The notes beneath the pieces are model-generated. The model had not been told where the DNA came from, did not search any database, and worked only from the letters and a program-made list of their open reading frames with translations. DNA of 64,000 nucleotides from Algoriphagus chordae (GTDB lineage Bacteria; Bacteroidota; Bacteroidia; Cytophagales; Cyclobacteriaceae). Positions 1-64,000 of this stretch are shown in pieces (position 1 is the stretch's first letter; each line of letters begins with the position of its first letter). The stretch lies in the NCBI RefSeq assembly GCF_003254055.1, contig NZ_QKZT01000001.1:372001-436000 (forward strand). The letters run 5' to 3'. The position numbers and the translations under genes are program-made.

Positions 1-93
1 GAAATAGGCAACGATCCACAAAATCGTCCCAGCCGCTAGAAATATGATTTGGGTGATGGTGTAAGTCTCAAGATTGATCCATGGATGTTTCAT
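1..93 (-). CDS. Partial membrane protein, N-terminus only
   Basis: An ATG at 91-93 (minus) opens a frame that runs off the left edge. The 31 visible residues begin MKHPWINLETYT and continue into a hydrophobic stretch (about residues 14-31) that looks like a first membrane helix. The start lies 18 bp after the stop of the upstream MpaB-like gene, so the two are probably co-transcribed. No function can be given from so short a piece. Confidence 0.55.
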   Translation of the reverse strand, partial: MKHPWINLETYTITQIIFLAAGTILWIVAYF

Positions 94-111
94 CGCGCTA
101 TCTTAGGTGGT

Positions 112-1383
112 TCAGGGTTGATTTCTGGCTCTCCAGTCTTGGGTCAGAGATTTTGGCAAATAGAAATTGATGATAGAAGAATTGGACATTCTTCTGAGCA
201 GCAATAGCAATCCGAATTTGGTGAAGAATTGAAGTACCATCGAAAATACCAAGCTCTTATCCAATACCTCTCCGATCTTAGTCAGGAAAGTCATTCTCTT
301 TTTCATCTTGGTGATTTTCTCTGGAGATACAGACGGAACAGCCAGCAAATCTGACACTTCATCACCCATCATCAATCGCATCAAGGCGGTGTTGGAATCC
401 TCACCTAGGATTGGCTTGGATTTTAGATTTTGAAAATCACGAAGAGCCTTGGTCAAGGCTTTAGCCTGCTCACTTGGCGCTTTTTCCTTATCCAAAATGC
501 TATGACCTAGCTTCAGTGCATCTGCGGAATTTATTGGGATCATATCATCATCTAATCCTACAATATGTCCAATAACTCTCCAGCAATGTATGTAAGCTTC
601 CAGTTCTACTGGCTCAAACTCGATCCCGATGATTCCAAGACCTTCGATCACCAAGGCCGAAAATGACATCAATGTACCTGCCAAATCTTCTTGGTTGATA
701 GGCTCCCCATATTTCTCAGCATCCCAGTTGTGCTCCTTTAGGTAATAGCGGATTACGGCATGGATTAGTCTGACTTTTTGGGTAGCAATCAATCCTTTCC
801 CTTTGGGATCAAGGCCATCTGGTGACATGGAGAAAACAACAAATTGAGCTGTTTCGGCTATCCTTCGTGAGAAAGCTTTCAATGAACCGTGGTTTTCATT
901 GAGGCGGGCAGTCCTATGTAATACCTCGGCACCATTAGCGCAGGCATAGCACTCAGGCAGAGATTTGTAGCAAAGTAATATGCCTATCCAAATCCCATGT
1001 CTCAAATAGATTTGCTGACCCATGTTGATCAGATCTTGATCTGCCCATTCAGGCAAAATTGCTGATTGCTTAAAAAAATCCCTTAGCTCTTCAGGGGCAT
1101 CATCAGGAAGTTTATTCTGATCCAACACTATGGATTCAAATAAGTGATTGATGGTATTAACCTCCTTTTTGGCCATGATAGCTGCAACAGTTTTGTCGGC
1201 CAGCGGATCCATCACATGACGCTTGGCAGCTAATTTCTCTGTAGTCCAGTCTGTTGTTTCAGCTGTATTGATATTCTTCAACTTTTCCAACGCTCGCTTT
1301 TTGATGCGTCTATTTTTAATTATAAAGCTGATGGAGAGGCCTATAAATACAATTAGAAGAATGAGAAAAATTTTTGTGAGCAT
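112..1383 (-). CDS. MpaB/Lcp-type oxygenase (DUF2236 family), membrane-anchored
   Basis: 423 residues. An N-terminal hydrophobic anchor (residues 3-22, followed by basic KNRRIKKR) precedes a helical domain typical of the MpaB / latex-clearing-protein family. Recognisable blocks are a RLIHAVIRYY helix near residue 205-215, which in this family lies around the haem pocket, and the HCWRVIGHIVGL block near residue 265-277. Family members are b-type haem oxygenases or oxidases; the substrate cannot be read from sequence. A short partial membrane-protein gene follows 18 bp downstream. Start at 1383 is the only ATG that includes the anchor. The alternative is a family member without oxygenase activity. 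Confidence 0.75.
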   Translation of the reverse strand: MLTKIFLILLIVFIGLSISFIIKNRRIKKRALEKLKNINTAETTDWTTEKLAAKRHVMDPLADKTVAAIMAKKEVNTINHLFESIVLDQNKLPDDAPEELRDFFKQSAILPEWADQDLINMGQQIYLRHGIWIGILLCYKSLPECYACANGAEVLHRTARLNENHGSLKAFSRRIAETAQFVVFSMSPDGLDPKGKGLIATQKVRLIHAVIRYYLKEHNWDAEKYGEPINQEDLAGTLMSFSALVIEGLGIIGIEFEPVELEAYIHCWRVIGHIVGLDDDMIPINSADALKLGHSILDKEKAPSEQAKALTKALRDFQNLKSKPILGEDSNTALMRLMMGDEVSDLLAVPSVSPEKITKMKKRMTFLTKIGEVLDKSLVFSMVLQFFTKFGLLLLLRRMSNSSIINFYLPKSLTQDWRARNQP

Positions 1384-1657
1384 AAAAGATGAAAAGTTCT
1401 AAAGGTTGGGAAATATCAGTGCTAAAACCATTTACATCATGTCTTCCAAAAATCCAATACCTACAGATTCCGTTAAACAATTCTAAGGAAATCAAGCTTA
1501 AGTATTGTATTTATCCTAGAAAGCATAATCAATAATACTTAAAAAATGGGTAAGAATTCTGATTTGTGAAGATAATAGGTGGATCTTATTGCTAGAAAAG
1601 TGTTTTACATAGGCTTTATTATGCACTATGATCTTTTGAAAGAATCTTCTTTATATG

Positions 1658-2092
1658 TACCGAGCCTAAGGCTCTTTGGAGGTTTATTCAGCTTCCTCAT
1701 TCAACGGATTGAAATCCGTCGTTACAGTATTGATCGAGCCTATGGCTCTGGTTTGATTAATGTATTTAAGCTTAAAGGTTTATTACTAAGCTGTTGATCG
1801 AGTCCGCATGGCATTTTGCTTAAGCTGAGGCTTTAGTTTTTAGAGGCTTCAATTTTGGCTTCCGCTAGTTTCAACGGATTGAAATCCGTCATACAGTATT
1901 GACCGTGCCTACGGCTCTGGTTTGATTTAAATATTTAACTTAAAGATTTATTATTAAGCTTTTGATCGAGTCCGCATGGCATTTTACTTAAGCTGAGGCT
2001 TTAGATTTTAGAGCTTTCGATTTTGGCTTCTACTAGTTTCAACGGATTGAAATCCCTCGTTATAAAATTGACCGAGCCTACGGCTCTGATAT
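1658..2092. repeat. Three-copy direct repeat array (about 170-bp unit) with palindromes
   Basis: The 742-bp gap between the MpaB gene and the histidine kinase holds no convincing gene; its right half is a tandem array. An identical core (TCAACGGATTGAAATCC) starts at 1701, 1871 and 2039, giving periods of 170 and 168 bp. Each core contains the palindrome ACGGATT-GA-AATCCGT (one mismatch in copy 3). A second palindrome, GAGCC-n-GGCTC, follows each core (about 1735, 1904, 2073), and an extra copy leads the array at 1662. Between cores the copies share a long AT-rich spacer containing GAGTCCGCATGGCATTTT (about 1800 and 1969). Copies differ by point changes and small indels. This is seen directly; any link to REP elements is inference. 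The rest of the gap (1384-1657) is AT-rich with nothing recognisable. Confidence 0.85.
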
Positions 2093-2125
2093 GTTTCATT
2101 TTTTACCGTTTTAGCTTCATATGGT

Positions 2126-5100
2126 TTAAGTGTGGATAGGCAAAAAGATGATCATTTCTGTACCTTCGCCTTCGATACTTTTCACTCTCATATCTCCCCC
2201 ATGTGCTTTGATGATATCATAGCTTATGCTGAGCCCGAGGCCTGTTCCACTTCCGGTAGGTTTGGTGGTGAAAAAAGGCTGGAAGATTTTGTCTTTGATG
2301 GCTTTGGGGATTCCTCCGCCATTGTCTTTTATGCAAACCTCTATTCCTCCCAGATCTCCAGCTAGATCGATAAGCCGAGTTTGAACAATAACTTTTGGGT
2401 TATATGTGCTTTTCCCATTAGTAGATTCAGACTTGTTGTCGTTTTGAGTTAAAGCATTTCGACTTCGATCTGCACAAGCATAGAATGCATTATTGATCAA
2501 ATTCAAAATCACACGTCCCACATCTTGCCCTACCACATTTATTTCAGGAATATTGTAATCTAAATCCGAATCAAAATCAGCATTAAAGCTTTTGTCTTTG
2601 GCACGTAGTCCATGATAACTCAATCGTAGAAACTCTTCTGCAAGGGCATTGATATTGGTTGGTTTTGCATCGTTTGTGTTGCTACGGCTGTGGGCTAGCA
2701 TTCCTTTTACGATGGAATCTGCTCTCTTACCATGGTGTTTGATCTTGGAGAGGTTTTCCTTTAGGTCATTTGATATTTCCAATACCATTTTCATATTTCC
2801 TTTTTCGTATTCCTCCTTCATTTCGTCAATGAGTTCCTCACTGACCTCAGAGAAGTTGTTTACAAAATTCAATGGATTCTGAATCTCATGGGCGATACCC
2901 GCGGTAAGCTCACCCAAGGAAGCCATTTTCTCGGAGTGGATCAGCTGAGATTGGGTATTCTTGAGGTCTTGGTATGCTTTTTCTATTTCTTTGGCATGGG
3001 CCAGCTCTATATCTCTATTTTTATTCTTTTCTCTAGCTAATACACGGCCCGTTTGGAATCGTACCAGTGCATATACTAATAAGCCAAAGGCGATAAAATA
3101 CAGTATGAAAGCCCACCAAGTAGCATACCATGGAGGAAGAATTACAAAGTTGTAGGTGATTTCGTCAGAAATGGTATTGAAGGTGTTTTTGGCGCGTACT
3201 CTAAAGCTGTATGTGCCGTAGGGAAGATTACTGAATTCCCGGTTAGTCTTACTTTCCCATTCAGTCCAGTCCTCGTCCAGACCCTCTAGAAAAGTTTGGT
3301 ACTGCATCCTATTTTCCTTGACGAAAAAAGGAGAGATATACTTGAAATTAATTTTGTTTCCTTTGTATTCAAGCTCAGGGACTTCATTTTCAAAAAATTC
3401 CGGTAAAATTAATTTATCATTTCCCGAAACCACAGAGTTGAAATACAAGAGTGTGGGATAATCTGTTTTGTAATTACTGTTAGGATCCACCCGTAGGAGT
3501 CCTTCGTCAGTACCAAACCAAAAAATACCAGTTGGCTCCGTGTACCCTGAACCTGTAAAACTCGCGGTAATCAAATTGTAGGGATATTCCTGTAGAATGT
3601 AGCTGCTGTCTGGTTGAAGTAAGGCAAGTCTTTTTTCTCCGATGAAATCAAGAGTGACATTCCCAAATTGGTTTGCTCCCAGCCCATAGGTATCTAGGTT
3701 GATATCGGCAACCTCATCTGAAAAGCTGAATACATTATCTCTAATGAATGATTCGGAAGCATGATCGAAATAATAAAAGCCATCAATTCCCGATGTATAA
3801 ACCCTTCCACTTACATCGACAATTTGACCAGAAAGGCCTCGGACGCCATCCTTATCGCTGTATTCCGTCACTTTGGAATTGTCCACATCTAAATTTCCAG
3901 AAGCAGTATTAGGGATTTGGACTCGATATAAGATACCAGCCTGTGTTCCTCCCCATATTTCACCATGCGCATCTTCCATTAAGGAGTATATGGACCGCTG
4001 AACTTGGGAAACTTGCCCAATAACCTCATACAGATATTTTCCAGACCCAGTCAAGCTTCGCTTTAATACATGAATCCCATCGTTTCCACTAATGATTACA
4101 TAACCCTCGTGTTTTTTAGAAATCAGTACTTGAAGCGATTGAAAATCTTCCGTTCCTTCGACTATCGTAGCTTGATCTCCTCGAATCTCGTATAGACCAA
4201 CCCCGGTAGCTATCACCTGATTGCCATCATCTTCTAAATCAAAAACTTGTGTATTTGGCAGATTTTTGACAGGCTTGATCAAACCATCTTCCTTGTCTAT
4301 ATATAGGACAGTGGTAGATCCTCCGATGTACAAATCTTCCCCGTAGGCATTAAGAGACAGGAGGTTTCCAACTTCATATTGGTCAGAATCAAATCGGGTA
4401 ACAGGCGAAAACAACTCGATTTTGGAAAGTCCAGCATTTGTTCCTACCCAAAGGTTCTGGGTGTTGTCCAGAAAAAAGGAATAGACACTTTGATCTGGAA
4501 TGGAGTTTTTGGTAGTAAACTGTGATAGTGCTTTACCGTCTTGATCGATGATGAAAAAGCCATGCCCTAGGATACTCATAGCATAGGTATTATTAGGTAA
4601 TGCTAGGGCTTTATATAAACTCCTGACTTGGAGTAGGGAATCAATGTCGGTTTTGAAGGGCTTAAAATTTTCTCCATCAAAAAGATACAATCCCCCAGCA
4701 AATGCCCCAACCAAAAACTCTCCTGGATTTTTGTGAGGCAAAAGTACCTGTACCCGTTCTTCTCCTAAAAAATCACTTCCCGGAATAAGCTCCAAGATTT
4801 TGTTGGTTTCCCGAAATAGCCCAAGGTCCATTTGATGGGCATAATACCTACCCTCAAATGAAAAACCGTACATAAAGGAGGTATCTGGTTTCCATACCCG
4901 AATTCGAGAGCCTTCGTTTTCGGTTTCAGGAGTGTATATAAAAATGGCTTCTCTAGCCTGGAAGTAAATATCACCGCCAGCTTCCCGTATTGTCCATATA
5001 TCATTGAATATAAAGTCCTCAGGTAAGCCTTCAATGACAGATTTAAGAATGGTATTCCCGAGTGAATCACTGCTGATATACCCAAAATCTCCAATCGAGC

Positions 5101-5419
5101 CATAGTAGTATGTTCCTGATGTGGAGAGATAGGTAGCTCTCACATTGGTATTAAAATCCTGAATAGGAGAGGAGAGCAATTCCCAATTTACTCCATCAAA
5201 TCGCTGTAAACCACTAGATGTGCCAACATATAGATAACCAAATTTATCTTGTCCTAAATCCCAAACTTGCTGTCCAGCAGCACTCAGATCTCCGACGACA
5301 TAATTGGTGAAGCTAGGCACCCCTTTCGAAGCATTGATTTGCCCATACGAAACTGCGCTAAACAAGAGCAGCAAAAGAATACTCAAGAGGGTGAAGCATT
5401 TCAAAAAGTAACTTTTCAT
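2126..5419 (-). CDS. Periplasmic beta-propeller sensor histidine kinase
   Basis: 1097 residues. A signal peptide (residues 1-26) is followed by a large periplasmic region of two-component-regulator propeller repeats (motifs such as [28 protein letters not shown]). A Y_Y_Y-type beta-sandwich follows (around 690-760, ending [12 protein letters not shown]), then one membrane helix (about 770-790), a coiled coil and a HisKA domain with phospho-acceptor His near residue 843 ([13 protein letters not shown]). The HATPase domain has an N box (NLINNAFYA), G1 box (KDNGGGIP) and G2 box (GSGTGLGLS). There is no receiver or AraC domain at the C-terminus, unlike the full hybrid kinases common in Bacteroidota, and no response regulator is adjacent, so its partner is elsewhere. 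Ligand unknown. Confidence 0.9.
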
Positions 5420-5432
5420 GAGGTCATTATTT

Positions 5433-5639
5433 TTAAATAAAAATTAGGTTTCGACAGCTGGGGCTGAGGCTTGTTTCGCTTCGGATAATATTGTCGATAA
5501 ATAAGGGATGGGAAAAGTTGGCTTTAATCGCTTTAGGGATTCCGACCCCCTTGTCTTTGACTAAGAGTTCTTCTTTTATTTCACTACTAAACTCCATAAA
5601 ACAACAATTAATAAACAAGTTTAAAATCCCATTTTGTAT
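5433..5639 (-). pseudogene. Decayed histidine-kinase ATPase fragment
   Basis: Reading minus from 5639, the frame gives NGILNLFINCC, then KDKGVGIPKAIK and a degenerate NFSHPLFI. These align in order with [24 protein letters not shown] and IFQPFFTT of the intact kinase at 2126-5419. The spacing between the N-box-like and G1-like blocks is shortened, there is no HisKA, the frame has no ATG before the conserved part, and G2 is lost. It is best explained as a leftover of a duplicated kinase C-terminus, lying just upstream of the intact gene. The following 5640-5904 stretch is AT-rich and shows no gene. Confidence 0.6.
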
Positions 5640-5904
5640 TCATAATATCCACTAAAAAAGACACCTCTTATTTGGAGTCGCGGATTAACTATAAAGGCAT
5701 TACCATTAGATAAACTATAAATGATCCCTTAGAAATTATCAAAAAGACTCGGAATTATGTTCTTAGAAACAAAAGCCATCCCTACCTAAAAGACACTAGT
5801 CTTTTGATTTTTAAATAATTAAGGAAAAATTTCTTAGAAAAAATACAAAAAACGACTTTTAAAATACATTAAAAAGTAATTGGCGGAATGGAAAAGCCGA
5901 TCAA

Positions 5905-6096
5905 TCAGCCTATTTTTCCATCTCCATCAATGTCTTTGCCTGATTGCTCCTCAAGTATTTTGAGGGTTTTGATCAGTAATTCTTTGGTATGTGCCAATTC
6001 CCACTCCAAATTCCTAACTCTAGCTTCCAGCGTTTCAGCTCTAGATTTATGATCTTGAATTTGGCTTTGCTGGATAAGGTTCCAAAATAGTCCCAT
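5905..6096 (-). CDS. Small coiled-coil protein with EF-hand-like tail
   Basis: 63 residues. A long amphipathic helix (about residues 10-50, heptads with Leu/Ile) predicts a coiled coil. The tail DIDGDGKIG matches the calcium-binding DxDxDGxI loop of EF-hands and dockerins. There is no signal peptide or membrane segment. The gene starts 18 bp after the S9 peptidase stop, so it is likely in the same transcript. A single loop without flanking helices may bind calcium weakly or be a degenerate tail. I do not recognise a named family. Confidence 0.6.
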   Translation of the reverse strand: MGLFWNLIQQSQIQDHKSRAETLEARVRNLEWELAHTKELLIKTLKILEEQSGKDIDGDGKIG

Positions 6097-6114
6097 AGCT
6101 TATTTCAATTGGGT

Positions 6115-8148
6115 TTACTTTTTATTCAAATAGTGATTGAACCAACTCAAGATCGAAGCCGACTTGCTCATCAGCATACTTGGACGATTCACTAATCCGT
6201 GAGATGCATTGGGAATACGTACCATCGCTGTTTCTACTCCTTGAAGTTTTAATGCAGCATAAAATTGCTCAGATTCTGCGATTGGAGTGCGGTAATCAGC
6301 TTCTCCTCCGAGTAGCATGGTAGGCGTAGTCACATTTCCAACAAAAGTAATTGGAGAGCGCTTCGCATAGTTTTCAGCTTCCTCCCAAGGGTTGCCTGGG
6401 AACCAATATTTCGTGAAAAATGCAGGGTTATCCGCATAAAGCACATGGGTTGACCAGTTGATCACAGGCTTAGCTACTACTGCAGCTTTGAAGCGTTTGG
6501 TTTTGCTTACGATCCAAGCCGTCAGCAATCCGCCACCACTTCCTCCTGTCACGAAGAGATTATCAGTATCTACATATCCTTTTTCGATCAAAGCATCTAC
6601 GCCAGACATCAGGTCTGCATAATCATGGTTTGGGTAATCGTGGTGAATGGAGTTGCCAAATTCCTGTCCGTAGCCAGTACTACCACGAGGATTGGAATAC
6701 AGCACTACATATCCTGCTGCGGCATATTGCTGGACCTCATAGGAAAAGGCGGTGCCATACATCGCAAAAGGGCCTCCGTGGATCTCTAAGATCATCGGGT
6801 ACTTTTTATTTGGGTCGAAATTAGGAGGAGTCACAATCCAACCCTGAATATCCAGCTGATCGTAGGAAGATTTCCACCACATTTCTTCTACTTTCCCGAG
6901 GTTTCGGTAAGAAAAGACATCGTCATTCACTGCTGTAATTATTTTTACCTCACCATCTGACCAGACAGCCAGATCGGCAGGATGATCGGTGCCACCTAAG
7001 GTGAAAGCAAACTTAGCATTGTCAGATACCGTGAAATCGCCGGCATTGTATGGTCTTCCCAAATCCAATCCGCCCAAACCTTCTACTATTGTTCGGATTT
7101 TTCCAGTCAGCGCAACATGTCCAATTTTGGTGTCACCTTTTTCGTCGTATTGAAAATAAATTCCTTTTCCATTGGCTTCCCACTGTGGATTGGCTGCATC
7201 ACGATCCAAGTCTGCAGTAAGAGTTTTGACATCCGAACCGTCTAGATTCATCACATACAGCATATTCACCTGGTAGCCTTGGTAGGTATCATCGTAACCT
7301 ATGAATGCGATTTTTGTACCATCAGGAGAAAGTTTGGGATTGGAATCTGTCCCAAATCGAGAAGTCAATGCGGTCACCTTACCATCTGCAAAATCAAATC
7401 GATAGACTTCAGAATTCCCAGGCTCTAGCTCATTATCATCGTGGAGGTTGGCAGAGAATAGCAAGCTTTTGCCATCTTTTGTCCAGCTAGGATTGCCATA
7501 ATTTTTATCATCAAAAGTCCATTGTCTTGCTGTACCACCGTCCAATCCAAGTGTGAAAATCTGGCGATTTCCAGGTTTGGTATACCCACCACCATCACTT
7601 CTGTAATTCATTTCATCGATGAAAATTGGAACTTCATTCCAACTCGCTCCTGCTGGTTTGGAAGGTATCTTCAGAAGTGACTTTGGAGCGGTAGCGACAA
7701 ACTGAGTGAAGGCAAGCTGCTTATCATCTGCAGACCAAGATACCGCACCTGGAGGAGTAGCTGAATTGGTCAAAGCCACCGACTCGCGAGTATCTAAGTA
7801 TAGAACAAAAAGCTTCGTTTTATCATCCTGCTGATTGGAATGATAAGCGACCTTCGTTCCATCATTGGACCATGTTGGATTAGAATCTCGCTGATTTCCC
7901 TGAGTAAGAGGGCGATTTTGAGTACCATCTATATTGCAGATCCAGAGGTTAGCATAATCACGATCTGTCATCACATCTTTGAAATTCCGAACGTAGATCA
8001 CTTTGCTTCCATCTGGGGAAATCTCAGGATTGGAAATATATTCCAGATCAAAAAGATCCATCAACTCCATGTTGGTTTTCTGCTGGGAAAATGTGTTTTC
8101 CTGTATAAAGAATGTAATGACAACTAGCAATAAAAGTTTAGCCTTCAT
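6115..8148 (-). CDS. S9 family serine peptidase (prolyl oligopeptidase/DPP-type)
   Basis: 677 residues with a signal peptide (residues 1-22, cleavage near TFSQQ), hence periplasmic. The N-terminal two thirds are TolB/WD40-like propeller blades (SPDGSKVIYV, SNDGTKVAYH, SPDGTKIAFIG). The C-terminal alpha/beta-hydrolase domain carries the expected triad: Ser537 in GGSGGG, Asp618 in GGEADYR and His650 in NASHG. The oxyanion region EIHGGP is at about 455-460. This layout fits acylaminoacyl-peptidase or dipeptidyl-peptidase-like enzymes that trim peptides. It is followed by the small coiled-coil gene; the APC permease lies upstream on the same strand 182 bp away. Confidence 0.92.
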   Translation of the reverse strand: MKAKLLLLVVITFFIQENTFSQQKTNMELMDLFDLEYISNPEISPDGSKVIYVRNFKDVMTDRDYANLWICNIDGTQNRPLTQGNQRDSNPTWSNDGTKVAYHSNQQDDKTKLFVLYLDTRESVALTNSATPPGAVSWSADDKQLAFTQFVATAPKSLLKIPSKPAGASWNEVPIFIDEMNYRSDGGGYTKPGNRQIFTLGLDGGTARQWTFDDKNYGNPSWTKDGKSLLFSANLHDDNELEPGNSEVYRFDFADGKVTALTSRFGTDSNPKLSPDGTKIAFIGYDDTYQGYQVNMLYVMNLDGSDVKTLTADLDRDAANPQWEANGKGIYFQYDEKGDTKIGHVALTGKIRTIVEGLGGLDLGRPYNAGDFTVSDNAKFAFTLGGTDHPADLAVWSDGEVKIITAVNDDVFSYRNLGKVEEMWWKSSYDQLDIQGWIVTPPNFDPNKKYPMILEIHGGPFAMYGTAFSYEVQQYAAAGYVVLYSNPRGSTGYGQEFGNSIHHDYPNHDYADLMSGVDALIEKGYVDTDNLFVTGGSGGGLLTAWIVSKTKRFKAAVVAKPVINWSTHVLYADNPAFFTKYWFPGNPWEEAENYAKRSPITFVGNVTTPTMLLGGEADYRTPIAESEQFYAALKLQGVETAMVRIPNASHGLVNRPSMLMSKSASILSWFNHYLNKK

Positions 8149-8330
8149 AGTTTTAAAATTAGCAGTGATGAATAATTATTAGCCGCAGAAAAATATACTG
8201 AGGACACAGTTTAGCAGGTAATTTAGGTTTTTTTGTATAAAGATCAGCAAAGCCAAGAACTTCCTACTTTAGGTAAGAGAGTACTTGCAATTTGGAATAT
8301 ATCGGCGATTTTAAATCAAATTTCAGTTCA

Positions 8331-9635
8331 CTAATTTCTTTGCTTTCCTTTTGCAATAACTTTCATCAAAAAGTAGATCAAGGTCAGCACCAGCACAAAT
8401 ACTAGGATGCCTATTTTTTCATAACCGGTTAGATTGGAAAGAAAAAACAGGATAATTCCAGCTGCAAAAATTGGAATTGTATAGCCGAATGGAATTTTGA
8501 AATTTCCAGTTTCAGAATTATCCATCCTCCGAAGCTTGATCACAGATAGGGTTACACCGAAATAAACAAGAAGCATACTGGCCGAAGCAATGACAGCTAA
8601 CTGCCGAAATCCTCCTACAGCAGCAATTGTAAAACCAAAGCCTGCGTAGAGCAAAATTGACAAATAAGGAGTTTTGAATCTAGGATGTATTGCGGCCAAT
8701 TTGTCTAAAGGGATAATTCGGTCACTTGCCAAACCAAACAATACTCTAGGCATATTCAATATTTCCCCACTCAGCATGCCAAACATGGAGACTCCGGCAG
8801 CGATTAGTAAAATCGTATAACCGATAGGTCCAAAAACTACACTGGCTACGGAAGCTAATGGAGCTTCTTTAAGCTCAGGCAATTGATCGCCCAATACTCC
8901 CTGCGCAGCAGTCTGAATCAGAATATACAAGAACAGCACGAAGGTTATTCCTATGAAAATAGCCTTTGGGACAGTCTTTTGAGGGTTTTTGATTTCTCCA
9001 CCTACAGTTAGGCCTGCATCGCCACCTTGAAAAGCGAAGAATAGAATCAGAGAAGCAGCACCAAAATTCTTGAAGGAAGGTGCATTCTCAATATATAAAT
9101 TTGCTAACGAAACATCTTTCCAACTGAAAAATATCAGCAGTATCAAGGGTGTTAATTTGGCGACGGTATTGATTTTTACCAAGCCAATTCCCTGCTTGAC
9201 CCCGATTACATTGAGGTAGGCCAATCCACCAAAAATCAAAAACAACAGTAAGACTCGGATGATTTGATTAGTGAACACTGGAAAAGCTAGGCCTATCAAT
9301 TCTACCAAGGCATTGGCAACTGCAGCATCCGAAAAGGCAGACCCCAGAATCATAAATACCGCGGCCAAAAATCCTGGATATGGCCCAAATGCTGTTTCCA
9401 CATAGGCATAAGCTCCTCCTGATCGGGTTACTTTGCTTCCTGCTTCGGCAAAACACAACATCACCAAAGCAATCAGCAATCCACAGAATAGGTAAACAAA
9501 GATTCCGGAAGAACCCATGATTTCAGCAACAATAGCCGGCAAAACAAAGATTCCTGCACCGACGATGATATTTACTATGTTGGCCGAGAGTCCCCATACA
9601 CCGATCTCTCTTCTTAAGCCTGTATCTTTTTCCAC
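8331..9635 (-). CDS. APC-superfamily amino acid permease
   Basis: 434 residues with about 12 hydrophobic helices and little soluble sequence. The first helix holds the APC substrate-site signature NIIVGAGIFVLP (about residues 21-32), followed by SGGAYAYVE in TM3. Length and pattern match single-subunit amino acid/polyamine:cation symporters of the inner membrane. The substrate cannot be fixed. Neighbouring S9 peptidase and gamma-glutamyltransferase genes on the same strand suggest uptake of amino acids released from peptides or glutathione, but gaps of 182 and 245 bp mean separate promoters are possible. Confidence 0.9.
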   Translation of the reverse strand: MEKDTGLRREIGVWGLSANIVNIIVGAGIFVLPAIVAEIMGSSGIFVYLFCGLLIALVMLCFAEAGSKVTRSGGAYAYVETAFGPYPGFLAAVFMILGSAFSDAAVANALVELIGLAFPVFTNQIIRVLLLFLIFGGLAYLNVIGVKQGIGLVKINTVAKLTPLILLIFFSWKDVSLANLYIENAPSFKNFGAASLILFFAFQGGDAGLTVGGEIKNPQKTVPKAIFIGITFVLFLYILIQTAAQGVLGDQLPELKEAPLASVASVVFGPIGYTILLIAAGVSMFGMLSGEILNMPRVLFGLASDRIIPLDKLAAIHPRFKTPYLSILLYAGFGFTIAAVGGFRQLAVIASASMLLVYFGVTLSVIKLRRMDNSETGNFKIPFGYTIPIFAAGIILFFLSNLTGYEKIGILVFVLVLTLIYFLMKVIAKGKQRN

Positions 9636-9880
9636 AAATATATTTTTATCTCTATTGCTGCTATTAATAATTTGGTGATCAGTCTCGTCACTTCAGGATG
9701 TTACTTCTCAATTCCTACTCTTATTTACTATTTTGGGTGAAAAAGTGTGATTGGATCCTCTGCCCATTAGAACAATAAAACCCCAGCATTTACAATTCAT
9801 CACTTAGTTATAAGTACCATTATAACCTTGGACCTTTTACATCTAACCACTCACCTTTTACCACTTACAATATTTACATT

Positions 9881-11578
9881 CTAGTACCCTCTAGCTCCTC
9901 CATCTTCACTGGAAGAATCAGAAGAACCTGTGTAGAGCTTAGTAGATGCATCATAAGTGATACCCATGAGCACTCCAATATTGGTAGTCGGTCTGAGTGT
10001 GTGGCCCATTTTCTCAAGCGCATCCCGCGTATCTGGCGAAAGTAGATTGCGCTCATACAAGATCTGATCTGGCAGCCATTGATGATGAATTTTCATTGCC
10101 TCAATCGCTCGGTCAATTCTCATATCGTATGCAAGTACATTCAATACCGTCTGAAAAACCGTGTTGATAATAGTTCTTCCTCCTGGGCTACCGATCACCA
10201 AGTATGGTTTGCCGTCTTTTGCGATGATTGTCGGTGTCATACTGGATAGCATACGCTTCTCAGGAGCGACCAAGTTGGGGTCCGAACCGATCTGCCCAGT
10301 AGCAGTAGTTACTCCTGGTACTGGATTGAAATCACCCATTTCATTGTTGAAAATAAAGCCCAATTTATCCGAGCCCATTTTCACACCGTAGGAATTTTCC
10401 AAGGTATAAGTCAGCGAAATAGCATTTCCTTCTTTGTCCACTATGGAAAAATGTGTGGTATTATCTCCACCGTAAGGATGTCCAAATTGAGCAGGATCAG
10501 AAATGGAAGCCTTATTCATATCAATATTTTCGAACCTAGTCTTTGCAAAATCCTTAGATAGTAGTCTGTCCAAAGGCATGTCAAGATTGAAGTCAGGATC
10601 GCCTAGGTACTCTGCTCTATCCGCAAAAGCTCTTCTCATCGCTTCGGCAACCAGGTGAACATAAGCTGTGGAGTTGAATTCCACGCTTGAAATATTGGCT
10701 TGCTCCATCAGATTCATCATCTCGATCAGCGCAACTCCCCCAGAGCTAGGTGGAGGCATGGAGTAAATATCATAGCCATTGAATGTGCCTTTCAGGGGCT
10801 CACGCTCTACAGCTTCATATTTTTCCAAATCTTCCTTGGTGATAATTCCACCATTGGCTTTCATGTAATCTTCGATCTTCTGAGCTACTTCACCCTTGTA
10901 GAAGCCATCTCTTCCATGCTTTTCTATTTGCTTCAGTGTGTAGGCTAAAGCAGGCTGCTTCCAGGTTTCACCAGGTTTTACTACCTCACCATCTTCACCA
11001 CGGAAATAATTTCTCATGATATCTTCAGCAGGATCACGCTCTGACATTCTCACTGCTACATTATACAGACCATAAGTCATCGTGAACCCTTTCTTTGCCA
11101 ATTCCACAGAGGGTTTTACTAGTTCTGCCCAAGGCAACTTTCCATACTTTTGATGTGCTTGGTAGAGTCCAGCTACTGTTCCCGGGACTCCTACAGCTAA
11201 TAGTCCTTGGTGATTTGAATTATTCTTTATCTCGCCATTTTCATCTAGAAACATACCTGGGCTTGCTGCCAAAGGGGCTTTTTCTCGAAAATCAAAGGTG
11301 GTCACATCTCCATCTGATTTCATAAATACGATGAAACCTCCACCACCGATGTTCCCGGCTTCAGGATGTGTGACCTCTAGCGCGAATGCTGTGGCCACGG
11401 CGGCATCTATCGCATTTCCACCCTTCTTCATAATATCGACTCCCACTTGTGAGGCAATCACGTTGTCGGATACGACCATGCCATTTTCAGCGTAGGTCTG
11501 GGCTTTGGTAGAGCTGATAAAAAATAAAAGCAGCATTGTTAATCCAAATGCTGCATGTCTGGAATTGATATTTATCAT
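9881..11578 (-). CDS. ggt: Gamma-glutamyltransferase
   Basis: 565 residues, signal peptide 1-26 (SSTKAQ), periplasmic. It transfers or hydrolyses the gamma-glutamyl group of glutathione and related amides. The precursor is self-cleaved before the nucleophile Thr374 in NTTHFSIVD. The substrate-binding block GGNAIDAAVA (53-62), the GNIGGGGF loop (75-82) and the PPPSSGG segment (275-281) are all present. The C-terminus ends in a Gly-rich tail normal for the family. Full family length, no defects seen. It is part of the minus-strand peptide/amino-acid group. Confidence 0.95.
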   Translation of the reverse strand: MININSRHAAFGLTMLLLFFISSTKAQTYAENGMVVSDNVIASQVGVDIMKKGGNAIDAAVATAFALEVTHPEAGNIGGGGFIVFMKSDGDVTTFDFREKAPLAASPGMFLDENGEIKNNSNHQGLLAVGVPGTVAGLYQAHQKYGKLPWAELVKPSVELAKKGFTMTYGLYNVAVRMSERDPAEDIMRNYFRGEDGEVVKPGETWKQPALAYTLKQIEKHGRDGFYKGEVAQKIEDYMKANGGIITKEDLEKYEAVEREPLKGTFNGYDIYSMPPPSSGGVALIEMMNLMEQANISSVEFNSTAYVHLVAEAMRRAFADRAEYLGDPDFNLDMPLDRLLSKDFAKTRFENIDMNKASISDPAQFGHPYGGDNTTHFSIVDKEGNAISLTYTLENSYGVKMGSDKLGFIFNNEMGDFNPVPGVTTATGQIGSDPNLVAPEKRMLSSMTPTIIAKDGKPYLVIGSPGGRTIINTVFQTVLNVLAYDMRIDRAIEAMKIHHQWLPDQILYERNLLSPDTRDALEKMGHTLRPTTNIGVLMGITYDASTKLYTGSSDSSSEDGGARGY

Positions 11579-11716
11579 CTGATTTTACGGTTGAATGGTG
11601 GTTTGAGTAAAAATAAGATAAAATACCAGATCATTGACAAGAGTTCTGATAAGTGGAACCAGCCGATTCTAGATTTGATAACCATCACTGGAAAAGTAAA
11701 TAAAAGAATCAGCCGG

Positions 11717-12475
11717 TCAATCTTTCGATTTATTGCTGGTAAGACGGTGATTCATAGTTAATCTCAAAATATCTCGGTTGTAGTAGCCTCCATTTTGACG
11801 CTGGTTTATCCATTTTTGATAAGCTATTTCCACGTTCAAATCAGGGGAGAAAGCATAGTTTAATCCTGCTATTAACCGATTTTGATCAAAGATGTAAGAA
11901 ACTTTATTGCCTGCCTGAACCAGCAATTCATCTCCAGCAATCACCTTCAGCACTTGATTTTCCTTACCCTTCCAAATAGGATAGGAGACCATAATTCTAT
12001 AGCGAAATCTGAAACTCCCAAAGAAAAAGCCATCTACCAATTCATCCTCTTCCAAATCTAGATTATGAAAATAGCGGGCTTCTGCTCTGTAGCGATGATC
12101 AATTGTTAGTTTGCTCAATTTCTGCTTATAGGTTATTTCTATATGAGCTCTTAGTTCTGGCTCTACCAGATCCAGCTCAGATCGGGGATTGTTGGGGCTT
12201 TGAAAAAAGGTAGCAAAACCGGCTGTAGCCGTCCATCCGCTTTTACCAAGTTTTCGGTTCACATGAGCACGTAAAGAAAGTTGATGCTGCGCAAAAGGAC
12301 TTACAAAATGCCTCTCTTGAACTTCCGCCATTACAGACCAATTCTCATCAATTGGTAGCGTAAGAAAATAGCCATACCAGATGAGTTGCTGGTGGGTGAC
12401 ATCCTTCTGAGCCATAGATGACTTTGGGCAAAAACTCAGAATCAGAAGAAGGGAAGTAGTAGCTAAAACTTTCAA
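11717..12475 (-). CDS. DUF2490 outer-membrane beta-barrel-like protein
   Basis: 252 residues with a signal peptide (1-22, SSMAQ). The rest alternates polar and hydrophobic residues with aromatic ends, as in a small outer-membrane barrel. WSVMAEVQERHF and the closing ILRLTMNHRL are typical of DUF2490 proteins, which have no known function. It is separated by 138 bp from ggt and about 118 bp from the cupin gene; no operon partner is obvious. Confidence 0.72.
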   Translation of the reverse strand: MKVLATTSLLLILSFCPKSSMAQKDVTHQQLIWYGYFLTLPIDENWSVMAEVQERHFVSPFAQHQLSLRAHVNRKLGKSGWTATAGFATFFQSPNNPRSELDLVEPELRAHIEITYKQKLSKLTIDHRYRAEARYFHNLDLEEDELVDGFFFGSFRFRYRIMVSYPIWKGKENQVLKVIAGDELLVQAGNKVSYIFDQNRLIAGLNYAFSPDLNVEIAYQKWINQRQNGGYYNRDILRLTMNHRLTSNKSKD

Positions 12476-12592
12476 TAGGGTGAATTAAGCTGCAATTTTA
12501 CGCCAATTCCTAGTGAATTAATAGGGTAATAAATAATAATTTCTTGAGGATAGCATTTGCATATCCCGACCCTTATAGGAAGTTTCTCTTAT

Positions 12593-12952
12593 CTATATTT
12601 TTTCAAATTTATCTACAGTCAAATCAGACTTTACTTCTCCTGTATGCTTTGTGTTTTGAGGTTCGAAAAGCAAGATCCAAGTCTCTTCTTCTGCAACTGG
12701 TTTATGTTCTACTCCTCGTGGAACGACGAGCATTTCACCTTCATTTAGTCTGATAGATTCACCTTCGAAATCAATCTTCAGAGATCCCTTCACTATCAAA
12801 AAAAGCTCATCCTCATCGGTATGATTATGCCAAACAAACTCTCCTTTGACTTTGGCAATTTTCACATCCTGGCCATTTAGCTCGCCAATAATCTTAGGGG
12901 TCCAAAGTTCTTTAATCAGCCCAAACTTCTCGTTGATATTTACCTTTTTCAT
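12593..12952 (-). CDS. Cupin-domain protein
   Basis: 119 residues from the ATG at 12950-12952 (MKKVNINEKF). A longer frame to 13009 exists, but its extra 19 residues come from low-complexity DNA with repeated GATGT words, so the shorter start is preferred. It is a single RmlC-like cupin barrel: motif 1 HNHTDEDELFLIVKG supplies two His and a Glu, and motif 2 is MLVVPRGVEHKP with the third His. A metal site is therefore likely. Small stand-alone cupins of this kind are annotated as mannose-6-phosphate-isomerase-like or general binding proteins; the substrate is unknown. Confidence 0.85.
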   Translation of the reverse strand: MKKVNINEKFGLIKELWTPKIIGELNGQDVKIAKVKGEFVWHNHTDEDELFLIVKGSLKIDFEGESIRLNEGEMLVVPRGVEHKPVAEEETWILLFEPQNTKHTGEVKSDLTVDKFEKI

Positions 12953-13032
12953 AGTTCTGACTTTACTTGGATCATTTGACATCTTCCTACTTTCAGCTAC
13001 ATCGGACATCCTACATCTAACACCCTACTTTA

Positions 13033-15027
13033 TCAATCAAACTTCATCTTCTGAATTCGTATAGCATTCAGAATGGCCAATAAAGCCACTCCCACATCTG
13101 CGAAAACTGCCGCCCACATGGTTGCCATGCCTAATGCTCCAAGAATCAACACAATAACTTTTACTCCGAAGGCAAAACCTATATTCTGCCAAACAATCAT
13201 CTTGGTCTTTTTCCCAATAGCAATCGCCATCGGGATTTTGCTTGGTTTATCATCCTGAATGACCACATCTGCAGTCTCGATTGTAGCATCAGATCCCAGG
13301 CCACCCATCGCAATTCCCACATCTGAAATCGCTACCACAGGAGCATCATTTACCCCATCTCCAATGAATGCTACAGTTCCTTTTTGAGTTTTGATTTCCT
13401 TGACTTTATTCACCTTGTCTTCTGGAAGCAAGTCGCCAAAGGAATTGGGAATGCTGAGCTCATCAGCGACAAATTGGACCACATTGCTCTTATCTCCGCT
13501 GAGCATCGTAATGCCAACGCCCATGGACTTCAAGCGATCAATCGTCTGCTGTGCATCCGCTTTTATTTTATCGGAGATAGTCAGATATCCTGCGAATTTT
13601 CCTCCGCATGCTATTGCCACCAAGGTGTGAACAATGCTTGACGGTTCGAGAGAATATGGGATAGCAAACTTGTCCATTAGCTTGAAATTACCGACTAGCA
13701 CTTCCTTGCCTTCCACCTGAGCTTTCAAGCCATGTCCGGCAATCTCTTCTACGCTTTCTAAAATAATACTTGAATCAATCTCACCCACATGATGCTTTAT
13801 TGCGGTTGCAATTGGGTGCGTGCTTTTGCTTTCAAGGGCATTGACAAACTCAAGGATTTTTGTAGCCTGAAATTCAGGTTGAAGATGAACTTCCTGCACA
13901 TCGAAAACCCCTTCGGTCATCGTACCAGTCTTGTCCATCACCACCTCTTTGATCTCGGCGAGACTGTCTAGGAAATTACTTCCTTTGAAGAGAATCCCGT
14001 TTTTACTGGCTGCTCCTATTCCTCCAAAATATCCGAGCGGTATACTGATTACGAGCCCACAAGGACAGGAAATCACCAAGAAAATCAGGGCACGATATAA
14101 CCATTCACTGAATACATAATCATCCACAAAAAGAAAGGGCAGAAAACAGATAGCTATCGCCAAATAGACTACAATAGGCGTGTAAATCTTAGCGAATTTT
14201 CTAATGAATAATTCAGTAGGGGCCTTCTGAGCAGTGGCATTCTGTACTAGTTCTAAGATTCTGGAGAGCTTACTGTCTGTGTAAGCGGTCGTTACCTTCA
14301 CTTGGGAAACAGTATTTAGATTCACCATTCCAGCCAAAACCACAGCTCCTTTTCCTTTGGAATCGGGCTTACTCTCTCCTGTCAAGGCGGCGGTATTAAA
14401 GGAGGCTTTTTCTGATAAAAGCTCCCCATCCAAACCCAGTTTCTCTCCGGGTTTCAACTGGATGATATCGCCGATGTTTGCTTTTTCAGCCTTGATGGTT
14501 TTAGTCGTATTCCCTTCCAAAATTGTCACCTCATCAGGTCGCTGATCGAGTAGTGTTTTGATATTAGTTTTGGCTCGGGTCACTGCCATGCCTTGAAAAA
14601 CTTCTCCTACAGAGTAAAAAAGCATCACCGCCACTCCTTCAGGATATTCTCCAATGGCAAAAGCTCCCAAGGTTGCGATTCCCATGAGGAAAAACTCTGA
14701 AAATACATCGCCCTTCAAAATGCTCTGAAAAGCCTCTTTTAATACAGGAAGTCCAACGGGAAGATAGGCCAGAATGTACCAGACCAATCTTATATAGCCT
14801 GTGAACCAGTCCTGAGGAAAAACATTATCCATCAAGATGCCCGCAAGCATCAAGACAAAAGAGAAGATAGCAGGTAGAAAAAACTGGATAGAGCTCGGGT
14901 CTCCATGTGAATGATCATGCCCATCGTCGTGGGAATGTCCCTCATGGGAATCCTTTCGATTCACTTTTGCATCCACAGCGCAGCAATCGTCGGCTATCAA
15001 ATTCTCACTTTTAGCTTTTGTTGTCAT
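13033..15027 (-). CDS. P1B-type ATPase, probable Zn/Cd exporter
   Basis: 664 residues. Membrane efflux pump for soft divalent metals. It has the CPC metal site in TM6 (321-323), the TGES actuator motif (216-219), phosphorylated Asp365 in DKTGTM, the THPIA motif of the nucleotide domain, and GDGVNDAP near the end. The N-terminus has no CxxC HMA domain. Instead it carries a CC pair at 15-16 and a His-rich run (SHEGHSHDDGHDHSHGD, 27-43), which points to zinc, cadmium or cobalt rather than copper. No metal-responsive regulator is adjacent. The P1 peptidase gene ends only 10 bp upstream of its start. Confidence 0.93.
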   Translation of the reverse strand: MTTKAKSENLIADDCCAVDAKVNRKDSHEGHSHDDGHDHSHGDPSSIQFFLPAIFSFVLMLAGILMDNVFPQDWFTGYIRLVWYILAYLPVGLPVLKEAFQSILKGDVFSEFFLMGIATLGAFAIGEYPEGVAVMLFYSVGEVFQGMAVTRAKTNIKTLLDQRPDEVTILEGNTTKTIKAEKANIGDIIQLKPGEKLGLDGELLSEKASFNTAALTGESKPDSKGKGAVVLAGMVNLNTVSQVKVTTAYTDSKLSRILELVQNATAQKAPTELFIRKFAKIYTPIVVYLAIAICFLPFLFVDDYVFSEWLYRALIFLVISCPCGLVISIPLGYFGGIGAASKNGILFKGSNFLDSLAEIKEVVMDKTGTMTEGVFDVQEVHLQPEFQATKILEFVNALESKSTHPIATAIKHHVGEIDSSIILESVEEIAGHGLKAQVEGKEVLVGNFKLMDKFAIPYSLEPSSIVHTLVAIACGGKFAGYLTISDKIKADAQQTIDRLKSMGVGITMLSGDKSNVVQFVADELSIPNSFGDLLPEDKVNKVKEIKTQKGTVAFIGDGVNDAPVVAISDVGIAMGGLGSDATIETADVVIQDDKPSKIPMAIAIGKKTKMIVWQNIGFAFGVKVIVLILGALGMATMWAAVFADVGVALLAILNAIRIQKMKFD

Positions 15028-15037
15028 ATTTTAATTT

Positions 15038-16150
15038 CTATTTCATCCAGTCCATTACCTGATCCAGAGGAAGTTTTGATACTGTGTGTCCATCTTTTCC
15101 AGTCATACTTTCTGCTGCGAAAAGTGAATTGATAATGGCCTCTTCAGTAGCTTCGATAACGGCCATAAAGAGCGAAGTCATATCGTCATTTTGCACGAAT
15201 TCGGCTTTTTCTAAGGTCTGAGCTTTTAAGACATACGGAATTCTAAGGCCTTCAGCCGTACTGAATGCAATCACATAATCACCAGAACCATTGGAAGCAA
15301 TCCCGCCGGTTTTGGCCAATCCCATCATGGCACGCTTGGCCATTCGCTCCAGATTCCTGTCCAGCACAGGAGCATCAGTTGCCACCACAATCATGCAGCT
15401 CCCATCAGATTTTTCCATCGAATCACGAAATGGATACTTACCCATTTTTTCTCCCACAGATACGCCGTCGATTTGAAGATTCCCTCCAAAATTAGTCTGA
15501 ACCAATACGCCGACTGTGTATCCTCCCAAACTCTCGGGAAGCTTGCGTGAAGCCGTTCCGATGCCTCCTTTCCAGCCAAAACACACTGTACCTGTTCCTG
15601 CTCCTACATTTCCTTCAGCTACTTTTCCAGACTCAGCCGATTTTATCGCCTGAATTACCTCATCGGAAGAAATATGCATGCCTCGGATATCATTCAGGTA
15701 GCCATCGTTCGTTTCACCGACTACAGCATTCACAGATTGGGCATTTTCATTTCCTTCTTGTTCTAAAGAATACCGAACGGCACCTTCAATTCCAGCAGCC
15801 ACACTTAGCGTATTTGTAAGGATAATTGGCGATTCGATGTTACCCAGTTCCTGTACTTGGGTAGTGCCAGCAATTTTCCCGAAGCCATTTCCTACATATA
15901 TCGCAGCTGGTACTTTTTGCTGAAAAATATTCCCGCCATGTGGCAAGATAGCTGTTACTCCAGTGCGGATATTATCGCCTTCGATCTTGGTGAGATGCCC
16001 TACTTTTACTCCAGGCACATCAGTAATTGCATTTAGCGAACCTGTAGGAAGAACGCCGATGATGATTCCTTTTTCCCGGGGTCTTTCTTGAGAAAATGAG
16101 TGGGAGCTGTGCAGGATCAAAAATACAATTAGAAGGCTTAGGTATTTCAT
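15038..16150 (-). CDS. P1 family (DmpA-like) aminopeptidase
   Basis: 370 residues with a signal peptide (1-20, SFSQERP). DmpA-type enzymes are self-processing N-terminal nucleophile hydrolases that remove N-terminal (including D- or beta-) residues from peptides. Family blocks seen are ITDVPGVKVGH near residue 42-52, VVGETNDGYLND (about 143-154), GAGTGTVCFGWKGGIGTASR (about 185-204; the autocleavage and nucleophile Ser lie in this segment) and NGSGDYVIAFST late in the chain. Start at 16150 includes the signal peptide. It is probably co-transcribed with the downstream metal ATPase (10-bp gap), although a functional link is not obvious. Confidence 0.88.
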   Translation of the reverse strand: MKYLSLLIVFLILHSSHSFSQERPREKGIIIGVLPTGSLNAITDVPGVKVGHLTKIEGDNIRTGVTAILPHGGNIFQQKVPAAIYVGNGFGKIAGTTQVQELGNIESPIILTNTLSVAAGIEGAVRYSLEQEGNENAQSVNAVVGETNDGYLNDIRGMHISSDEVIQAIKSAESGKVAEGNVGAGTGTVCFGWKGGIGTASRKLPESLGGYTVGVLVQTNFGGNLQIDGVSVGEKMGKYPFRDSMEKSDGSCMIVVATDAPVLDRNLERMAKRAMMGLAKTGGIASNGSGDYVIAFSTAEGLRIPYVLKAQTLEKAEFVQNDDMTSLFMAVIEATEEAIINSLFAAESMTGKDGHTVSKLPLDQVMDWMK

Positions 16151-16401
16151 GGAAGGTCGTTTCCCGAATTTAAAGCTTATGTCTTCAAGGAAAAATAATG
16201 GAGGCTATCAATCAATGAAAAACTCCTCATTATCTTGTATTCTCATTTTTTTGAAAAATATCATACCTTTTGTATCTAAAAATGGGATTGGTCCAAGCAT
16301 CTTATAAATTAGCAGTCCACTCAGAAGAAAATTTTGAATCGTGACTTCGACTTCGCTACCAATGACAGATTGATTTGAGGACATCAAAAGCTGGTCAGTT
16401 C

Positions 16402-16432
16402 GAGCGAAGTCGAGAACCTTTCGACTTCGCTC
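16402..16432. repeat. REP-like palindrome in the 16151-16642 gap
   Basis: A perfect 12-bp inverted repeat, GAGCGAAGTCGA at 16402-16413 and TCGACTTCGCTC at 16421-16432, with a 7-nt loop. A partial related word (GACTTCGACTTCGCT) lies at 16343-16357. The element sits in a 492-bp intergenic region that holds no convincing gene. The 84-codon frame at 16208-16462 is mostly translated repeat. Similar GAGCGAAGTCGA palindromes are scattered through many Bacteroidota genomes (general knowledge). Confidence 0.75.
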
Positions 16433-16590
16433 AAGGTGACCATGATTATGGTTCCAAACCAAATTACTGTCATTTCATTTTTGTATGTTCAAAGAATATT
16501 TAATACTCAGCCTGACAGTGGCTGTTGTCAATGATTTATAAGGTGAGATGACTATTAAATTTGGAATAGAACTCGAATTAGTATTTCATA

Positions 16591-16629
16591 GTGCTCTCTG
16601 CGTTAATCTCTGTGATCTTCGTGGTTAAA
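16591..16629. repeat. Short interspersed repeat word upstream of nth
   Basis: The segment from CTCTCTGCGTTAATCTC to CTTCGTGGTTAAAT resembles, in reverse complement, the AACCACGAAG..CACAGAG..GCAGAG filler sequence common between bacterial genes. Related but diverged words occur at 31965-31990 and 58360-58396 in this window. No function is visible. Confidence 0.4.
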
Positions 16630-16642
16630 TTACCCTACTAAA

Positions 16643-17311
16643 ATGCTGAAAAAAGAAAGATACGAAGCCATTATCAATCACTTCCGTGAGAATATGCCCA
16701 TCGCTGAGACGGAACTTCAGTATGAAAATCCCTTTCAGCTATTGATGGCAGTGGTGCTTTCTGCTCAGTGTACTGACAAGCGGATCAACATCATTACCCC
16801 AGCTTTATTCGAAAAATTCCCTGAGCCAGCCTTTTTGGCGGCTTCGAATTTTGACGAGCTTTTCCCCTATATCAAAACCGTTTCTTACCCAAACAATAAA
16901 ACCAAGCACCTCTTAGGTTTGGGGAAAATGTTGGTGGAGGACTTTGGTAGCGAAGTTCCTTCTACCGTAGCGGAATTAATCAAGTTGCCGGGAGTTGGTA
17001 GAAAAACTGCCAATGTGATTACTTCGGTGGTGTGGAACCAGCCAAATATGGCTGTTGACACGCATGTTTTTCGAGTTTCGAAAAGGCTTGGCTTGGTGTC
17101 TCAAACAGCCAAAACTCCACTGGAGGTAGAAAAGCAGCTTATCCGACACATTCCAAAAGAGTACGTGCACATCGCGCATCATTGGCTGATTTTGCATGGA
17201 AGATATGTTTGCTTGGCTCGAAGACCGAAGTGCGAAGAATGCACTTTGACTCATTTGTGCAAGTATTTTGAGAAGAATCAAGGTAAAATCACCAAGGTCG
17301 AAACTGAATAA
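16643..17311 (+). CDS. nth: Endonuclease III
   Basis: 222 residues. DNA glycosylase/AP lyase of base excision repair acting on oxidised pyrimidines. The helix-hairpin-helix LPGVGRKTANVI contains catalytic Lys121; catalytic Asp139 is in AVDTHVFRV. The 4Fe-4S cluster ligands C190-x6-C197-x2-C200-x5-C206 are all present. Length is normal (E. coli 211). The stop is 2 bp before the asparagine synthetase start, so the two are probably translated from one mRNA. Confidence 0.96.
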   Translation: MLKKERYEAIINHFRENMPIAETELQYENPFQLLMAVVLSAQCTDKRINIITPALFEKFPEPAFLAASNFDELFPYIKTVSYPNNKTKHLLGLGKMLVEDFGSEVPSTVAELIKLPGVGRKTANVITSVVWNQPNMAVDTHVFRVSKRLGLVSQTAKTPLEVEKQLIRHIPKEYVHIAHHWLILHGRYVCLARRPKCEECTLTHLCKYFEKNQGKITKVETE

Positions 17312-17313
17312 TA

Positions 17314-19089
17314 ATGTGCGGTATTCATCTGATTTGGGGTAAGGGAGCGAATGAGGAAGCAATTGATAGTATGCTTCAGCAAAGTCGGCATCGCGGCCCA
17401 GATCAGGAGGGGAGTTTCAGTCCTTGGCCGGGACTTTGGATCGGTGTAAATCGTCTGAAAATCATTCATACAGGTTCTGAAGCAGATCAGCCTTTTTGGT
17501 CTCCAGATGGAAGTTCGCTGTTGATTTGGAAAGGCGAACTTTACAATTATCAAGAAATTCGCAATCTCCTGATCCACATGGGGATTACTTTTATTACGCA
17601 GTCAGATACGGAAGTTGTATTGCATGTGCTGCGAGTTTTTGGCGAAAAAGGCTTAAGTAAATTGAGCGGGATGTTTGCCTTGATTTTTGTGGATTTAAGT
17701 GAAAAATCGGTGCTAGTAGCTCGGGATAAAAATGGAGAAAAGCCGCTCTATTATGCTCAAAATCCTGACACATTAATCGTTTCTTCAGAATGTAATAGCA
17801 TTCAAAGTCTAAAGAATTCAGCATTGGATACAAGACAGTTGGAGCCCTATTTCTATCTGCGCGCGCCGCTTTTGGGAAATACTTTTTATAAAGGCATTCA
17901 TGAATGGAAGCCTGAACGTTACAGTAAAATGTTAAGTCATACAGCATTTCACTGGGCTCATATTCACAGCGAATCCAAGAATGTTCTAGAACCCTCATTT
18001 GACACCTTCAAAGAGACGCTTACTGATGCAGTTTTGAATCAGTTTCACGCGGATGTCCCGTTAGGTATTCAGCTAAGTGGGGGAGCGGACAGCTCGCTTT
18101 TATATGCACTTTGGTATCAGGAAACGGGAACGCCATTGCCATCTTTTACGATTCAAGTTGAGGCAAAGTATAGAAAGAAATATGCCGATGGAGACTCTGC
18201 TAGTCGTTTCGTGAAACAATTTCCGTCTAATCATCAGTTGATCGAAGTAACTCAAAAGACCTTTTGGGAAAACTGGGATGATTATCTAAAAAGCCTGGAT
18301 CAACCTGTGGGAGATTCCGCTGGATTTCTAAATTGGATGATAGGAAAGGAGGCTAAAAAGTCTGTGAAGGTACTGATTTCTGGAGCTGGTGCAGATGAGC
18401 TTTGGGGAGGATATCAGCGACATAAGGCTTTTGATGTTTACCAAAAACGAAAAGATTTGCTGCTGAGATTTCAGGGTATTTTGGGGAAGTTGCCACTAGG
18501 AAGGAGCTATCAGAAATTCATTTCTGCGATAGATTCAGACCCGCGTAAGACCTTTCTCAATTTCTCAGGATTGGATAATTTTCCGGATGATTTGACTGAG
18601 GACTACGACAGGATTTTCAATAGAAATTTTCCTGAATACAGGCAGATGCTGGATTTTGATAGGCAGGTTTATCTCGTGCAGGATGTATTGAAAATCCAAG
18701 ACAATGCCTTGATGGCGCATAGTATAGAAGGCAGGTCCCCGTATTTGGATGCGTCAATGTTGGACTTATGGAGAATTGTAAAAGACGAGGAATTGCTAAA
18801 GGGCAAGCCTTGGATTAAGCAAAGTTTGAGAGAACTTGACCTATCATGGATCTCTGAGCGTAAGAAAATGGGCTTTGGATTACCATTGCAAGAATGGTTT
18901 GCTGAGAATGGAGAATTTGCTAAATGTGTATTTAGTGCTATCAAAGCATTCGAAAAAACGCATGGCGAGCATTTCCCTGTAAAAATGAGAGCTCTCGCCG
19001 CTAAACCAGAACTTGGCGTGAAACATCATTTTTTGACACTTTACAATCTGTTTCTTCTGGCAGAATGGGTGAAATTGCACAAGCTATGA
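17314..19089 (+). CDS. asnB: Glutamine-hydrolysing asparagine synthetase
   Basis: 591 residues. Cys2 after the initiator Met is the glutaminase nucleophile; RHRGPDQEG (25-33) and SDTEVVLH are typical of the Ntn domain. The ATP-pyrophosphatase loop is SGGADSS (255-261), with SGAGADELWGG near residue 357-367. Both half-sites look intact. The gene overlaps the following glycosyltransferase by ATGA. In such company AsnB-type enzymes often amidate surface-polysaccharide sugars rather than make free asparagine; that role here is inference. The C-terminal part is shorter on conserved motifs than in E. coli AsnB, so specificity is open. Confidence 0.87.
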   Translation: MCGIHLIWGKGANEEAIDSMLQQSRHRGPDQEGSFSPWPGLWIGVNRLKIIHTGSEADQPFWSPDGSSLLIWKGELYNYQEIRNLLIHMGITFITQSDTEVVLHVLRVFGEKGLSKLSGMFALIFVDLSEKSVLVARDKNGEKPLYYAQNPDTLIVSSECNSIQSLKNSALDTRQLEPYFYLRAPLLGNTFYKGIHEWKPERYSKMLSHTAFHWAHIHSESKNVLEPSFDTFKETLTDAVLNQFHADVPLGIQLSGGADSSLLYALWYQETGTPLPSFTIQVEAKYRKKYADGDSASRFVKQFPSNHQLIEVTQKTFWENWDDYLKSLDQPVGDSAGFLNWMIGKEAKKSVKVLISGAGADELWGGYQRHKAFDVYQKRKDLLLRFQGILGKLPLGRSYQKFISAIDSDPRKTFLNFSGLDNFPDDLTEDYDRIFNRNFPEYRQMLDFDRQVYLVQDVLKIQDNALMAHSIEGRSPYLDASMLDLWRIVKDEELLKGKPWIKQSLRELDLSWISERKKMGFGLPLQEWFAENGEFAKCVFSAIKAFEKTHGEHFPVKMRALAAKPELGVKHHFLTLYNLFLLAEWVKLHKL

Positions 19090-20309
19090 GGATAATCTAC
19101 ATCCATCAGTATTTCAAAACTCCCTCTGAAGGTGGGGCTGTACGCTCTTACCACTTGGCTAAAGGATTGGTGGAGGCTGGGCATTCCGTAGAAATGATTA
19201 CGGGGGGAGCCCAAAATGGCTATGATCAGCAATGGATAGATGAGATTAAGGTTCATTATTTACCAGTTGCTTATGATCAGAATTTTGGGTTTTTCAAGCG
19301 TGTTTTGTCCTTTCTGAGTTATGTTCGAAAAGCCAAAAAACTAATCAAGAAGCTTTCAAGACCTGATTTACTTTACGTCACTTCTACTCCGCTTACGACA
19401 GGTTTACTTGGGCTTTGGGCGAAAAAAAGCTTGGCAATTCCCTACATTTTTGAAGTTCGTGATCTCTGGCCGCAGGCACCTATAGAAGTTGGGGCGATCA
19501 GAAATCCCGCGTTAAAACGCATTTTGATTTCCTTGGAGAAGAAGATCTATCAGCAAGCGTTGACTTTGGTAGCCCTTTCCCCAGGTATTGCTGATCACTT
19601 ACGGAAAGTCTCTCCCAACCAGCAAGTTCATCTGATCCCAAACTTCTCAGATCTGGATAGGTTTTATCCCATGGAGAAGAGCGAAAAATTACTCCAGAAA
19701 TACAGTCTTAATAAAGCTTTGACAATCGCCTACACAGGAGCTTTGGGACAGGTAAATGCTGTGGAAGAACTTCTGAATCTTGCCGAAATGGCTAAAGAAA
19801 GAGGCAAAAATTGGCAGTTTCTGATTTTGGGAAAGGGGAGTTCTAAGGCTCAATTAAAAACAATAGCTGATGAAAAATTACTTTCAAATGTGTATTTCAT
19901 TCCATTTGGATCCAAGGAGAAAGTCAATGAGGTATTGAGTTTGGCTGATTTTGCATGGATTTCTTTTGCGCACTTACCTGTATTGAAAACCAATAGTCCG
20001 AATAAGTTTTTTGATGCTCTGGCTGCTGGAAAAGCCATTTTGGTCAATCATAAAGGCTGGGTTTTTGACTTGATGAAAGCTCATCAACTAGGGATTTCCT
20101 GCCTTCCTTCAAAAATTGAAAATGCTTTTGCGAAGCTTGAAAAGCTAGAACAAAATCCTGCAGAGCTTGCGAAAATGGGAGAGAATTCAAGAAAGTTTGC
20201 TGAGCAGCATTTCAGTAAGGAGCATGCTATTTCGCGCCTCAATCAGGTAATTGAACCAAGTAAAAATCCTCCTAATTCGCAGGGCGAGGTCTATATCCTG
20301 ACTGCCTAA
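19086..20309 (+). CDS. Family 4 glycosyltransferase (WbuB-like)
   Basis: 407 residues from the ATG at 19086, which overlaps the asnB TGA (ATGA); a longer frame from 19065 would start inside asnB without benefit. It is a GT-B fold: an N-terminal acceptor domain (IHQYFKTPSEGG near the start, FEVRDLWPQAP around 120) and a C-terminal GT4 donor domain with GKGSSKAQL, followed by NSPNKFFDALAAGKAI, the nucleotide-sugar E/D-x7-E region. WbuB-like enzymes transfer amino sugars in O-antigen or exopolysaccharide. The tail overlaps the end of gldB (opposite strand) by 38 bp. Confidence 0.88.
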   Translation: MRIIYIHQYFKTPSEGGAVRSYHLAKGLVEAGHSVEMITGGAQNGYDQQWIDEIKVHYLPVAYDQNFGFFKRVLSFLSYVRKAKKLIKKLSRPDLLYVTSTPLTTGLLGLWAKKSLAIPYIFEVRDLWPQAPIEVGAIRNPALKRILISLEKKIYQQALTLVALSPGIADHLRKVSPNQQVHLIPNFSDLDRFYPMEKSEKLLQKYSLNKALTIAYTGALGQVNAVEELLNLAEMAKERGKNWQFLILGKGSSKAQLKTIADEKLLSNVYFIPFGSKEKVNEVLSLADFAWISFAHLPVLKTNSPNKFFDALAAGKAILVNHKGWVFDLMKAHQLGISCLPSKIENAFAKLEKLEQNPAELAKMGENSRKFAEQHFSKEHAISRLNQVIEPSKNPPNSQGEVYILTA

Positions 20310-21282
20310 AAATCTTCTCAGCATCAGGTTCTGCCATAAGCACATCTAGCGGAACATCTTGATTGACCTGGTAGTCATCCACGATGTTCCATCCCAGCCA
20401 GCGTCCCAATCGTCCAGGAGCCTTCGTGCTGATAGCATCTGTGAAGGGTGCTTCTCCTATGTATTTTCTGATTTCAAAAGGATTGGTCTCGTAGAGTAAT
20501 TCATTTTCCACAAAGTGAGACCATATCAATTCTTCATTATCAAAACTCTCAGAAATGGCCTCAGGAGTATATCCAATGATGTATTGGTCGGAGGTGCAGG
20601 GCAAAATGGCTTTGGTGAAATGATAAGTTTTGCCATAATAGATCATCTCGGCAAGTAAGGTGTTGTCTTGTGGATTGGTTTCATTAAATCTGGCGGAAAT
20701 TGCCATCACGATCATCGGTACGATATAGGGGCGATCATAACGTTCAGCCATGTAGCGTGGCAGTTCTGGCTGGAAAGTATGTGTTGGAGGCAAGAAGTAG
20801 TCCAAGCCAATGACGATCAAATCATCTGTAACGATCAAATCAGAATTAAATCCAGAGGTAAAAGTGTAAACTTTCGGCATCTGAAATTGCGGGAAATAGT
20901 ATTTGATGGCTTTGAAGGCATTTTCAAGATCTTTTTCCACATCCGAGAAATCACTAAAAGCCACTTCCACAGAATCGTAAAGCACTTTCATCGAAGAATC
21001 CTGATGAATTGCCAGCAACTCGGAAGCTAGACTATCTGAATTAGGGTAAAGATCCATCTGCAGATATTCCTTTGTGAATTCTGGGTGCTCCTCGAAGAGA
21101 AACTTGAATTCCTCTGTTGATTGAGCAGTGAAAAAATCCTTCTCCAATCGAGTGATGTTGACAGTCAGGTCTTGATCTAGGATTTCGGTAGACAGTTCAC
21201 AGCCTTCTTCCTTTTTGTCGCAGGCGAAAGCTAGAATCAGTATAAGAGAAAAGAATATTGGTCGAGTGCTGGTGAGACGCAT
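20272..21282 (-). CDS. gldB: Gliding motility lipoprotein GldB
   Basis: 336 residues. A lipoprotein signal ends in LILAFAC, with lipidated Cys near residue 21. The body matches the GldB family: FKFLFEEHPEFTKEYL near residue 57-72, DDLIVIGLDYFLP in the middle, and the closing AEKIFRQSGYRPRPAN. GldB is an envelope lipoprotein needed for gliding and the type IX secretion-linked machinery in Bacteroidota. No other gld gene is in the window. Its 3' end overlaps the convergent glycosyltransferase gene. Confidence 0.9.
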   Translation of the reverse strand: MRLTSTRPIFFSLILILAFACDKKEEGCELSTEILDQDLTVNITRLEKDFFTAQSTEEFKFLFEEHPEFTKEYLQMDLYPNSDSLASELLAIHQDSSMKVLYDSVEVAFSDFSDVEKDLENAFKAIKYYFPQFQMPKVYTFTSGFNSDLIVTDDLIVIGLDYFLPPTHTFQPELPRYMAERYDRPYIVPMIVMAISARFNETNPQDNTLLAEMIYYGKTYHFTKAILPCTSDQYIIGYTPEAISESFDNEELIWSHFVENELLYETNPFEIRKYIGEAPFTDAISTKAPGRLGRWLGWNIVDDYQVNQDVPLDVLMAEPDAEKIFRQSGYRPRPAN

Positions 21283-21348
21283 GAATGAATTTTTTTCAAA
21301 AATAGGGATTGGAATGGTAAGAGACTCAACGAACGTATTTTAAAGCTA

Positions 21349-22722
21349 TTACCCTCTGACAGCCTTTAATATCAAATCATACACATCCGTAGGTTGAACA
21401 GTGTCTGAATTCACCAAGCCTTTATCTTGAGAAACCAAGAGCGGTTTGTCCAGATCGTCCTCACTTAACCTGCCATGAGCGCCTTTTACTAAAGTTGCGT
21501 CCAGGGGAATTACATCCATCAAGTATCTGAAACCTAGTTTTTTCTTCAAGACTTTTGATCCGACGGTAAGCATTGGAATTTTAATGTCTGGATTCAAAAC
21601 TAACTCAACTGGATCGTAACCTGGCTTTTTGTGGATATCCACACAGCGGGCGTAATCTGGCGCTTTCGCATCATCTAGCCAGAAATAATAGGTAAACCAT
21701 GAATCTTTGTCAGCCATCACCACCAAATCGCCAGAGCGCGCATGGTCTAAGTGATGCTTCTTTTTACCCTCTTCATCCAGTACCAATTCCACACCGGGAG
21801 TATCTTCCAGAATCTTCTTCACCTGCGGTAAAATAGCGGGATCGTTCACATGCACATGGGCAACTTGATGATCTGATACCGCAAAAGCTTTGGAAGCTCC
21901 AGCATCCATAGTCTCCAATCCCTGCTCGTCTTTTACCTGAATCCAGCCTTGTTTCCTAAAAATTCTATTCAAATGGATAGGCTTGCTGACTGTCGTGATC
22001 GCATATTCTGATAGCAAAATTACTTGTGTGCCTTGTTTTTCGAAATACGTAATCAGGTCCTCACATAGCTCATCAACCTCTTTGAGATGCTTGCCAATTT
22101 TGTCGAAATCGATGCCATACTTTTGAAGAGAGTAATCCAAATGCGGAATGTAGATTAGATTAAGCGTAGGATTGTACCACTCATCGACTTTTTTCGAAGC
22201 TTCAGCGATCCACTTGCTTGATGCAATATTTGCATTAGGTCCCCAGAAGGAAAACAGTGGAAATTGCCCCAGTTCTTTCTGAAGTCTATCGCGCAATTCC
22301 ATTGGCTGACTATGGCAATCCGGTTCTTTTCGGCCATCCGCGAGATAAAGTGGTCTGGGCGTCACGGCATAATCTGCGCTGGAGTACATATTATACCACC
22401 AAAACATGTTTGCAATGGTGAAGTCAGGATTCTCTTTCTTTAGCGTTTCCCAGACTTTCGGCGACTGCACCAACTTATTGGATTGCCTCCAAAACTTGAT
22501 TTCACACTCATCCTGAAAGTACCACCCGTTTCCGACGATCCCGTTTTCGTTAGGCATCTTTCCCGTCAAATAAACAGATTGAGCTGAGCATGTTACTGCT
22601 GGTAAAACTGGTTCTACCACTGCTCGCTTCCCTTTTTCAATCCACTTTTTCAAGAAAGGAGTATGCTCACCAATCACTCTTGGAGAAAGCGCAACTATAT
22701 CTAAGACAACAGTCTTCTTCAT
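21349..22722 (-). CDS. eboF: EboF, alkaline-phosphatase/nucleotide-pyrophosphatase superfamily
   Basis: 457 residues, no signal peptide. It belongs to the type I phosphodiesterase/nucleotide pyrophosphatase fold: Asp8 at the first strand and a Thr44 nucleophile candidate in PAVTCSAQ. Later metal-site blocks are LLSEYAITTV (Glu where many relatives have Asp), SDHQVAHVHV and KGAHGRL near the end. It is the last gene of the ebo operon, 1 bp after eboE. In ebo clusters this protein is thought to process or hydrolyse a phosphorylated intermediate; the substrate is unknown. Confidence 0.88.
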   Translation of the reverse strand: MKKTVVLDIVALSPRVIGEHTPFLKKWIEKGKRAVVEPVLPAVTCSAQSVYLTGKMPNENGIVGNGWYFQDECEIKFWRQSNKLVQSPKVWETLKKENPDFTIANMFWWYNMYSSADYAVTPRPLYLADGRKEPDCHSQPMELRDRLQKELGQFPLFSFWGPNANIASSKWIAEASKKVDEWYNPTLNLIYIPHLDYSLQKYGIDFDKIGKHLKEVDELCEDLITYFEKQGTQVILLSEYAITTVSKPIHLNRIFRKQGWIQVKDEQGLETMDAGASKAFAVSDHQVAHVHVNDPAILPQVKKILEDTPGVELVLDEEGKKKHHLDHARSGDLVVMADKDSWFTYYFWLDDAKAPDYARCVDIHKKPGYDPVELVLNPDIKIPMLTVGSKVLKKKLGFRYLMDVIPLDATLVKGAHGRLSEDDLDKPLLVSQDKGLVNSDTVQPTDVYDLILKAVRG

Positions 22723-22723
22723 G

Positions 22724-23935
22724 TTAATTCATTTTTTCGATTACCCATGCCAGTTCCCTGGATATGGATTCACCCAAACTTAAGCGTGTGTCTTCTGGCA
22801 AAACTTCCCAAGTATAAGTCTCAATTTCCAGATGATTTGTCAAAGAAGTATTTTTTAAAATTTCATTGAGAACAATTGAAATTTGATCTTGAGTGGAAGC
22901 TAGAGCTCCGTAATTATCCAAGAAGACTGGAACGTGAAAATGGATTCTCCACTCTTCTTCATCCGTTGTTTCCAATACCTTGAGTGCTTCTGGCAGGTCT
23001 GAATAGGACTGCAAAGTGCCGTCCTTTTTCCTCGCGACTACTTGATGTAGATAAGTAGATTCTTCAAATGGCAGCAATTTAAGCTTCACTAAATCCCTAG
23101 CTTCAGGTTCTGCTGGGATCAGAACTTTCAAGGCTGCCGAAATTTGAATCTTGCCAATCTTGATGCCTGCTTTATCAAATTTGGCAAAGGTATCCGCTGG
23201 CTTTTCATAGACTATCGCGAAGTGACAGACATCATAGCAAACTTGGATGTGCTCCTTCAAAACCTCCTCAGCCTGATCTTCAGATATATCTAGTTTCTTA
23301 GCAAGCCAAGGTTTTCCGATCGGTAGCAGCCAATCTGAAAATAGCCAGATCATCTCATCTGAATTTTCAAGAATCCCATCCGGTTCTGGCTCTATATCCA
23401 AATGCAACGATTTTCCTGTTTGTTTTTTAATCTCCGCCAATTCTGCAACCACTTCTAACAAATGCTGCGTGGCAGTTTCCATTCCAGCGTTCAGAGCTGA
23501 TTCAGATTTGAACCAATGTCTATAAGAAATAGGGGAAGTGGAAATGCCACCATCTAGTCCTTCAGGTAAAAGCTGGGATAAAATTCGAAACGATCTGATT
23601 GTATAATCCCGTCGATCTTTGGTGGTCCAGTCTGGAAAGTGAACTTGGTCTTTTACTGTAGTGCGATGGAAATCTCCGTAGGGAAATCCGTTCAATGTAA
23701 ACACATATGCATTTTCAGAATCCAACCAATCCTTGAATTGAGCGAGTTGTTTAGGTTTTGCAAGAATAAGACTTGCTTCATGAGAAAGGCGCAGACCAAT
23801 ACCAAAGGACTTATCCACATCCAATCGCTCTTTTACTTCAGGAATGTATTTCTTTAGATTTTCGAAAGTCGCCTCCCAACTTTCTCCTGGGTGAATATTG
23901 CTGCAGTAACTGAGGTGAAAATCGTTGACTTCCAT
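22724..23935 (-). CDS. eboE: EboE, TIM-barrel metabolite-traffic protein
   Basis: 403 residues. A xylose-isomerase-like TIM barrel: N-terminal LSYCSNIHPGESW, then strand ends LHLDIEPEPDG (about 180-190), VCYDVCHFAIVYE (about 235-247) and KIGKIQISAAL, which place acidic and His residues for a metal centre. It is translationally coupled to eboF (1-bp gap) but separated from eboD by 183 bp. ebo clusters in cyanobacteria are implicated in moving a pathway precursor to the periplasm; the individual reaction of EboE is not established. Confidence 0.88.
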   Translation of the reverse strand: MEVNDFHLSYCSNIHPGESWEATFENLKKYIPEVKERLDVDKSFGIGLRLSHEASLILAKPKQLAQFKDWLDSENAYVFTLNGFPYGDFHRTTVKDQVHFPDWTTKDRRDYTIRSFRILSQLLPEGLDGGISTSPISYRHWFKSESALNAGMETATQHLLEVVAELAEIKKQTGKSLHLDIEPEPDGILENSDEMIWLFSDWLLPIGKPWLAKKLDISEDQAEEVLKEHIQVCYDVCHFAIVYEKPADTFAKFDKAGIKIGKIQISAALKVLIPAEPEARDLVKLKLLPFEESTYLHQVVARKKDGTLQSYSDLPEALKVLETTDEEEWRIHFHVPVFLDNYGALASTQDQISIVLNEILKNTSLTNHLEIETYTWEVLPEDTRLSLGESISRELAWVIEKMN

Positions 23936-24020
23936 GAATATGACTGATTTTTTAATGAATTAATTAGTGTGGTTACCTCCATGATGCCAGTCACCTTAGA
24001 TTCTTTGCTCATCTGGTTGG

Positions 24021-24045
24021 AAGACCGAAGACCGAAGACCGAAGT
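24021..24045. repeat. 7-bp tandem repeat between eboD and eboE
   Basis: AAGACCG is repeated three times in a row plus a partial fourth, inside the 183-bp gap that divides the ebo cluster into two translationally tight blocks. Related GACCGAAG words occur at about 49839. It could be a slippage-prone filler. No promoter box was convincingly seen in the gap. Confidence 0.7.
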
Positions 24046-24118
24046 GGCCTCAATTATAAATATTAACGTATCCTAGATTGCTTTTCCCTCTTAATTGATA
24101 GAAAAGCGGATATACATA

Positions 24119-25273
24119 TTAATTAGTAACCAAATTTTCGGTTTGGTTAAAACTTTTAAGCATTTCTACGGACTGATAAATTAGCTCATGATCCATTTCA
24201 TGGACTTCTTCTCCTTTTCCTAAAGCTTTCAAAAGCATAATAGTGAGTTGACCACCTAAGTGCTCTTGGAATTCCTGCAAACCTTTGATAAGACTCTCCC
24301 CTCCTAATTCTGGAGCAAAGACCTGAAACCCTAGCGTTTTGAAAACGGCAATAATTCTCAAAAGGTCGGCCTCTGAAATCCATCCCTTCAAGTGTGAATA
24401 AGTAGAATCCAATGCAATTCCAATTGCCACAGCCTCTCCATGACGAACTCTAAAGTCAGTCAAATGCTCCAGCTTGTGAGCTGCCCAGTGTCCAAAATCA
24501 AGTGGTCTAGAGGAACCGAATTCAAATGGATCCTTCCCAGAAATATGATCCAAATGCATCTGTGCGCAACGAATGATCAATTCTTGCATAGGTTTCATTT
24601 CTCGCTTAGCAAGTGCAGCAGAATGAGCTTCAATCCAAGTGAAAAAGCTTAAATCTTTGATCAAAGCCACTTTGATAGCTTCAGAAATTCCTGATCTCCA
24701 ATCTCTGTCGTCAAGGGTTTTGAGGAAGTTAAAATCATTCAAAACAGCATAGGGCGGAGTGAAAGTCCCTAGGTAGTTCTTTTTGCCAAAAAGATTGACC
24801 GAGTTTTTTACCCCGACTGCCGAGTCGTTTTGAGAAAGAACAGTTGTAGGAATGCGAATTAAGCGAATGCCTCTGTGAGAAATCGCAGCGGCAAATCCAA
24901 CCATATCGATCACCGCTCCACCACCAATCACCGCGATATATGAATGTCTATCGATTCCATACAAATGTGTCGCCTCGACAACCTTTTTGTAAATGGATTC
25001 ATCATTTTTGGAAGCTTCGCCACCTACTACAACGATAGGATCACAAGGGATAGAGAAGGAATCAGAATGGGCTTCAGCATAAGCATTCAATTGTGCTATT
25101 AAATGCGGATGAGCCTCATTTACTCCCTTGTCCACCACAAAAAGAACCTTGGCATGTCGGTCTTTAGCCAGTAGATCTACAAATAGTTTGTTTTCAATAG
25201 AGAAAATATCCTCTGAAAAACAGACTGGATATTTGAAAGGCACTGAGAATGATTGCTCAATAATCGTATTCAT
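24119..25273 (-). CDS. eboD: EboD, 3-dehydroquinate-synthase-like cyclase
   Basis: 384 residues, sugar phosphate cyclase superfamily. NAD-site loop VIGGGAVIDMVGF (115-127), IPTTVLSQNDSAVG (141-154), and the three zinc ligands Glu198 (SEAIKVALI), His262 (LDFGHWAAH) and His278 (RHGEAVAIG) are retained, so an active metal- and NAD-dependent cyclase is likely. True DHQ synthases have LNFGHTxGHAIE where this has DFGHWAAHKLEH, so the substrate probably differs from DAHP. In ebo clusters this gene sits beside the UbiA-type eboC, 71 bp upstream here. Confidence 0.9.
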   Translation of the reverse strand: MNTIIEQSFSVPFKYPVCFSEDIFSIENKLFVDLLAKDRHAKVLFVVDKGVNEAHPHLIAQLNAYAEAHSDSFSIPCDPIVVVGGEASKNDESIYKKVVEATHLYGIDRHSYIAVIGGGAVIDMVGFAAAISHRGIRLIRIPTTVLSQNDSAVGVKNSVNLFGKKNYLGTFTPPYAVLNDFNFLKTLDDRDWRSGISEAIKVALIKDLSFFTWIEAHSAALAKREMKPMQELIIRCAQMHLDHISGKDPFEFGSSRPLDFGHWAAHKLEHLTDFRVRHGEAVAIGIALDSTYSHLKGWISEADLLRIIAVFKTLGFQVFAPELGGESLIKGLQEFQEHLGGQLTIMLLKALGKGEEVHEMDHELIYQSVEMLKSFNQTENLVTN

Positions 25274-25344
25274 GATCTATAAGGTATGGGACTATGCTGT
25301 TTGCTGGAATAAATACAATTCCGGGGTTCTTTTAGTTCTTTGTT

Positions 25345-26259
25345 TCAGGTAACAGCGAATTTCTTGGCTAACCAAAGGGAAATTGGTAGCAACAATAGCA
25401 CAATTAATCCAATCATCCATCCTGCGAAAGCTGCAGCAATGGAAGCATTGACAATAATTAAGGAAATTACGGCAGCTTTGACAGATTTTCCTATGAGTTT
25501 TGGGTCTTGGCTACGAATAGCTTTGATCAAAGGCGGGAAAATCATGTAGCAGAGTAAGGCTAAGAAAGGAAGTACTTCCCAGATCTCTGTACCATGTACG
25601 ATGGGCATCGCAACAATAACAAAAATCACAATCACATACATGGATAATCCGCCGTAGAGTGCATTTCTATTTTTTCCATGAACCTCTCCACGGCTGATCA
25701 TGGTAATCGCCGCGACAAAGACTAAAGGAATTAAGCCTAATGGCCAAAATGTGGATAACATTTCAGGAATAACTGATACACCAAGTAATAAATTGCCAGT
25801 TCGGCATAGTCCCATATTAATGGGTCCTAGGATATTCTGGTGTTTTCCCCAATAGTCATACAAAACAGCCAAAACAGCCACTGCTAAAGCGATTACTGCT
25901 GAAATCAAATTCACCTGAGCTGCTGCGGCTACACCTACTACTAATAGCAAAAAGGACATCCAAGCTGCGGAACTTTTGCTCACTCTTCCACTAGGAATGG
26001 GACGCTCTGGCCTTTCTACTGCGTCTAGTTCAGCGTCAAAGACATCATTGAATGCTACACCTCCAGCATACAATCCAATTGTGCTCAATGAAAGCCATGT
26101 TAATTTTATCAGAAATTCATTTGCTCCAGAGCCCCAATCAGATATAATAATTGCCCAGGCTCCAGCGATAGCAAAGCCAGACCAGATATCAGCAATGGCA
26201 GTAACCACGTTCGCTGGACGTGTGAGTTGGAGGTAAGGAAAAATGCGGGATGAACCCAT
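25345..26259 (-). CDS. eboC: EboC, UbiA-superfamily prenyltransferase
   Basis: 304 residues, about 8-9 membrane helices. The first Asp-rich motif NDVFDAELD (71-79) and the following ERPERPIPSGRVS are classic UbiA features that bind prenyl diphosphate through magnesium. The second conserved region is DYWGKHQNILGP, where the canonical second DxxxD is weakened. It presumably transfers a prenyl chain to a polar acceptor at the inner membrane. Start at 26259 is 2 bp after the eboB stop. Confidence 0.9.
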   Translation of the reverse strand: MGSSRIFPYLQLTRPANVVTAIADIWSGFAIAGAWAIIISDWGSGANEFLIKLTWLSLSTIGLYAGGVAFNDVFDAELDAVERPERPIPSGRVSKSSAAWMSFLLLVVGVAAAAQVNLISAVIALAVAVLAVLYDYWGKHQNILGPINMGLCRTGNLLLGVSVIPEMLSTFWPLGLIPLVFVAAITMISRGEVHGKNRNALYGGLSMYVIVIFVIVAMPIVHGTEIWEVLPFLALLCYMIFPPLIKAIRSQDPKLIGKSVKAAVISLIIVNASIAAAFAGWMIGLIVLLLLPISLWLAKKFAVT

Positions 26260-26261
26260 AA

Positions 26262-27167
26262 TTAATTCTCTACAATATCAGATGAACCTTCCACTCTTGG
26301 TGTTTGGCCACCGCGAAGTACTGAGTTACCACCCATTTTTTTGGTTTGATCCAAAGGTGCTGCGTTTAACCAATCCTGCTCATCCATTTGACCACTTTGT
26401 CCAAAGGCAGTCAAAGCATTTTGATAAGTAACCAATTTGATATGCTCCTCAGGAATTCCTGATTTGCGCATCAAATCAGCAGTTTTTGGCACAGCCAAAG
26501 GATCAGAAATACCCCAATCCGCTGCGGAATTGACGATTATTCGTTCTGGGCCATATTGCCTCACAATTTCTACCATGCGCTCAGAGCCCATCTTGGTATG
26601 TGGATAAATCGTAAATCCAGCATAATATCCTCGATCCAAAACTTCCTTCACAGTTTCTTCATTGTTATGATCTACGATCACCATTTTTGGATCCAATTTA
26701 TGTTCCTCAGATACATCCATGCTTCGGATAGTACCCTTTCTTTTATCTCTATGCGGAGTGTGGATAAGTACTGGAAGATCCACCTCCTTTGCCAACTCTA
26801 GCTGCAGTCTATAAAACTTGTCCTCTGCTTCTGTTTGATCATCGTAGCCGATTTCTCCTATAGCAACCACGCCTTCTTTGCCCACATAAAGCGGCAACAA
26901 TTCCATCACTTGCTCGGCCAAAGCTTCGTTGTTTGCTTCCTTAGAATTCAACCCCATCGTACAATAATGCACGATACCAAACTGGCTGGCGCGAAAACGC
27001 TCCCAACCTACCAGGGTGCTGAAGTAATCTTTGAAACTCCCAACTTCTGTACGTGGCTGACCTAACCAAAATGCAGGTTCAATCACTGCTACTATACCAG
27101 CTTTTTGCATGGCTTCGTAGTCATCAGTAGTTCTGGATACGACGTGGATATGTGGATCTATATACAT
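26262..27167 (-). CDS. eboB: EboB, TatD-like metal-dependent hydrolase
   Basis: 301 residues, amidohydrolase-like TIM barrel. Metal ligands are His6 and His8 in DPHIHVV, a Glu in AIGEIGYDD, His residues in LIHTPHRDK and VDHNNEETV, and a late Asp in NSAADWGISDP. This is the TatD/phosphotriesterase layout, but the protein is distinct from DNA-acting TatD. It is coupled to eboC by a 2-bp gap and 39 bp after eboA. Confidence 0.88.
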   Translation of the reverse strand: MYIDPHIHVVSRTTDDYEAMQKAGIVAVIEPAFWLGQPRTEVGSFKDYFSTLVGWERFRASQFGIVHYCTMGLNSKEANNEALAEQVMELLPLYVGKEGVVAIGEIGYDDQTEAEDKFYRLQLELAKEVDLPVLIHTPHRDKRKGTIRSMDVSEEHKLDPKMVIVDHNNEETVKEVLDRGYYAGFTIYPHTKMGSERMVEIVRQYGPERIIVNSAADWGISDPLAVPKTADLMRKSGIPEEHIKLVTYQNALTAFGQSGQMDEQDWLNAAPLDQTKKMGGNSVLRGGQTPRVEGSSDIVEN

Positions 27168-27206
27168 GGTGTGTGAATTTAAAATGAGGGAATGTAAAAT
27201 TAGGGA

Positions 27207-28088
27207 TTAAACCCGAGTTCGCTGGAATTCCGAGCCAATGCTTTCCCAGGCAATGGCATCCATATCAAGAGAGGCTACCTGTTCAGGATAAGCTTCCAAA
27301 AGCTCTTTTGCTGGCAAATAGGCAGATTCTCTCAAAGCCAGCAATGCTGATTTGACCTGAAGTTCGTCCTTGGTTGATAAAGTTTTTTTCAGATCTTCCA
27401 AGTACATTTCATCGACAAAAGGAGAAACCAATCGCCAAATTTCTGGCATTACTTCTCTTCCGGCAGCCCAACGCTCATGTGCAAAATCACGTGCTATCGC
27501 TGCTAAAGCTGGGTTTCTTCTTTCTTCCAAACCTTGAATTCTATACAGTGGTCGCTGCATAAAGATGGCTTTCAGTACCATCTGGTTCCAGTTGGCCTCA
27601 GGGAAATACTTGGCTGGAAAAGGATTGCTTAGAGCAATGGCATCGAAGACCAGAGAAATATTCGTTCGTAGGCCATCAATCGCTCTAGGGATTAAATCCT
27701 CCTGAAATGGCATCAATGGTAAAGCTGCGAATAGCGCTTGATGCTCGTTCATGTCTGCAGTTTCAAAAAGCTGGTTCATCGCAGTAAACCAAGTCTCTTT
27801 TTCCTGTGGATAACTCAGCATTAATACAGTGCGTGCACTCTGCAATTGATCCCAAAATTCTGGTTGAAATCCTGTGGACAGCTCATTTGCCTTTTTTATT
27901 TCTTGATCAGAAAGCGAGAGTTTTTCCTTTTTGAAATACCTTGAGGCTTGGCTGAAAGCCAAAAAGAACTGGGAAGGAGTGCCTTCGGAGCTGATCTTTT
28001 GGCTCTTAACTTTTAGCCAGTCTAGTCCTTTTTGATTATCTGTGCTTTCTAGTAGTAGGGAGAGAAAGCCGGTTATTTGGTTTTGCAT
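27207..28088 (-). CDS. eboA: EboA-domain protein
   Basis: 293 residues, soluble and helical. The family fingerprint is in the second half: DAIALSNPFPAKYF, NQMVLKAIFM, then AHERWAAGREVMPEIWR. There are no known catalytic motifs, and the molecular role is unknown. It is the first gene of the ebo operon. Its 5' side faces the divergent terpene-cyclase-like gene at 28377 across 288 bp, which should contain both promoters. Confidence 0.87.
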   Translation of the reverse strand: MQNQITGFLSLLLESTDNQKGLDWLKVKSQKISSEGTPSQFFLAFSQASRYFKKEKLSLSDQEIKKANELSTGFQPEFWDQLQSARTVLMLSYPQEKETWFTAMNQLFETADMNEHQALFAALPLMPFQEDLIPRAIDGLRTNISLVFDAIALSNPFPAKYFPEANWNQMVLKAIFMQRPLYRIQGLEERRNPALAAIARDFAHERWAAGREVMPEIWRLVSPFVDEMYLEDLKKTLSTKDELQVKSALLALRESAYLPAKELLEAYPEQVASLDMDAIAWESIGSEFQRTRV

Positions 28089-28376
28089 GATATGAGTTGC
28101 CGTTTGTGTATGGCGCCAACTTTGGTATGAATCTTTAAAATACGTGGAAATCTGTCAGAATATCCAGCTAGAGAATGCTAAACGGCTATAAAAAGTGCAA
28201 TTTTTGATGAAAATCACTTTATCGGAAATTCCATCATCTGTTTTTGTGTTTTACCTTATCTTTTTAAGACTTTTGAAAATAAAATCACCTCTTTTGTGTA
28301 GAAAATGAAGCTTGATTAAGTATGTGTAAGCTTTCTTTCTCGACTAGTAGCTTAGCTTGTAGAAAAAATAATTGGT
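28089..28376. promoter_or_regulatory. Divergent intergenic region, eboA / membrane cyclase
   Basis: 288 bp, AT-rich, between divergent starts. It must hold the promoters for the ebo operon and the 28377 gene unless transcripts come from further away. I see no clear TAnnTTTG box at a good distance from either start and no obvious operator palindrome, so no precise site is called. Confidence 0.4.
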
Positions 28377-29030
28377 ATGACTCTTAGTTCACTTTTTATT
28401 ACCATCTGTGGAATTGGCTGGATCATAGCATATACAGAAGCCTTGAGAATAGGATTCAGAGATAAATCCTATGGAATTCCTTTTATGACGCTGGCGCTAA
28501 ATTTCTCTTGGGAAGTATATTATACCTATCAAGGCTACCTGGTTTTTGGCTCCCATGTTTCTACCTATGTCAATTGCATTTGGATATTACTCGATGTAGG
28601 AATTTTATATACGTATTTCAAATACGGCCACAGAGAAGTCAAAACGAGTAAATCGACATTTTACTTACAGGCTGGCCTATTTGTAGCTGCATGTTTTATC
28701 ATTCAGCATGTAGCTTTCCAGCAAGTAGGAATAGTAAATGGGGCCCTTTACGTAGGTTATCTGATTAACTTTTTGATGTCTTTCTTATTTGTTCGAATGT
28801 ACTTTCGTCGTCCTGATCTCAAAGGACAATCTTTGCTGATCGCGATTCCAAAGTGTATCGGTACCTTTTCAACCACTATTTTGTTTGGAATAATAGGGTC
28901 AAAAACTGCAGGCGGAGTACACGAACCAATTCTCTACATCGGACTTTTCATTTTTGTGACGGACTTAGTCTATATTTCCTTAGTAACTAAGAAAAGAACG
29001 GCCTTAAAGCCATTAAAGACTTATAATTAG
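28377..29030 (+). CDS. Pyr4-like transmembrane terpene cyclase
   Basis: 217 residues, about 7 membrane helices, no signal peptide. The pattern matches the small bacterial branch of Pyr4-type terpene cyclases: GFRDKSYGIPFMTLALN then NFSWEVYYTY with Glu46, a central NILLDVGILYTYFKYG-like segment, LKGQSLLIAIPKCIGTF at 148-164, and Asp196 in FVTDLVYIS. In fungal Pyr4, one acidic residue in the first conserved WE-type motif and one near the C-terminus are essential, and both appear conserved here. Such enzymes start cyclisation of prenylated aromatic or epoxy-prenyl substrates by protonation. It is divergent from the ebo cluster. The product is unknown; assignment rests on motif pattern only. Confidence 0.7.
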   Translation: MTLSSLFITICGIGWIIAYTEALRIGFRDKSYGIPFMTLALNFSWEVYYTYQGYLVFGSHVSTYVNCIWILLDVGILYTYFKYGHREVKTSKSTFYLQAGLFVAACFIIQHVAFQQVGIVNGALYVGYLINFLMSFLFVRMYFRRPDLKGQSLLIAIPKCIGTFSTTILFGIIGSKTAGGVHEPILYIGLFIFVTDLVYISLVTKKRTALKPLKTYN

Positions 29031-29320
29031 ATTTTACACAATTTTATCTATTGCAATTATAAATTATACGGATCCAATTCTTGCCTTTGTATAAATCAAG
29101 ATCGGGAGTCCCACATCTCCCCATGGGAATACTTTAGTTTTTATTTATTTTGAGTTTTTACGCTTTTTATTAAACTCCCATACCCTTCTGTTTGTTACCT
29201 GCATGGCTGGAATGAAAAGAGCTCTAGTTGTATGTACAGGGTCTTTTTCCGGACTGCTTTAATTTCAAATGAGCGAAATAAAAGTCTTGTATCTTAGTTC
29301 TAGCATCTAACTATTAATAA

Positions 29321-30421
29321 ATGAAAGGATTTCGATTTACTCAGTTCGTACCAACTCAAGATCCTGAGAAGAATACGTTTGAGAATCTGCTGAATATATT
29401 TTTGCAACTCGTCACCATGACTGGAGGTGATGTGGCGGAAGCTTTAAGTTGGCTGACCAATCTGGACAATCGTTACAACATGACCTACCCTAATTATGGA
29501 ATTGGTGATTTTATCGAGGATCTGAAAACCAAAGGATACCTTACTGAGGAAAATAGAAAAGGGGAATTTAAGATCACGGGAAAAGCCGAACAAACCATCC
29601 GTAAATCAGCTTTGGAAGAGATTTTCGGCAAACTCAAGCGTGGTAAATCAGGACAGCATAAAACCACCCATTCTGGACAAGGTGCGGAACGTGGCACAGA
29701 TCGTAGAGCCTATGAGTTTGGGGATAATCTAGACCAGATTGCGCTAACTGATTCGCTCCGAAATGCCCAAGCAAACCATGGGTTTTCGGGTGATTATCTG
29801 TTGACCGAAGATGATCTGGAAGTCGTAGAAACTGAATTTAGATCTCAGACTTCCACAGTCCTGATGATTGATATCTCGCACTCCATGATTTTGTATGGTG
29901 AGGATAGAATCACTCCTGCTAAAAAGGTGGCCATGGCTTTGGCAGAGCTCATCAAAACCCGCTATCCTAAAGATACCCTAGATATCATAGTCTTCGGAAA
30001 TGATGCCTGGCAGATAGAAATCAAGGATTTACCTTATTTGCAAGTTGGGCCCTATCATACAAATACCGTTGCTGGATTGGAATTGGCGATGGATTTACTG
30101 CGCAGAAGAAAGAATCCAAACAAGCAGATTTTCATGATCACAGATGGTAAGCCAACCTGCCTGAAAGTGGGAATCAAATACTATAAAAATGCTTTTGGGA
30201 TAGACAGCAAGATTCTGAGTGAGACGCTGAAACTTGCAGCTCAATGCCGTAAACTGAAAATACCAGTGACTACTTTTATGATTGCTTCGGATCCTTATCT
30301 GAAGGAGTTTGTGAAGGAATTCACCAAAGTCAACAACGGGAATGCCTATTACAGCAGTTTGAAAGGACTCGGCGACCTGATTTTTGAAGATTATAGACGA
30401 AATAGAACGAAACGCTTTTAA
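29321..30421 (+). CDS. VWA-domain protein
   Basis: 366 residues. The N-terminal helical part is followed by a His/Gly-rich linker (about 105-130) and a C-terminal von Willebrand A domain with MIDAS motif DISHS (184-188) and a later TDGKPT strand end. The gene stops 5 bp before a MoxR/ChlI-like ATPase gene. VWA plus MoxR AAA+ pairs act as chaperone-like or metal-insertion machines; the client is unknown here. The 29031-29320 gap upstream has no gene. Confidence 0.85.
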   Translation: MKGFRFTQFVPTQDPEKNTFENLLNIFLQLVTMTGGDVAEALSWLTNLDNRYNMTYPNYGIGDFIEDLKTKGYLTEENRKGEFKITGKAEQTIRKSALEEIFGKLKRGKSGQHKTTHSGQGAERGTDRRAYEFGDNLDQIALTDSLRNAQANHGFSGDYLLTEDDLEVVETEFRSQTSTVLMIDISHSMILYGEDRITPAKKVAMALAELIKTRYPKDTLDIIVFGNDAWQIEIKDLPYLQVGPYHTNTVAGLELAMDLLRRRKNPNKQIFMITDGKPTCLKVGIKYYKNAFGIDSKILSETLKLAAQCRKLKIPVTTFMIASDPYLKEFVKEFTKVNNGNAYYSSLKGLGDLIFEDYRRNRTKRF

Positions 30422-30426
30422 GCAAT

Positions 30427-31950
30427 ATGGACTACCAAAAACTGACACCACAAGAACTTAGACAGATTAAAACGCTTGGACAACTAAAAGCTGCTGGCTA
30501 TCAATCCAAAACCATCAAAGAGGAACTTCGCGACAACTTGATCTTAAAGATTAAGAGGAAGGAGAATGTCTTTGAAGGAATCTGGGGCTTTGAGGACACG
30601 GTGATTCCGGACATTGAGCGTGCGATTCTTTCCCGACACAATATCAATTTGCTTGGACTACGCGGTCAGGCAAAGACTAGAATTGCCCGAATGATGACAC
30701 AGCTATTGGATGAGTATGTTCCTGTAGTTTTTGGTGCGGAGCTGAATGATGATCCTTTGGAGCCTTTGACCACTTTTGCGAAGGAATTAATCGATGAAAA
30801 GGGTGATAATACGCCGGTTTCATGGTGGCATCGAGATGATCGCTATACAGAGAAATTAGCGACACCTGATGTATCTGTAGCCGATTTGATCGGTGATGTG
30901 GACCCTATCAAGGCGGCCACGATGAAATTGAGCTATAATGACGAGCGTGTAATTCACTACGGTTTGGTGCCAAGATCGCATCGTTCCATTTTCGTAATTA
31001 ATGAATTACCGGATTTGCAGGCCAGAATTCAGGTGGCCTTGTTCAATATTCTTCAGGAAGGTGATATCCAGATTCGTGGTTTCAAATTGAGACTGCCGCT
31101 AGATATTCAGTTTGTATTCACTGCAAACCCAGAAGATTACACCAACAGAGGAAGCATTGTTACGCCGCTGAAGGACAGAATTGAAAGTCAGATCATCACA
31201 CATTATCCGAAATCCATTGAGATCGGTAGAAGAATTACTGCTCAGGAATCCAATCTTAAAGGCAAACCTGTGGATAATATCTATGTGCCTGAATTGATGA
31301 AGGACTTAATCGAGCAGATTGCTATCGAGGCGAGAGGTTCTGAATTCGTGGATGAGAAGAGTGGTGTTTCTGCGCGATTGACTATTTCAGCTTATGAAAA
31401 TTTGATTTCTGCTGCGGAGCGTAGAATGTACATGAATGGAGAAAGTAATACCATAATACGGATTGCTGATCTGATCGGAGTGATCCCAGCAATTACTGGA
31501 AAAGTAGAGCTAGTCTATGAAGGCGAGCAAGAAGGAGCTGGTTTGGTTGCTTATAATTTGATAGGGAAAGCTATTCGCTCCCAGTTTGTAAACTATTTCC
31601 CATCTCCTGAACAGAAGAAAAAGTCCAAAGAGGGCAATCCCTACGTGTTGCCACTGGCATGGTTTGGAGAAGGAAATGAGCTGGACATTCTAGCTTCTCA
31701 AGGAGATAAGGACTACAAAGCTGCACTTCATTCAGTTCCAGGTTTGGAAGAAGTAGTGATGCAATTGGTGAAGGACATGCCAGAGAAAGAGAAGGAATTC
31801 TTTATGGAATTTGCACTTCATGGGTTAGCTGAATTCTCTCAACTGAGCAAAAAAGTGCTGGACACAGGTTTACAGTTTAAAGACTTGTTCAGCTCCATGT
31901 TTGATATGGGGCCAGGGGATCCTGATGATTTCGAGGAAGACGATTTATAG
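30427..31950 (+). CDS. MoxR/Mg-chelatase-like AAA+ ATPase
   Basis: 507 residues. Walker A GLRGQAKT (77-84); a Walker-B-like FVINELPDL segment near residue 190 with Glu in the catalytic place; sensor-1 region FVFTANPEDYTNRG near 235-248. The C-terminal helical lid is long. The layout resembles ChlI/MoxR ATPases that work with VWA partners, and such a partner is encoded 5 bp upstream. The C-terminus is acidic (DPDDFEEDDL). Confidence 0.85.
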   Translation: MDYQKLTPQELRQIKTLGQLKAAGYQSKTIKEELRDNLILKIKRKENVFEGIWGFEDTVIPDIERAILSRHNINLLGLRGQAKTRIARMMTQLLDEYVPVVFGAELNDDPLEPLTTFAKELIDEKGDNTPVSWWHRDDRYTEKLATPDVSVADLIGDVDPIKAATMKLSYNDERVIHYGLVPRSHRSIFVINELPDLQARIQVALFNILQEGDIQIRGFKLRLPLDIQFVFTANPEDYTNRGSIVTPLKDRIESQIITHYPKSIEIGRRITAQESNLKGKPVDNIYVPELMKDLIEQIAIEARGSEFVDEKSGVSARLTISAYENLISAAERRMYMNGESNTIIRIADLIGVIPAITGKVELVYEGEQEGAGLVAYNLIGKAIRSQFVNYFPSPEQKKKSKEGNPYVLPLAWFGEGNELDILASQGDKDYKAALHSVPGLEEVVMQLVKDMPEKEKEFFMEFALHGLAEFSQLSKKVLDTGLQFKDLFSSMFDMGPGDPDDFEEDDL

Positions 31951-31975
31951 GATTTAAAACCACAGATACTAGCAG

Positions 31976-32034
31976 TTAATAATCGCAGATATGCGCCGAA
32001 TGTTTCTAATGGCGTATGTCTGCGAAATTATTAA
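31976..32034. repeat. Long imperfect hairpin after the ATPase gene
   Basis: TTAATAATCGCAGATATGCG and its near-complement (starting GGCGTATGTCTGCG) form a stem of about 22 bp with a 2-nt bulge and a loop of about 13 nt. It lies 25 bp past the ATPase stop and could serve as a transcription barrier, but there is no T-tract. Upstream ACCACAGATACTAGCAG words look like interspersed repeat material. Confidence 0.6.
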
Positions 32035-32107
32035 TTAGATCAGAGAGGAAATGTAATAGTTTCTGGTTAAGATTTTGGATTATTTGATTTATAGTAAATT
32101 GGATAAA

Positions 32108-32485
32108 ATGAATGTTGAAAACCAAATAGATTACTGGAGAAAGGGGGCCACCGAAGATTTTGAGGTTGCCGAGCTATTGATTGAGAAAGGTCGGTTTTTA
32201 CATGGTTTATTCTTTTGTCATTTAGTGATGGAAAAAATCTTAAAGACTCATGTAGTGAAAACTTCAAAACAACTTGCTCCAAAATCCCATAATTTAATTT
32301 ATCTCTCTGAAAGATCTGGCCTATCAATACAAGATGAAAATTTAAATTTTTTTGGTATCCTTATGAAGTATCAATTGGAAGGAAGGTATCCAGATTATAA
32401 ACCGTATATTCCTGAGAAGAAATTAGTAAAAAGTTACCTGAAAGAAACACAAAAGGTATTATTATGGCTGAAAGCGAAGTTGTAG
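32108..32485 (+). CDS. HEPN-domain protein, partner of nucleotidyltransferase
   Basis: 125 residues from ATG 32108 (MNVENQIDYW); an earlier in-frame codon at 32075 adds only AT-rich leader. It is an all-helical HEPN domain: WRKGATEDFEVAELL, HLVMEKILKTHV, then KSHNLIYL. The R-x4-6-H ribonuclease motif of HEPN toxins is absent, so RNase activity is doubtful. The 3' end overlaps the nucleotidyltransferase gene by 22 bp, the usual HEPN/MNT arrangement (toxin-antitoxin type VII or related). Confidence 0.82.
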   Translation: MNVENQIDYWRKGATEDFEVAELLIEKGRFLHGLFFCHLVMEKILKTHVVKTSKQLAPKSHNLIYLSERSGLSIQDENLNFFGILMKYQLEGRYPDYKPYIPEKKLVKSYLKETQKVLLWLKAKL

Positions 32486-32781
32486 ATTTATTGAAAAAGT
32501 TTGTAGAAGTATTGAAAGCTGAGGGTATTTCAGTTAGCAAGGCATTTTTGTATGGTAGCTATTCGGAGGGGACGGCTATTTCTGAAAGTGACATAGACGT
32601 GTTATTAGTATCAGATGAGTTTGAAGGGAACAATGATCTTTTGGCAGGTAAAATTTGGAGGCTCACCTCTAAAGTAAGTTCTAGAATAGAACCATTTTTG
32701 GTTGGAACAAGCGAGTATGAAGACTCAAATAATTCACCTCTAGTGACCAAAGTAAAAGAAGTTGGAATCCAAATAGTTTGA
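32464..32781 (+). CDS. Minimal nucleotidyltransferase (MNT) domain protein
   Basis: 105 residues. Pol-beta-type nucleotidyltransferase with GS-x10-DxD: GSYSEGTAISESDID, followed by VLLVSDEF. The third acidic residue is not obvious. MNT antitoxins modify their HEPN partner (AMPylation) in characterised systems; whether that happens with this R-x-H-less HEPN is unknown. It overlaps the HEPN gene by 22 bp. Confidence 0.85.
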   Translation: MAESEVVDLLKKFVEVLKAEGISVSKAFLYGSYSEGTAISESDIDVLLVSDEFEGNNDLLAGKIWRLTSKVSSRIEPFLVGTSEYEDSNNSPLVTKVKEVGIQIV

Positions 32782-32814
32782 TTTATATGAAAGTTGAGAG
32801 ATTTGCTAAATTCA

Positions 32815-33177
32815 TTACTTCAAATGAATCAATATCAAGGCAATTAGAGCTGGTAATCCTTGAATCCAGAATATTTTTTTACTTACCGTGGCTGCTGCGT
32901 AAAGTCCAGCCACCAGCACACATCCCAGGAAGAAAATTGCTACATAAGCTGACCATTGAGGATCCTCTATCAGAATAGACCAAATCAATCCTGCTACCAA
33001 AAAACCATTGTAGAGCCCTTGATTGGCAGCCATTGATTTTGTCTTTGGAAACACCTCAGGGGGAATTTGTTTGAAAGTTTTGCGTCCAATCGTCTCCCAA
33101 GCGAACATTTCGAAGTATAAAAAATAAAGATGAAGGGCGGCTATTAGCCCAATAATTACTTTTGAAGCGATTTCCAT
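32815..33177 (-). CDS. DUF1304 membrane protein
   Basis: 120 residues, four membrane helices. Characteristic blocks are ALHLYFLYFEMFAW in TM1 and MAANQGLYNGFLVAGL in TM2. Function unknown. It converges with the HEPN/MNT pair (34 bp between stops). A plus-strand frame at 32778-32978 across its 3' end is a shadow. Confidence 0.82.
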   Translation of the reverse strand: MEIASKVIIGLIAALHLYFLYFEMFAWETIGRKTFKQIPPEVFPKTKSMAANQGLYNGFLVAGLIWSILIEDPQWSAYVAIFFLGCVLVAGLYAAATVSKKIFWIQGLPALIALILIHLK

Positions 33178-33266
33178 AAATCTTTAGGTTTTGGACAATT
33201 TAGCAAATTCTAAGGTTCATTATCAGCTGTTAGTAGCTGACAAGCTACAGTTTCCTTATCTTTTTC

Positions 33267-33830
33267 TCACCAATCAGCTGGCCTTCTTGCCTCATACTTT
33301 TCAATTTGATCGAGCAGATCTACAGGATCATCAGATACAATCAGCAATTCCTCCTGCTCAGGATACATAAAGCCTTCCTGCATCGCATGATTCAAAAAGT
33401 CAATCAATTTGTCGTAATAGCCATTCACATTGTAAAGTGCCAGTGGCTTCTGGATATAATGTAGCTGGTTTAGGGTCATAATCTCAAAAAGTTCTTCCAG
33501 CGTCCCGATTCCCCCAGGCATAGCGATAAATGCATCTCCACGTTCAGCCATAAGCCATTTTCGATCTCGCATGGTCTCCACTATGATCAGTTCTGTACAG
33601 CCACGGTGAGCCACTTCTCGATCCACCAATTTCTGAGGGATGATCCCCAGTACTTCTTTGCCCGCGCCAAGCATCTCGTCCGCGATCACACCCATCAAAC
33701 CTACTCTCCCAGCACCATACACCAGAGACTGGTCGCGCTTGATCATCTCTTGCGCCAGAGCTTTGGCACTCGCTTCATAGACCGAATTACCTCCTTTTCG
33801 GGAACCGCAGTAAATAGTGATTTTCTTCAT
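33267..33830 (-). CDS. LOG-family phosphoribohydrolase
   Basis: 187 residues, Rossmann-like. Signature MRDRK (87-91) and PGGIGTLEE (105-113), with the N-terminal CGSRKGG. LOG enzymes release the base from nucleoside 5'-monophosphates (cytokinin nucleotides in plants; AMP and other nucleotides in bacteria). Cytosolic. Residues of the active site look intact. It is divergent from rdgB across 150 bp, a second nucleotide-cleanup enzyme. Confidence 0.92.
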   Translation of the reverse strand: MKKITIYCGSRKGGNSVYEASAKALAQEMIKRDQSLVYGAGRVGLMGVIADEMLGAGKEVLGIIPQKLVDREVAHRGCTELIIVETMRDRKWLMAERGDAFIAMPGGIGTLEELFEIMTLNQLHYIQKPLALYNVNGYYDKLIDFLNHAMQEGFMYPEQEELLIVSDDPVDLLDQIEKYEARRPADW

Positions 33831-33968
33831 GAACTTGCATCAAAAGTATATCCCGAAATTAAGTGATTCACTTTATTAATGCCCAGCGAACGCTAAGGTT
33901 TTACGAAAGCTTAATGAACAAAGGATAACTTTTTGTCAAATGGCCTAGTGCTGAGAATCATTAAAGTT

Positions 33969-33976
33969 TATTTTTG
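33969..33976 (+). promoter_or_regulatory. TAnnTTTG -7 box touching rdgB start
   Basis: TATTTTTG ends 4 nt before the rdgB ATG (33981). In Bacteroidota the TAnnTTTG box lies about 4-11 nt before the transcription start, so the transcript would begin at or next to the ATG (leaderless). A matching TTG at about -33 is not seen at the usual distance. Confidence 0.45.
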
Positions 33977-33980
33977 AGTT

Positions 33981-34556
33981 ATGAAAATTTGCTTTGCTAC
34001 CAACAACCCCAAGAAAATCGAAGAAGTAAAGGCTGCATTAGGGGATAGCTTTCAAATTGTTTCCTTGAAAGACATTGGCTGCTTGGAAGAGCTTCCCGAA
34101 ACTGGTGATACCCTGGAGCATAATGCTTTTCAGAAAGCAAAGTATGTGAAAGAACATTTCGGTGTGGATTGCTTCGCAGATGACACTGGTTTGGAAGTCG
34201 ATGCGCTGGAGGGAGAGCCTGGAGTTTACTCTGGTAGATATGCCGGTGAGCCAAGAAGTGACGAGCGGAATATTGATCTTTTGCTCAAAAATCTGGCAAA
34301 TTCTTCCATCCGAACAGCTCGGTTTAAAACGGTCATCGCACTACTCTTAGGAGATGAAGAATATAAGTTTGAAGGTCTGGCAGAGGGAGAAATTTTGAAG
34401 GAGCGTACTGGAGATGGCGGTTTTGGTTACGATCCAGTATTTCAGCCAACAGGATACAGGCAGTCATTTGCGGAACTGAGCATGGCAGAAAAGAATGCGA
34501 TTTCTCATCGTGGAAAAGCTGTGGCTGAGCTAATTAGCTTTCTTAACCATAGATAA
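33981..34556 (+). CDS. rdgB: Non-canonical purine NTP pyrophosphatase (RdgB/HAM1)
   Basis: 191 residues. Removes ITP, dITP and XTP from the nucleotide pool. N-terminal FATNNPKKIEEV substrate loop (residues 5-16), FADDTGLEVDAL catalytic region near 65-76, GEPGVYSGRYAG, and the C-terminal GGFGYDPVFQP and ISHRGKA motifs are all present. Normal length. udk follows 37 bp downstream. Confidence 0.95.
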   Translation: MKICFATNNPKKIEEVKAALGDSFQIVSLKDIGCLEELPETGDTLEHNAFQKAKYVKEHFGVDCFADDTGLEVDALEGEPGVYSGRYAGEPRSDERNIDLLLKNLANSSIRTARFKTVIALLLGDEEYKFEGLAEGEILKERTGDGGFGYDPVFQPTGYRQSFAELSMAEKNAISHRGKAVAELISFLNHR

Positions 34557-34593
34557 TTCTGTTTAAAGCCAAAAACCACGTTAACTTTACCTC

Positions 34594-35211
34594 ATGAAAA
34601 AACCATTCATTGTCGGCATTACAGGGGGCTCCGCCTCTGGTAAAACACTTTTTTTGGAGCGATTGCTTAGCACTTTTGATGCCGGTGAGGTTTGTTTGAT
34701 TTCTCAGGACAACTATTATAAGCCTAGGGAATTGCAGCCGATTGATTCCCATGGAGTGCATAATTTTGACCGGCCTGAGAGTATTGATTTTGAAGAATAT
34801 GCGGCTGATATCCGCAAAATTCAAGCTGGTGAGACGGTTCATCGTGAGGAATACACCTTCAATAATTCAGCTAAAACGCCAAAAATGCTAACCTTTAATT
34901 CAGCGCCTGTGGTAGTGGTTGAGGGGATTTTTGTGTTGTATTATCCGGAGTTGGCAAGTCTCCTTGATTTGAAGGTTTTTATAGATGCCAAGGATCATAT
35001 CAAGCTCAAGAGAAGAATCATCCGAGACAAGGTGGAGCGGGGCTACGATCTAGATGATGTTTTGTATCGCTACGAGCAGCATGTGATGCCTACTTATGAG
35101 AAATACATCAAACCATTTATGAATGATGCGGATTTGATCGTGCCAAATAATCACAATTTCGATAAAGCACTAGATGTGATTCGCGCGTATTTGCGTGCTA
35201 GAACTGGCTGA
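34594..35211 (+). CDS. udk: Uridine kinase
   Basis: 205 residues. P-loop GITGGSASGKT (8-18), then SQDNYYKP, FDRPESIDFE and VVVEGIFVLYY, typical of uridine/cytidine kinase. It phosphorylates uridine and cytidine in pyrimidine salvage. It is likely in the same transcript as rdgB, though a TAACTTTA word lies just before its ATG and may be its own -7-like box. Confidence 0.93.
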   Translation: MKKPFIVGITGGSASGKTLFLERLLSTFDAGEVCLISQDNYYKPRELQPIDSHGVHNFDRPESIDFEEYAADIRKIQAGETVHREEYTFNNSAKTPKMLTFNSAPVVVVEGIFVLYYPELASLLDLKVFIDAKDHIKLKRRIIRDKVERGYDLDDVLYRYEQHVMPTYEKYIKPFMNDADLIVPNNHNFDKALDVIRAYLRARTG

Positions 35212-35289
35212 TCTCTACTGTTTTAATCTGATTTTGCTTTCAAATTGCAGAAATTCTTGGATGAGAAACACTCATTTTAAATAATTGGC

Positions 35290-35297
35290 TATATTTG
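35290..35297 (+). promoter_or_regulatory. TAnnTTTG -7 box before the 35304 gene
   Basis: TATATTTG followed by CGCCGC and then ATG at 35304. The box predicts a transcript start within a few bases of the start codon. The same TTTGCGCC string precedes glyS at 43978, which supports a shared promoter style. Confidence 0.5.
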
Positions 35298-35303
35298 CGC
35301 CGC

Positions 35304-35660
35304 ATGAAAGCAACTAAACCAAATAGTAATTTATTCCAGCAGCGCCTCACGGTGATGCTTGCATTGCTATTGTGTTTGTTTATTTCTAGTGTAGAATATG
35401 TTCCTGAAAATGGACAAGTTGCCAATGTAGAAACACAGGATAAAGCAGCTTCATCCGATCAGGATCAGACTTTTTTGAATGTAGCAGTAGATGCAGTGGT
35501 TCCCTTCGTGGTCAATGTATCGCACAATATCCTTTATCTAATTCATGATATAGTTCGGTTTGAAGGATCTACTTTCGTTACCGAAGCTACTTCAGTTGCA
35601 CAGCCAAATCAGCTCGTACAAATACTTTTTGAGCGAATCATATCCACCAAAGGACCCTAA
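35304..35660 (+). CDS. Small exported or membrane-anchored hypothetical protein
   Basis: 118 residues from ATG 35304; an earlier TTG at 35295 would lie inside the promoter box. A hydrophobic segment at about 17-31 (MLALLLCLFISSVE) is a signal or anchor; the rest contains a second weak hydrophobic patch (AVVPFVVNVSHNILYLI). No family recognised. It lies between udk and secDF on the same strand, with its own promoter candidate. Confidence 0.65.
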   Translation: MKATKPNSNLFQQRLTVMLALLLCLFISSVEYVPENGQVANVETQDKAASSDQDQTFLNVAVDAVVPFVVNVSHNILYLIHDIVRFEGSTFVTEATSVAQPNQLVQILFERIISTKGP

Positions 35661-35752
35661 GTTTCCTTCTATTTTCTGGTGAAAACCTGCTTCCTGCAAT
35701 TCAGGCAAGCCGCAAATCTGTATTTACAATTAATTAATAATTTCAATTTCTC

Positions 35753-38725
35753 ATGCAAAACAAAGGTGTCATTGTGTTTTTGACAGTGATCGTTACAGCA
35801 TTATGCTTGTACTATCTGTCATTCACATTTGTATCAAATAATATCCAGAAGAAGGCCCAAGAATACGCAACTGACGTATCTGGCAATGTGGATTTTTCGA
35901 AAAGACAAAGCTATCTAGATTCTATCTGGAGAGCTCCAGTTTACAACTTCCTAGGAGCTGATTATACCTTCCAAGAGATAAAAGAAACAGAACTAGGACT
36001 TGGTCTTGACCTTCAAGGCGGGATGCACGTTACTTTGGCAGTTTCTCCAGTGGAGATTGTAAAAGGACTGGCTGGTAATCCTAAAGACGTAGCATTCAAC
36101 AAATCTGTGGAAGAGGCTCGCGAAGAAGCGAAAACTTCATCTGATAAGTATGTTGATTTATTCTATGCAGCTTTTCAGAAAAATAGCCCTGGTCAAAAGC
36201 TAAGTGGAATTTTCGCAACTGCTGCAAACAGAGGCCGTATCTCTTTGGAATCTTCAGATTCTGAAATCCTTGAAATCATCGATAATGAGATCGAAAATGC
36301 CATCGAGCGTTCATTCAATATCTTAAGGACTCGTATCGATAGATTCGGTACTTCTCAGCCAAACATCCAAAGAATTCAAGGTTCTGGTCGTATCCAGATC
36401 GAATTGCCAGGAGTAGACAATCAAGAAAGAGTAAGAAACTTACTTCAAGGTGTGGCAAAGCTACAGTTCTGGGAAGTAATAGAGGTTAACGAAATCGGAG
36501 CTGCACTCGAAACAGTAAACGCTGCTTGGATTGCTGCAAACAAAACTTCAGAGACTGCTGCTGCAGATACTCTTTCTACAGAAAATCTTACTGGAGAAGA
36601 CTCCTTAAAAAATGCGCTAGAGAAGCAACTTGCTGAGATCGATCCTACCAACCCTAATAATAATAGTGTATCACCGTTGTTTAGCTTGCTTAAGCCTAAC
36701 TATGGCTTGGCATACGAGCTACGTGATACGATGGCTATCAATCGTATTTTGAAGAATGAAGATTATAAATCTTTATTGCCAAGAGATATCAAATTGCTTT
36801 GGGGTGTGAAGCCTTTCGCAGCTGAAGATGGATCTGAAACTTTGGAGCTATATGCTATCAGAGCTGAAAGAGGTACTGACGAGGCTCCATTGGAAGGTGA
36901 TGTAGTAACTGACGCTCGTCAGGTACTAGATCAAACTTCTAGACCTGCTGTATCTATGCAAATGAACGCAGAAGGTGCTAGAAAATGGAGAAAATTAACA
37001 TCTGAGAATATCGGTAGAAGAATCGCTGTAGTGTTAGATGACTATGTATATACTGCTCCGGTGGTGAATGGCGAGATCCCAACAGGACAATCTGAAATCT
37101 CAGGGAATTTCTCTCTTCAGGAAGCACAAGATTTGGCTAATATCCTGAAATCTGGTTCTCTTCCAGCCCCGACTCAAATCGTAGAGGAAAGCATCATCGG
37201 CCCAACCTTGGGTAGAGAGGCCTTGAATCAAGGTTTGATCTCTATGGTAGCTGGTCTATCTATTGTAGTTCTATTCATGGTAGCATATTATGCAAAAGGT
37301 GGTTTGATTGCTATTTCAGCATTGGTATTCAATATCTTCTTTATCCTAGGAATTCTAGCACAGCTCGGCACCGCCTTGACCTTACCAGGTATAGCGGGTA
37401 TCGTACTGACGATAGGTATGTCCATTGATGCGAACGTACTGATCTTTGAGCGTATCAAAGAAGAACTCCGAAATGGTGTGAGTCTGATGGCTGCAATCAA
37501 TGCAGGTTATAGCAAGGCATTCTCTGCGATTCTCGATTCCAATGTGACGACTTTCTTGACTGGTGCGATTCTATTTGCTTTGGGACAAGGTCCAGTGAAA
37601 GGATTTGCTATTGTATTGATGATTGGTATTGCATCTTCATTCTTCTCAGCCGTATTCATCACGAGAGTGATTGTATCTTGGATGAGCAAGAAAGGCGATA
37701 AGAGCTCTATTAGCTTTGCAACTCCATTTGCTAAGAATGCGCTAAGTGCATTGAGCTTTGATTTCTTAGGTAAAAGAAAAGTTGCTTACCTGATTTCTTC
37801 TTCAATTATTGTGATCGGACTAGGTATGGCTGTTGTCAATGGATTGAAATTTGGCGTTGACTTTACTGGAGGTCGTTCTTACATCGTTGCATTCGACGAG
37901 CCAATGGCTGCTTCTGACTTGAAATCTGGATTGGATAGAGAGTTTGATGGATCTGTGGAAGTGAAAACTTACGGTTCGAATAACGTGCTCAAAGTAACTA
38001 CATCTTACCTAGTTAACGAGGATGATGCAGCTTCTAACCTAGAGGTAGAAAGCAAAGTAAAAGAAGGAATAGCGAGTGTAACTGGCCTTGCATTTACAGA
38101 TGATGCTGAGTCATTAGCTTCTGGTCAATTTGCAATTACCGGCTCTTCCAAAGTAGGAGCTACGGTAGCAGATGATATCAAAGCATCTTCAGCTGAAGCG
38201 ATGATCGTGGCACTGGTGGCGATCTTCTTGTATATTTTACTGAGATTCCGCAAGTGGCAATTCTCCTTGGCTTCCATCATAGCCTTGATTCACGATACCT
38301 TGTTTGTGATTGCAGCCTTTGCTATTGCAAGTGCATTTGGAGCCACCTTTGAGATCGATCAGGTATTTATCGCGGCGATCTTGACTGTAATCGGTTATTC
38401 GATTAATGATACCGTGATTGTATTTGACCGTATTCGTGAGAATATCGAAAATAAGGGAACGAGTAAATTGGTGAAAGTATTCAATGACGCGATCAACCAG
38501 ACTTTGGGACGTACTTTGATTACTTCCTTTACTACTTTGATCGTAGTGATCGTACTACTTGTATTTGGTGGTGAGGTATTGAGAGGTTTCTCCTTCGCTC
38601 TATTTATCGGTGTCCTAGTAGGTACATACTCTTCTATCTATATCGCTACGCCTATTGTAGTTGATTTGATGAAAAGAGAACTTGATAACGAAACTGCCGC
38701 TAAGGAAGCCAAAAAGCTTGCTTAA
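35753..38725 (+). CDS. secDF: SecDF protein translocase subunit (fused SecD-SecF)
   Basis: 990 residues, a natural SecD-SecF fusion as usual in Bacteroidota. The first TM lies at 6-26, followed by a large periplasmic P1 domain (LGLDLQGGMHVTL near 82; ILRTRIDRFGTSQPNIQ near 190), a SecD five-TM bundle (IGMSIDANVLIFERIKEEL), then the SecF half with LKFGVDFTGGRSY and the closing GYSINDTVIVFDRIREN motif. It uses the proton motive force to complete export through SecYEG. Start ATG 35753. A strong terminator follows. Confidence 0.97.
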   Translation: MQNKGVIVFLTVIVTALCLYYLSFTFVSNNIQKKAQEYATDVSGNVDFSKRQSYLDSIWRAPVYNFLGADYTFQEIKETELGLGLDLQGGMHVTLAVSPVEIVKGLAGNPKDVAFNKSVEEAREEAKTSSDKYVDLFYAAFQKNSPGQKLSGIFATAANRGRISLESSDSEILEIIDNEIENAIERSFNILRTRIDRFGTSQPNIQRIQGSGRIQIELPGVDNQERVRNLLQGVAKLQFWEVIEVNEIGAALETVNAAWIAANKTSETAAADTLSTENLTGEDSLKNALEKQLAEIDPTNPNNNSVSPLFSLLKPNYGLAYELRDTMAINRILKNEDYKSLLPRDIKLLWGVKPFAAEDGSETLELYAIRAERGTDEAPLEGDVVTDARQVLDQTSRPAVSMQMNAEGARKWRKLTSENIGRRIAVVLDDYVYTAPVVNGEIPTGQSEISGNFSLQEAQDLANILKSGSLPAPTQIVEESIIGPTLGREALNQGLISMVAGLSIVVLFMVAYYAKGGLIAISALVFNIFFILGILAQLGTALTLPGIAGIVLTIGMSIDANVLIFERIKEELRNGVSLMAAINAGYSKAFSAILDSNVTTFLTGAILFALGQGPVKGFAIVLMIGIASSFFSAVFITRVIVSWMSKKGDKSSISFATPFAKNALSALSFDFLGKRKVAYLISSSIIVIGLGMAVVNGLKFGVDFTGGRSYIVAFDEPMAASDLKSGLDREFDGSVEVKTYGSNNVLKVTTSYLVNEDDAASNLEVESKVKEGIASVTGLAFTDDAESLASGQFAITGSSKVGATVADDIKASSAEAMIVALVAIFLYILLRFRKWQFSLASIIALIHDTLFVIAAFAIASAFGATFEIDQVFIAAILTVIGYSINDTVIVFDRIRENIENKGTSKLVKVFNDAINQTLGRTLITSFTTLIVVIVLLVFGGEVLRGFSFALFIGVLVGTYSSIYIATPIVVDLMKRELDNETAAKEAKKLA

Positions 38726-38747
38726 ATAGCAGTTCAAATTTCATACT

Positions 38748-38785
38748 AAAAGGAGCGGGTGTTATACTCGCTCCTTTTTTCTTTT
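38748..38785 (+). terminator. Rho-independent terminator after secDF
   Basis: The 10-bp stem AAAAGGAGCG / CGCTCCTTTT (38748-38757 with 38769-38778), with an 11-nt loop and a T-rich tail, lies 23 bp past the secDF stop. Confidence 0.85.
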
Positions 38786-38863
38786 CAAGTACCTTGGAAA
38801 ATTCTTATCTTTTGGGAACAAAAGTATTTTCAATATTTCACATTTTCACAAAAGCACTTTTCA

Positions 38864-39265
38864 ATGAAAATCGATAAATCAGATTTCGAAAGCATGAAAG
38901 CCAAGTACGACAAAGAAGTCAAAAAAGGCAAAACTGCTAAAGGCAAAAAAGGTAAAGATAAATTAGACCAAACCAATTGGATATTTTTTGATAGAGAAAC
39001 CTTAGAGAAGCTATTGGCCAAAGCGGATAAGGATCCAAAAAAGGGAGGAATTCAGTTTTATATTACAGAATATACCGAGGAGGTCGCTACCAAGTACCAT
39101 CCAAAAGAAGTAGAGCAGTTAACCGGAGCATTGACGCTAGTGATGAGACCAGCAAATGTGGAGAATGAATTGGTTATCCCATTGCTAAAAGGAGGTGAAG
39201 ATGAGTATGAAAATAATGGTAGAATCTGTCCACCATATTGTGATCCAGAACCTACTAATACCTGA
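38864..39265 (+). CDS. Hypothetical protein with CPPYC tail
   Basis: 133 residues from ATG 38864 (MKIDKSDFESM); upstream in-frame sequence overlaps the secDF terminator and is not protein-like. The N-terminus is Lys-rich (KKGKTAKGKKGKDK), the middle has a small mixed fold, and the C-terminus ends NGRICPPYCDPEPTNT. There is no signal peptide. It stops 2 bp before the first of two paralogous membrane-protein genes, so it belongs to that operon. No family recognised. Confidence 0.7.
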   Translation: MKIDKSDFESMKAKYDKEVKKGKTAKGKKGKDKLDQTNWIFFDRETLEKLLAKADKDPKKGGIQFYITEYTEEVATKYHPKEVEQLTGALTLVMRPANVENELVIPLLKGGEDEYENNGRICPPYCDPEPTNT

Positions 39266-39267
39266 TA

Positions 39268-40053
39268 ATGGATAGTAGATTCTGGAAAGCATTTGGAGAT
39301 TGGTATCTATTTGCTATCGCTGCTTTTTTAGTGATAGGTACTTACTATTTTCTTAAGCTCAATAGAAAGGAACAGGCCAATAGTTATTATTGGCTGCCTT
39401 TTTTAATCCTTGTATTTACAGTTTTCTATGAAAATCTCGGTGCCTACACCAATTATAATTTTGAGTTCAAAAAATCTGTCAATGCGTTTTTGGGTAATAC
39501 TGAATTCCCAAAGTACAATCTCTGGGTATATAATCTTACTAATAAGCAGATTTCTACGATACTATATCTTTTTTTAATCAAAACCTGGCTGGAACCATCC
39601 AAAAAAAAGTACATCAATTGGATGTTGATTGTATTTGTGAGCGTTGCTATGTTTTTGCAATTATCTGGGATTGAACCGCTTTATTTAAATCAACCCTTCA
39701 TTTTTTCAATGGGAGCAAATATGATTTTGCTAGGAAGTGGGCTTTATTTTATAGGAATCATTACAAATGATATGTATTTGAAAGCCAATCCCTTCAGATT
39801 GCTTTCTTTCTGGCAATTAACTTTCCTTTTATTCACTTATTCTTTGACATACATTAATTCAATGACCATGATTTATCTTTATGAATTTAATGCTCCATTA
39901 GGTGAAAGTATAGGTCAAATAGATAGAGTTATGGGTGTCTTAAACAAAGCAATTCTTGTATTGATTATTGCCTCACCATTTTTAGGTAGATTTTTCGATC
40001 CTGAACCATTTAATGCTTCGAAAAAAGTATCTGATTTATCCACCCAAATTTGA
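39268..40053 (+). CDS. About 7-TM membrane protein, paralogue A
   Basis: 261 residues with about seven hydrophobic helices (near 12-29, 42-56, 93-109, 114-132, 140-164, 177-199, 226-246). It shares blocks with the next gene: ENLGAYTNYNFEFKKSVN, KKKYINWM, GANMIL and IASPFLGRFFD. The conserved loop after TM2 (YTNYN-EFKKSVN) may be a binding site. No known sensor family recognised. Together with paralogue B it precedes a kinase that has only one TM and no sensory domain, so a role as its membrane sensor is an attractive inference. Confidence 0.75.
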   Translation: MDSRFWKAFGDWYLFAIAAFLVIGTYYFLKLNRKEQANSYYWLPFLILVFTVFYENLGAYTNYNFEFKKSVNAFLGNTEFPKYNLWVYNLTNKQISTILYLFLIKTWLEPSKKKYINWMLIVFVSVAMFLQLSGIEPLYLNQPFIFSMGANMILLGSGLYFIGIITNDMYLKANPFRLLSFWQLTFLLFTYSLTYINSMTMIYLYEFNAPLGESIGQIDRVMGVLNKAILVLIIASPFLGRFFDPEPFNASKKVSDLSTQI

Positions 40054-40105
40054 TGTTGCTCATTGCTAGCAATCATGAATTTACAGATTTTCCAAAACAT
40101 GAGAG

Positions 40106-40873
40106 ATGGACAACAGATTGATTGAGGCCTTTTTCACAGCATATCCATTGACTTCAATTTCCTTGTACTTGATTATGATAATAGGCACAGTTTGTTTTTT
40201 TAGACTATCGAAAGATGAGAGAAAAAACATTCATTATTGGCTTCCTTTCTTAATCCTAAGTTTTACTTTTTGCTATGAAAATTTGGGGAACTACACGAAC
40301 TACAATTATGAATTCAAAAAGTCGGTCAATGAATATCTGGGGAATTTCAAATACCCCAAATTCAACCTCTGGCTATATAATGTAGCCACTAGGCAAATTG
40401 GCACTGTACTTTATTTGTTATTGATTAAATCCTGGACGAAGGCATCCAAAAAGAAATACATTAATTGGATGATAATTGTGTTTATCGTTACTGTCTGCCT
40501 CCTTCAGTTTTCAGGTGTAGAGCCTATTTATCTCAGCCAACCTATCATTTTTGCCTTGGGGGCAAATATGATTTTAGTAGCAGTTGCTTTCTATTTCATA
40601 GATTTGATTACAGATCCATTTTATTTGGCAAAAAAACCATTGAAATTAGTTTCATTTTGGCTGATGACTAGTATCCTGTTCTCAATTACATTGAGTTACA
40701 TTAGCTCTGTCACCTTGATGTATTTATATGAGGTCAACCCTATTTTGGGACAAGGGCTTCAGCAAATCCAGATCGTGATGAAAATCATCAGCTTAGGGGT
40801 ACTGACCTTGGTGATAGCATCTCCATTCCTACCTCGATTATTTGACAAAGAACTTTCCTATGAATCCTACTGA
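40106..40873 (+). CDS. About 7-TM membrane protein, paralogue B
   Basis: 255 residues, same topology as the preceding gene. Shared strings include ENLGNYTNYNYEFKKSVN, KKKYINWM, GANMIL and IASPFLPRLFD, so a tandem duplication is clear. Its 3' end overlaps the histidine kinase start by 14 bp, implying translational coupling with the kinase. Function unknown. Confidence 0.75.
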   Translation: MDNRLIEAFFTAYPLTSISLYLIMIIGTVCFFRLSKDERKNIHYWLPFLILSFTFCYENLGNYTNYNYEFKKSVNEYLGNFKYPKFNLWLYNVATRQIGTVLYLLLIKSWTKASKKKYINWMIIVFIVTVCLLQFSGVEPIYLSQPIIFALGANMILVAVAFYFIDLITDPFYLAKKPLKLVSFWLMTSILFSITLSYISSVTLMYLYEVNPILGQGLQQIQIVMKIISLGVLTLVIASPFLPRLFDKELSYESY

Positions 40874-41615
40874 AGACCAGATTTACGTTATTATTTTTAG
40901 TACACTCTTTTTGGGTGGCCTGATGTCTACATTTGTAGTCGCCATGGTTTTTATCCATAGGCAGAGGCAAGCCCAAAACAAACAAAAATTAGATCAGATC
41001 AAATTGGAACATGAAAAGACTCTATTGAATATCGAAAATGAAATTCAGCAGGAAACGCTGACTCATATCGGTAGGGAGTTGCATGATAATATTGGCCAGT
41101 TGCTATCCTTGGCCAAGTTGAATTTTGGATCTATCAAAGAGCATAAGCGTGAGGAAGGAAAAGAAATCCTAAACTTGGTGATTAAAGAAGTTAGAGGGCT
41201 ATCCAAGCAACTCAATCTAGACTGGGTAGAATCGATCAGTATCAATGAATTTATTGCTCAGCAGCTCGCACGCATCGAATCAACTGGATTTTGTCAAACT
41301 ACCCTACACGCAGATGTTGAGCTTGATGATTTGCCAAAAGATCAAAAGTTGGTACTTATCCGTGTGATTCAAGAATCTCTGAATAATGCGATCAAGCATG
41401 CTTCCCCGGAAAAAATAGAAATCAGAATAATGGAGAATAAGCGCGAAAAGCAAATTCTAATAACCGATAATGGCAAAGGATTTGACTCCTCGCAGAAATC
41501 CACTGGCTCTGGAATGTTCAATCTTAAGAAAAGAATGGAGACCGTTGGAGGAGAATTTAACCTGACTTCTGCTGTCGGAAAAGGAACAGAAATCAAATTA
41601 ATCTTGCCAAATTAG
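40860..41615 (+). CDS. NarL-type sensor histidine kinase (HisKA_3)
   Basis: 251 residues from ATG 40860; a TTG at 40842 in frame lies deeper inside the previous gene. One N-terminal TM (about 9-33), a coiled coil (35-65), a HisKA_3 domain with phospho-acceptor His75 in RELHDNIGQ, then HATPase with QESLNNAIKHA, TDNGKGFD and GSGMFNLKKRM. There is no periplasmic or PAS sensing domain, so the signal likely comes from a partner. The cognate regulator follows 56 bp downstream. Confidence 0.92.
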   Translation: MNPTEDQIYVIIFSTLFLGGLMSTFVVAMVFIHRQRQAQNKQKLDQIKLEHEKTLLNIENEIQQETLTHIGRELHDNIGQLLSLAKLNFGSIKEHKREEGKEILNLVIKEVRGLSKQLNLDWVESISINEFIAQQLARIESTGFCQTTLHADVELDDLPKDQKLVLIRVIQESLNNAIKHASPEKIEIRIMENKREKQILITDNGKGFDSSQKSTGSGMFNLKKRMETVGGEFNLTSAVGKGTEIKLILPN

Positions 41616-41671
41616 AATATAGGGTATAATTTGAAGTTTAATCCCCCCGAAGAACTAATTACCCTATTCTA

Positions 41672-42298
41672 ATGATCAGGATTGGCCTGGCTGACGACCA
41701 CAAATTATTTGCGAAAGGAATCGAAGGAATTCTCGAAGAAGAAGATGACCTGTTGGTTGTTGGTGTGTTTCCCAACGGCCAGGAACTCTGTGATTACATT
41801 GCTGAAAATGAGATCGATGTAGTACTGACGGATCTCAATATGCCGATTCTAGATGGATTTGGGGTCTTGGATCATTGTAAAAAGAAACACCCACATTTGA
41901 AGGTCGTTGTCCTCTCTATGTATGATGAGGAGAAGATCTATAAGAAATGTATTAGCCAAAAGGCAGATGCGTTTATTCTGAAAGATGCTGATCCTGATGA
42001 GTTGATTTTTACCATTCATGAAGTTTTTGAAGGTAGGCATGTGTTGAATTTTGACAGAGTCAAAAAACAAGCAATACAAGGTGCCTATTTTGATGCTTTT
42101 AGGATGAAATACAAACTTTCACGCAGAGAAACTGAAATCATCCAACTCATCAAGGATGGTATTCAAAATACGGAAATCGCCCAAATGCTGAACCTCAGTA
42201 AGCAAACTGTAGAGACGCATCGCAAAAATATTCACCTCAAGCTTCAGATCAGTTCTCGAATAGAACTGGTGAACAAGGCCCACGAAATGAACCTATAA
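41672..42298 (+). CDS. NarL/FixJ-type response regulator
   Basis: 208 residues. The receiver domain has acidic pocket ADDH (7-10), phospho-acceptor Asp54 in LTDLNMP and a Lys in FILKDAD. The C-terminal LuxR-type HTH has LSRRETEIIQLI and IAQMLNLSKQTVETHRKNI. It pairs with the kinase at 40860. The target is unknown, although the Gfo/Idh/MocA gene begins 3 bp after it. Confidence 0.94.
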   Translation: MIRIGLADDHKLFAKGIEGILEEEDDLLVVGVFPNGQELCDYIAENEIDVVLTDLNMPILDGFGVLDHCKKKHPHLKVVVLSMYDEEKIYKKCISQKADAFILKDADPDELIFTIHEVFEGRHVLNFDRVKKQAIQGAYFDAFRMKYKLSRRETEIIQLIKDGIQNTEIAQMLNLSKQTVETHRKNIHLKLQISSRIELVNKAHEMNL

Positions 42299-42301
42299 AT
42301 T

Positions 42302-43348
42302 ATGAGTACTCCTATTAAGACCGCTATCGTAGGCTTCGGCTCTGTGGCTGAAAAAATGCATGCCCCACTTATCGCCGTGTGTCCAGATCTTGAGCTGGTT
42401 GCCTCAGTGGAGCGCCGCACCAATCGCTGCGAGGAATTGTATGCTGGTGTGACCACTTACAGGAGTTTGGATGAATTACTTTCCGCAGATGTAGCTGATC
42501 TGATCGTGATCACTACACCCAATGAATACCACTTTCCTATGGCCATGCAATGCCTGGCAGCCGGAAAACATGTGGTGGTAGATAAGCCTGTGACAATCTT
42601 CTCGCATGAAGCTGAGCAGCTCAATAAGCTGGCAGATGAGAAAGGCTTGATCTGTTCGGTCTTTCATAATCGTCGCTACGATGGGGATTTTATGACGGTG
42701 CAGAAATTAATGCGTGAGGGGGATTTGGGAGATCTAGTTTATTTGGAGTCTCACTTTGATCGCTTTCGACCAGAAGTTTCTGAGAATTGGAGAGAAAAGG
42801 AAGTGCCTGGAAATGGAATCACTTATGACCTGGGTGCACATTTGATCGATCAGGTGGTCTTACTTTTTGGCCTGCCAAACTGGATTCATGCAGACATCCG
42901 CAAGCAGAGAACTGGTGCCGTTGCGGACGATTATTTTGAAATTATCATGGATTATGGTTCACTAGTAGCTAAGGTGACTGCAGGTGTTCTAGTGAATGTG
43001 CCTACTCCAAAGTTTTTGCTTTTGGGTAAAAAAGGCTCCTACCAAAAGTTTGGTTTGGATGTGCAGGAAGCAGCTTTCAAAGCTGGTGAAAAGCCAGAAG
43101 GCTCAACTTGGGGTGTGGAAACTGCGGAGAAGTGGGGAAATCTTTTCCTCAGCGAGGAGACCAGAGCTTACGAAACTATTCCGGGGAATTACAGAATTTT
43201 GTACCAAAACGTGGCAGACGCCATTTCGAAAGGCAGTTCGCTGGATATTACCATCCCGCAGACCATCAGTGTTTTGAAGATAATAGAAGCCTCATTTAAG
43301 AGCTCCGCAGAGGGGAAAAGAATTTCTAAAGCCGAGGGAGGCTGGTAA
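42302..43348 (+). CDS. Gfo/Idh/MocA family oxidoreductase
   Basis: 348 residues. N-terminal Rossmann fold VGFGSVAEKMHAP (residues 10-22); TTPNEYHFPMAMQCLAAGKH and VVDKPVT (the EKP-like motif, with Lys) near 75-100; and a C-terminal sugar-binding domain with YDLGAHLIDQ (about 180-189, catalytic His candidate). NAD(P)-dependent sugar or cyclitol oxidoreductase; substrate unknown. It follows the response regulator by 3 bp. Confidence 0.92.
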   Translation: MSTPIKTAIVGFGSVAEKMHAPLIAVCPDLELVASVERRTNRCEELYAGVTTYRSLDELLSADVADLIVITTPNEYHFPMAMQCLAAGKHVVVDKPVTIFSHEAEQLNKLADEKGLICSVFHNRRYDGDFMTVQKLMREGDLGDLVYLESHFDRFRPEVSENWREKEVPGNGITYDLGAHLIDQVVLLFGLPNWIHADIRKQRTGAVADDYFEIIMDYGSLVAKVTAGVLVNVPTPKFLLLGKKGSYQKFGLDVQEAAFKAGEKPEGSTWGVETAEKWGNLFLSEETRAYETIPGNYRILYQNVADAISKGSSLDITIPQTISVLKIIEASFKSSAEGKRISKAEGGW

Positions 43349-43406
43349 TCCCCGTCCTTTTTGGCTGAGGTTTTGGGTTAATCGATTCAGTATTAAAAAC
43401 TGAATT

Positions 43407-43841
43407 ATGAAAAAACTATTCCTCTTATCTCTCACCTTATTCACCTTTATCTCATTAGCGCAGGCACAGATTAGTGCAGGTGTCAATATCCAAAGCTCAG
43501 AGACTTTTGTAACTATAGGTACCAATCCGAATAACAAAATTTTTGGTGAAGGACGAATCGGAACTGGTGGGGACATCGGTGTAGAACTGATGGGAGCCTA
43601 TAATATCATCCAAAAAGATGATGTCAATTTTTATCTGGGTCTAGGGCTTGGGTTAGATGATGATCGAAACCACGATCATGATGACGACGATGACATCTAC
43701 ATAGCCTTACCATTTGGACTTTTAGTGACTCCCTTCAACAGTAAGAACCTCGGTCTAGTCCTAGAAGCAGCACCAATTCTGGCTGATGATCATGGAGATT
43801 ACTTCCGTGCTGGATTTGGCTTCAAATACACATTCAGATAA
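43407..43841 (+). CDS. Small outer-membrane-type protein with Asp/His-rich loop
   Basis: 144 residues with a signal peptide 1-21 (SLAQAQ). The remainder has beta-strand patterning with a terminal aromatic FKYTFR, as in small outer-membrane barrels. A loop DDDRNHDHDDDDDIY (about 88-102) is extremely acidic and could bind metal ions. No known family. A perfect terminator hairpin follows 22 bp downstream. Confidence 0.72.
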   Translation: MKKLFLLSLTLFTFISLAQAQISAGVNIQSSETFVTIGTNPNNKIFGEGRIGTGGDIGVELMGAYNIIQKDDVNFYLGLGLGLDDDRNHDHDDDDDIYIALPFGLLVTPFNSKNLGLVLEAAPILADDHGDYFRAGFGFKYTFR

Positions 43842-43863
43842 AACAATAAACCACCAACAACCA

Positions 43864-43898
43864 AAAAAGGTCAACTCAGTGATTGAGTTGACCTTTTT
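43864..43898 (+). terminator. Perfect 15-bp terminator hairpin
   Basis: AAAAAGGTCAACTCA (43864-43878) pairs perfectly with 43884-43898 around a GTGAT loop, ending in five T. Confidence 0.9.
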
Positions 43899-43973
43899 GC
43901 ATGTTAGGAAACTTCCCTGCAATTTCGATTCCTAGAGACTTTCATTTTTCTACGGGGATTCATTCATTTTCCC

Positions 43974-43981
43974 TATTTTTG
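43974..43981 (+). promoter_or_regulatory. TAnnTTTG -7 box touching glyS start
   Basis: TATTTTTG followed by CGCCT and the glyS ATG at 43987. This implies a 5' leader of only a few nucleotides. The TTTGCGCC context is shared with the 35290 box. Confidence 0.5.
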
Positions 43982-43986
43982 CGCCT

Positions 43987-45453
43987 ATGGCAAAAACAGC
44001 AACTCCTGCGGAAAACGCGCAATTGAAAGATATTATTTCCCATGCCAAAGAGTATGGATTTGTTTACCCTAGTTCTGAGATCTACGACGGCCTTCAGGCA
44101 GTCTATGATTATGGAGCTTATGGTGTAGAGTTGAAAAACAACCTGAAGCGCCTGTGGTGGGAGACTATGACACGGGTTCAGGATAATATTGTCGGTATCG
44201 ATGCCTCGATTTTTATGCATCCTACCACATGGAAAGCTTCTGGTCACGTAGACAGCTTTAACGATCCGATGATCGACAACAAGGACTCTAAAAAGCGTTA
44301 CCGTGCGGATGTTTTGGTGGAAGAACATGCTGCAGTGTTCGAAAGAGCTGGAGATATAGAAAAGGCCAATGCACTTACAGGTGCCTTAGCTAGATTGTTA
44401 GAAGCTGAAGATCTTGACGGAGTAAGGGATTTGATCACTAATGAAGGCATCAAATGCCCTATCTCTGGCACTTCTAATTGGACAGATGTTCGTCAGTTCA
44501 ACCTGATGTTTTCTACCCAAGTGGGTTCTGTGGCTGAAGATTCTACTACGATTTACCTCAGACCAGAGACTGCTCAGGGTATTTTTGTCAACTTCCTGAA
44601 CGTGCAGAAAACTGCCAGAATGAAAATTCCTTTTGGAATTGCTCAGATCGGTAAAGCCTTCAGAAATGAAATCGTAGCCCGTCAGTTTATCTTTCGTATG
44701 CGTGAGTTTGAGCAGATGGAGATGCAGTTTTTTGTACGTCCTGGCACTGAGCTAGAATGGTATGAGAACTGGGCGGATATGCGGATGAAATGGCATTTGG
44801 CATTAGGGATTCCTGCGGAAAAGCTAAGGAAGCATAACCATGAGAAGCTTGCTCACTACGCAAATGCCGCGATGGATATCGAGTTTAATTTCCCATTTGG
44901 CTTCAAAGAAGTGGAAGGGATTCACTCTAGAACTGATTTTGATCTGAAATCACATCAGGAATTCTCCAGAAAGAAGCAGCAGTATTTCGATCCAGAAGTG
45001 AATAAGAATTACATCCCCTATGTAGTGGAGACCTCCATAGGAGCGGACAGATTGTTCTTATTGACGCTTTGCAATGCCTATACTGAAGAGACCACAGAGG
45101 AGAAAAGCAGAACCTATCTGAAACTTCACCCAGCCATTGCTCCAGTGAAAGCGGCAATTCTTCCGATCACGAAGAAAGATGGCTTGCCAGAAAAAGGAAA
45201 AGAGATTCTAGAGTTATTGAAATACGATTTCAATATCATCTATGAAGATGCTTCTTCTATCGGCAAGCGCTACGCTCGTCAGGATCTGATCGGAACACCA
45301 TTCTGTATTGCTGTGGATCACCAGACCTTGGAAGACAACACAGTGACTATCCGTCATCGGGATACTACGGAGCAGGAGAGAGTTCCTATCTCTGAGCTTC
45401 ATGGTAGAATCGCTGAAGCGACAAGTTTCAGAAGAGTTTTTGAGAAATTATAA
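43987..45453 (+). CDS. glyS: Glycine-tRNA ligase (dimeric type)
   Basis: 488 residues, class II synthetase. Motif 2 region FRNEIVARQFIFRMREFEQME, RPETAQGIFVNFLNV, and motif 3 with ETSIGADRLFLL, then a C-terminal anticodon-binding domain. This is the archaeal/eukaryal-like alpha2 form common in Bacteroidota. Charges tRNA-Gly with glycine. Its promoter box lies against the ATG and a shared terminator follows. Confidence 0.95.
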   Translation: MAKTATPAENAQLKDIISHAKEYGFVYPSSEIYDGLQAVYDYGAYGVELKNNLKRLWWETMTRVQDNIVGIDASIFMHPTTWKASGHVDSFNDPMIDNKDSKKRYRADVLVEEHAAVFERAGDIEKANALTGALARLLEAEDLDGVRDLITNEGIKCPISGTSNWTDVRQFNLMFSTQVGSVAEDSTTIYLRPETAQGIFVNFLNVQKTARMKIPFGIAQIGKAFRNEIVARQFIFRMREFEQMEMQFFVRPGTELEWYENWADMRMKWHLALGIPAEKLRKHNHEKLAHYANAAMDIEFNFPFGFKEVEGIHSRTDFDLKSHQEFSRKKQQYFDPEVNKNYIPYVVETSIGADRLFLLTLCNAYTEETTEEKSRTYLKLHPAIAPVKAAILPITKKDGLPEKGKEILELLKYDFNIIYEDASSIGKRYARQDLIGTPFCIAVDHQTLEDNTVTIRHRDTTEQERVPISELHGRIAEATSFRRVFEKL

Positions 45454-45470
45454 GAATTAGACAAGTATAA

Positions 45471-45502
45471 AAAACCTCCCAAGAGCGATCTTGGGAGGTT
45501 TT
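45471..45502. terminator. Bidirectional terminator between glyS and lipoprotein gene
   Basis: Perfect 14-bp stem AAAACCTCCCAAGA (45471-45484) with 45489-45502 and loop GCGA, with A-run and T-run on either side. It lies between convergent genes and can stop transcription in both directions. Confidence 0.9.
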
Positions 45503-45517
45503 ATAGTTTATAAAGGT

Positions 45518-45862
45518 TTATTCCTGTTTCAGCCATATAGATTTATCCCCTTCTTCCATAAGTGATCCATCATCTAGTTTTTTGAATGTCAATTCTAGGC
45601 CGAACTGATCATTTTTTTCAATCTTGATTTTTTGTCCTTTGATTTTATAGGAAGTTCTTGAAATTATATCTCCACCATATAATACATCAGCTACTCCCCC
45701 GGCTGCTAGCGTGATAAATCTGCCGCAGCCATACAAAGGATCATTCGCTGGAAGACAATCTTCAGGAGAATTTGCGTATGATCCCAAAATGTCTGGCTCC
45801 TCCAGTTTGTCGCAAGAAATAAAAACGAAAGCGAGTAGCGTAAGGAGTAGTAAGTTTTTCAT
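45518..45862 (-). CDS. Small hypothetical lipoprotein
   Basis: 114 residues. The lipoprotein signal ends FVFISC with lipidated Cys near residue 17. The mature part has two Cys (EDCLPANDPLYGC) that may form a disulfide, and ends in a small beta-rich domain with a closing KSIWLKQE. No known family. Confidence 0.78.
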   Translation of the reverse strand: MKNLLLLTLLAFVFISCDKLEEPDILGSYANSPEDCLPANDPLYGCGRFITLAAGGVADVLYGGDIISRTSYKIKGQKIKIEKNDQFGLELTFKKLDDGSLMEEGDKSIWLKQE

Positions 45863-45966
45863 AAAAAAGGAGTTAAGTGTATCAACAGTACGATTGGGAG
45901 CTAGTGATTGCTACAAAGCGTCTAACATTTACAAAAAATGCTAGTTTAGAGTTTGAATAGAAGTTC

Positions 45967-47433
45967 ATGACAAAGAAAGCACTCATCATCGGTTCTGGTA
46001 TTGCAGGCATAGCGGCGGCTATTCGATTGGCTGTGAAGGGCTTTGATGTTGAGGTATTCGAAGGGAATTCTTATCCAGGTGGAAAACTCAGCGAAATTCA
46101 ACTGGGCGAATATCGCTTTGATGCAGGACCATCACTTTTTACACTCCCTGAGCAAGTGGATGCCGTTTTTCAATTAGCGGGAAAAGAACCCAAGGAATAC
46201 TTTGCCTATGATAAACTGGATGTCACCTGCCAGTATTTCTGGGAAGATGGGACTAGTTTGAAAGCCTATGCAGATCTTAATCGTTTTGCTAAGGAAGTTC
46301 AGTCCAAACTGGGCGAAGCTGAATTAAGCATCCACGAAGCACTCAGACAATCCGCTTTTATATACAACAGTTTAGCGCCGCTCTTCATGAATCGTTCACT
46401 TCACAGGTTTGATACCTGGACGAATCCTCTTGCGCTGAAATCCTATTTGAGAATGGGGAAATTGGGGATTTTCTCTACCATGAACGAAGCAAATCAGAAG
46501 CAATTTACCCATCCGAAACTGATCCAGCTCTTCAATCGCTATGCGACTTACAATGGATCAAATCCTTATGAAACCCCTGCTACGCTCAATATTATTCCTC
46601 ATCTGGAATTTAATATCGGCGCTTTTTTTCCAAAGAAAGGCATGCATGATATCACTCAGAGTCTGTTCAAGCTATCCGAAGAACTTGGGGTGAACTATCA
46701 TTTTGGCCAGAAAGTAGAGAGGGTTTTAGTGGAAGCAGGTGTAGCAAAAGGCATACGAGCAAAAGGCGAAGATCACTACGCTGACTTAGTCGTTAATAAT
46801 ATGGATATGGTCAATGCATATAAGACCATTCTAAAAGATCAAAGACAACCCAAGCTTTTACTCAAGCAAGCCAAATCAAGTTCAGCGCTGATTTTCTATT
46901 GGGGAGTCAAGCGGGATTTTCCGGAACTTGACCTTCACAATATTTTCTTCTCGGATAATTACCCGCTGGAATTTGAGCATATTTTCAAGCGAGGGACGAT
47001 ATATGAGGATCCGACGATCTACCTAAACATCACATCTACTCATAAAAATGACGATGCGCCAGCGGGATGTATGAATTGGTTTACGATGATCAATGTGCCC
47101 AATAATCAAGGGCAGGATTGGGATCAGATGATCGCTGAAGCAAAAAGAAATATCATTCACAAGCTCAATCGTATCTTAAAAACTGATGTGGAGTCGCTGA
47201 TCGAAGTAGAGGAAATTTTAGACCCACGAACTATAGAATCTAAGACTTCATCCGCTCAAGGTGCTCTCTATGGCAATAGCTCTAATAATAAGTTTGCGGC
47301 ATTTCTCCGACATGCGAATTACTCTTCCTCGATAAAAAACCTGTACTTCTGTGGAGGCTCTGTGCATCCTGGCGGTGGTATTCCGCTTTGTTTGCTTTCT
47401 GCGAAGATTATGACTGAAATGGTGGAAGGGTAG
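45967..47433 (+). CDS. Carotenoid desaturase (CrtI/CrtD family)
   Basis: 488 residues. FAD-binding GSGIAGIAAAIRLA (8-21), ENSYPGGKLSE-type NSYPGGKLSE (35-44), FDAGPSLFTLP (52-62), and the C-terminal CGGSVHPGGGIPLC motif (about 465-478). The sequence pattern is close to enzymes annotated as 1-hydroxycarotenoid 3,4-desaturase (CrtD) in Bacteroidota, which act in myxol/flexixanthin-type pigment synthesis; phytoene desaturase CrtI is the alternative. No other carotenoid gene is adjacent. Confidence 0.85.
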   Translation: MTKKALIIGSGIAGIAAAIRLAVKGFDVEVFEGNSYPGGKLSEIQLGEYRFDAGPSLFTLPEQVDAVFQLAGKEPKEYFAYDKLDVTCQYFWEDGTSLKAYADLNRFAKEVQSKLGEAELSIHEALRQSAFIYNSLAPLFMNRSLHRFDTWTNPLALKSYLRMGKLGIFSTMNEANQKQFTHPKLIQLFNRYATYNGSNPYETPATLNIIPHLEFNIGAFFPKKGMHDITQSLFKLSEELGVNYHFGQKVERVLVEAGVAKGIRAKGEDHYADLVVNNMDMVNAYKTILKDQRQPKLLLKQAKSSSALIFYWGVKRDFPELDLHNIFFSDNYPLEFEHIFKRGTIYEDPTIYLNITSTHKNDDAPAGCMNWFTMINVPNNQGQDWDQMIAEAKRNIIHKLNRILKTDVESLIEVEEILDPRTIESKTSSAQGALYGNSSNNKFAAFLRHANYSSSIKNLYFCGGSVHPGGGIPLCLLSAKIMTEMVEG

Positions 47434-47480
47434 TGGTCAGTTTTCAGTCGCAGTCGTAGAATAGGGAGAAATTGTTTTCA

Positions 47481-47521
47481 CGTCATTGCGAGGAGGAAGA
47501 ATGACGACCTGGCAATCTCAA
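47481..47521. repeat. REP-like element in the crtD-recX gap
   Basis: CGTCATT (47481-47487) and AATGACG (47500-47506) form an inverted repeat, followed by GGCAATCTCA. The GTCATTGCGAGGA..GCAATCT word pattern is a known style of dispersed repeat in Bacteroidota. No gene lies in 47434-47643. Confidence 0.55.
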
Positions 47522-47643
47522 AATGGTTCAAGTCTCATGACTTGGACCTAAAATAATGAAGTCTTCACACTTCTATCAGTCAGTTTAGAGAATCATCTGT
47601 AGTCTGAAGGTTGCAATAAAATAGACATAAGCCTGCAGACTGA

Positions 47644-48159
47644 TCACTGAGACTGATCAGAGATCAATCCCTCAATCACTTCTTTCACCAAATCCATTTC
47701 AAAACCCTTGTTCATCAGATATTGAGTGACTTTGTACTTTTTCTTAAAAGAATCTGACTCCCTAGTTGTTTCCCACTTCTTCTCCGTTTGGCTCAAAAGC
47801 GTATCATAATACTCCTCAGCATCGATTTCAGTTAGGCCTTTGCGAATAAGTTCTTCAGAGATTTCACGCATTTTTAGCTCCATTCTGATTCGATTCCTTC
47901 CCCATTTTTTTAGTCTGAACTTTCCTCTTGCAAAGGCTCGTGCATAGCGTTCTTCATTTACAAATTCCTCCTCCACCAGTTCCGCGATTATTTTCTCCGC
48001 GGCTTCATCTTTGATGCCCTTCTCGTAGAGTTTACGCCGAATTTCCCAAGGACAGCGATCCTGATAGGCACAGAAAGTCGTCAGCTTTTCAAAAGCGTCT
48101 TCCTGCGACCAGGAGTTTTTTCCTGACTCATTTGGCTTATATTTTCCCCAACTGGACAT
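47644..48159 (-). CDS. recX: Regulatory protein RecX
   Basis: 171 residues. Three-helix repeats typical of RecX: CPWEIRRKLYEKG, FVNEERYARAFARGKFRLKK (about 66-85; written here in two overlapping blocks) and a third degenerate repeat ending YLMNKGFEMDLVKEVIEG. RecX limits RecA filament growth. recA is not in the window. Divergent from tpiA across 72 bp. Confidence 0.88.
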   Translation of the reverse strand: MSSWGKYKPNESGKNSWSQEDAFEKLTTFCAYQDRCPWEIRRKLYEKGIKDEAAEKIIAELVEEEFVNEERYARAFARGKFRLKKWGRNRIRMELKMREISEELIRKGLTEIDAEEYYDTLLSQTEKKWETTRESDSFKKKYKVTQYLMNKGFEMDLVKEVIEGLISDQSQ

Positions 48160-48231
48160 TTTCCGTAATTTTAGACCAAATTATAGTGAATCCCTTTTTT
48201 ATCAAACCTTATTAAATTTTCAAAACTCATT

Positions 48232-48993
48232 ATGCGTAAGAAAATCGTAGCCGGCAACTGGAAAATGAACATGACCTTCGAAGAAGGCCAGACTCTTACT
48301 TCCGAAATATTGAACATGATGAAGGACGAGCATTCTGGCGATGCAATCGCTGTGCTTAATCCTCCTTTTCCACATATTTTCCCAGTCAAAAAACTGATCG
48401 GAGAAGCAAAAGCTGTATTTATCGGAGCGCAGAACTGTTCTGACAAAGAAGCTGGAGCATTTACCGGAGAAGTTTCTACCAAGATTCTAGCATCCTTCGG
48501 TGTGCAATATGTAATTATCGGCCATTCTGAGCGTCGTGAATATTTCCAAGAAAGCAATGAGATGCTTGCTGCCAAAGTGAAGCTTGCTCTTGTGAATGGC
48601 TTGACTCCTATTTTCTGCTGTGGCGAATCTCTTGAGATCAGAACAGCAGGTACGCATGAGGCGACCGTTACAACTCAGTTGACTGAAGGTCTTTTCGACT
48701 TGAGTCCTGCCGATTTCTCCAAGATCGTGATTGCCTATGAGCCAATCTGGGCTATCGGAACTGGCAAGACTGCTAGCTCTGAGGAGGCGCAGGACATGCA
48801 TGCTGCTTTGAGAAGTCATGTAGCATCTAAATATGGTAAAGACATCGCAGATGGCACTTCTATCCTGTATGGTGGAAGCTGTAATCCAAAGAACGCACAG
48901 GAGCTTTTCGCGAAGCCTGATGTAGATGGCGGATTGATCGGTGGTGCTTCCTTGAAGTCTCGTGATTTTGTAGATATTATCAAATCATTCTAA
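48232..48993 (+). CDS. tpiA: Triosephosphate isomerase
   Basis: 253 residues. Catalytic Lys11 (GNWKMN), electrophile His98 (IIGHSERRE) and catalytic base Glu170 (YEPIWAIGTG) are all in place; phosphate loop GGSCNPKN and GLIGGASL near the end. Interconverts DHAP and glyceraldehyde 3-phosphate. prmA begins 6 bp after the stop. Confidence 0.97.
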   Translation: MRKKIVAGNWKMNMTFEEGQTLTSEILNMMKDEHSGDAIAVLNPPFPHIFPVKKLIGEAKAVFIGAQNCSDKEAGAFTGEVSTKILASFGVQYVIIGHSERREYFQESNEMLAAKVKLALVNGLTPIFCCGESLEIRTAGTHEATVTTQLTEGLFDLSPADFSKIVIAYEPIWAIGTGKTASSEEAQDMHAALRSHVASKYGKDIADGTSILYGGSCNPKNAQELFAKPDVDGGLIGGASLKSRDFVDIIKSF

Positions 48994-48999
48994 TATAAA

Positions 49000-49830
49000 A
49001 TGGATTACCTGGAGTTTAAAATCAAGTGCCTTGATGAGTTCAGGGAAATCCTAATAGCTGAATTTTCTATGATAGGCTTTGATTCCTTCCTCGAAACAGA
49101 GGAGGGAATCGATGCTTATACACTGGAATCAGATTTCGATCGGCCTGCTTTCAATGCGGTGATCGACCAGTATATCGTGCCTGCTGAAATCAGCTTGGTG
49201 GAAGGCGTCATGCCCAAAGTCAACTGGAATGAAGAGTGGGAAAAAAATTATGATCCCATTGCTGTGGACGATCTGGTCTATGTCAGAGCCTCTTTTCACC
49301 CAAGCAAGCCTGAGTTCAAGTACGAGATCGTGATTAATCCCAAAATGTCTTTTGGCACGGGACATCATGCTACCACTTTCCAGATGCTTCGTCATCAGGG
49401 TAAAATCGATCACCAAGACAAAAGAGTATTGGATGTGGGTTCTGGTACAGGAATCCTTGCTATTATGGCTCAGCTACTTGGTGCCAAGCAAATCGAAGCA
49501 TTCGATATCGATGATTGGTGCGTGGACAATGGCAATGAGAACTTTGATCTCAATGGATTGAAAACTCGAATGGAATTGGGGACCATCCGCGAAGTGAATC
49601 CTCAAGGTGAGTTTGACATAGTCTTGGCCAATATCAACAAGAATGTGCTGCTGGATGAAATGGATATCTACGTGGATTTGCTAAAGGTAAATGGGTATTT
49701 ATTGCTTAGTGGATTCTATACAGAAGACATTGAGGATCTTACTAACTGCACTATGCCGCTGGGATTAGAATTGATTTCTAAGGAAAGTAAGGATAACTGG
49801 GCAGCCTTGATTTTGCAGAAAAAAGTGTAA
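49000..49830 (+). CDS. prmA: Ribosomal protein L11 methyltransferase
   Basis: 276 residues. N-terminal L11-binding domain, then a SAM domain: MSFGTGHHATTFQML, motif I LDVGSGTGILAIMA, and DIVLANINKNVLLDEM. Adds methyl groups to L11. Translationally close to tpiA (6-bp gap), a common Bacteroidota arrangement. Confidence 0.94.
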   Translation: MDYLEFKIKCLDEFREILIAEFSMIGFDSFLETEEGIDAYTLESDFDRPAFNAVIDQYIVPAEISLVEGVMPKVNWNEEWEKNYDPIAVDDLVYVRASFHPSKPEFKYEIVINPKMSFGTGHHATTFQMLRHQGKIDHQDKRVLDVGSGTGILAIMAQLLGAKQIEAFDIDDWCVDNGNENFDLNGLKTRMELGTIREVNPQGEFDIVLANINKNVLLDEMDIYVDLLKVNGYLLLSGFYTEDIEDLTNCTMPLGLELISKESKDNWAALILQKKV

Positions 49831-50005
49831 GGACAACAGACCGAAGTAAAAAAGGTTAGTTGTAAGCCAAGAAAGTGGAATGGTTCTGAGGCTCACAGGC
49901 ATCACATGCTGGCGTAAACCGTAAACTAAAAATCGTAATCAACAGGAGGAACTTTCAAGTTTCATCAGGACTTGTCAAACTCTACGACTTTAACAGATAA
50001 CCTTC

Positions 50006-50194
50006 ATGACTGAACTGATTATATACGCTGTCGTTTTTGTGCTTTTGATTGGGCATTGTCTTTTTGCAGGGAAAATGTATCGTGCTGTACACGCAGATTC
50101 CAGCTTGACATTGCATGAGAAAAACGATTGGAAACTTAAAGCACTTATTTTTCCAGCTTATTTTTGGGGAAAATATAAGAAGGCAAAAGGTTAG
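50006..50194 (+). CDS. Small single-helix membrane protein
   Basis: 62 residues. One N-terminal membrane helix (about 3-22), a short polar middle, then a second weakly hydrophobic stretch ALIFPAYFWGKYKKAKG. Conserved-looking positive tail. No family recognised. It stands alone between prmA and recJ. Confidence 0.55.
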   Translation: MTELIIYAVVFVLLIGHCLFAGKMYRAVHADSSLTLHEKNDWKLKALIFPAYFWGKYKKAKG

Positions 50195-50297
50195 TTTTTT
50201 TGCTTTCAATTAAACTTTTGGGCTTCAATAGCCGATAATAGAACCAGTACTTTTAATTTATCAATTCACAAGAAACTTAGTTTACTAAATTAGCTTC

Positions 50298-52022
50298 ATG
50301 GAGTACCTCTGGAAACACAAGCCCAAAACCTCACAAACAGCCATAGATGAGCTGAGCAAGGCGATCAATGTCAATCCGACATTGGCCAATATGCTGATTA
50401 ATCGTGGGGTGGAGAGTTTTGAGCAAGCGAAGAGTTACTTCCGTCCCGCGCTCAGCTCACTTCATGATCCTTTTTTGATTAAGGATATGACTGAAGCAGT
50501 GGATAGAATTCAAGTTGCGATTGCTGCGGAGGAAAAGATCATGGTCTACGGTGACTACGATGTGGATGGTACGACGGCTGTGGCATTGATGTATGGTTTT
50601 CTGAAAACCTTCTATCCAGATGTGGTTTTTTACATTCCAGATCGCTACAAAGAGGGGTATGGGATTTCTGAAAAAGGCGTAAGATTCGCTGCCGAGAATG
50701 ATATCAAGTTGATTATCGCGTTGGATTGTGGAATTAAGGCGATTGAGAAAGTTGCCTTAGCTTCCGAACTTGGGGTTGATTTTATTATTTGTGATCACCA
50801 CACCCCTGGTGATGAGCTTCCAGCTGCAGTAGCCGTTTTGGACTCTAAGCGGAAGGATTGTACTTACCCATACAAGGAACTCAGTGGGGCTGGTGTTGGC
50901 TTCAAGCTGATTCAGGCTATCGCGATGAAGCGAGACATTGACAGTTCTCAATTGGATGCTTATTTGGATCTGGTGGCAGTGAGTATCGCTGCGGATATTG
51001 TCCCGATAACTGGAGAAAATAGGATTCTTGCATACTACGGACTTGATCGTTTAAACAATACTCCACGACCAGGCTTGAAGGCTTTGATGCTGAGCAGTAA
51101 TTTGGAAAAGGACATCGGTATTTCGGATGTGGTTTTCAAAATTGGCCCGAGAATTAATGCTTCTGGAAGATTGGAGCACGCCAAGGCTTCTGTGGAATTA
51201 CTGATTTCTTCTGATTTGGAAGGCGCCATGGAGCGCGCCAAAGTAGTAGATGAGGTGAATGCAACCAGAAGGAATTTTGATGAGAATATCACCAAGGAAG
51301 CTTTTGAAATGATTGCTTCTCGCGAGGAATCGGCTGAGTGGAATTCTACCGTGCTTTTCAAAGAAGACTGGCACAAGGGTGTAATAGGAATTGTAGCGAG
51401 TCGTTGTATTGAGAAATATTATAGACCTACGATCATTTTGACGGAGTCCAATGGCAAAGCAACCGGCAGTGCCAGATCTGTGGTGGATTTCAATATTTAT
51501 GAAGCGATAGAGGAATGTGCTGATCTGTTGGATCAATTTGGAGGACATATGTATGCCGCTGGATTGACACTTCCAGTGGAGAATGTTCCTGCTTTTCAGG
51601 AGAAATTTGAGGCAGTGGTGAAGAGCAGAATTCAGGAAGTTCATCGCAAGCCTGTGATAGAAGTTGACGATGAATTGCTTTTAGATCAGATTAATTACAA
51701 GTTTTATAATATCTTGAAACAAATGGCGCCTTTTGGCCCTGGAAATACGGAACCGATTTTTCAGATCGCAAATGTTTATGCCGAAGATGTGATTGTATTG
51801 AAGGATAAACACCTAAGATTCAAAATCGTCCAAGATGGTCAGGTGACTACTCCTGTTTGTCTGGGATTTGGGATGGCAGATCGGGCAAAAGATCCGGATC
51901 TGACAACTGTGAACATGCTTCGTGGAAAAATGCGATTTGATATAGTTGCCGAAATGAGAGAAAATGTATTTCGCGATAAGAGTAGTTTGCAACTCTACGT
52001 GAAAGACATCAAATTTGACTGA
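50298..52022 (+). CDS. recJ: Single-stranded-DNA exonuclease RecJ
   Basis: 574 residues, normal length. DHH-superfamily motifs [10 protein letters not shown] (about 80-89), [15 protein letters not shown] (about 164-171), and the DHHA1 domain GRLEHA and [10 protein letters not shown]; a C-terminal OB fold ends [11 protein letters not shown]. It is a 5'-3' ssDNA exonuclease in recombination and repair. The stop is 1 bp before the lptB start. Confidence 0.95.
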
Positions 52023-52023
52023 T

Positions 52024-52761
52024 ATGATTCTTCGTGCCGAAAATTTAGTAAAAATCTACAAAGGTCGCCGGGTGGTGAATGATATCTCCGTGGAGGTAAG
52101 CCAAGGTGAGATAGTGGGCCTTTTAGGGCCAAATGGAGCTGGGAAAACGACTTCCTTTTATATGATTGTAGGCTTGGTCCAGCCCAATGAAGGCAATATT
52201 TTTTTGGAACAGAAGAATATCACCAGTCTGCCAATGTATAAGCGTGCTCAGGCAGGAATCGGATATTTGGCTCAGGAAGCATCAGTTTTTAGAAAGCTTT
52301 CAGTAGAAGAAAATATTATGGCGGTACTGGAGATGACCAAGATGCCAAAGAAAGAGCGCAAAGAAAAAGTGGAAAGTTTGCTGGAAGAATTCAGCTTGAC
52401 CCATGTGCGAAAAAATCTCGGAATGGTGCTATCGGGAGGAGAAAGAAGAAGAACGGAGATCGCTCGAGCTTTAGCTGTAGATCCCAAATTTGTTTTACTC
52501 GACGAGCCTTTTGCCGGAGTGGATCCTATTGCGGTGGAAGAAATACAATCTATTGTAGCAAAACTAAAAACTAAAAATATTGGCATTTTGATCACAGATC
52601 ACAATGTAAACGAAACACTTTCTATCACTGATAGAGCCTACTTGATGTTTGAAGGTAAACTGCTAAAAGCCGGAACTGCAGAAGAGCTCGCAGCAGATGA
52701 ACAAGTGCGAAAAGTGTATTTAGGATCTAATTTTGAGTTGAAACGAAAAGTTTTTAATTAA
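52024..52761 (+). CDS. lptB: LPS export ABC transporter ATPase
   Basis: 245 residues from ATG 52024, directly after the recJ TGA; a TTG three codons upstream is inside recJ and less likely. Walker [12 protein letters not shown], signature [15 protein letters not shown], Walker [14 protein letters not shown], and switch His in ITDHNV. The extended C-terminus and pattern match LptB of the LptBFG lipopolysaccharide extractor; the permease genes are not in the window. The stop overlaps the GH3 start by one base. Confidence 0.93.
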
Positions 52762-54287
52762 TGGCGGTTCTGAATTCTTTTATGACCTGGATCTTTAAGA
52801 GCCGTGTTGGTCAAATCGAAAACTTTAAACAAAACCCAATAGCTGTCCAAGAAACTATTTTTCAAGCGCTATTAGAAGCAGGAAAGAATACTGACTTCGG
52901 TAAGGTACATGGGTTCTCAGAGATCAAAAACTACACAGATTTTGCTAAAAGCGTACCTATAAGGAATTACGATATGTTTAAACCTTTCATTGACAAAGCA
53001 ATGGAAGGAAGGGATAACGTCCTTTGGAATACGGAAATAGAGTGGTATGCCAAGTCTTCGGGAACTACTTCCAGTCGCAGTAAGTACATCCCTGTTACTT
53101 ATGAAAGTCTGGAAGAGTGCCACTACAAAGGTGGAAAGGATATGGTTGCGCTCTATATGGCCAATTATCCAGATTCGCGAATGTTTGCTGGTAAGACTTT
53201 GACCATCGGTGGGACCTTAGAAAACAATCCGCTAAATCCTCAAGGAACTGCTAGAGCTGGAGATATCTCTGCGGTGATCATGGAGAATTTGCCTTTTTGG
53301 GCATACTTCGTCAGGACTCCTTCCAAAGAAACCGCTTTGATGGGAGAATGGGAGGCTAAAATCGAGAAAATGGCTCGCGAGACCATGGACGAGGATGTGA
53401 CCTGCATGGCGGGGGTTCCTACCTGGACTATCGTGCTTTTGCAAAAAGTATTGGAATTAAAGAAGGCTAAGAACATCACTGAAGTTTGGCCAAATCTAGA
53501 GGTGTTTTTTCATGGAGCAGTTGCTTTTGGTCCATATAGAAGTCTTTTCAAAGAACTTATTCCTTCGGAAAAAATGCGCTATATGGAGACTTATAATGCC
53601 TCCGAGGGATTTTTTGGAATTCAGGATCAGAAAGATTCTGATGAATTGCTCCTATTATTGGATTATGGGATTTTCTATGAATTCATTCCTATGGACGAAT
53701 TGAATAATGAAAACCCGGCAGTGATTCCACTTTCCCAGGTAGAGTTGGACAAAAATTATGCTTTAGTGATAACTACCAACGGTGGACTCTGGAGATATAA
53801 AATAGGGGATACGGTGAAGTTCACGTCTACGGCACCTTATCGATTCAGAATATCTGGCAGGACAAGGCATTTTATCAATGCATTTGGTGAGGAAGTGATT
53901 ATCGAAAATGCTGAAAAAGCCATCCAATATGCAGCTGAGCAGACTGGTGCACGAATTGCCAATTTCACAGCAGCGCCAGTTTATTTTGATGGCTCCGGAT
54001 CAAAAGGTGCTCATGAGTGGATCATTGAATTTCAGAAGAGTCCATCCGACCCTGCTGAGTTTGATCGACTTTTAGACCTGCATTTACGTGAGATTAATTC
54101 GGACTACGATGCCAAGCGTCACAAGGGGTTAGCTTTAGTCGAACCCATAATCCATCATGCGCCTGCTGGTCTTTTCGAAAAGTGGATGCGCAGCAGAGGT
54201 AAACTGGGAGGTCAGCACAAGGTTCCTAGACTTTCTAATTCCAGAGAATATTTAGATGAGATATTGGGGATGCTTCAGGAAGTTTGA
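52761..54287 (+). CDS. GH3-family acyl-adenylating enzyme
   Basis: 508 residues. Plant GH3 enzymes adenylate jasmonate or auxin and join the acyl group to amino acids; bacterial relatives are uncharacterised. ATP-binding motif 1 is KSSGTTSSRSKYIPVT (about 96-111), motif 2 YNASEGFFGIQD (about 280-291), and motif 3 GLWRYKIGDTVKF (about 343-355). The C-terminal HEWIIEF and the long lid resemble the plant fold. Shares an overlapping TAATG with lptB and ends before a perfect terminator. Confidence 0.9.
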   Translation: MAVLNSFMTWIFKSRVGQIENFKQNPIAVQETIFQALLEAGKNTDFGKVHGFSEIKNYTDFAKSVPIRNYDMFKPFIDKAMEGRDNVLWNTEIEWYAKSSGTTSSRSKYIPVTYESLEECHYKGGKDMVALYMANYPDSRMFAGKTLTIGGTLENNPLNPQGTARAGDISAVIMENLPFWAYFVRTPSKETALMGEWEAKIEKMARETMDEDVTCMAGVPTWTIVLLQKVLELKKAKNITEVWPNLEVFFHGAVAFGPYRSLFKELIPSEKMRYMETYNASEGFFGIQDQKDSDELLLLLDYGIFYEFIPMDELNNENPAVIPLSQVELDKNYALVITTNGGLWRYKIGDTVKFTSTAPYRFRISGRTRHFINAFGEEVIIENAEKAIQYAAEQTGARIANFTAAPVYFDGSGSKGAHEWIIEFQKSPSDPAEFDRLLDLHLREINSDYDAKRHKGLALVEPIIHHAPAGLFEKWMRSRGKLGGQHKVPRLSNSREYLDEILGMLQEV

Positions 54288-54300
54288 AAAAGTAGGATAA

Positions 54301-54345
54301 AATAACAGAGCCCAGTGAATTATCACTGGGCTCTGTTATTTTTCT
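54301..54345. terminator. Perfect 18-bp terminator hairpin after GH3 gene
   Basis: AATAACAGAGCCCAGTGA (54301-54318) pairs perfectly with 54323-54340 around ATTA, followed by a T-rich tail. It lies between the convergent GH3 and ccmF-like genes; the A/T-rich flanks favour the plus direction but could serve both. Confidence 0.9.
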
Positions 54346-54384
54346 AACTTAATCTTTTTGACTTCAGAATTAAGATTTCTGATT

Positions 54385-56907
54385 TTAAACTTCCAATCCT
54401 TTATCCCGCATCTTTTTGAATTCATCGAATCTCCTGAAGATTGCCACTGTAAATCCTGCTAGCATAATGATGGTTCCTATCCAAAGTATGTTGATATAAG
54501 GCTTCACGATCGCTTTCATAACGACATAGTCCTTTTGGTATTGATTTGCTTTAAAGACAAATTTGTTGTCCTCTGGCAAAATGTTTTCCAAGCTGATTTT
54601 AATTCCCAACTCATTATCGATGACTGGTAATTTCCCTACTTGATTGTTGCGAATAATGAAGGTAGGTTGAAGCATTTTCTCCACATCATAATCAAGGATT
54701 CTAAGATTGGCTCTTACTGCTACATCACCTTCTTGTAGCACATAGCCGTCAAGTTCCGTGAGTACATCTGCTCCATCGAAGTAAGTCACATAATCTGCCA
54801 CATGGAACTGCTCACCTGGTGTCACCTCATATAATTCATCTTCTTTCCAATCAGGATCTTCAGGATCATTCATGGCTGCTACGTAGGTGTATAGATCCTT
54901 GTCGATAAAGATTCGTGAGGCTGGAGAAGAAATCAATCCGCCCATACCCTCATTGAACTGGGACATTGGGCTCAGAGAGAATTTTAGCACTTCATTTTGA
55001 TAATATTCGATCTGGAAATAATCATTCTCTTCCAGTACGATATCTACTTTATCGCCTTTTTTGAAGTAATCTTTATAATCCTCCAATGCGATAGCCTCAT
55101 TGACTTTACCTGTAGATTGTAAGATCTTAGCAGGTACATTCTCAGAAATACCTTTGACCTTCTTCTGACGTCCACGGTAGATCACCGTGTAATCTTTCAT
55201 CTGTGTAGGCTTATTGATCCAAAGCAACACATGCTCTTTGTTCAGCTCATCTTCCCAGCTATTGCTGTAGGTCAAGCCAGACATATTGATAGAAATGGTG
55301 TCAGAATATCCTGAGCTGAACATAATTCCTATTAGAATCATACCCAAGCCAATATGTGCCAAAGAACCACCTGCAAGTTTGAAGGAAGACTTTTTGAGGA
55401 TTTTGATCAATATCACTGAGTTGGCAGTGATCGTAAATGTGCCTGCAAGAATTACGATAATGTATTGCCAATCATATACTTTGGCCAGGACAATTATCGC
55501 AGCCGAAAGTAAGACTGAAATAATATAAGGAGTCAAAAGCGCATCTTTCAAGGCCTTCTTGTCCATTTTCTGCCACCAGAAGAACTGTCCCACAGCAGTA
55601 AGCATCGCTAGCGCTACGGCAAACCAAAGTTGGAATTTGGTATAGAACTCCACCTGATCTGCTGGAGGAGCCATATTGGATATGCCTCCAAAACTTTCCA
55701 CCATTGCATTCCACGCTGGAATAGAAGTAGGAAGAATAACCTGAAATGCCATCAGTGATAGGGTAGTCGCACCGATAAACACCCAAAATTCACGGGAGTA
55801 AACAGAAGCTTCTTTTTCTGAGGTAGGAATATGTTTCCAGTTTATCACACAGAGCACTACAGCTACCACAAGGAAGAAAAGCATGTAGATCAGCAATTGG
55901 CCTGAAAGACCAAGATCAGTAAAGGAGTGAACTGAAGAGTCTCCAAGTACACCAGATCGAACTAGGAACGTGGCATAAAGTACCAAAAGGAAGGTCATGA
56001 TCACCAAGACCATTGAGGTCTTCAGTGCCGTAGCACTTTTCTTATAGGTAATCATCGTGTGGATAGAAGCCACTAAAATTAGCCAAGGGACATACACTGC
56101 GTTTTCTACAGGATCCCAGTTCCAATACCCGCCAAAGTTCAGCGTCACATAAGCCCAGTAAGCTCCCATAATGATTCCCATTCCTAGGATCATCGCGGAG
56201 AAAATCGCCCATGGCAAAGCTGGACGAATCCATTCAGTATATTTTTTGGTAACCAATCCACCCATCAAGAAGGCGAAAGGAACCAAGGTAGAAGCATATC
56301 CTAAGAACAAGGTAGGAGGGTGAATTACCATCCAGATATTTTGCAGAAGTGGATTCAAACCTGTGCCATCTTCAGGGACGAAATCAGGATTCATCTGGAA
56401 GATAGGTGCCTGAGTGGCATCTCTCAGTAGAATAAAAGGAGAACTACCTAATTTCAAATCGCCAATAACAACTCCCAAAATCATGGAAACCAAGAAAGCT
56501 TGAACGAGTGCAAACACAATCATTACGGGAGCTTCCCAGAACTTGTTGGTGAAGATCAGGATGCTGCCCAATACCACATTCCAAAAGATCCAAAGGATAA
56601 AAGCCCCCTCTTGACCTTCCCAAAAACTGGAAATCATGTAGTGAACTGGGAGGGCTTCTGAACTGTGAGAATACGCGTAATAGTATTCGAAGCGGTGATT
56701 GTAGATGATTTCAAAAAGTGACACTGCTATCATCACTGCTGATATGCCGTGTATTGTGAAGCTGATTCTACTGAATCTCTTCCAACTTGCCTTTTCTATT
56801 TCGTTTGCACGAAAATATTGAATGTATGCGTATGCGGTAGTCAGTGCACTGACGAAGGCCACTATGGTCATGAAGTGGCCAAGATTACCGATAAAGGTAT
56901 TGATCAT
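54385..56907 (-). CDS. ccmF: CcmF-like cytochrome c haem lyase subunit
   Basis: 840 residues. About 14 membrane helices with the WWD-type haem-handling motif NFGGYWNWDPVENA (about 254-267) and flanking conserved His residues (WMVIHPPTLFLGYAS near 192-206). A large soluble periplasmic region lies at about 555-805, followed by a last TM. It delivers haem to apocytochrome c with CcmE and CcmH. It is the last gene of the ccm group, 26 bp after ccmE. Confidence 0.92.
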   Translation of the reverse strand: MINTFIGNLGHFMTIVAFVSALTTAYAYIQYFRANEIEKASWKRFSRISFTIHGISAVMIAVSLFEIIYNHRFEYYYAYSHSSEALPVHYMISSFWEGQEGAFILWIFWNVVLGSILIFTNKFWEAPVMIVFALVQAFLVSMILGVVIGDLKLGSSPFILLRDATQAPIFQMNPDFVPEDGTGLNPLLQNIWMVIHPPTLFLGYASTLVPFAFLMGGLVTKKYTEWIRPALPWAIFSAMILGMGIIMGAYWAYVTLNFGGYWNWDPVENAVYVPWLILVASIHTMITYKKSATALKTSMVLVIMTFLLVLYATFLVRSGVLGDSSVHSFTDLGLSGQLLIYMLFFLVVAVVLCVINWKHIPTSEKEASVYSREFWVFIGATTLSLMAFQVILPTSIPAWNAMVESFGGISNMAPPADQVEFYTKFQLWFAVALAMLTAVGQFFWWQKMDKKALKDALLTPYIISVLLSAAIIVLAKVYDWQYIIVILAGTFTITANSVILIKILKKSSFKLAGGSLAHIGLGMILIGIMFSSGYSDTISINMSGLTYSNSWEDELNKEHVLLWINKPTQMKDYTVIYRGRQKKVKGISENVPAKILQSTGKVNEAIALEDYKDYFKKGDKVDIVLEENDYFQIEYYQNEVLKFSLSPMSQFNEGMGGLISSPASRIFIDKDLYTYVAAMNDPEDPDWKEDELYEVTPGEQFHVADYVTYFDGADVLTELDGYVLQEGDVAVRANLRILDYDVEKMLQPTFIIRNNQVGKLPVIDNELGIKISLENILPEDNKFVFKANQYQKDYVVMKAIVKPYINILWIGTIIMLAGFTVAIFRRFDEFKKMRDKGLEV

Positions 56908-56933
56908 GGATTTTTTATTCTAACTGCTCTACC

Positions 56934-57350
56934 TCACATACCTGCCGCCTGCACTTCAGTTTCCTGATATTTTGATGGGCATTTCATCAGTATTTTATCG
57001 GCAATAAATATTTCATCATTCTTATAAGAACCAATTACCACCACAGATTCTGATCTTGTAAAATCTGCTGGAACCGGCTCATTGTAAAACACTTCTTGCT
57101 CTACTCCTTCGTTGTCCACTAGCATAAAAGTGAAGGAAACTTTGTCTTCCCGTACCTTTAAGCCAGTTACTTCTCCACTAGCGTCCTTCTTTAGTTGTCC
57201 TACTACGTGGATAGCTTTATCTTCTCCACCTTGCTTCATTTCTTTAGCAGTGGTGAAAGTTTCGTAGCTACTTGCATCACCGATCGAAGTCATGATGATT
57301 ACGATCGCTATTGCTATGATTCCTAGTCCTAAGAGATGCCCTTTCTTCAT
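56934..57350 (-). CDS. ccmE: Haem chaperone CcmE, CxxxY variant
   Basis: 138 residues. N-terminal TM anchor (about 5-22), then an OB-fold domain. The haem-attachment site is Cys124-Pro-Ser-Lys-Tyr128 (KCPSKY), a CxxxY in place of the classical HxxxY of proteobacteria; this variant defines the so-called system I*-type CcmE found in archaea and some bacteria. The covalent haem link would go through Cys instead of His. Confidence 0.9.
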   Translation of the reverse strand: MKKGHLLGLGIIAIAIVIIMTSIGDASSYETFTTAKEMKQGGEDKAIHVVGQLKKDASGEVTGLKVREDKVSFTFMLVDNEGVEQEVFYNEPVPADFTRSESVVVIGSYKNDEIFIADKILMKCPSKYQETEVQAAGM

Positions 57351-57362
57351 AATTATTGAATT

Positions 57363-57605
57363 TTAGGAGTGAAGATTCTTTTCAAGTTTGCTGATCTTTC
57401 GATCGGTACTGATCAGATAGAAAAGGATTCCTACAAATATGATCAGGATAACTCCTACCAAGACGTAGATTTTGCCATTTGATCGCATCAGGTCTGCCAT
57501 TTCCACGGAGCTATTGCTATAGTCAGCATCAGTGACAGCGATTTTCTCTTGTGCCATAGCCGTAAGGCTGAAAATCAAAAGAACTATAGTTACTAATTTT
57601 TTCAT
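57363..57605 (-). CDS. CcmD-like small membrane protein
   Basis: 80 residues. A signal peptide or first TM (1-18, TAMAQ), then a membrane helix at about 46-66 and a charged tail DRKISKLEKNLHS. Position between ccmC (3 bp) and ccmE (12 bp) fits CcmD, which links CcmC/CcmE to the CcmAB transporter. It is longer than proteobacterial CcmD because of the signal peptide. Confidence 0.8.
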   Translation of the reverse strand: MKKLVTIVLLIFSLTAMAQEKIAVTDADYSNSSVEMADLMRSNGKIYVLVGVILIIFVGILFYLISTDRKISKLEKNLHS

Positions 57606-57608
57606 TGA

Positions 57609-58283
57609 TCAGGAATTAATCATTCTGTCTTCCATTGTCCTCTCCACCCTACGCATTCTGACGCGTACAGTTGCGATCCAACAGCCCAAAAGCGTCCATC
57701 CAATTATCGCTGGATAGAAAACTGCCCGTAGCTTGGAATCCAAGTCGTAGGCATTGAAACCCGGGTTGCCACCATTTCCAGGGTGCAAACTGTCTGTTAA
57801 TCTTGGTAATACGAAGATAAGTGGAATAAAAGCCGCGAATGCGAAAATGTTATAAATGGCTCCGATACGAGCTCTCTGCTGAGAGTCAGTCAGTGAATTT
57901 CTTAGAATTAAATAGGCAAAATACATCAATATACCTATGGCGGCTGCATTCTGCTTGGGATCACCACTCCAGTAATCTCCCCAGGTAAATTTTGCCCAAA
58001 GCATCCCGGTTACGATTCCCAAGACGCCAAATAGAATGGCTGAGTTAGTGTACTCAATGGCCATATCATCATGTCTGATGTCGTTGGTGCGAAGGTATTT
58101 GATGCTGTAGTAGACTGCTGCTACCAGCATCAGGATCATTCCGAACCACATGGTCACGTGAAAGTGTAGGGCACGGATGGTTTCGTTGAGGATAGGAAGT
58201 CTAGGTGCTTCCATCAGCAAGCCTGCGATAAGGGTGTACAGCAGCAGGGCGATTGCAAGAATTTTCCACCAGGATTGGCGCAT
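57609..58283 (-). CDS. ccmC: CcmC/CcsA-type haem handling protein
   Basis: 224 residues, six membrane helices. The WWD motif WGDYWSGDPKQNAA (about 108-121) binds haem in CcmC, with flanking His residues in LHFHVTMWFGM. It transfers haem to CcmE. It is the first ccm gene after a 2.1-kb plus-strand insert that separates it from ccmB; no strong promoter was identified directly upstream. Confidence 0.9.
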   Translation of the reverse strand: MRQSWWKILAIALLLYTLIAGLLMEAPRLPILNETIRALHFHVTMWFGMILMLVAAVYYSIKYLRTNDIRHDDMAIEYTNSAILFGVLGIVTGMLWAKFTWGDYWSGDPKQNAAAIGILMYFAYLILRNSLTDSQQRARIGAIYNIFAFAAFIPLIFVLPRLTDSLHPGNGGNPGFNAYDLDSKLRAVFYPAIIGWTLLGCWIATVRVRMRRVERTMEDRMINS

Positions 58284-58464
58284 AAGGAGCTTTTGCTAAT
58301 TCAAGTGCAAAAATAAGGCATAAGTTCCTGAAAACGGTGCTTTTTGTGAGTTCTTTTACCACGGAGGTCGCTGAGATTATCGCGGAGTTCGCTAATTAGG
58401 GAACATTTAAATTGATGATGGGAATTGCTGCTTTAGAAACACTTGTTTAAATACTCTTTAATAT

Positions 58465-58614
58465 GTGAAGGCTTCTGGTTTGCCTACGAAAAAGGCAACT
58501 GTAGAAGAGGGCTTGCGCTTAATACTTACCTTGAAAAAGCAGAAACGAATCAAGGAGTTTCGTGGTAAAATGGCATGGGAAGGTGATCTGGATAGAATGA
58601 GGACCGATTCATGA
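58465..58614 (+). pseudogene. N-terminally truncated VapB-type antitoxin
   Basis: The frame ending at 58614 reads KASGLPTKKATVEEGLRL then WEGDLDRMRTDS, the standard second half of VapB (PF09957-like) antitoxins. The expected start with the DNA-binding ribbon is missing: an in-frame TAA lies at 58459-58461, and the only start candidate is GTG at 58465, giving 49 residues. Other frames upstream contain fragments (FKYS, IDD) that may be the frameshifted beginning. The stop overlaps the VapC start by ATGA, the normal VapBC coupling. It is either a degraded antitoxin or a minimal one that keeps only the toxin-binding half. Confidence 0.7.
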
Positions 58615-59003
58615 TCCTCGTTGATTCTTCAGTTTGGATAGATTACTTCAATGGAAAAGTGAATGAACAAACTGATTTTTTGCATAAGTCACTTGGGACG
58701 GAAATTATCTGTACCGGGGACCTGATTATGACGGAAGTCCTTCAGGGTTTCACCGCTGACAAAAGCTTTAGAGAAGCAAAAGCTTTTTTTGAAGATTTAC
58801 ATTTCTTCCATCTAGGAGGAAAAGAAATAGCACTTACAAGCGCAGAGAATTTTAGATTATTAAGAAAAAAAGGAGTGACTGTGCGAAAAACTATTGATTC
58901 TGTCATCGCCACCTTTTGTATCAATAATGAAATTGATCTCTTGCACAATGACAAAGATTTTGAGCCTTATGTGACTCATCTTGGGTTGAAGTCGATTTTC
59001 TGA
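58611..59003 (+). CDS. VapC-type PIN-domain toxin
   Basis: 130 residues. PIN-domain ribonuclease with acidic residues in the usual places: Asp5 (LVDSSVWIDYF), Glu in MTEVLQGF, Asp in TIDSVIATFC and Asp in LLHNDKDFEP. All look intact, so the toxin may be active. It overlaps the truncated vapB by ATGA. Located within the segment that splits ccmB from ccmC. Confidence 0.9.
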   Translation: MILVDSSVWIDYFNGKVNEQTDFLHKSLGTEIICTGDLIMTEVLQGFTADKSFREAKAFFEDLHFFHLGGKEIALTSAENFRLLRKKGVTVRKTIDSVIATFCINNEIDLLHNDKDFEPYVTHLGLKSIF

Positions 59004-59067
59004 TCATGTTTTAGCCCAATTGTAGCGTTTTAAGAGAAAGCAACGTCATGTTGAAAAATTGATCGCT

Positions 59068-60363
59068 ATGAGAACTTTCTTTGTCAAAACCCAAACGTAT
59101 CCAAAGCTTTTAGTAAGCATGTCGATTCTTTTCGCATTTATCCTCTGCTTTAGCTGTATAACCGGCGAGGATGACGGTCCTTCAGGAAAGGTGGAGGCAA
59201 ATCTGAGAACGCTTTCTATGGATGAAAACAGCCTCTCGGAAGCAAATACCCAATTTGCAATCAATCTTTTTCAGCAAATTGCTACAAATGGGCAATCGGA
59301 AAATTTCTTTTTTAGCCCATATTCAGTTCACCAAGCATTGGCTATGGCGATGAACGGCAATGATGGGGAGGTTTTAGAAGAATTTATCCAAGTTTTGCAA
59401 ATGGAGGGCATGAATCTGGAAGAAGCAAATCAGGCCGTCAAAGATCTCACATCATTCTTGCTGGAAGTAGATCCAAAAGTAGAGTTAAACATTGCTAATG
59501 GGATATGGTATAAAGAAAAATATCAAGTACAGGTCCCGTTTAAGAATACTTCGCAGGAATACTTCAATGCGGAGATTGCTCCGCTTGATATGAAGGATCC
59601 AAATTCTGTTAACATCATCAATAACTGGATAGAAAAACAGACCAATAATCTAATAAAAGATATGTTGGACTTTATTCCGGAAAATGCTGTGATGTACTTA
59701 GTCAATGCAATTTACTTCAAGGGGGACTGGAGCTATAATTTTCCAAAAGACAATACCCGCAAAGAAAAATTCACAGTCCACAATGGTCAAGAAATCATGG
59801 TAGATATGATGGACATGGGTGAATCTGCGGGATTCAAATCTTTTGGAACTTCAGATTATACGTATTTGGAAATTCCTTATAGTACGGGGCAATATTCCAT
59901 GGGAATACTCATCAATGAAACCGGTGATCTTTCTCAACTTTCATCTCATTTCACGATGGAAAATTTAAATGAATGGCGAGCTAATTCCTGGGATGTCAAC
60001 TTGATTTTGAAAATGCCGAAATTTAAGATTGAATATAGAATTGATGACCTTTCGAATGATTTAAAAACGATGGGTTTGGTTAGACCATTTGATTATCATC
60101 AAGATAACTTTACGAAGTTATTCTCCAACCCAACCGACCCTTTGAAAATCAGTAGGGTGATTCATCAAGCGCTTATAGAAGTAGATGAAAAGGGCACAGA
60201 AGCAGCAGCCGCTACTATTGTTGAAGTTGTTGAATTGGTTAGTTTACCACCCAATAAAGACGCAGTGGTATTTACATTGGACAGACCTTTTATCTTCTTT
60301 ATCCAAGAAAAACACAGTGGTGCTATTTTGTTTATGGGGAAATTGGAGAATCCTAACCAATAG
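59068..60363 (+). CDS. Serpin-family lipoprotein (protease inhibitor)
   Basis: 431 residues from ATG 59068; a TTG three codons earlier is less likely. The lipoprotein signal ends ILCFSC, so it is tethered to the envelope. The serpin body is complete: FFFSPYSVHQALAMAMNG, VNAIYFKGDWS, and a reactive-centre hinge GTEAAAAT (376-383) that fits an inhibitory serpin. Counting eight residues from the hinge Thr places P1 at about Leu390, suggesting chymotrypsin- or elastase-like targets (inference). The closing DRPFIFFIQEKHSGAILFMG is canonical. Bacterial serpins are patchily distributed; this one lies within the ccmB-ccmC insert. Confidence 0.92.
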   Translation: MRTFFVKTQTYPKLLVSMSILFAFILCFSCITGEDDGPSGKVEANLRTLSMDENSLSEANTQFAINLFQQIATNGQSENFFFSPYSVHQALAMAMNGNDGEVLEEFIQVLQMEGMNLEEANQAVKDLTSFLLEVDPKVELNIANGIWYKEKYQVQVPFKNTSQEYFNAEIAPLDMKDPNSVNIINNWIEKQTNNLIKDMLDFIPENAVMYLVNAIYFKGDWSYNFPKDNTRKEKFTVHNGQEIMVDMMDMGESAGFKSFGTSDYTYLEIPYSTGQYSMGILINETGDLSQLSSHFTMENLNEWRANSWDVNLILKMPKFKIEYRIDDLSNDLKTMGLVRPFDYHQDNFTKLFSNPTDPLKISRVIHQALIEVDEKGTEAAAATIVEVVELVSLPPNKDAVVFTLDRPFIFFIQEKHSGAILFMGKLENPNQ

Positions 60364-60423
60364 AGAGATGGTAGATAATCTTCCAATTTTTCAATCTACC
60401 ATGTCGGACAATTTTTCCCAATC

Positions 60424-61092
60424 TCAAGACCTCCACAAATAAGGAAACAAAATATATCCTGTCACTGCAACAATCGCATTGATCGCTAAAAGTGAAAGTA
60501 GATAATCCATACTTACACTCCAATCCAACCCATCCATCGCATTTTTGGAAATACGGATAGCCATCAGTAAAATCGGAATGATAACAGGAAAGCTCAGAAT
60601 AGCCATTAGCGTCGCATTATTTCCTGCTTTGGAAGCTATGCCGCTGACCATAGTCAGGCTGGCTGAGAAGCCCATGGCTCCCAATACCAAATTCAGGATA
60701 AACAAACCTTGGTCTTGAATGGGGTTTCCCAAGATCACTGAAAAAACTCCATAGCCCAAAAGCGCTAGAATTAGAGTTAGCCCGGTGTTATAAATAATCT
60801 TGGAAAGAATAATCGCCTCAGGAGAAGCAATCATATAATAATAGAGTTGTCGGCCTTGATGCTCTTGCACAAAGCTTTTTGCAACGGCATTTACCGCTGA
60901 GAAAAGAATAATGATCCAATACAAGGCATTCCAAGTGGGAGTGGAAATGTTTCCTTGCTGAGCGCCAACACTCAAATAGGTAATAAAAACTGCAGATACC
61001 ACATAAAGCAAAATCCCATTCAGCGCGAATTTCTGTCGCCACTCCAGCGTGACTTCCTTACCTACCAGAACCGAGATTTCTTTCCACATCAC
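60424..61092 (-). CDS. ccmB: Haem exporter CcmB
   Basis: 222 residues, six membrane helices. Family features are KEVTLEWRQKFALNG near the start (4-27 region) and QGRQLYYYMIASPEAIILSK near 78-97 (two overlapping blocks). CcmB is the permease of the CcmAB transporter, which releases haem-loaded CcmE from CcmC. No ccmA is in the window. Here it is cut off from ccmC by the VapBC-serpin segment; in related genomes ccmB and ccmC are typically adjacent (general knowledge). Confidence 0.9.
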   Translation of the reverse strand: MMWKEISVLVGKEVTLEWRQKFALNGILLYVVSAVFITYLSVGAQQGNISTPTWNALYWIIILFSAVNAVAKSFVQEHQGRQLYYYMIASPEAIILSKIIYNTGLTLILALLGYGVFSVILGNPIQDQGLFILNLVLGAMGFSASLTMVSGIASKAGNNATLMAILSFPVIIPILLMAIRISKNAMDGLDWSVSMDYLLSLLAINAIVAVTGYILFPYLWRS

Positions 61093-61264
61093 CCAAAGGT
61101 AAGTCAGAAGTATGAAGTGAGAAATCTAAAATCGTGAAATTTCAGATTTTTCACTTTTGATTTCTGACTTTTGTTCCTGCCAAATTGACACCAAAACTGC
61201 TTTGGAACAACAGTTGCAATTCTGTGCCCGACAAACAAGTGTTTAACTAAACTAATTTATAGCC

Positions 61265-63151
61265 ATGCAGGAAAAAGGCACGATCTCGATCCATACCGAG
61301 AACATTTTCCCGATTATCAAGAAGTTTCTCTATTCTGATAACGAGATTTTTCTAAGAGAACTCGTTTCTAACGCAGTCGATGCGACACAAAAAATCAAGC
61401 GATTAGCGACATTAGGTCAGTACTCAGGTGAACTTGGTGACACTACGGTGGAAGTAAGTTTCGATGAGAAAAAGAAAACGATCACCATCTCTGACCATGG
61501 TCTTGGGATGACTGCTGAGGAGATTAAAAAGTACATCAACCAGGTGGCTTTCTCCGGAGCAGAGGAATTTGTGGAGAAATTCAAGGATGCTAAAGACGCC
61601 AATGAGATCATCGGTAAGTTCGGTCTAGGTTTCTATTCGGCATTTATGGTCGCTGACAAAGTAGAAATCAACACACTTTCTTACCAAGAAGGTGCAGAAG
61701 CTGCTAAGTGGACTTGCGACGGTTCTACTTCCTTCGAAATTTCCAAAGGAAAAAGAAAAGAGCGAGGAACAGATATCATACTTCATATCAACAAAGATTC
61801 TGAGGAATTCCTAGACAAGTTCAAACTTCAAGGGATCTTGGACAAATACGCGAAGTTCCTTCCTGTTCCGATCAAATTTGGTACAAAAACCGAATCTGTA
61901 GAAGATGGAGTGGATGACAAAGGCGAGAAAAAATGGAAGTCAGTAGAAGTTGATAATTTCATCAACACAACTGCTCCGATCTGGACGAAGTCTCCAAGCG
62001 AATTGACAGACGAAGACTACCTGAAGTTCTACAAAGAACTTTATCCAATGTCTGAAGATCCGCTTTTCTGGATTCATCTGAATGTGGATTATCCATTCAA
62101 CTTGACGGGAGTATTGTACTTCCCGAAAGTGAAAAACGAATTCGAACTTCAGAGAAATAAGATCAAACTATTCTCTCGTCAGGTATTCATTACAGACGAA
62201 GTGAAAGACATCGTTCCTGAGTTCTTGATGTTGCTTCATGGAGTAATTGACTCTCCGGACATTCCTCTCAACGTATCTAGAAGCTTCCTTCAGGCGGATT
62301 CTAACGTGAAGAAAATCAATTCTTACATCACCAAGAAAGTAGCGGATAAGCTTGCTGAGCTGTACAAAAAAGACAGAAAAGCATACGAGCAGAAATGGGG
62401 TGATATCGGACTATTCGTGAAATACGGAATGATCTCCGAGGACAAATTCTATGAGAAAGGAAAAGACTTCGCTTTGCTTAAGAATACCAATGGCGAGTTC
62501 TTCACTATCGAAGAATACCAGTCTAAAATAAAGCCAAATCAAACAGATAAAAATGATCAAGCGGTCATCTTGTATGCAACTGATTTGGACAAGCAGGATA
62601 GTTTCATCCAATCTGCTAATAAAAAAGACTACGATGTATTGGTGATGGATTCTCCGATTGACAGTCACTTTATCCAAAACTTGGAATCCAAGCTGGAGAA
62701 AACTCAGCTGAAGCGTGTGGATGCTGATGTGGCTGAGAAGTTGATCCAGAAGGATGAAACTTACGCCAACTTGCTAACTGAAGATCAGAGCAAGGAAGTG
62801 AAGGAGATCTTCGATAAAGCGATCAACAACAAGACTTACACGGTAGAAGTGGAAGGTTTAAGTCCTGAGGAACTTCCGGTGACGATCACTATGGAGGAAT
62901 TCATGCGCAGAATGAAAGAAATGGCTGCTACCGGTGGCGGAGGAATGGGCTTCTACGGTTCTCTTCCTGATGCTTACAAAGTAGCCATCAACGGAAATCA
63001 CCCTGCAGTGGATAAAGTTCTAAAAGCAGCAACTGAAGAAGAAAAGATCAAGATTGCTAAACAGTCATTTGATTTAGCACTACTATCCCAAGGCTTGCTA
63101 ACGGGTAAAGACTTGACTGCATTTGTAAGAAGAAGTGTGGAAATGCTTTAA
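61265..63151 (+). CDS. htpG: Molecular chaperone HtpG (Hsp90)
   Basis: 628 residues. GHKL ATPase N-domain: FLRELVSNAVDATQKI (about 29-44, catalytic Glu), SDHGLGM (ATP-binding Asp), GKFGLGFYSAF; middle domain with NVSRSFLQ; and a C-terminal dimerisation domain. Cytosolic ATP-dependent chaperone. Divergent from ccmB; a G-T-wobble terminator follows. Confidence 0.96.
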   Translation: MQEKGTISIHTENIFPIIKKFLYSDNEIFLRELVSNAVDATQKIKRLATLGQYSGELGDTTVEVSFDEKKKTITISDHGLGMTAEEIKKYINQVAFSGAEEFVEKFKDAKDANEIIGKFGLGFYSAFMVADKVEINTLSYQEGAEAAKWTCDGSTSFEISKGKRKERGTDIILHINKDSEEFLDKFKLQGILDKYAKFLPVPIKFGTKTESVEDGVDDKGEKKWKSVEVDNFINTTAPIWTKSPSELTDEDYLKFYKELYPMSEDPLFWIHLNVDYPFNLTGVLYFPKVKNEFELQRNKIKLFSRQVFITDEVKDIVPEFLMLLHGVIDSPDIPLNVSRSFLQADSNVKKINSYITKKVADKLAELYKKDRKAYEQKWGDIGLFVKYGMISEDKFYEKGKDFALLKNTNGEFFTIEEYQSKIKPNQTDKNDQAVILYATDLDKQDSFIQSANKKDYDVLVMDSPIDSHFIQNLESKLEKTQLKRVDADVAEKLIQKDETYANLLTEDQSKEVKEIFDKAINNKTYTVEVEGLSPEELPVTITMEEFMRRMKEMAATGGGGMGFYGSLPDAYKVAINGNHPAVDKVLKAATEEEKIKIAKQSFDLALLSQGLLTGKDLTAFVRRSVEML

Positions 63152-63158
63152 TAGCTTT

Positions 63159-63192
63159 AACCCTTGAGGTTTTTGAAACCTCGAGGGTTTTT
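63159..63192 (+). terminator. Terminator after htpG
   Basis: AACCCTTGAGGTTT (63159-63172) pairs with 63176-63189 with one G-T wobble around TTG, followed by a T-run. The remaining 63193-63498 stretch is AT-rich, includes a run of eight G at about 63421, and shows no gene. Confidence 0.85.
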
Positions 63193-63498
63193 GTAGGACT
63201 ATTAAAATCCCTAGCTCTTTCGCTGTGGATTTTTTGGTTTCCATATTTTCAAACCTAATTTTTCTTTGTTGATTACAAATATTTTGATTTTTGGTAATTA
63301 ATTGTATAATAGCAGGTTGTGAATTGTATTTTGTTATGAACTAAAAATATATTATCTGATTGTCAGTTTGTTAACTAAATTTTAAGAGAATTTTTAGAGT
63401 AAAATTTGGATTTATTATTTGGGGGGGGTATATTTAGTTCAAGTTCAAGACGCTGCAGACTTTTTGTACAATTAACAACTCTAAAATTTTTAAGAAAA

Positions 63499-64000
63499 AT
63501 GAAAACAATTAAACTAATGGCAGTTGTATGCCTAGCATGTTTTGCCTCCTCGTGTGAATTAGGAAATACGGAAATTGTTCCGAATGATGAGCATTTATTG
63601 ATCAATAAAGAGGAAAACATAGTTAAATTAATTTTAGATGATCCTTTAACAGAAAAATATTTTAATTCATTGAATGCAGTTTTTCAAATTCGTGAACTCA
63701 AAAAAAATACTTCCGATAATAATAATTTAAGGATCACTGATTTTAATTCTTTAGAAGAGTTTAAGGAGTTTGTTTATGACAATTTTGAGAACCCTGAAGA
63801 AACTTATCAAACTATCTATAACTCTGCATCTTTGGGTCAAGAGATTAGAGGAAAATTCCCCGATATCGATAAACTTAGCCCTGAAGATTTTGAAAAAATA
63901 GTAAATCAAATTTCGTTTTCAATTGAAAATGTATCTTACGAAAATGCAAAACGTGGACAATGTGAGGATCAGCTAAGTTCAGATTTGCAGACTTGTCGTG
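63499..64000 (+). CDS. Partial lipoprotein of unknown function
   Basis: ATG 63499 opens a frame that continues past the window edge (167 codons visible). The lipoprotein signal ends CFASSC, with lipidated Cys near residue 18. The mature part is acidic and helical (FNSLEEFKEFVYDN, DIDKLSPEDFEKIV). Another Cys pair begins to appear at the edge (GQCEDQLSSDLQTC). No family recognised. Confidence 0.75.
   Translation, partial: MKTIKLMAVVCLACFASSCELGNTEIVPNDEHLLINKEENIVKLILDDPLTEKYFNSLNAVFQIRELKKNTSDNNNLRITDFNSLEEFKEFVYDNFENPEETYQTIYNSASLGQEIRGKFPDIDKLSPEDFEKIVNQISFSIENVSYENAKRGQCEDQLSSDLQTCR

Follow-up and report, generated by a model that had tools for sequence, protein, structure and literature searches.

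How does a histidine kinase that has no sensing domain of its own receive its signal? The question is raised by a six-gene array in the window analysed here, a stretch of 64,000 nucleotides from Algoriphagus chordae (Table 1). The first-pass annotation had described this array as a two-component module in which two tandem 7-TM paralogues might serve the kinase as a separate membrane sensor pair. All six genes are indeed present on the + strand, and the reported overlap between the kinase gene and that of paralogue B is exactly 14 bp, with the kinase ATG at 40860. We consider it likely that these genes make up a two-component system with a split receptor, composed of the tail protein, a 7-TM subunit and a one-TM kinase, with the LuxR-type regulator downstream. 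From gene linkage, architecture, conservation and predicted folds we infer contact between the subunits, the direction of signalling, sensing and targets.

Table 1. Features of the array and its upstream flank (positions counted from the first nucleotide of the window)
Feature	Position	Strand	Remarks
Terminator-like hairpin, 14 pairs	38748..38778	+	Between secDF and the array; consensus scan only
Small protein of the tail family	38864..39265	+	133 aa; tail NNGRICPPYC; no export signal seen
CPPYC tail codons (residues 122-126 of the small protein)	39227..39241	+	
7-TM subunit A	39268..40053	+	261 aa
7-TM subunit B	40106..40873	+	255 aa
HisKA_3 histidine kinase, one TM, without input domain	40860..41615	+	251 aa
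HRQRQ codons just inside the kinase TM	40956..40970	+	
Codon of presumed phospho-accepting His75 in the kinase ELHDN box	41082..41084	+	
NarL/LuxR-type response regulator	41672..42298	+	Response_reg + GerE; 208 aa
Gfo/Idh/MocA oxidoreductase	42302..43348	+	348 aa

The kinase and regulator of the window belong to the HisKA_3 / NarL-LuxR type of two-component system. As had been claimed, the kinase lacks a recognizable sensing domain: only HisKA_3 (27.5 bits, cut-off 24) and HATPase_c (49.2 bits, cut-off 26.4) reach the Pfam cut-off, and a single TM precedes them. The regulator matches Response_reg (82.8 against a cut-off of 30.2) and GerE (59.2 against 23.5). The best NCBIfam match of the kinase is UhpB (E 2e-26, 92.8 bits, cut-off 408), and the UhpA model matches the regulator, also below its cut-off. 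One TM is predicted in 99 of 109 partner kinases, starting at a median of residue 13, and the distance from its end to the His has a median of 46 aa (IQR 45-48, range 34-180; 100 of the 109 kinases, those with an H-box found). His75 is invariant in 37 kinases; HRQRQ showed no variation among the first five kinases aligned and is less strict farther out. The oxidoreductase gene, counted in 30 loci and not phylum-wide, accompanies the module in 19 of them.

In a sample of 395 Bacteroidota genomes containing 149 distinct 7-TM ORFs, 138 of these ORFs are followed by an adjoining histidine kinase (133 matching the HisKA_3-type profile and five being one-TM PAS kinases); these loci share descent, and gene linkage is not proof of contact. 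The association of the 7-TM family with HisKA_3 kinases, which had been proposed for checking across Bacteroidota, is thus borne out, and 7-TM homologues do not lie mostly away from kinases. The 7-TM-centred fetches alone gave an adjoining kinase in 123 of 133 cases. The 7-TM and kinase genes have no other family gene between them in 124 cases; when the kinase is read from its first possible start, the two frames touch or overlap in 94 of these. In three genomes, all nine HisKA_3 kinases shorter than 300 aa lie beside a 7-TM gene, but none of the 21 of at least 436 aa, for which regions of about 5 kb on each side were searched for a 7-TM match (Fisher 7e-8). Seven of these 21 long kinases were scanned, and all carry TPR, PAS/PilJ or 7TMR-DISM input.

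Eleven of the 149 7-TM genes have no adjoining kinase, one of them (L109, counted as without kinase) solely through its position at the locus end; L246 and L247 keep the small protein and the 7-TM protein alone. Two matches, L243 and L245, were excluded as false positives ahead of the counting, and L244 fell outside the size filter. A further 7-TM profile match without a kinase match, L029, was rejected and is presumably an amino-acid permease. After three false positives had been dropped, 74 of the 395 genomes were found to carry the 7-TM family, and three further 7-TM genomes (G371, G394 and G425) were reached via the small protein. A scan of all GTDB contigs with two short small-protein motifs returned 30 loci, in Cyclobacteriaceae or close kin; the small protein, 7-TM protein, kinase and regulator occur together in 30/30 named-record loci fetched via the small protein, likewise from Cyclobacteriaceae or close kin, and the module also recurs across the phylum, so that the arrangement is not a chance one. 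The number of 7-TM genes per locus is one in five, two in 15 and three in 10 of 30 loci, small genes number one or two, and the genus mate G082 has the gene order small-7TM-kinase-7TM-kinase. Of the sensor pair suggested by the first-pass annotation, a separate 7-TM protein tied to the kinase therefore stands, but the pair is not general, the copy number being one to three; that the 7-TM proteins do the sensing is inferential.

Subunits A and B, the tandem paralogues of the first-pass annotation, are 53-55% identical and group as a late duplication. The AlphaFold2 model of A consists of seven long helices (mean pLDDT 92.4), and the positive-inside rule predicts an N-out/C-in topology for the family. 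All 50 listed structural neighbours of this model are GPCRs, rhodopsins (light-driven pumps among them) or a designed GPCR-like fold, at Z 12.9-11.5 and rmsd 4.0-6.9 Å, where helical bundles can reach Z of about 13 by arrangement alone; the best Foldseek match has E 0.047, none being under 0.001. The helix arrangement of the model appears to resemble that of GPCRs and rhodopsins. The Foldseek list also holds low-probability matches to an acyl-CoA oxidase and a zinc transporter. The best-conserved residues of the family are E55, N84, Y88, N89, F181 and W182, and the polar E55, N84, Y88 and N89 suggest a candidate binding site. Lysine is absent from the columns conserved in at least 70% of 59 rows, and the column of K227 of the window protein is Tyr in 44/59; since the last helix has no conserved lysine, no retinal is expected.

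Membership of the 7-TM proteins in a known enzyme or transporter family, which would have spoken against a sensory role, was not found. Among 59 members, Pfam gave scattered matches only (14 families, each in one or two members, best E 0.0003) and NCBIfam no match at E 0.01, and a PDB sequence search gave no relative at E 1. Neither PF07695 (7TMR-DISM) nor any MFS family is matched by these 59 members at E 0.1, and HisKA_7TM (PF16927) is likewise absent from the Pfam families that they match; the PF07695 model matches three other places in this genome. Profile comparison gave no significant kinship to 7TMR-DISM or HisKA_7TM: a first hhalign hint of 11.6% for 7TMR-DISM with 59 rows went down to 1.1% with 260 rows, and HisKA_7TM gave 0.3% and 0.95%. 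Per1 was discarded for subunit A (E 0.07, under cut-off); the Per1 hydrolase group needs histidines, and A has none. None of the 149 ORFs (153-303 aa; the count took ORFs of 150-320 aa only) is fused to a kinase, and in the unfiltered table of the 395-genome search the only open frame longer than 304 aa, a 507-aa match in G454 (E 2.6e-4), was dropped as false.

The small CPPYC protein had been listed previously and left without interpretation. Its linkage to the 7-TM family is as tight as that of the kinase, all 48 small-protein matches lying beside a 7-TM gene. N117, C122, P123, P124 and C126 are invariant in 33 sequences, and NGG precedes CPPxC in many members. A CPPxC-like tail is kept where the body has diverged, with the qualification that profile sets X, Y and Z were picked by their tails. 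The body is modelled by AlphaFold2 with a pLDDT of 88.6; no chain among 331 reached Z of at least 2 and the best Foldseek E is 1.5, an absent match that does not show a new fold. The protein matches no Pfam, NCBIfam or PDB family, and DUF7809 (E 0.0079, under cut-off) was rejected. Of 72 small proteins, 36 lack an export signal; a lipobox is present in 22 and a hydrophobic N-terminus of another type in 14. Such a mixture is at odds with a single, fixed side of the membrane. For P0002, tblastn at E 1e-3 found no plasmid relative. A weak small-profile match near a long kinase of G367 (L334), below the limit used in the small-protein genome search, was taken as false, as the 7-TM protein, kinase and CPPxC tail are all absent nearby; the protein is exported and is presumably an outer-membrane lipoprotein carrier.

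In the mechanism that we propose, the stand-alone 7-TM proteins would be the membrane receptor subunits of the inputless one-TM kinase, and the small protein an accessory subunit binding them through its conserved C-terminal tail. The trigger may be a change in the 7-TM/tail complex, such as ligand binding, tail release or a redox change of the tail cysteines. Within the membrane the signal would reach the kinase TM, from which the linker of near-constant length would carry it to the DHp domain; the LuxR-type regulator, whose targets possibly include the neighbouring oxidoreductase, would then be phosphorylated by the kinase. Such a receptor would operate in the manner of UhpC/UhpB or sensory rhodopsin/Htr. 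A bolder version, which we put forward only tentatively and hold to be doubtful, is that the tail N/D-x-G-x-x-CPPxC serves as an inbuilt peptide agonist or plug docked in a GPCR-like pocket: the variable body would sense the stimulus, the tail would set the state of the 7-TM protein, and this would drive the one-helix kinase dimer.

To our knowledge, UhpABC has no small tail protein and LiaF-LiaS-LiaR no tail protein; each resembles the array in another respect. UhpC of the E. coli UhpC-UhpB-UhpA system is described as a separate polytopic membrane sensor that interacts with and stimulates its histidine kinase (PMC7607045), and the array likewise encodes a separate polytopic protein as a candidate partner of the kinase. 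UhpC is, however, an MFS-family protein (PMC7607045), and the present searches revealed no relation between UhpC and the 7-TM family. Sensory rhodopsin II is a heptahelical receptor that acts in trans on a few-TM transducer, HtrII, in a 2:2 complex (PMC5292967, PMC12917780). The 7-TM model appears to resemble the rhodopsin arrangement and differs in lacking a conserved lysine in the last helix; HtrII is a chemotaxis-type transducer, whereas the partner in the array is the kinase itself. The 7TMR-DISM proteins are bacterial 7-TM receptors with kinase outputs, their outer part being predicted to bind ligands (PMC6107284), but there the 7-TM region is fused to a signalling or outer module and in the array it is a separate protein.

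LiaF-LiaS-LiaR shares with the array a membrane accessory protein, a kinase and a response regulator (PMC3543457), and suggests an alternative that we judge unlikely, in which the 7-TM protein acts in the membrane as an inhibitor or assembly factor of the kinase, whose own TM would feel membrane stress. LiaF is described as an accessory negative regulator of LiaRS (PMC3543457), and the partner kinases also have little outside the membrane. The 7-TM members, however, match no LiaF family in Pfam (59 members) or NCBIfam, and they vary in copy number from one to three and change fast in sequence (median best-pair identity 43%, where the kinase has 55% and SecDF 82%), which is more receptor-like than expected of a house-keeping brake; the candidate binding site argues in the same direction.

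It is distinctly improbable that the 7-TM protein acts as an enzyme or transporter on the small protein or a lipid, its working state being read by the kinase by a logic like that of UhpC, a transporter-family sensor (PMC7607045). The linkage of a polytopic protein to a small one whose C-terminal motif is constant would also fit an enzyme and the substrate that it processes, but no enzyme or transporter family in Pfam or NCBIfam is common to the 7-TM members, and the 50 listed structural neighbours point to receptors and rhodopsins, even if some of the latter are pumps. As far as we know, the six best-conserved residues match no known catalytic set, which counts against an enzyme. That the small protein serves as precursor to a secreted peptide signal in a quorum-sensing circuit like agr, with the 7-TM protein as peptide receptor or exporter, is highly implausible, for although small, polytopic, kinase and regulator genes lie in one array, with variable numbers of small and 7-TM genes and the NGG ahead of CPPxC, the tail is nearly constant between species and not variable, and the body is confidently predicted to be a folded domain.

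A literature search, with most subscription journals outside its reach, found no description of this module; PMC11237479 and PMC12419801 concern other gene neighbourhoods. Together, the 7-TM protein, the sensorless kinase and, usually, the tail protein resemble a kind of bacterial receptor that has so far gone without a name and is present in many Bacteroidota. If the split-receptor reading is true, two protein families that are widespread in Bacteroidota and lack annotation would gain a function, and the input to a class of kinases without their own sensor would be explained. Because the subunits are separate genes that duplicate freely, partner specificity should be readable from evolution and testable by gene swaps. 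The array would then be a small and genetically tractable system in which to study the control of a kinase in trans by a receptor-like heptahelical protein, and, should the tail also prove to be an agonist, it would represent a phylum-wide peptide-receptor logic like that of tethered-agonist GPCRs, coupled to histidine kinases.

The first-pass annotation had described six genes running head to tail in the window, and this organization stands: the order is small protein (133 aa, with a CPPYC tail), 7-TM A (261 aa), 7-TM B (255 aa), kinase, LuxR-type regulator and Gfo/Idh/MocA oxidoreductase. The 14-bp overlap between the kinase and 7-TM B is likewise borne out (kinase ATG at 40860, end of B at 40873), and HisKA_3 and HATPase_c are the sole domains of the kinase above the Pfam cut-off.

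Table. Features of the array, its surroundings and related loci (L, locus; G000, the genome that holds the window)
Sequence	Positions	Feature	Remark
Window	38748-38778	Terminator-like hairpin, 14 pairs	3' of secDF
Window	38864-43348	Six-gene array	+ strand
Window	38864-39265	Small protein gene	
Window	43407-43841	Small protein with export-signal-like start and HDHDDDD run	Directly 3' of oxidoreductase
G000:C1	370241-370840	True 7TMR-DISM match in a 713-aa frame	About 1.2 kb before window start
L175	574-2574	PAS kinase after 7-TM	Family f15
L182	3068-5119	PAS kinase after 7-TM	Family f15
L186	240-1475	PAS kinase after 7-TM	Family f15
L246	252-2397	Lipoprotein-type small protein and two 7-TM only; no kinase found	Adjoins apparent prolyl-tRNA synthetase gene; genus differs from L247
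L247	8454-9947	Lipoprotein-type small protein and one 7-TM only; no kinase found	Adjoins apparent prolyl-tRNA synthetase gene
L193, L208		One 7-TM each without kinase	Extra 7-TM beside a set that has a kinase
L248		7-TM without kinase	Adjoins LuxR-type regulator
L209, L229, L235, L241		7-TM without kinase	
L109		7-TM without kinase	Cut off by locus end
L070	7817-8305	Short or split 7-TM ORFs at module	Resemble decaying copies
L085	7141-7596	Short or split 7-TM ORFs at module	Resemble decaying copies

Co-occurrence of the 7-TM family with kinases, the check proposed in the first-pass annotation, was examined in 395 genomes, one per species, of a single phylum (Bacteroidota). A first 7-TM profile (8 rows) gave 27 matches in 22 of the 395 genomes, and a kinase of the same type stands beside the 7-TM array in 26 of the 27 loci; the remaining match is a permease-like protein. 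A broader profile (59 rows), scored on up to seven candidates per genome, gave at least 148 matches in 77 genomes, in three of which (G136, G433 and G454) the sole match is a false positive; 7-TM genes absent from its matches were found later, for example in genomes G371, G394 and G425. The neighbourhoods examined (L095-L248) yielded 151 different closed ORFs for 7-TM proteins (150-320 aa), or 149 after removal of false positives in L243 and L245. A kinase follows 138 of these 149, as had been anticipated, and many of the loci share descent, so that these linkage counts are not independent events. The kinase matches the HisKA_3-type profile in 133 cases, and is a PAS-domain kinase in five (L175, L182 and three 7-TM genes in L186). 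Because L095-L124 had been retrieved via the small protein, the count was redone for the 7-TM-centred retrievals alone, leaving these loci out unless the ORF also appeared in such a retrieval; a kinase follows 123 of 133 ORFs. Eleven of the 149 have no neighbouring kinase (Table). No other family gene intervenes between 7-TM and kinase in 124 cases, and 94 of these show a kinase frame, counted from the earliest possible start codon, that abuts or overlaps that of the 7-TM. The loci are spread over many families of the phylum, from f1 to f39.

The linkage was also read from the kinase side in three genomes, namely the window genome, its genus mate G082 and the distant G367 (at least seven matches to the 59-row 7-TM profile), with 30 HisKA_3 matches. 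All nine short kinases (frame <300 aa) have a 7-TM match in the locus and also among the genome-wide matches to the 59-row profile, whereas none of the 21 long ones (frame >=436 aa) has a 7-TM profile match at E 0.01 within about 5 kb on each side (19 stretches, as far as the contig permits; Fisher 7e-8, shared descent ignored). The seven long kinases of the window genome and G082 carry TPR, PAS plus PilJ, or 7TMR-DISM regions. Thus, in these three genomes, kinases too short to house an input region adjoin a 7-TM gene, and the long ones do not.

Among 109 full-length paired kinases, a simple hydropathy rule gives one TM in 99, two in eight and none in two. Their most hydrophobic stretch begins at median residue 13, and within residue 40 in 104; in the 100 kinases with an H-box found, the phospho-histidine follows the end of this stretch at a median distance of 46 (interquartile range 45-48, range 34-180). 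Such a nearly fixed spacing from membrane to DHp is consistent with a TM helix moved by a partner. The kinases that follow 7-TM genes in family f15 are of PAS rather than short HisKA_3 form, one of them also with a receiver domain. Their N-terminus is hydrophobic, as in the other paired kinases, and weakly matches the same kinase profile (E 0.00015, 0.047 and 0.86); they differ in the catalytic part, with HisKA in L182 and L186 and none at E 1e-5 in L175.

The 7-TM family had not been recognized at first reading, and the searches agree: neither the window's 7-TM proteins nor its small protein rises above the cut-off in Pfam or NCBIfam. The 59-row 7-TM alignment gave only weak, scattered matches against Pfam and none against NCBIfam, and PDB sequences gave none at E 1. 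A model from 59 sequences (pLDDT 92.4, pTM 0.89) has seven long helices. Positive charges predict the N-terminus outside and the C-terminus inside: K+R per protein is 2.5, 3.4 and 2.4 in loop 1, loop 3 and the C-terminus, and 0.7, 0.4 and 0.9 in the N-terminus, loop 4 and loop 6. The signal is less distinct for loops 2 and 5, at 1.4 and 1.6. Foldseek matches in the PDB are for the most part GPCRs and rhodopsins (probability up to 0.99; best E 0.047, none <0.001). Every one of the 50 matches listed by VIA-align is a GPCR, a microbial rhodopsin or a designed GPCR-like fold. Because Z, 12.9 to 11.5 among the matches listed, lies below the level of about 13 under which helical bundles are ambiguous, we claim a predicted GPCR/rhodopsin-like arrangement and not homology. 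Conservation in the family is highest at Y13, E55, N84, Y88, N89, F181 and W182; by topology and the helix limits of the model, E55, N84, Y88 and N89 would face the outer side and F181 and W182 would lie where helix 6 ends on the inner side. A conserved retinal lysine was looked for in the 7-TM alignment and none was found.

The small protein makes up a third conserved part of the module. Its profile (27 rows) gave 48 matches in 36 of the 395 genomes, each of them adjacent to a 7-TM gene or separated from one by a single small gene (30 positions read directly, one in L109 alongside another so read, 15 placed by coordinates against the 59-row 7-TM matches, and two read later). The 27 rows gave only weak, scattered matches against Pfam, an alignment of the family only three against NCBIfam, each in a single member, and PDB sequences two (E 0.8-0.9); a model from 33 sequences (pLDDT 88.6) matched no PDB structure. 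The sequence varies least in the C-terminal tail, where N117, C122, P123, P124 and C126 are invariant in 33 rows. The motif C[P/G]x1-3C occurs in the last 45 residues of 24 of 72 profile-undetected ORFs upstream of 7-TM genes, compared with 3 of the 319 other ORFs (>=150 aa) that these loci contain (p 1e-16); among the remainder, some ORFs show PP, SPPY or GSLYP endings and others lack a recognizable tail. The strict cysteine tail is present in 25 of 63 already detected members, and many members, most of all those of families f6 and f7, retain N-x-G...PP but lack the cysteines. By profile comparison, two tail-picked sets of undetected ORFs are related to the small family (94% and 85%) and to each other (98.5%); a third, with GSLYP-like ends, reached 14%, at which kinship is not shown, and SecF controls stayed at <1%. 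With the added profiles, a member of the small family lies within 1 kb of 113 of the 149 7-TM genes, and the other 36 have no such neighbour. Simple rules divide 72 N-termini into lipobox (22), other hydrophobic start (14) and neither (36). Similar small proteins, such as those of L110 and L118, occur with a lipobox or without any export signal amid neighbouring genes of the same kinds, the window protein being one without such a signal; this mixture is at odds with a single fixed location relative to the membrane. A 250-aa ORF 5' of the 7-TM gene in L199 apparently contains two tandem copies of the domain.

Thirty loci of Cyclobacteriaceae or close kin, retrieved from GTDB records via the small protein, all contain one kinase, one regulator, one to three 7-TM genes (>=180 aa) and one or two small genes; the 7-TM copies number one in 5 loci, two in 15 and three in 10. 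SecDF is present in 23 and the oxidoreductase in 19. Median best-pair identities between loci are 43% for both 7-TM and small protein, 55% for the kinase, 57% for the regulator and 82% for SecDF: the input end diverges more quickly than the relay does. Of the 27 copies 5' of the small gene in a tree of 74 7-TM proteins, 23 fall into a single clade, marking an old duplication, and the window's A and B cluster with the first 7-TM of G082 (100/93; an Algoriphagus row nearby), marking a later one. G082 (L007, L031) has the order small-7TM-kinase-7TM-kinase, with the kinase duplicated as well, as expected if 7-TM and kinase act as a unit. Its two kinases are closely similar along most of their length, and its second 7-TM has only about 33% identity to A. 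The short or split ORFs of L070 and L085 look like 7-TM genes gained and lost at one locus.

No published description of the module was found in the open-access papers searched. In its working it may be likened to UhpC-UhpB, where UhpC, the sensor of external glucose 6-phosphate, stimulates UhpB (PMC7607045), and to sensory rhodopsin-Htr (PMC5292967, PMC12917780), although it belongs to neither family. In the 7TMR-DISM proteins described in PMC6107284 the 7-TM is fused to other domains, and the module's 7-TM did not emerge as a member in tests for that family. The simplest account of the array, on support that is throughout comparative or predicted, is a split receptor, in which the tail protein and 7-TM subunit would form the input, the 1-TM kinase would be the transmitter and the LuxR-type regulator the output; the oxidoreductase, solely because it is often next in line, is a candidate target.
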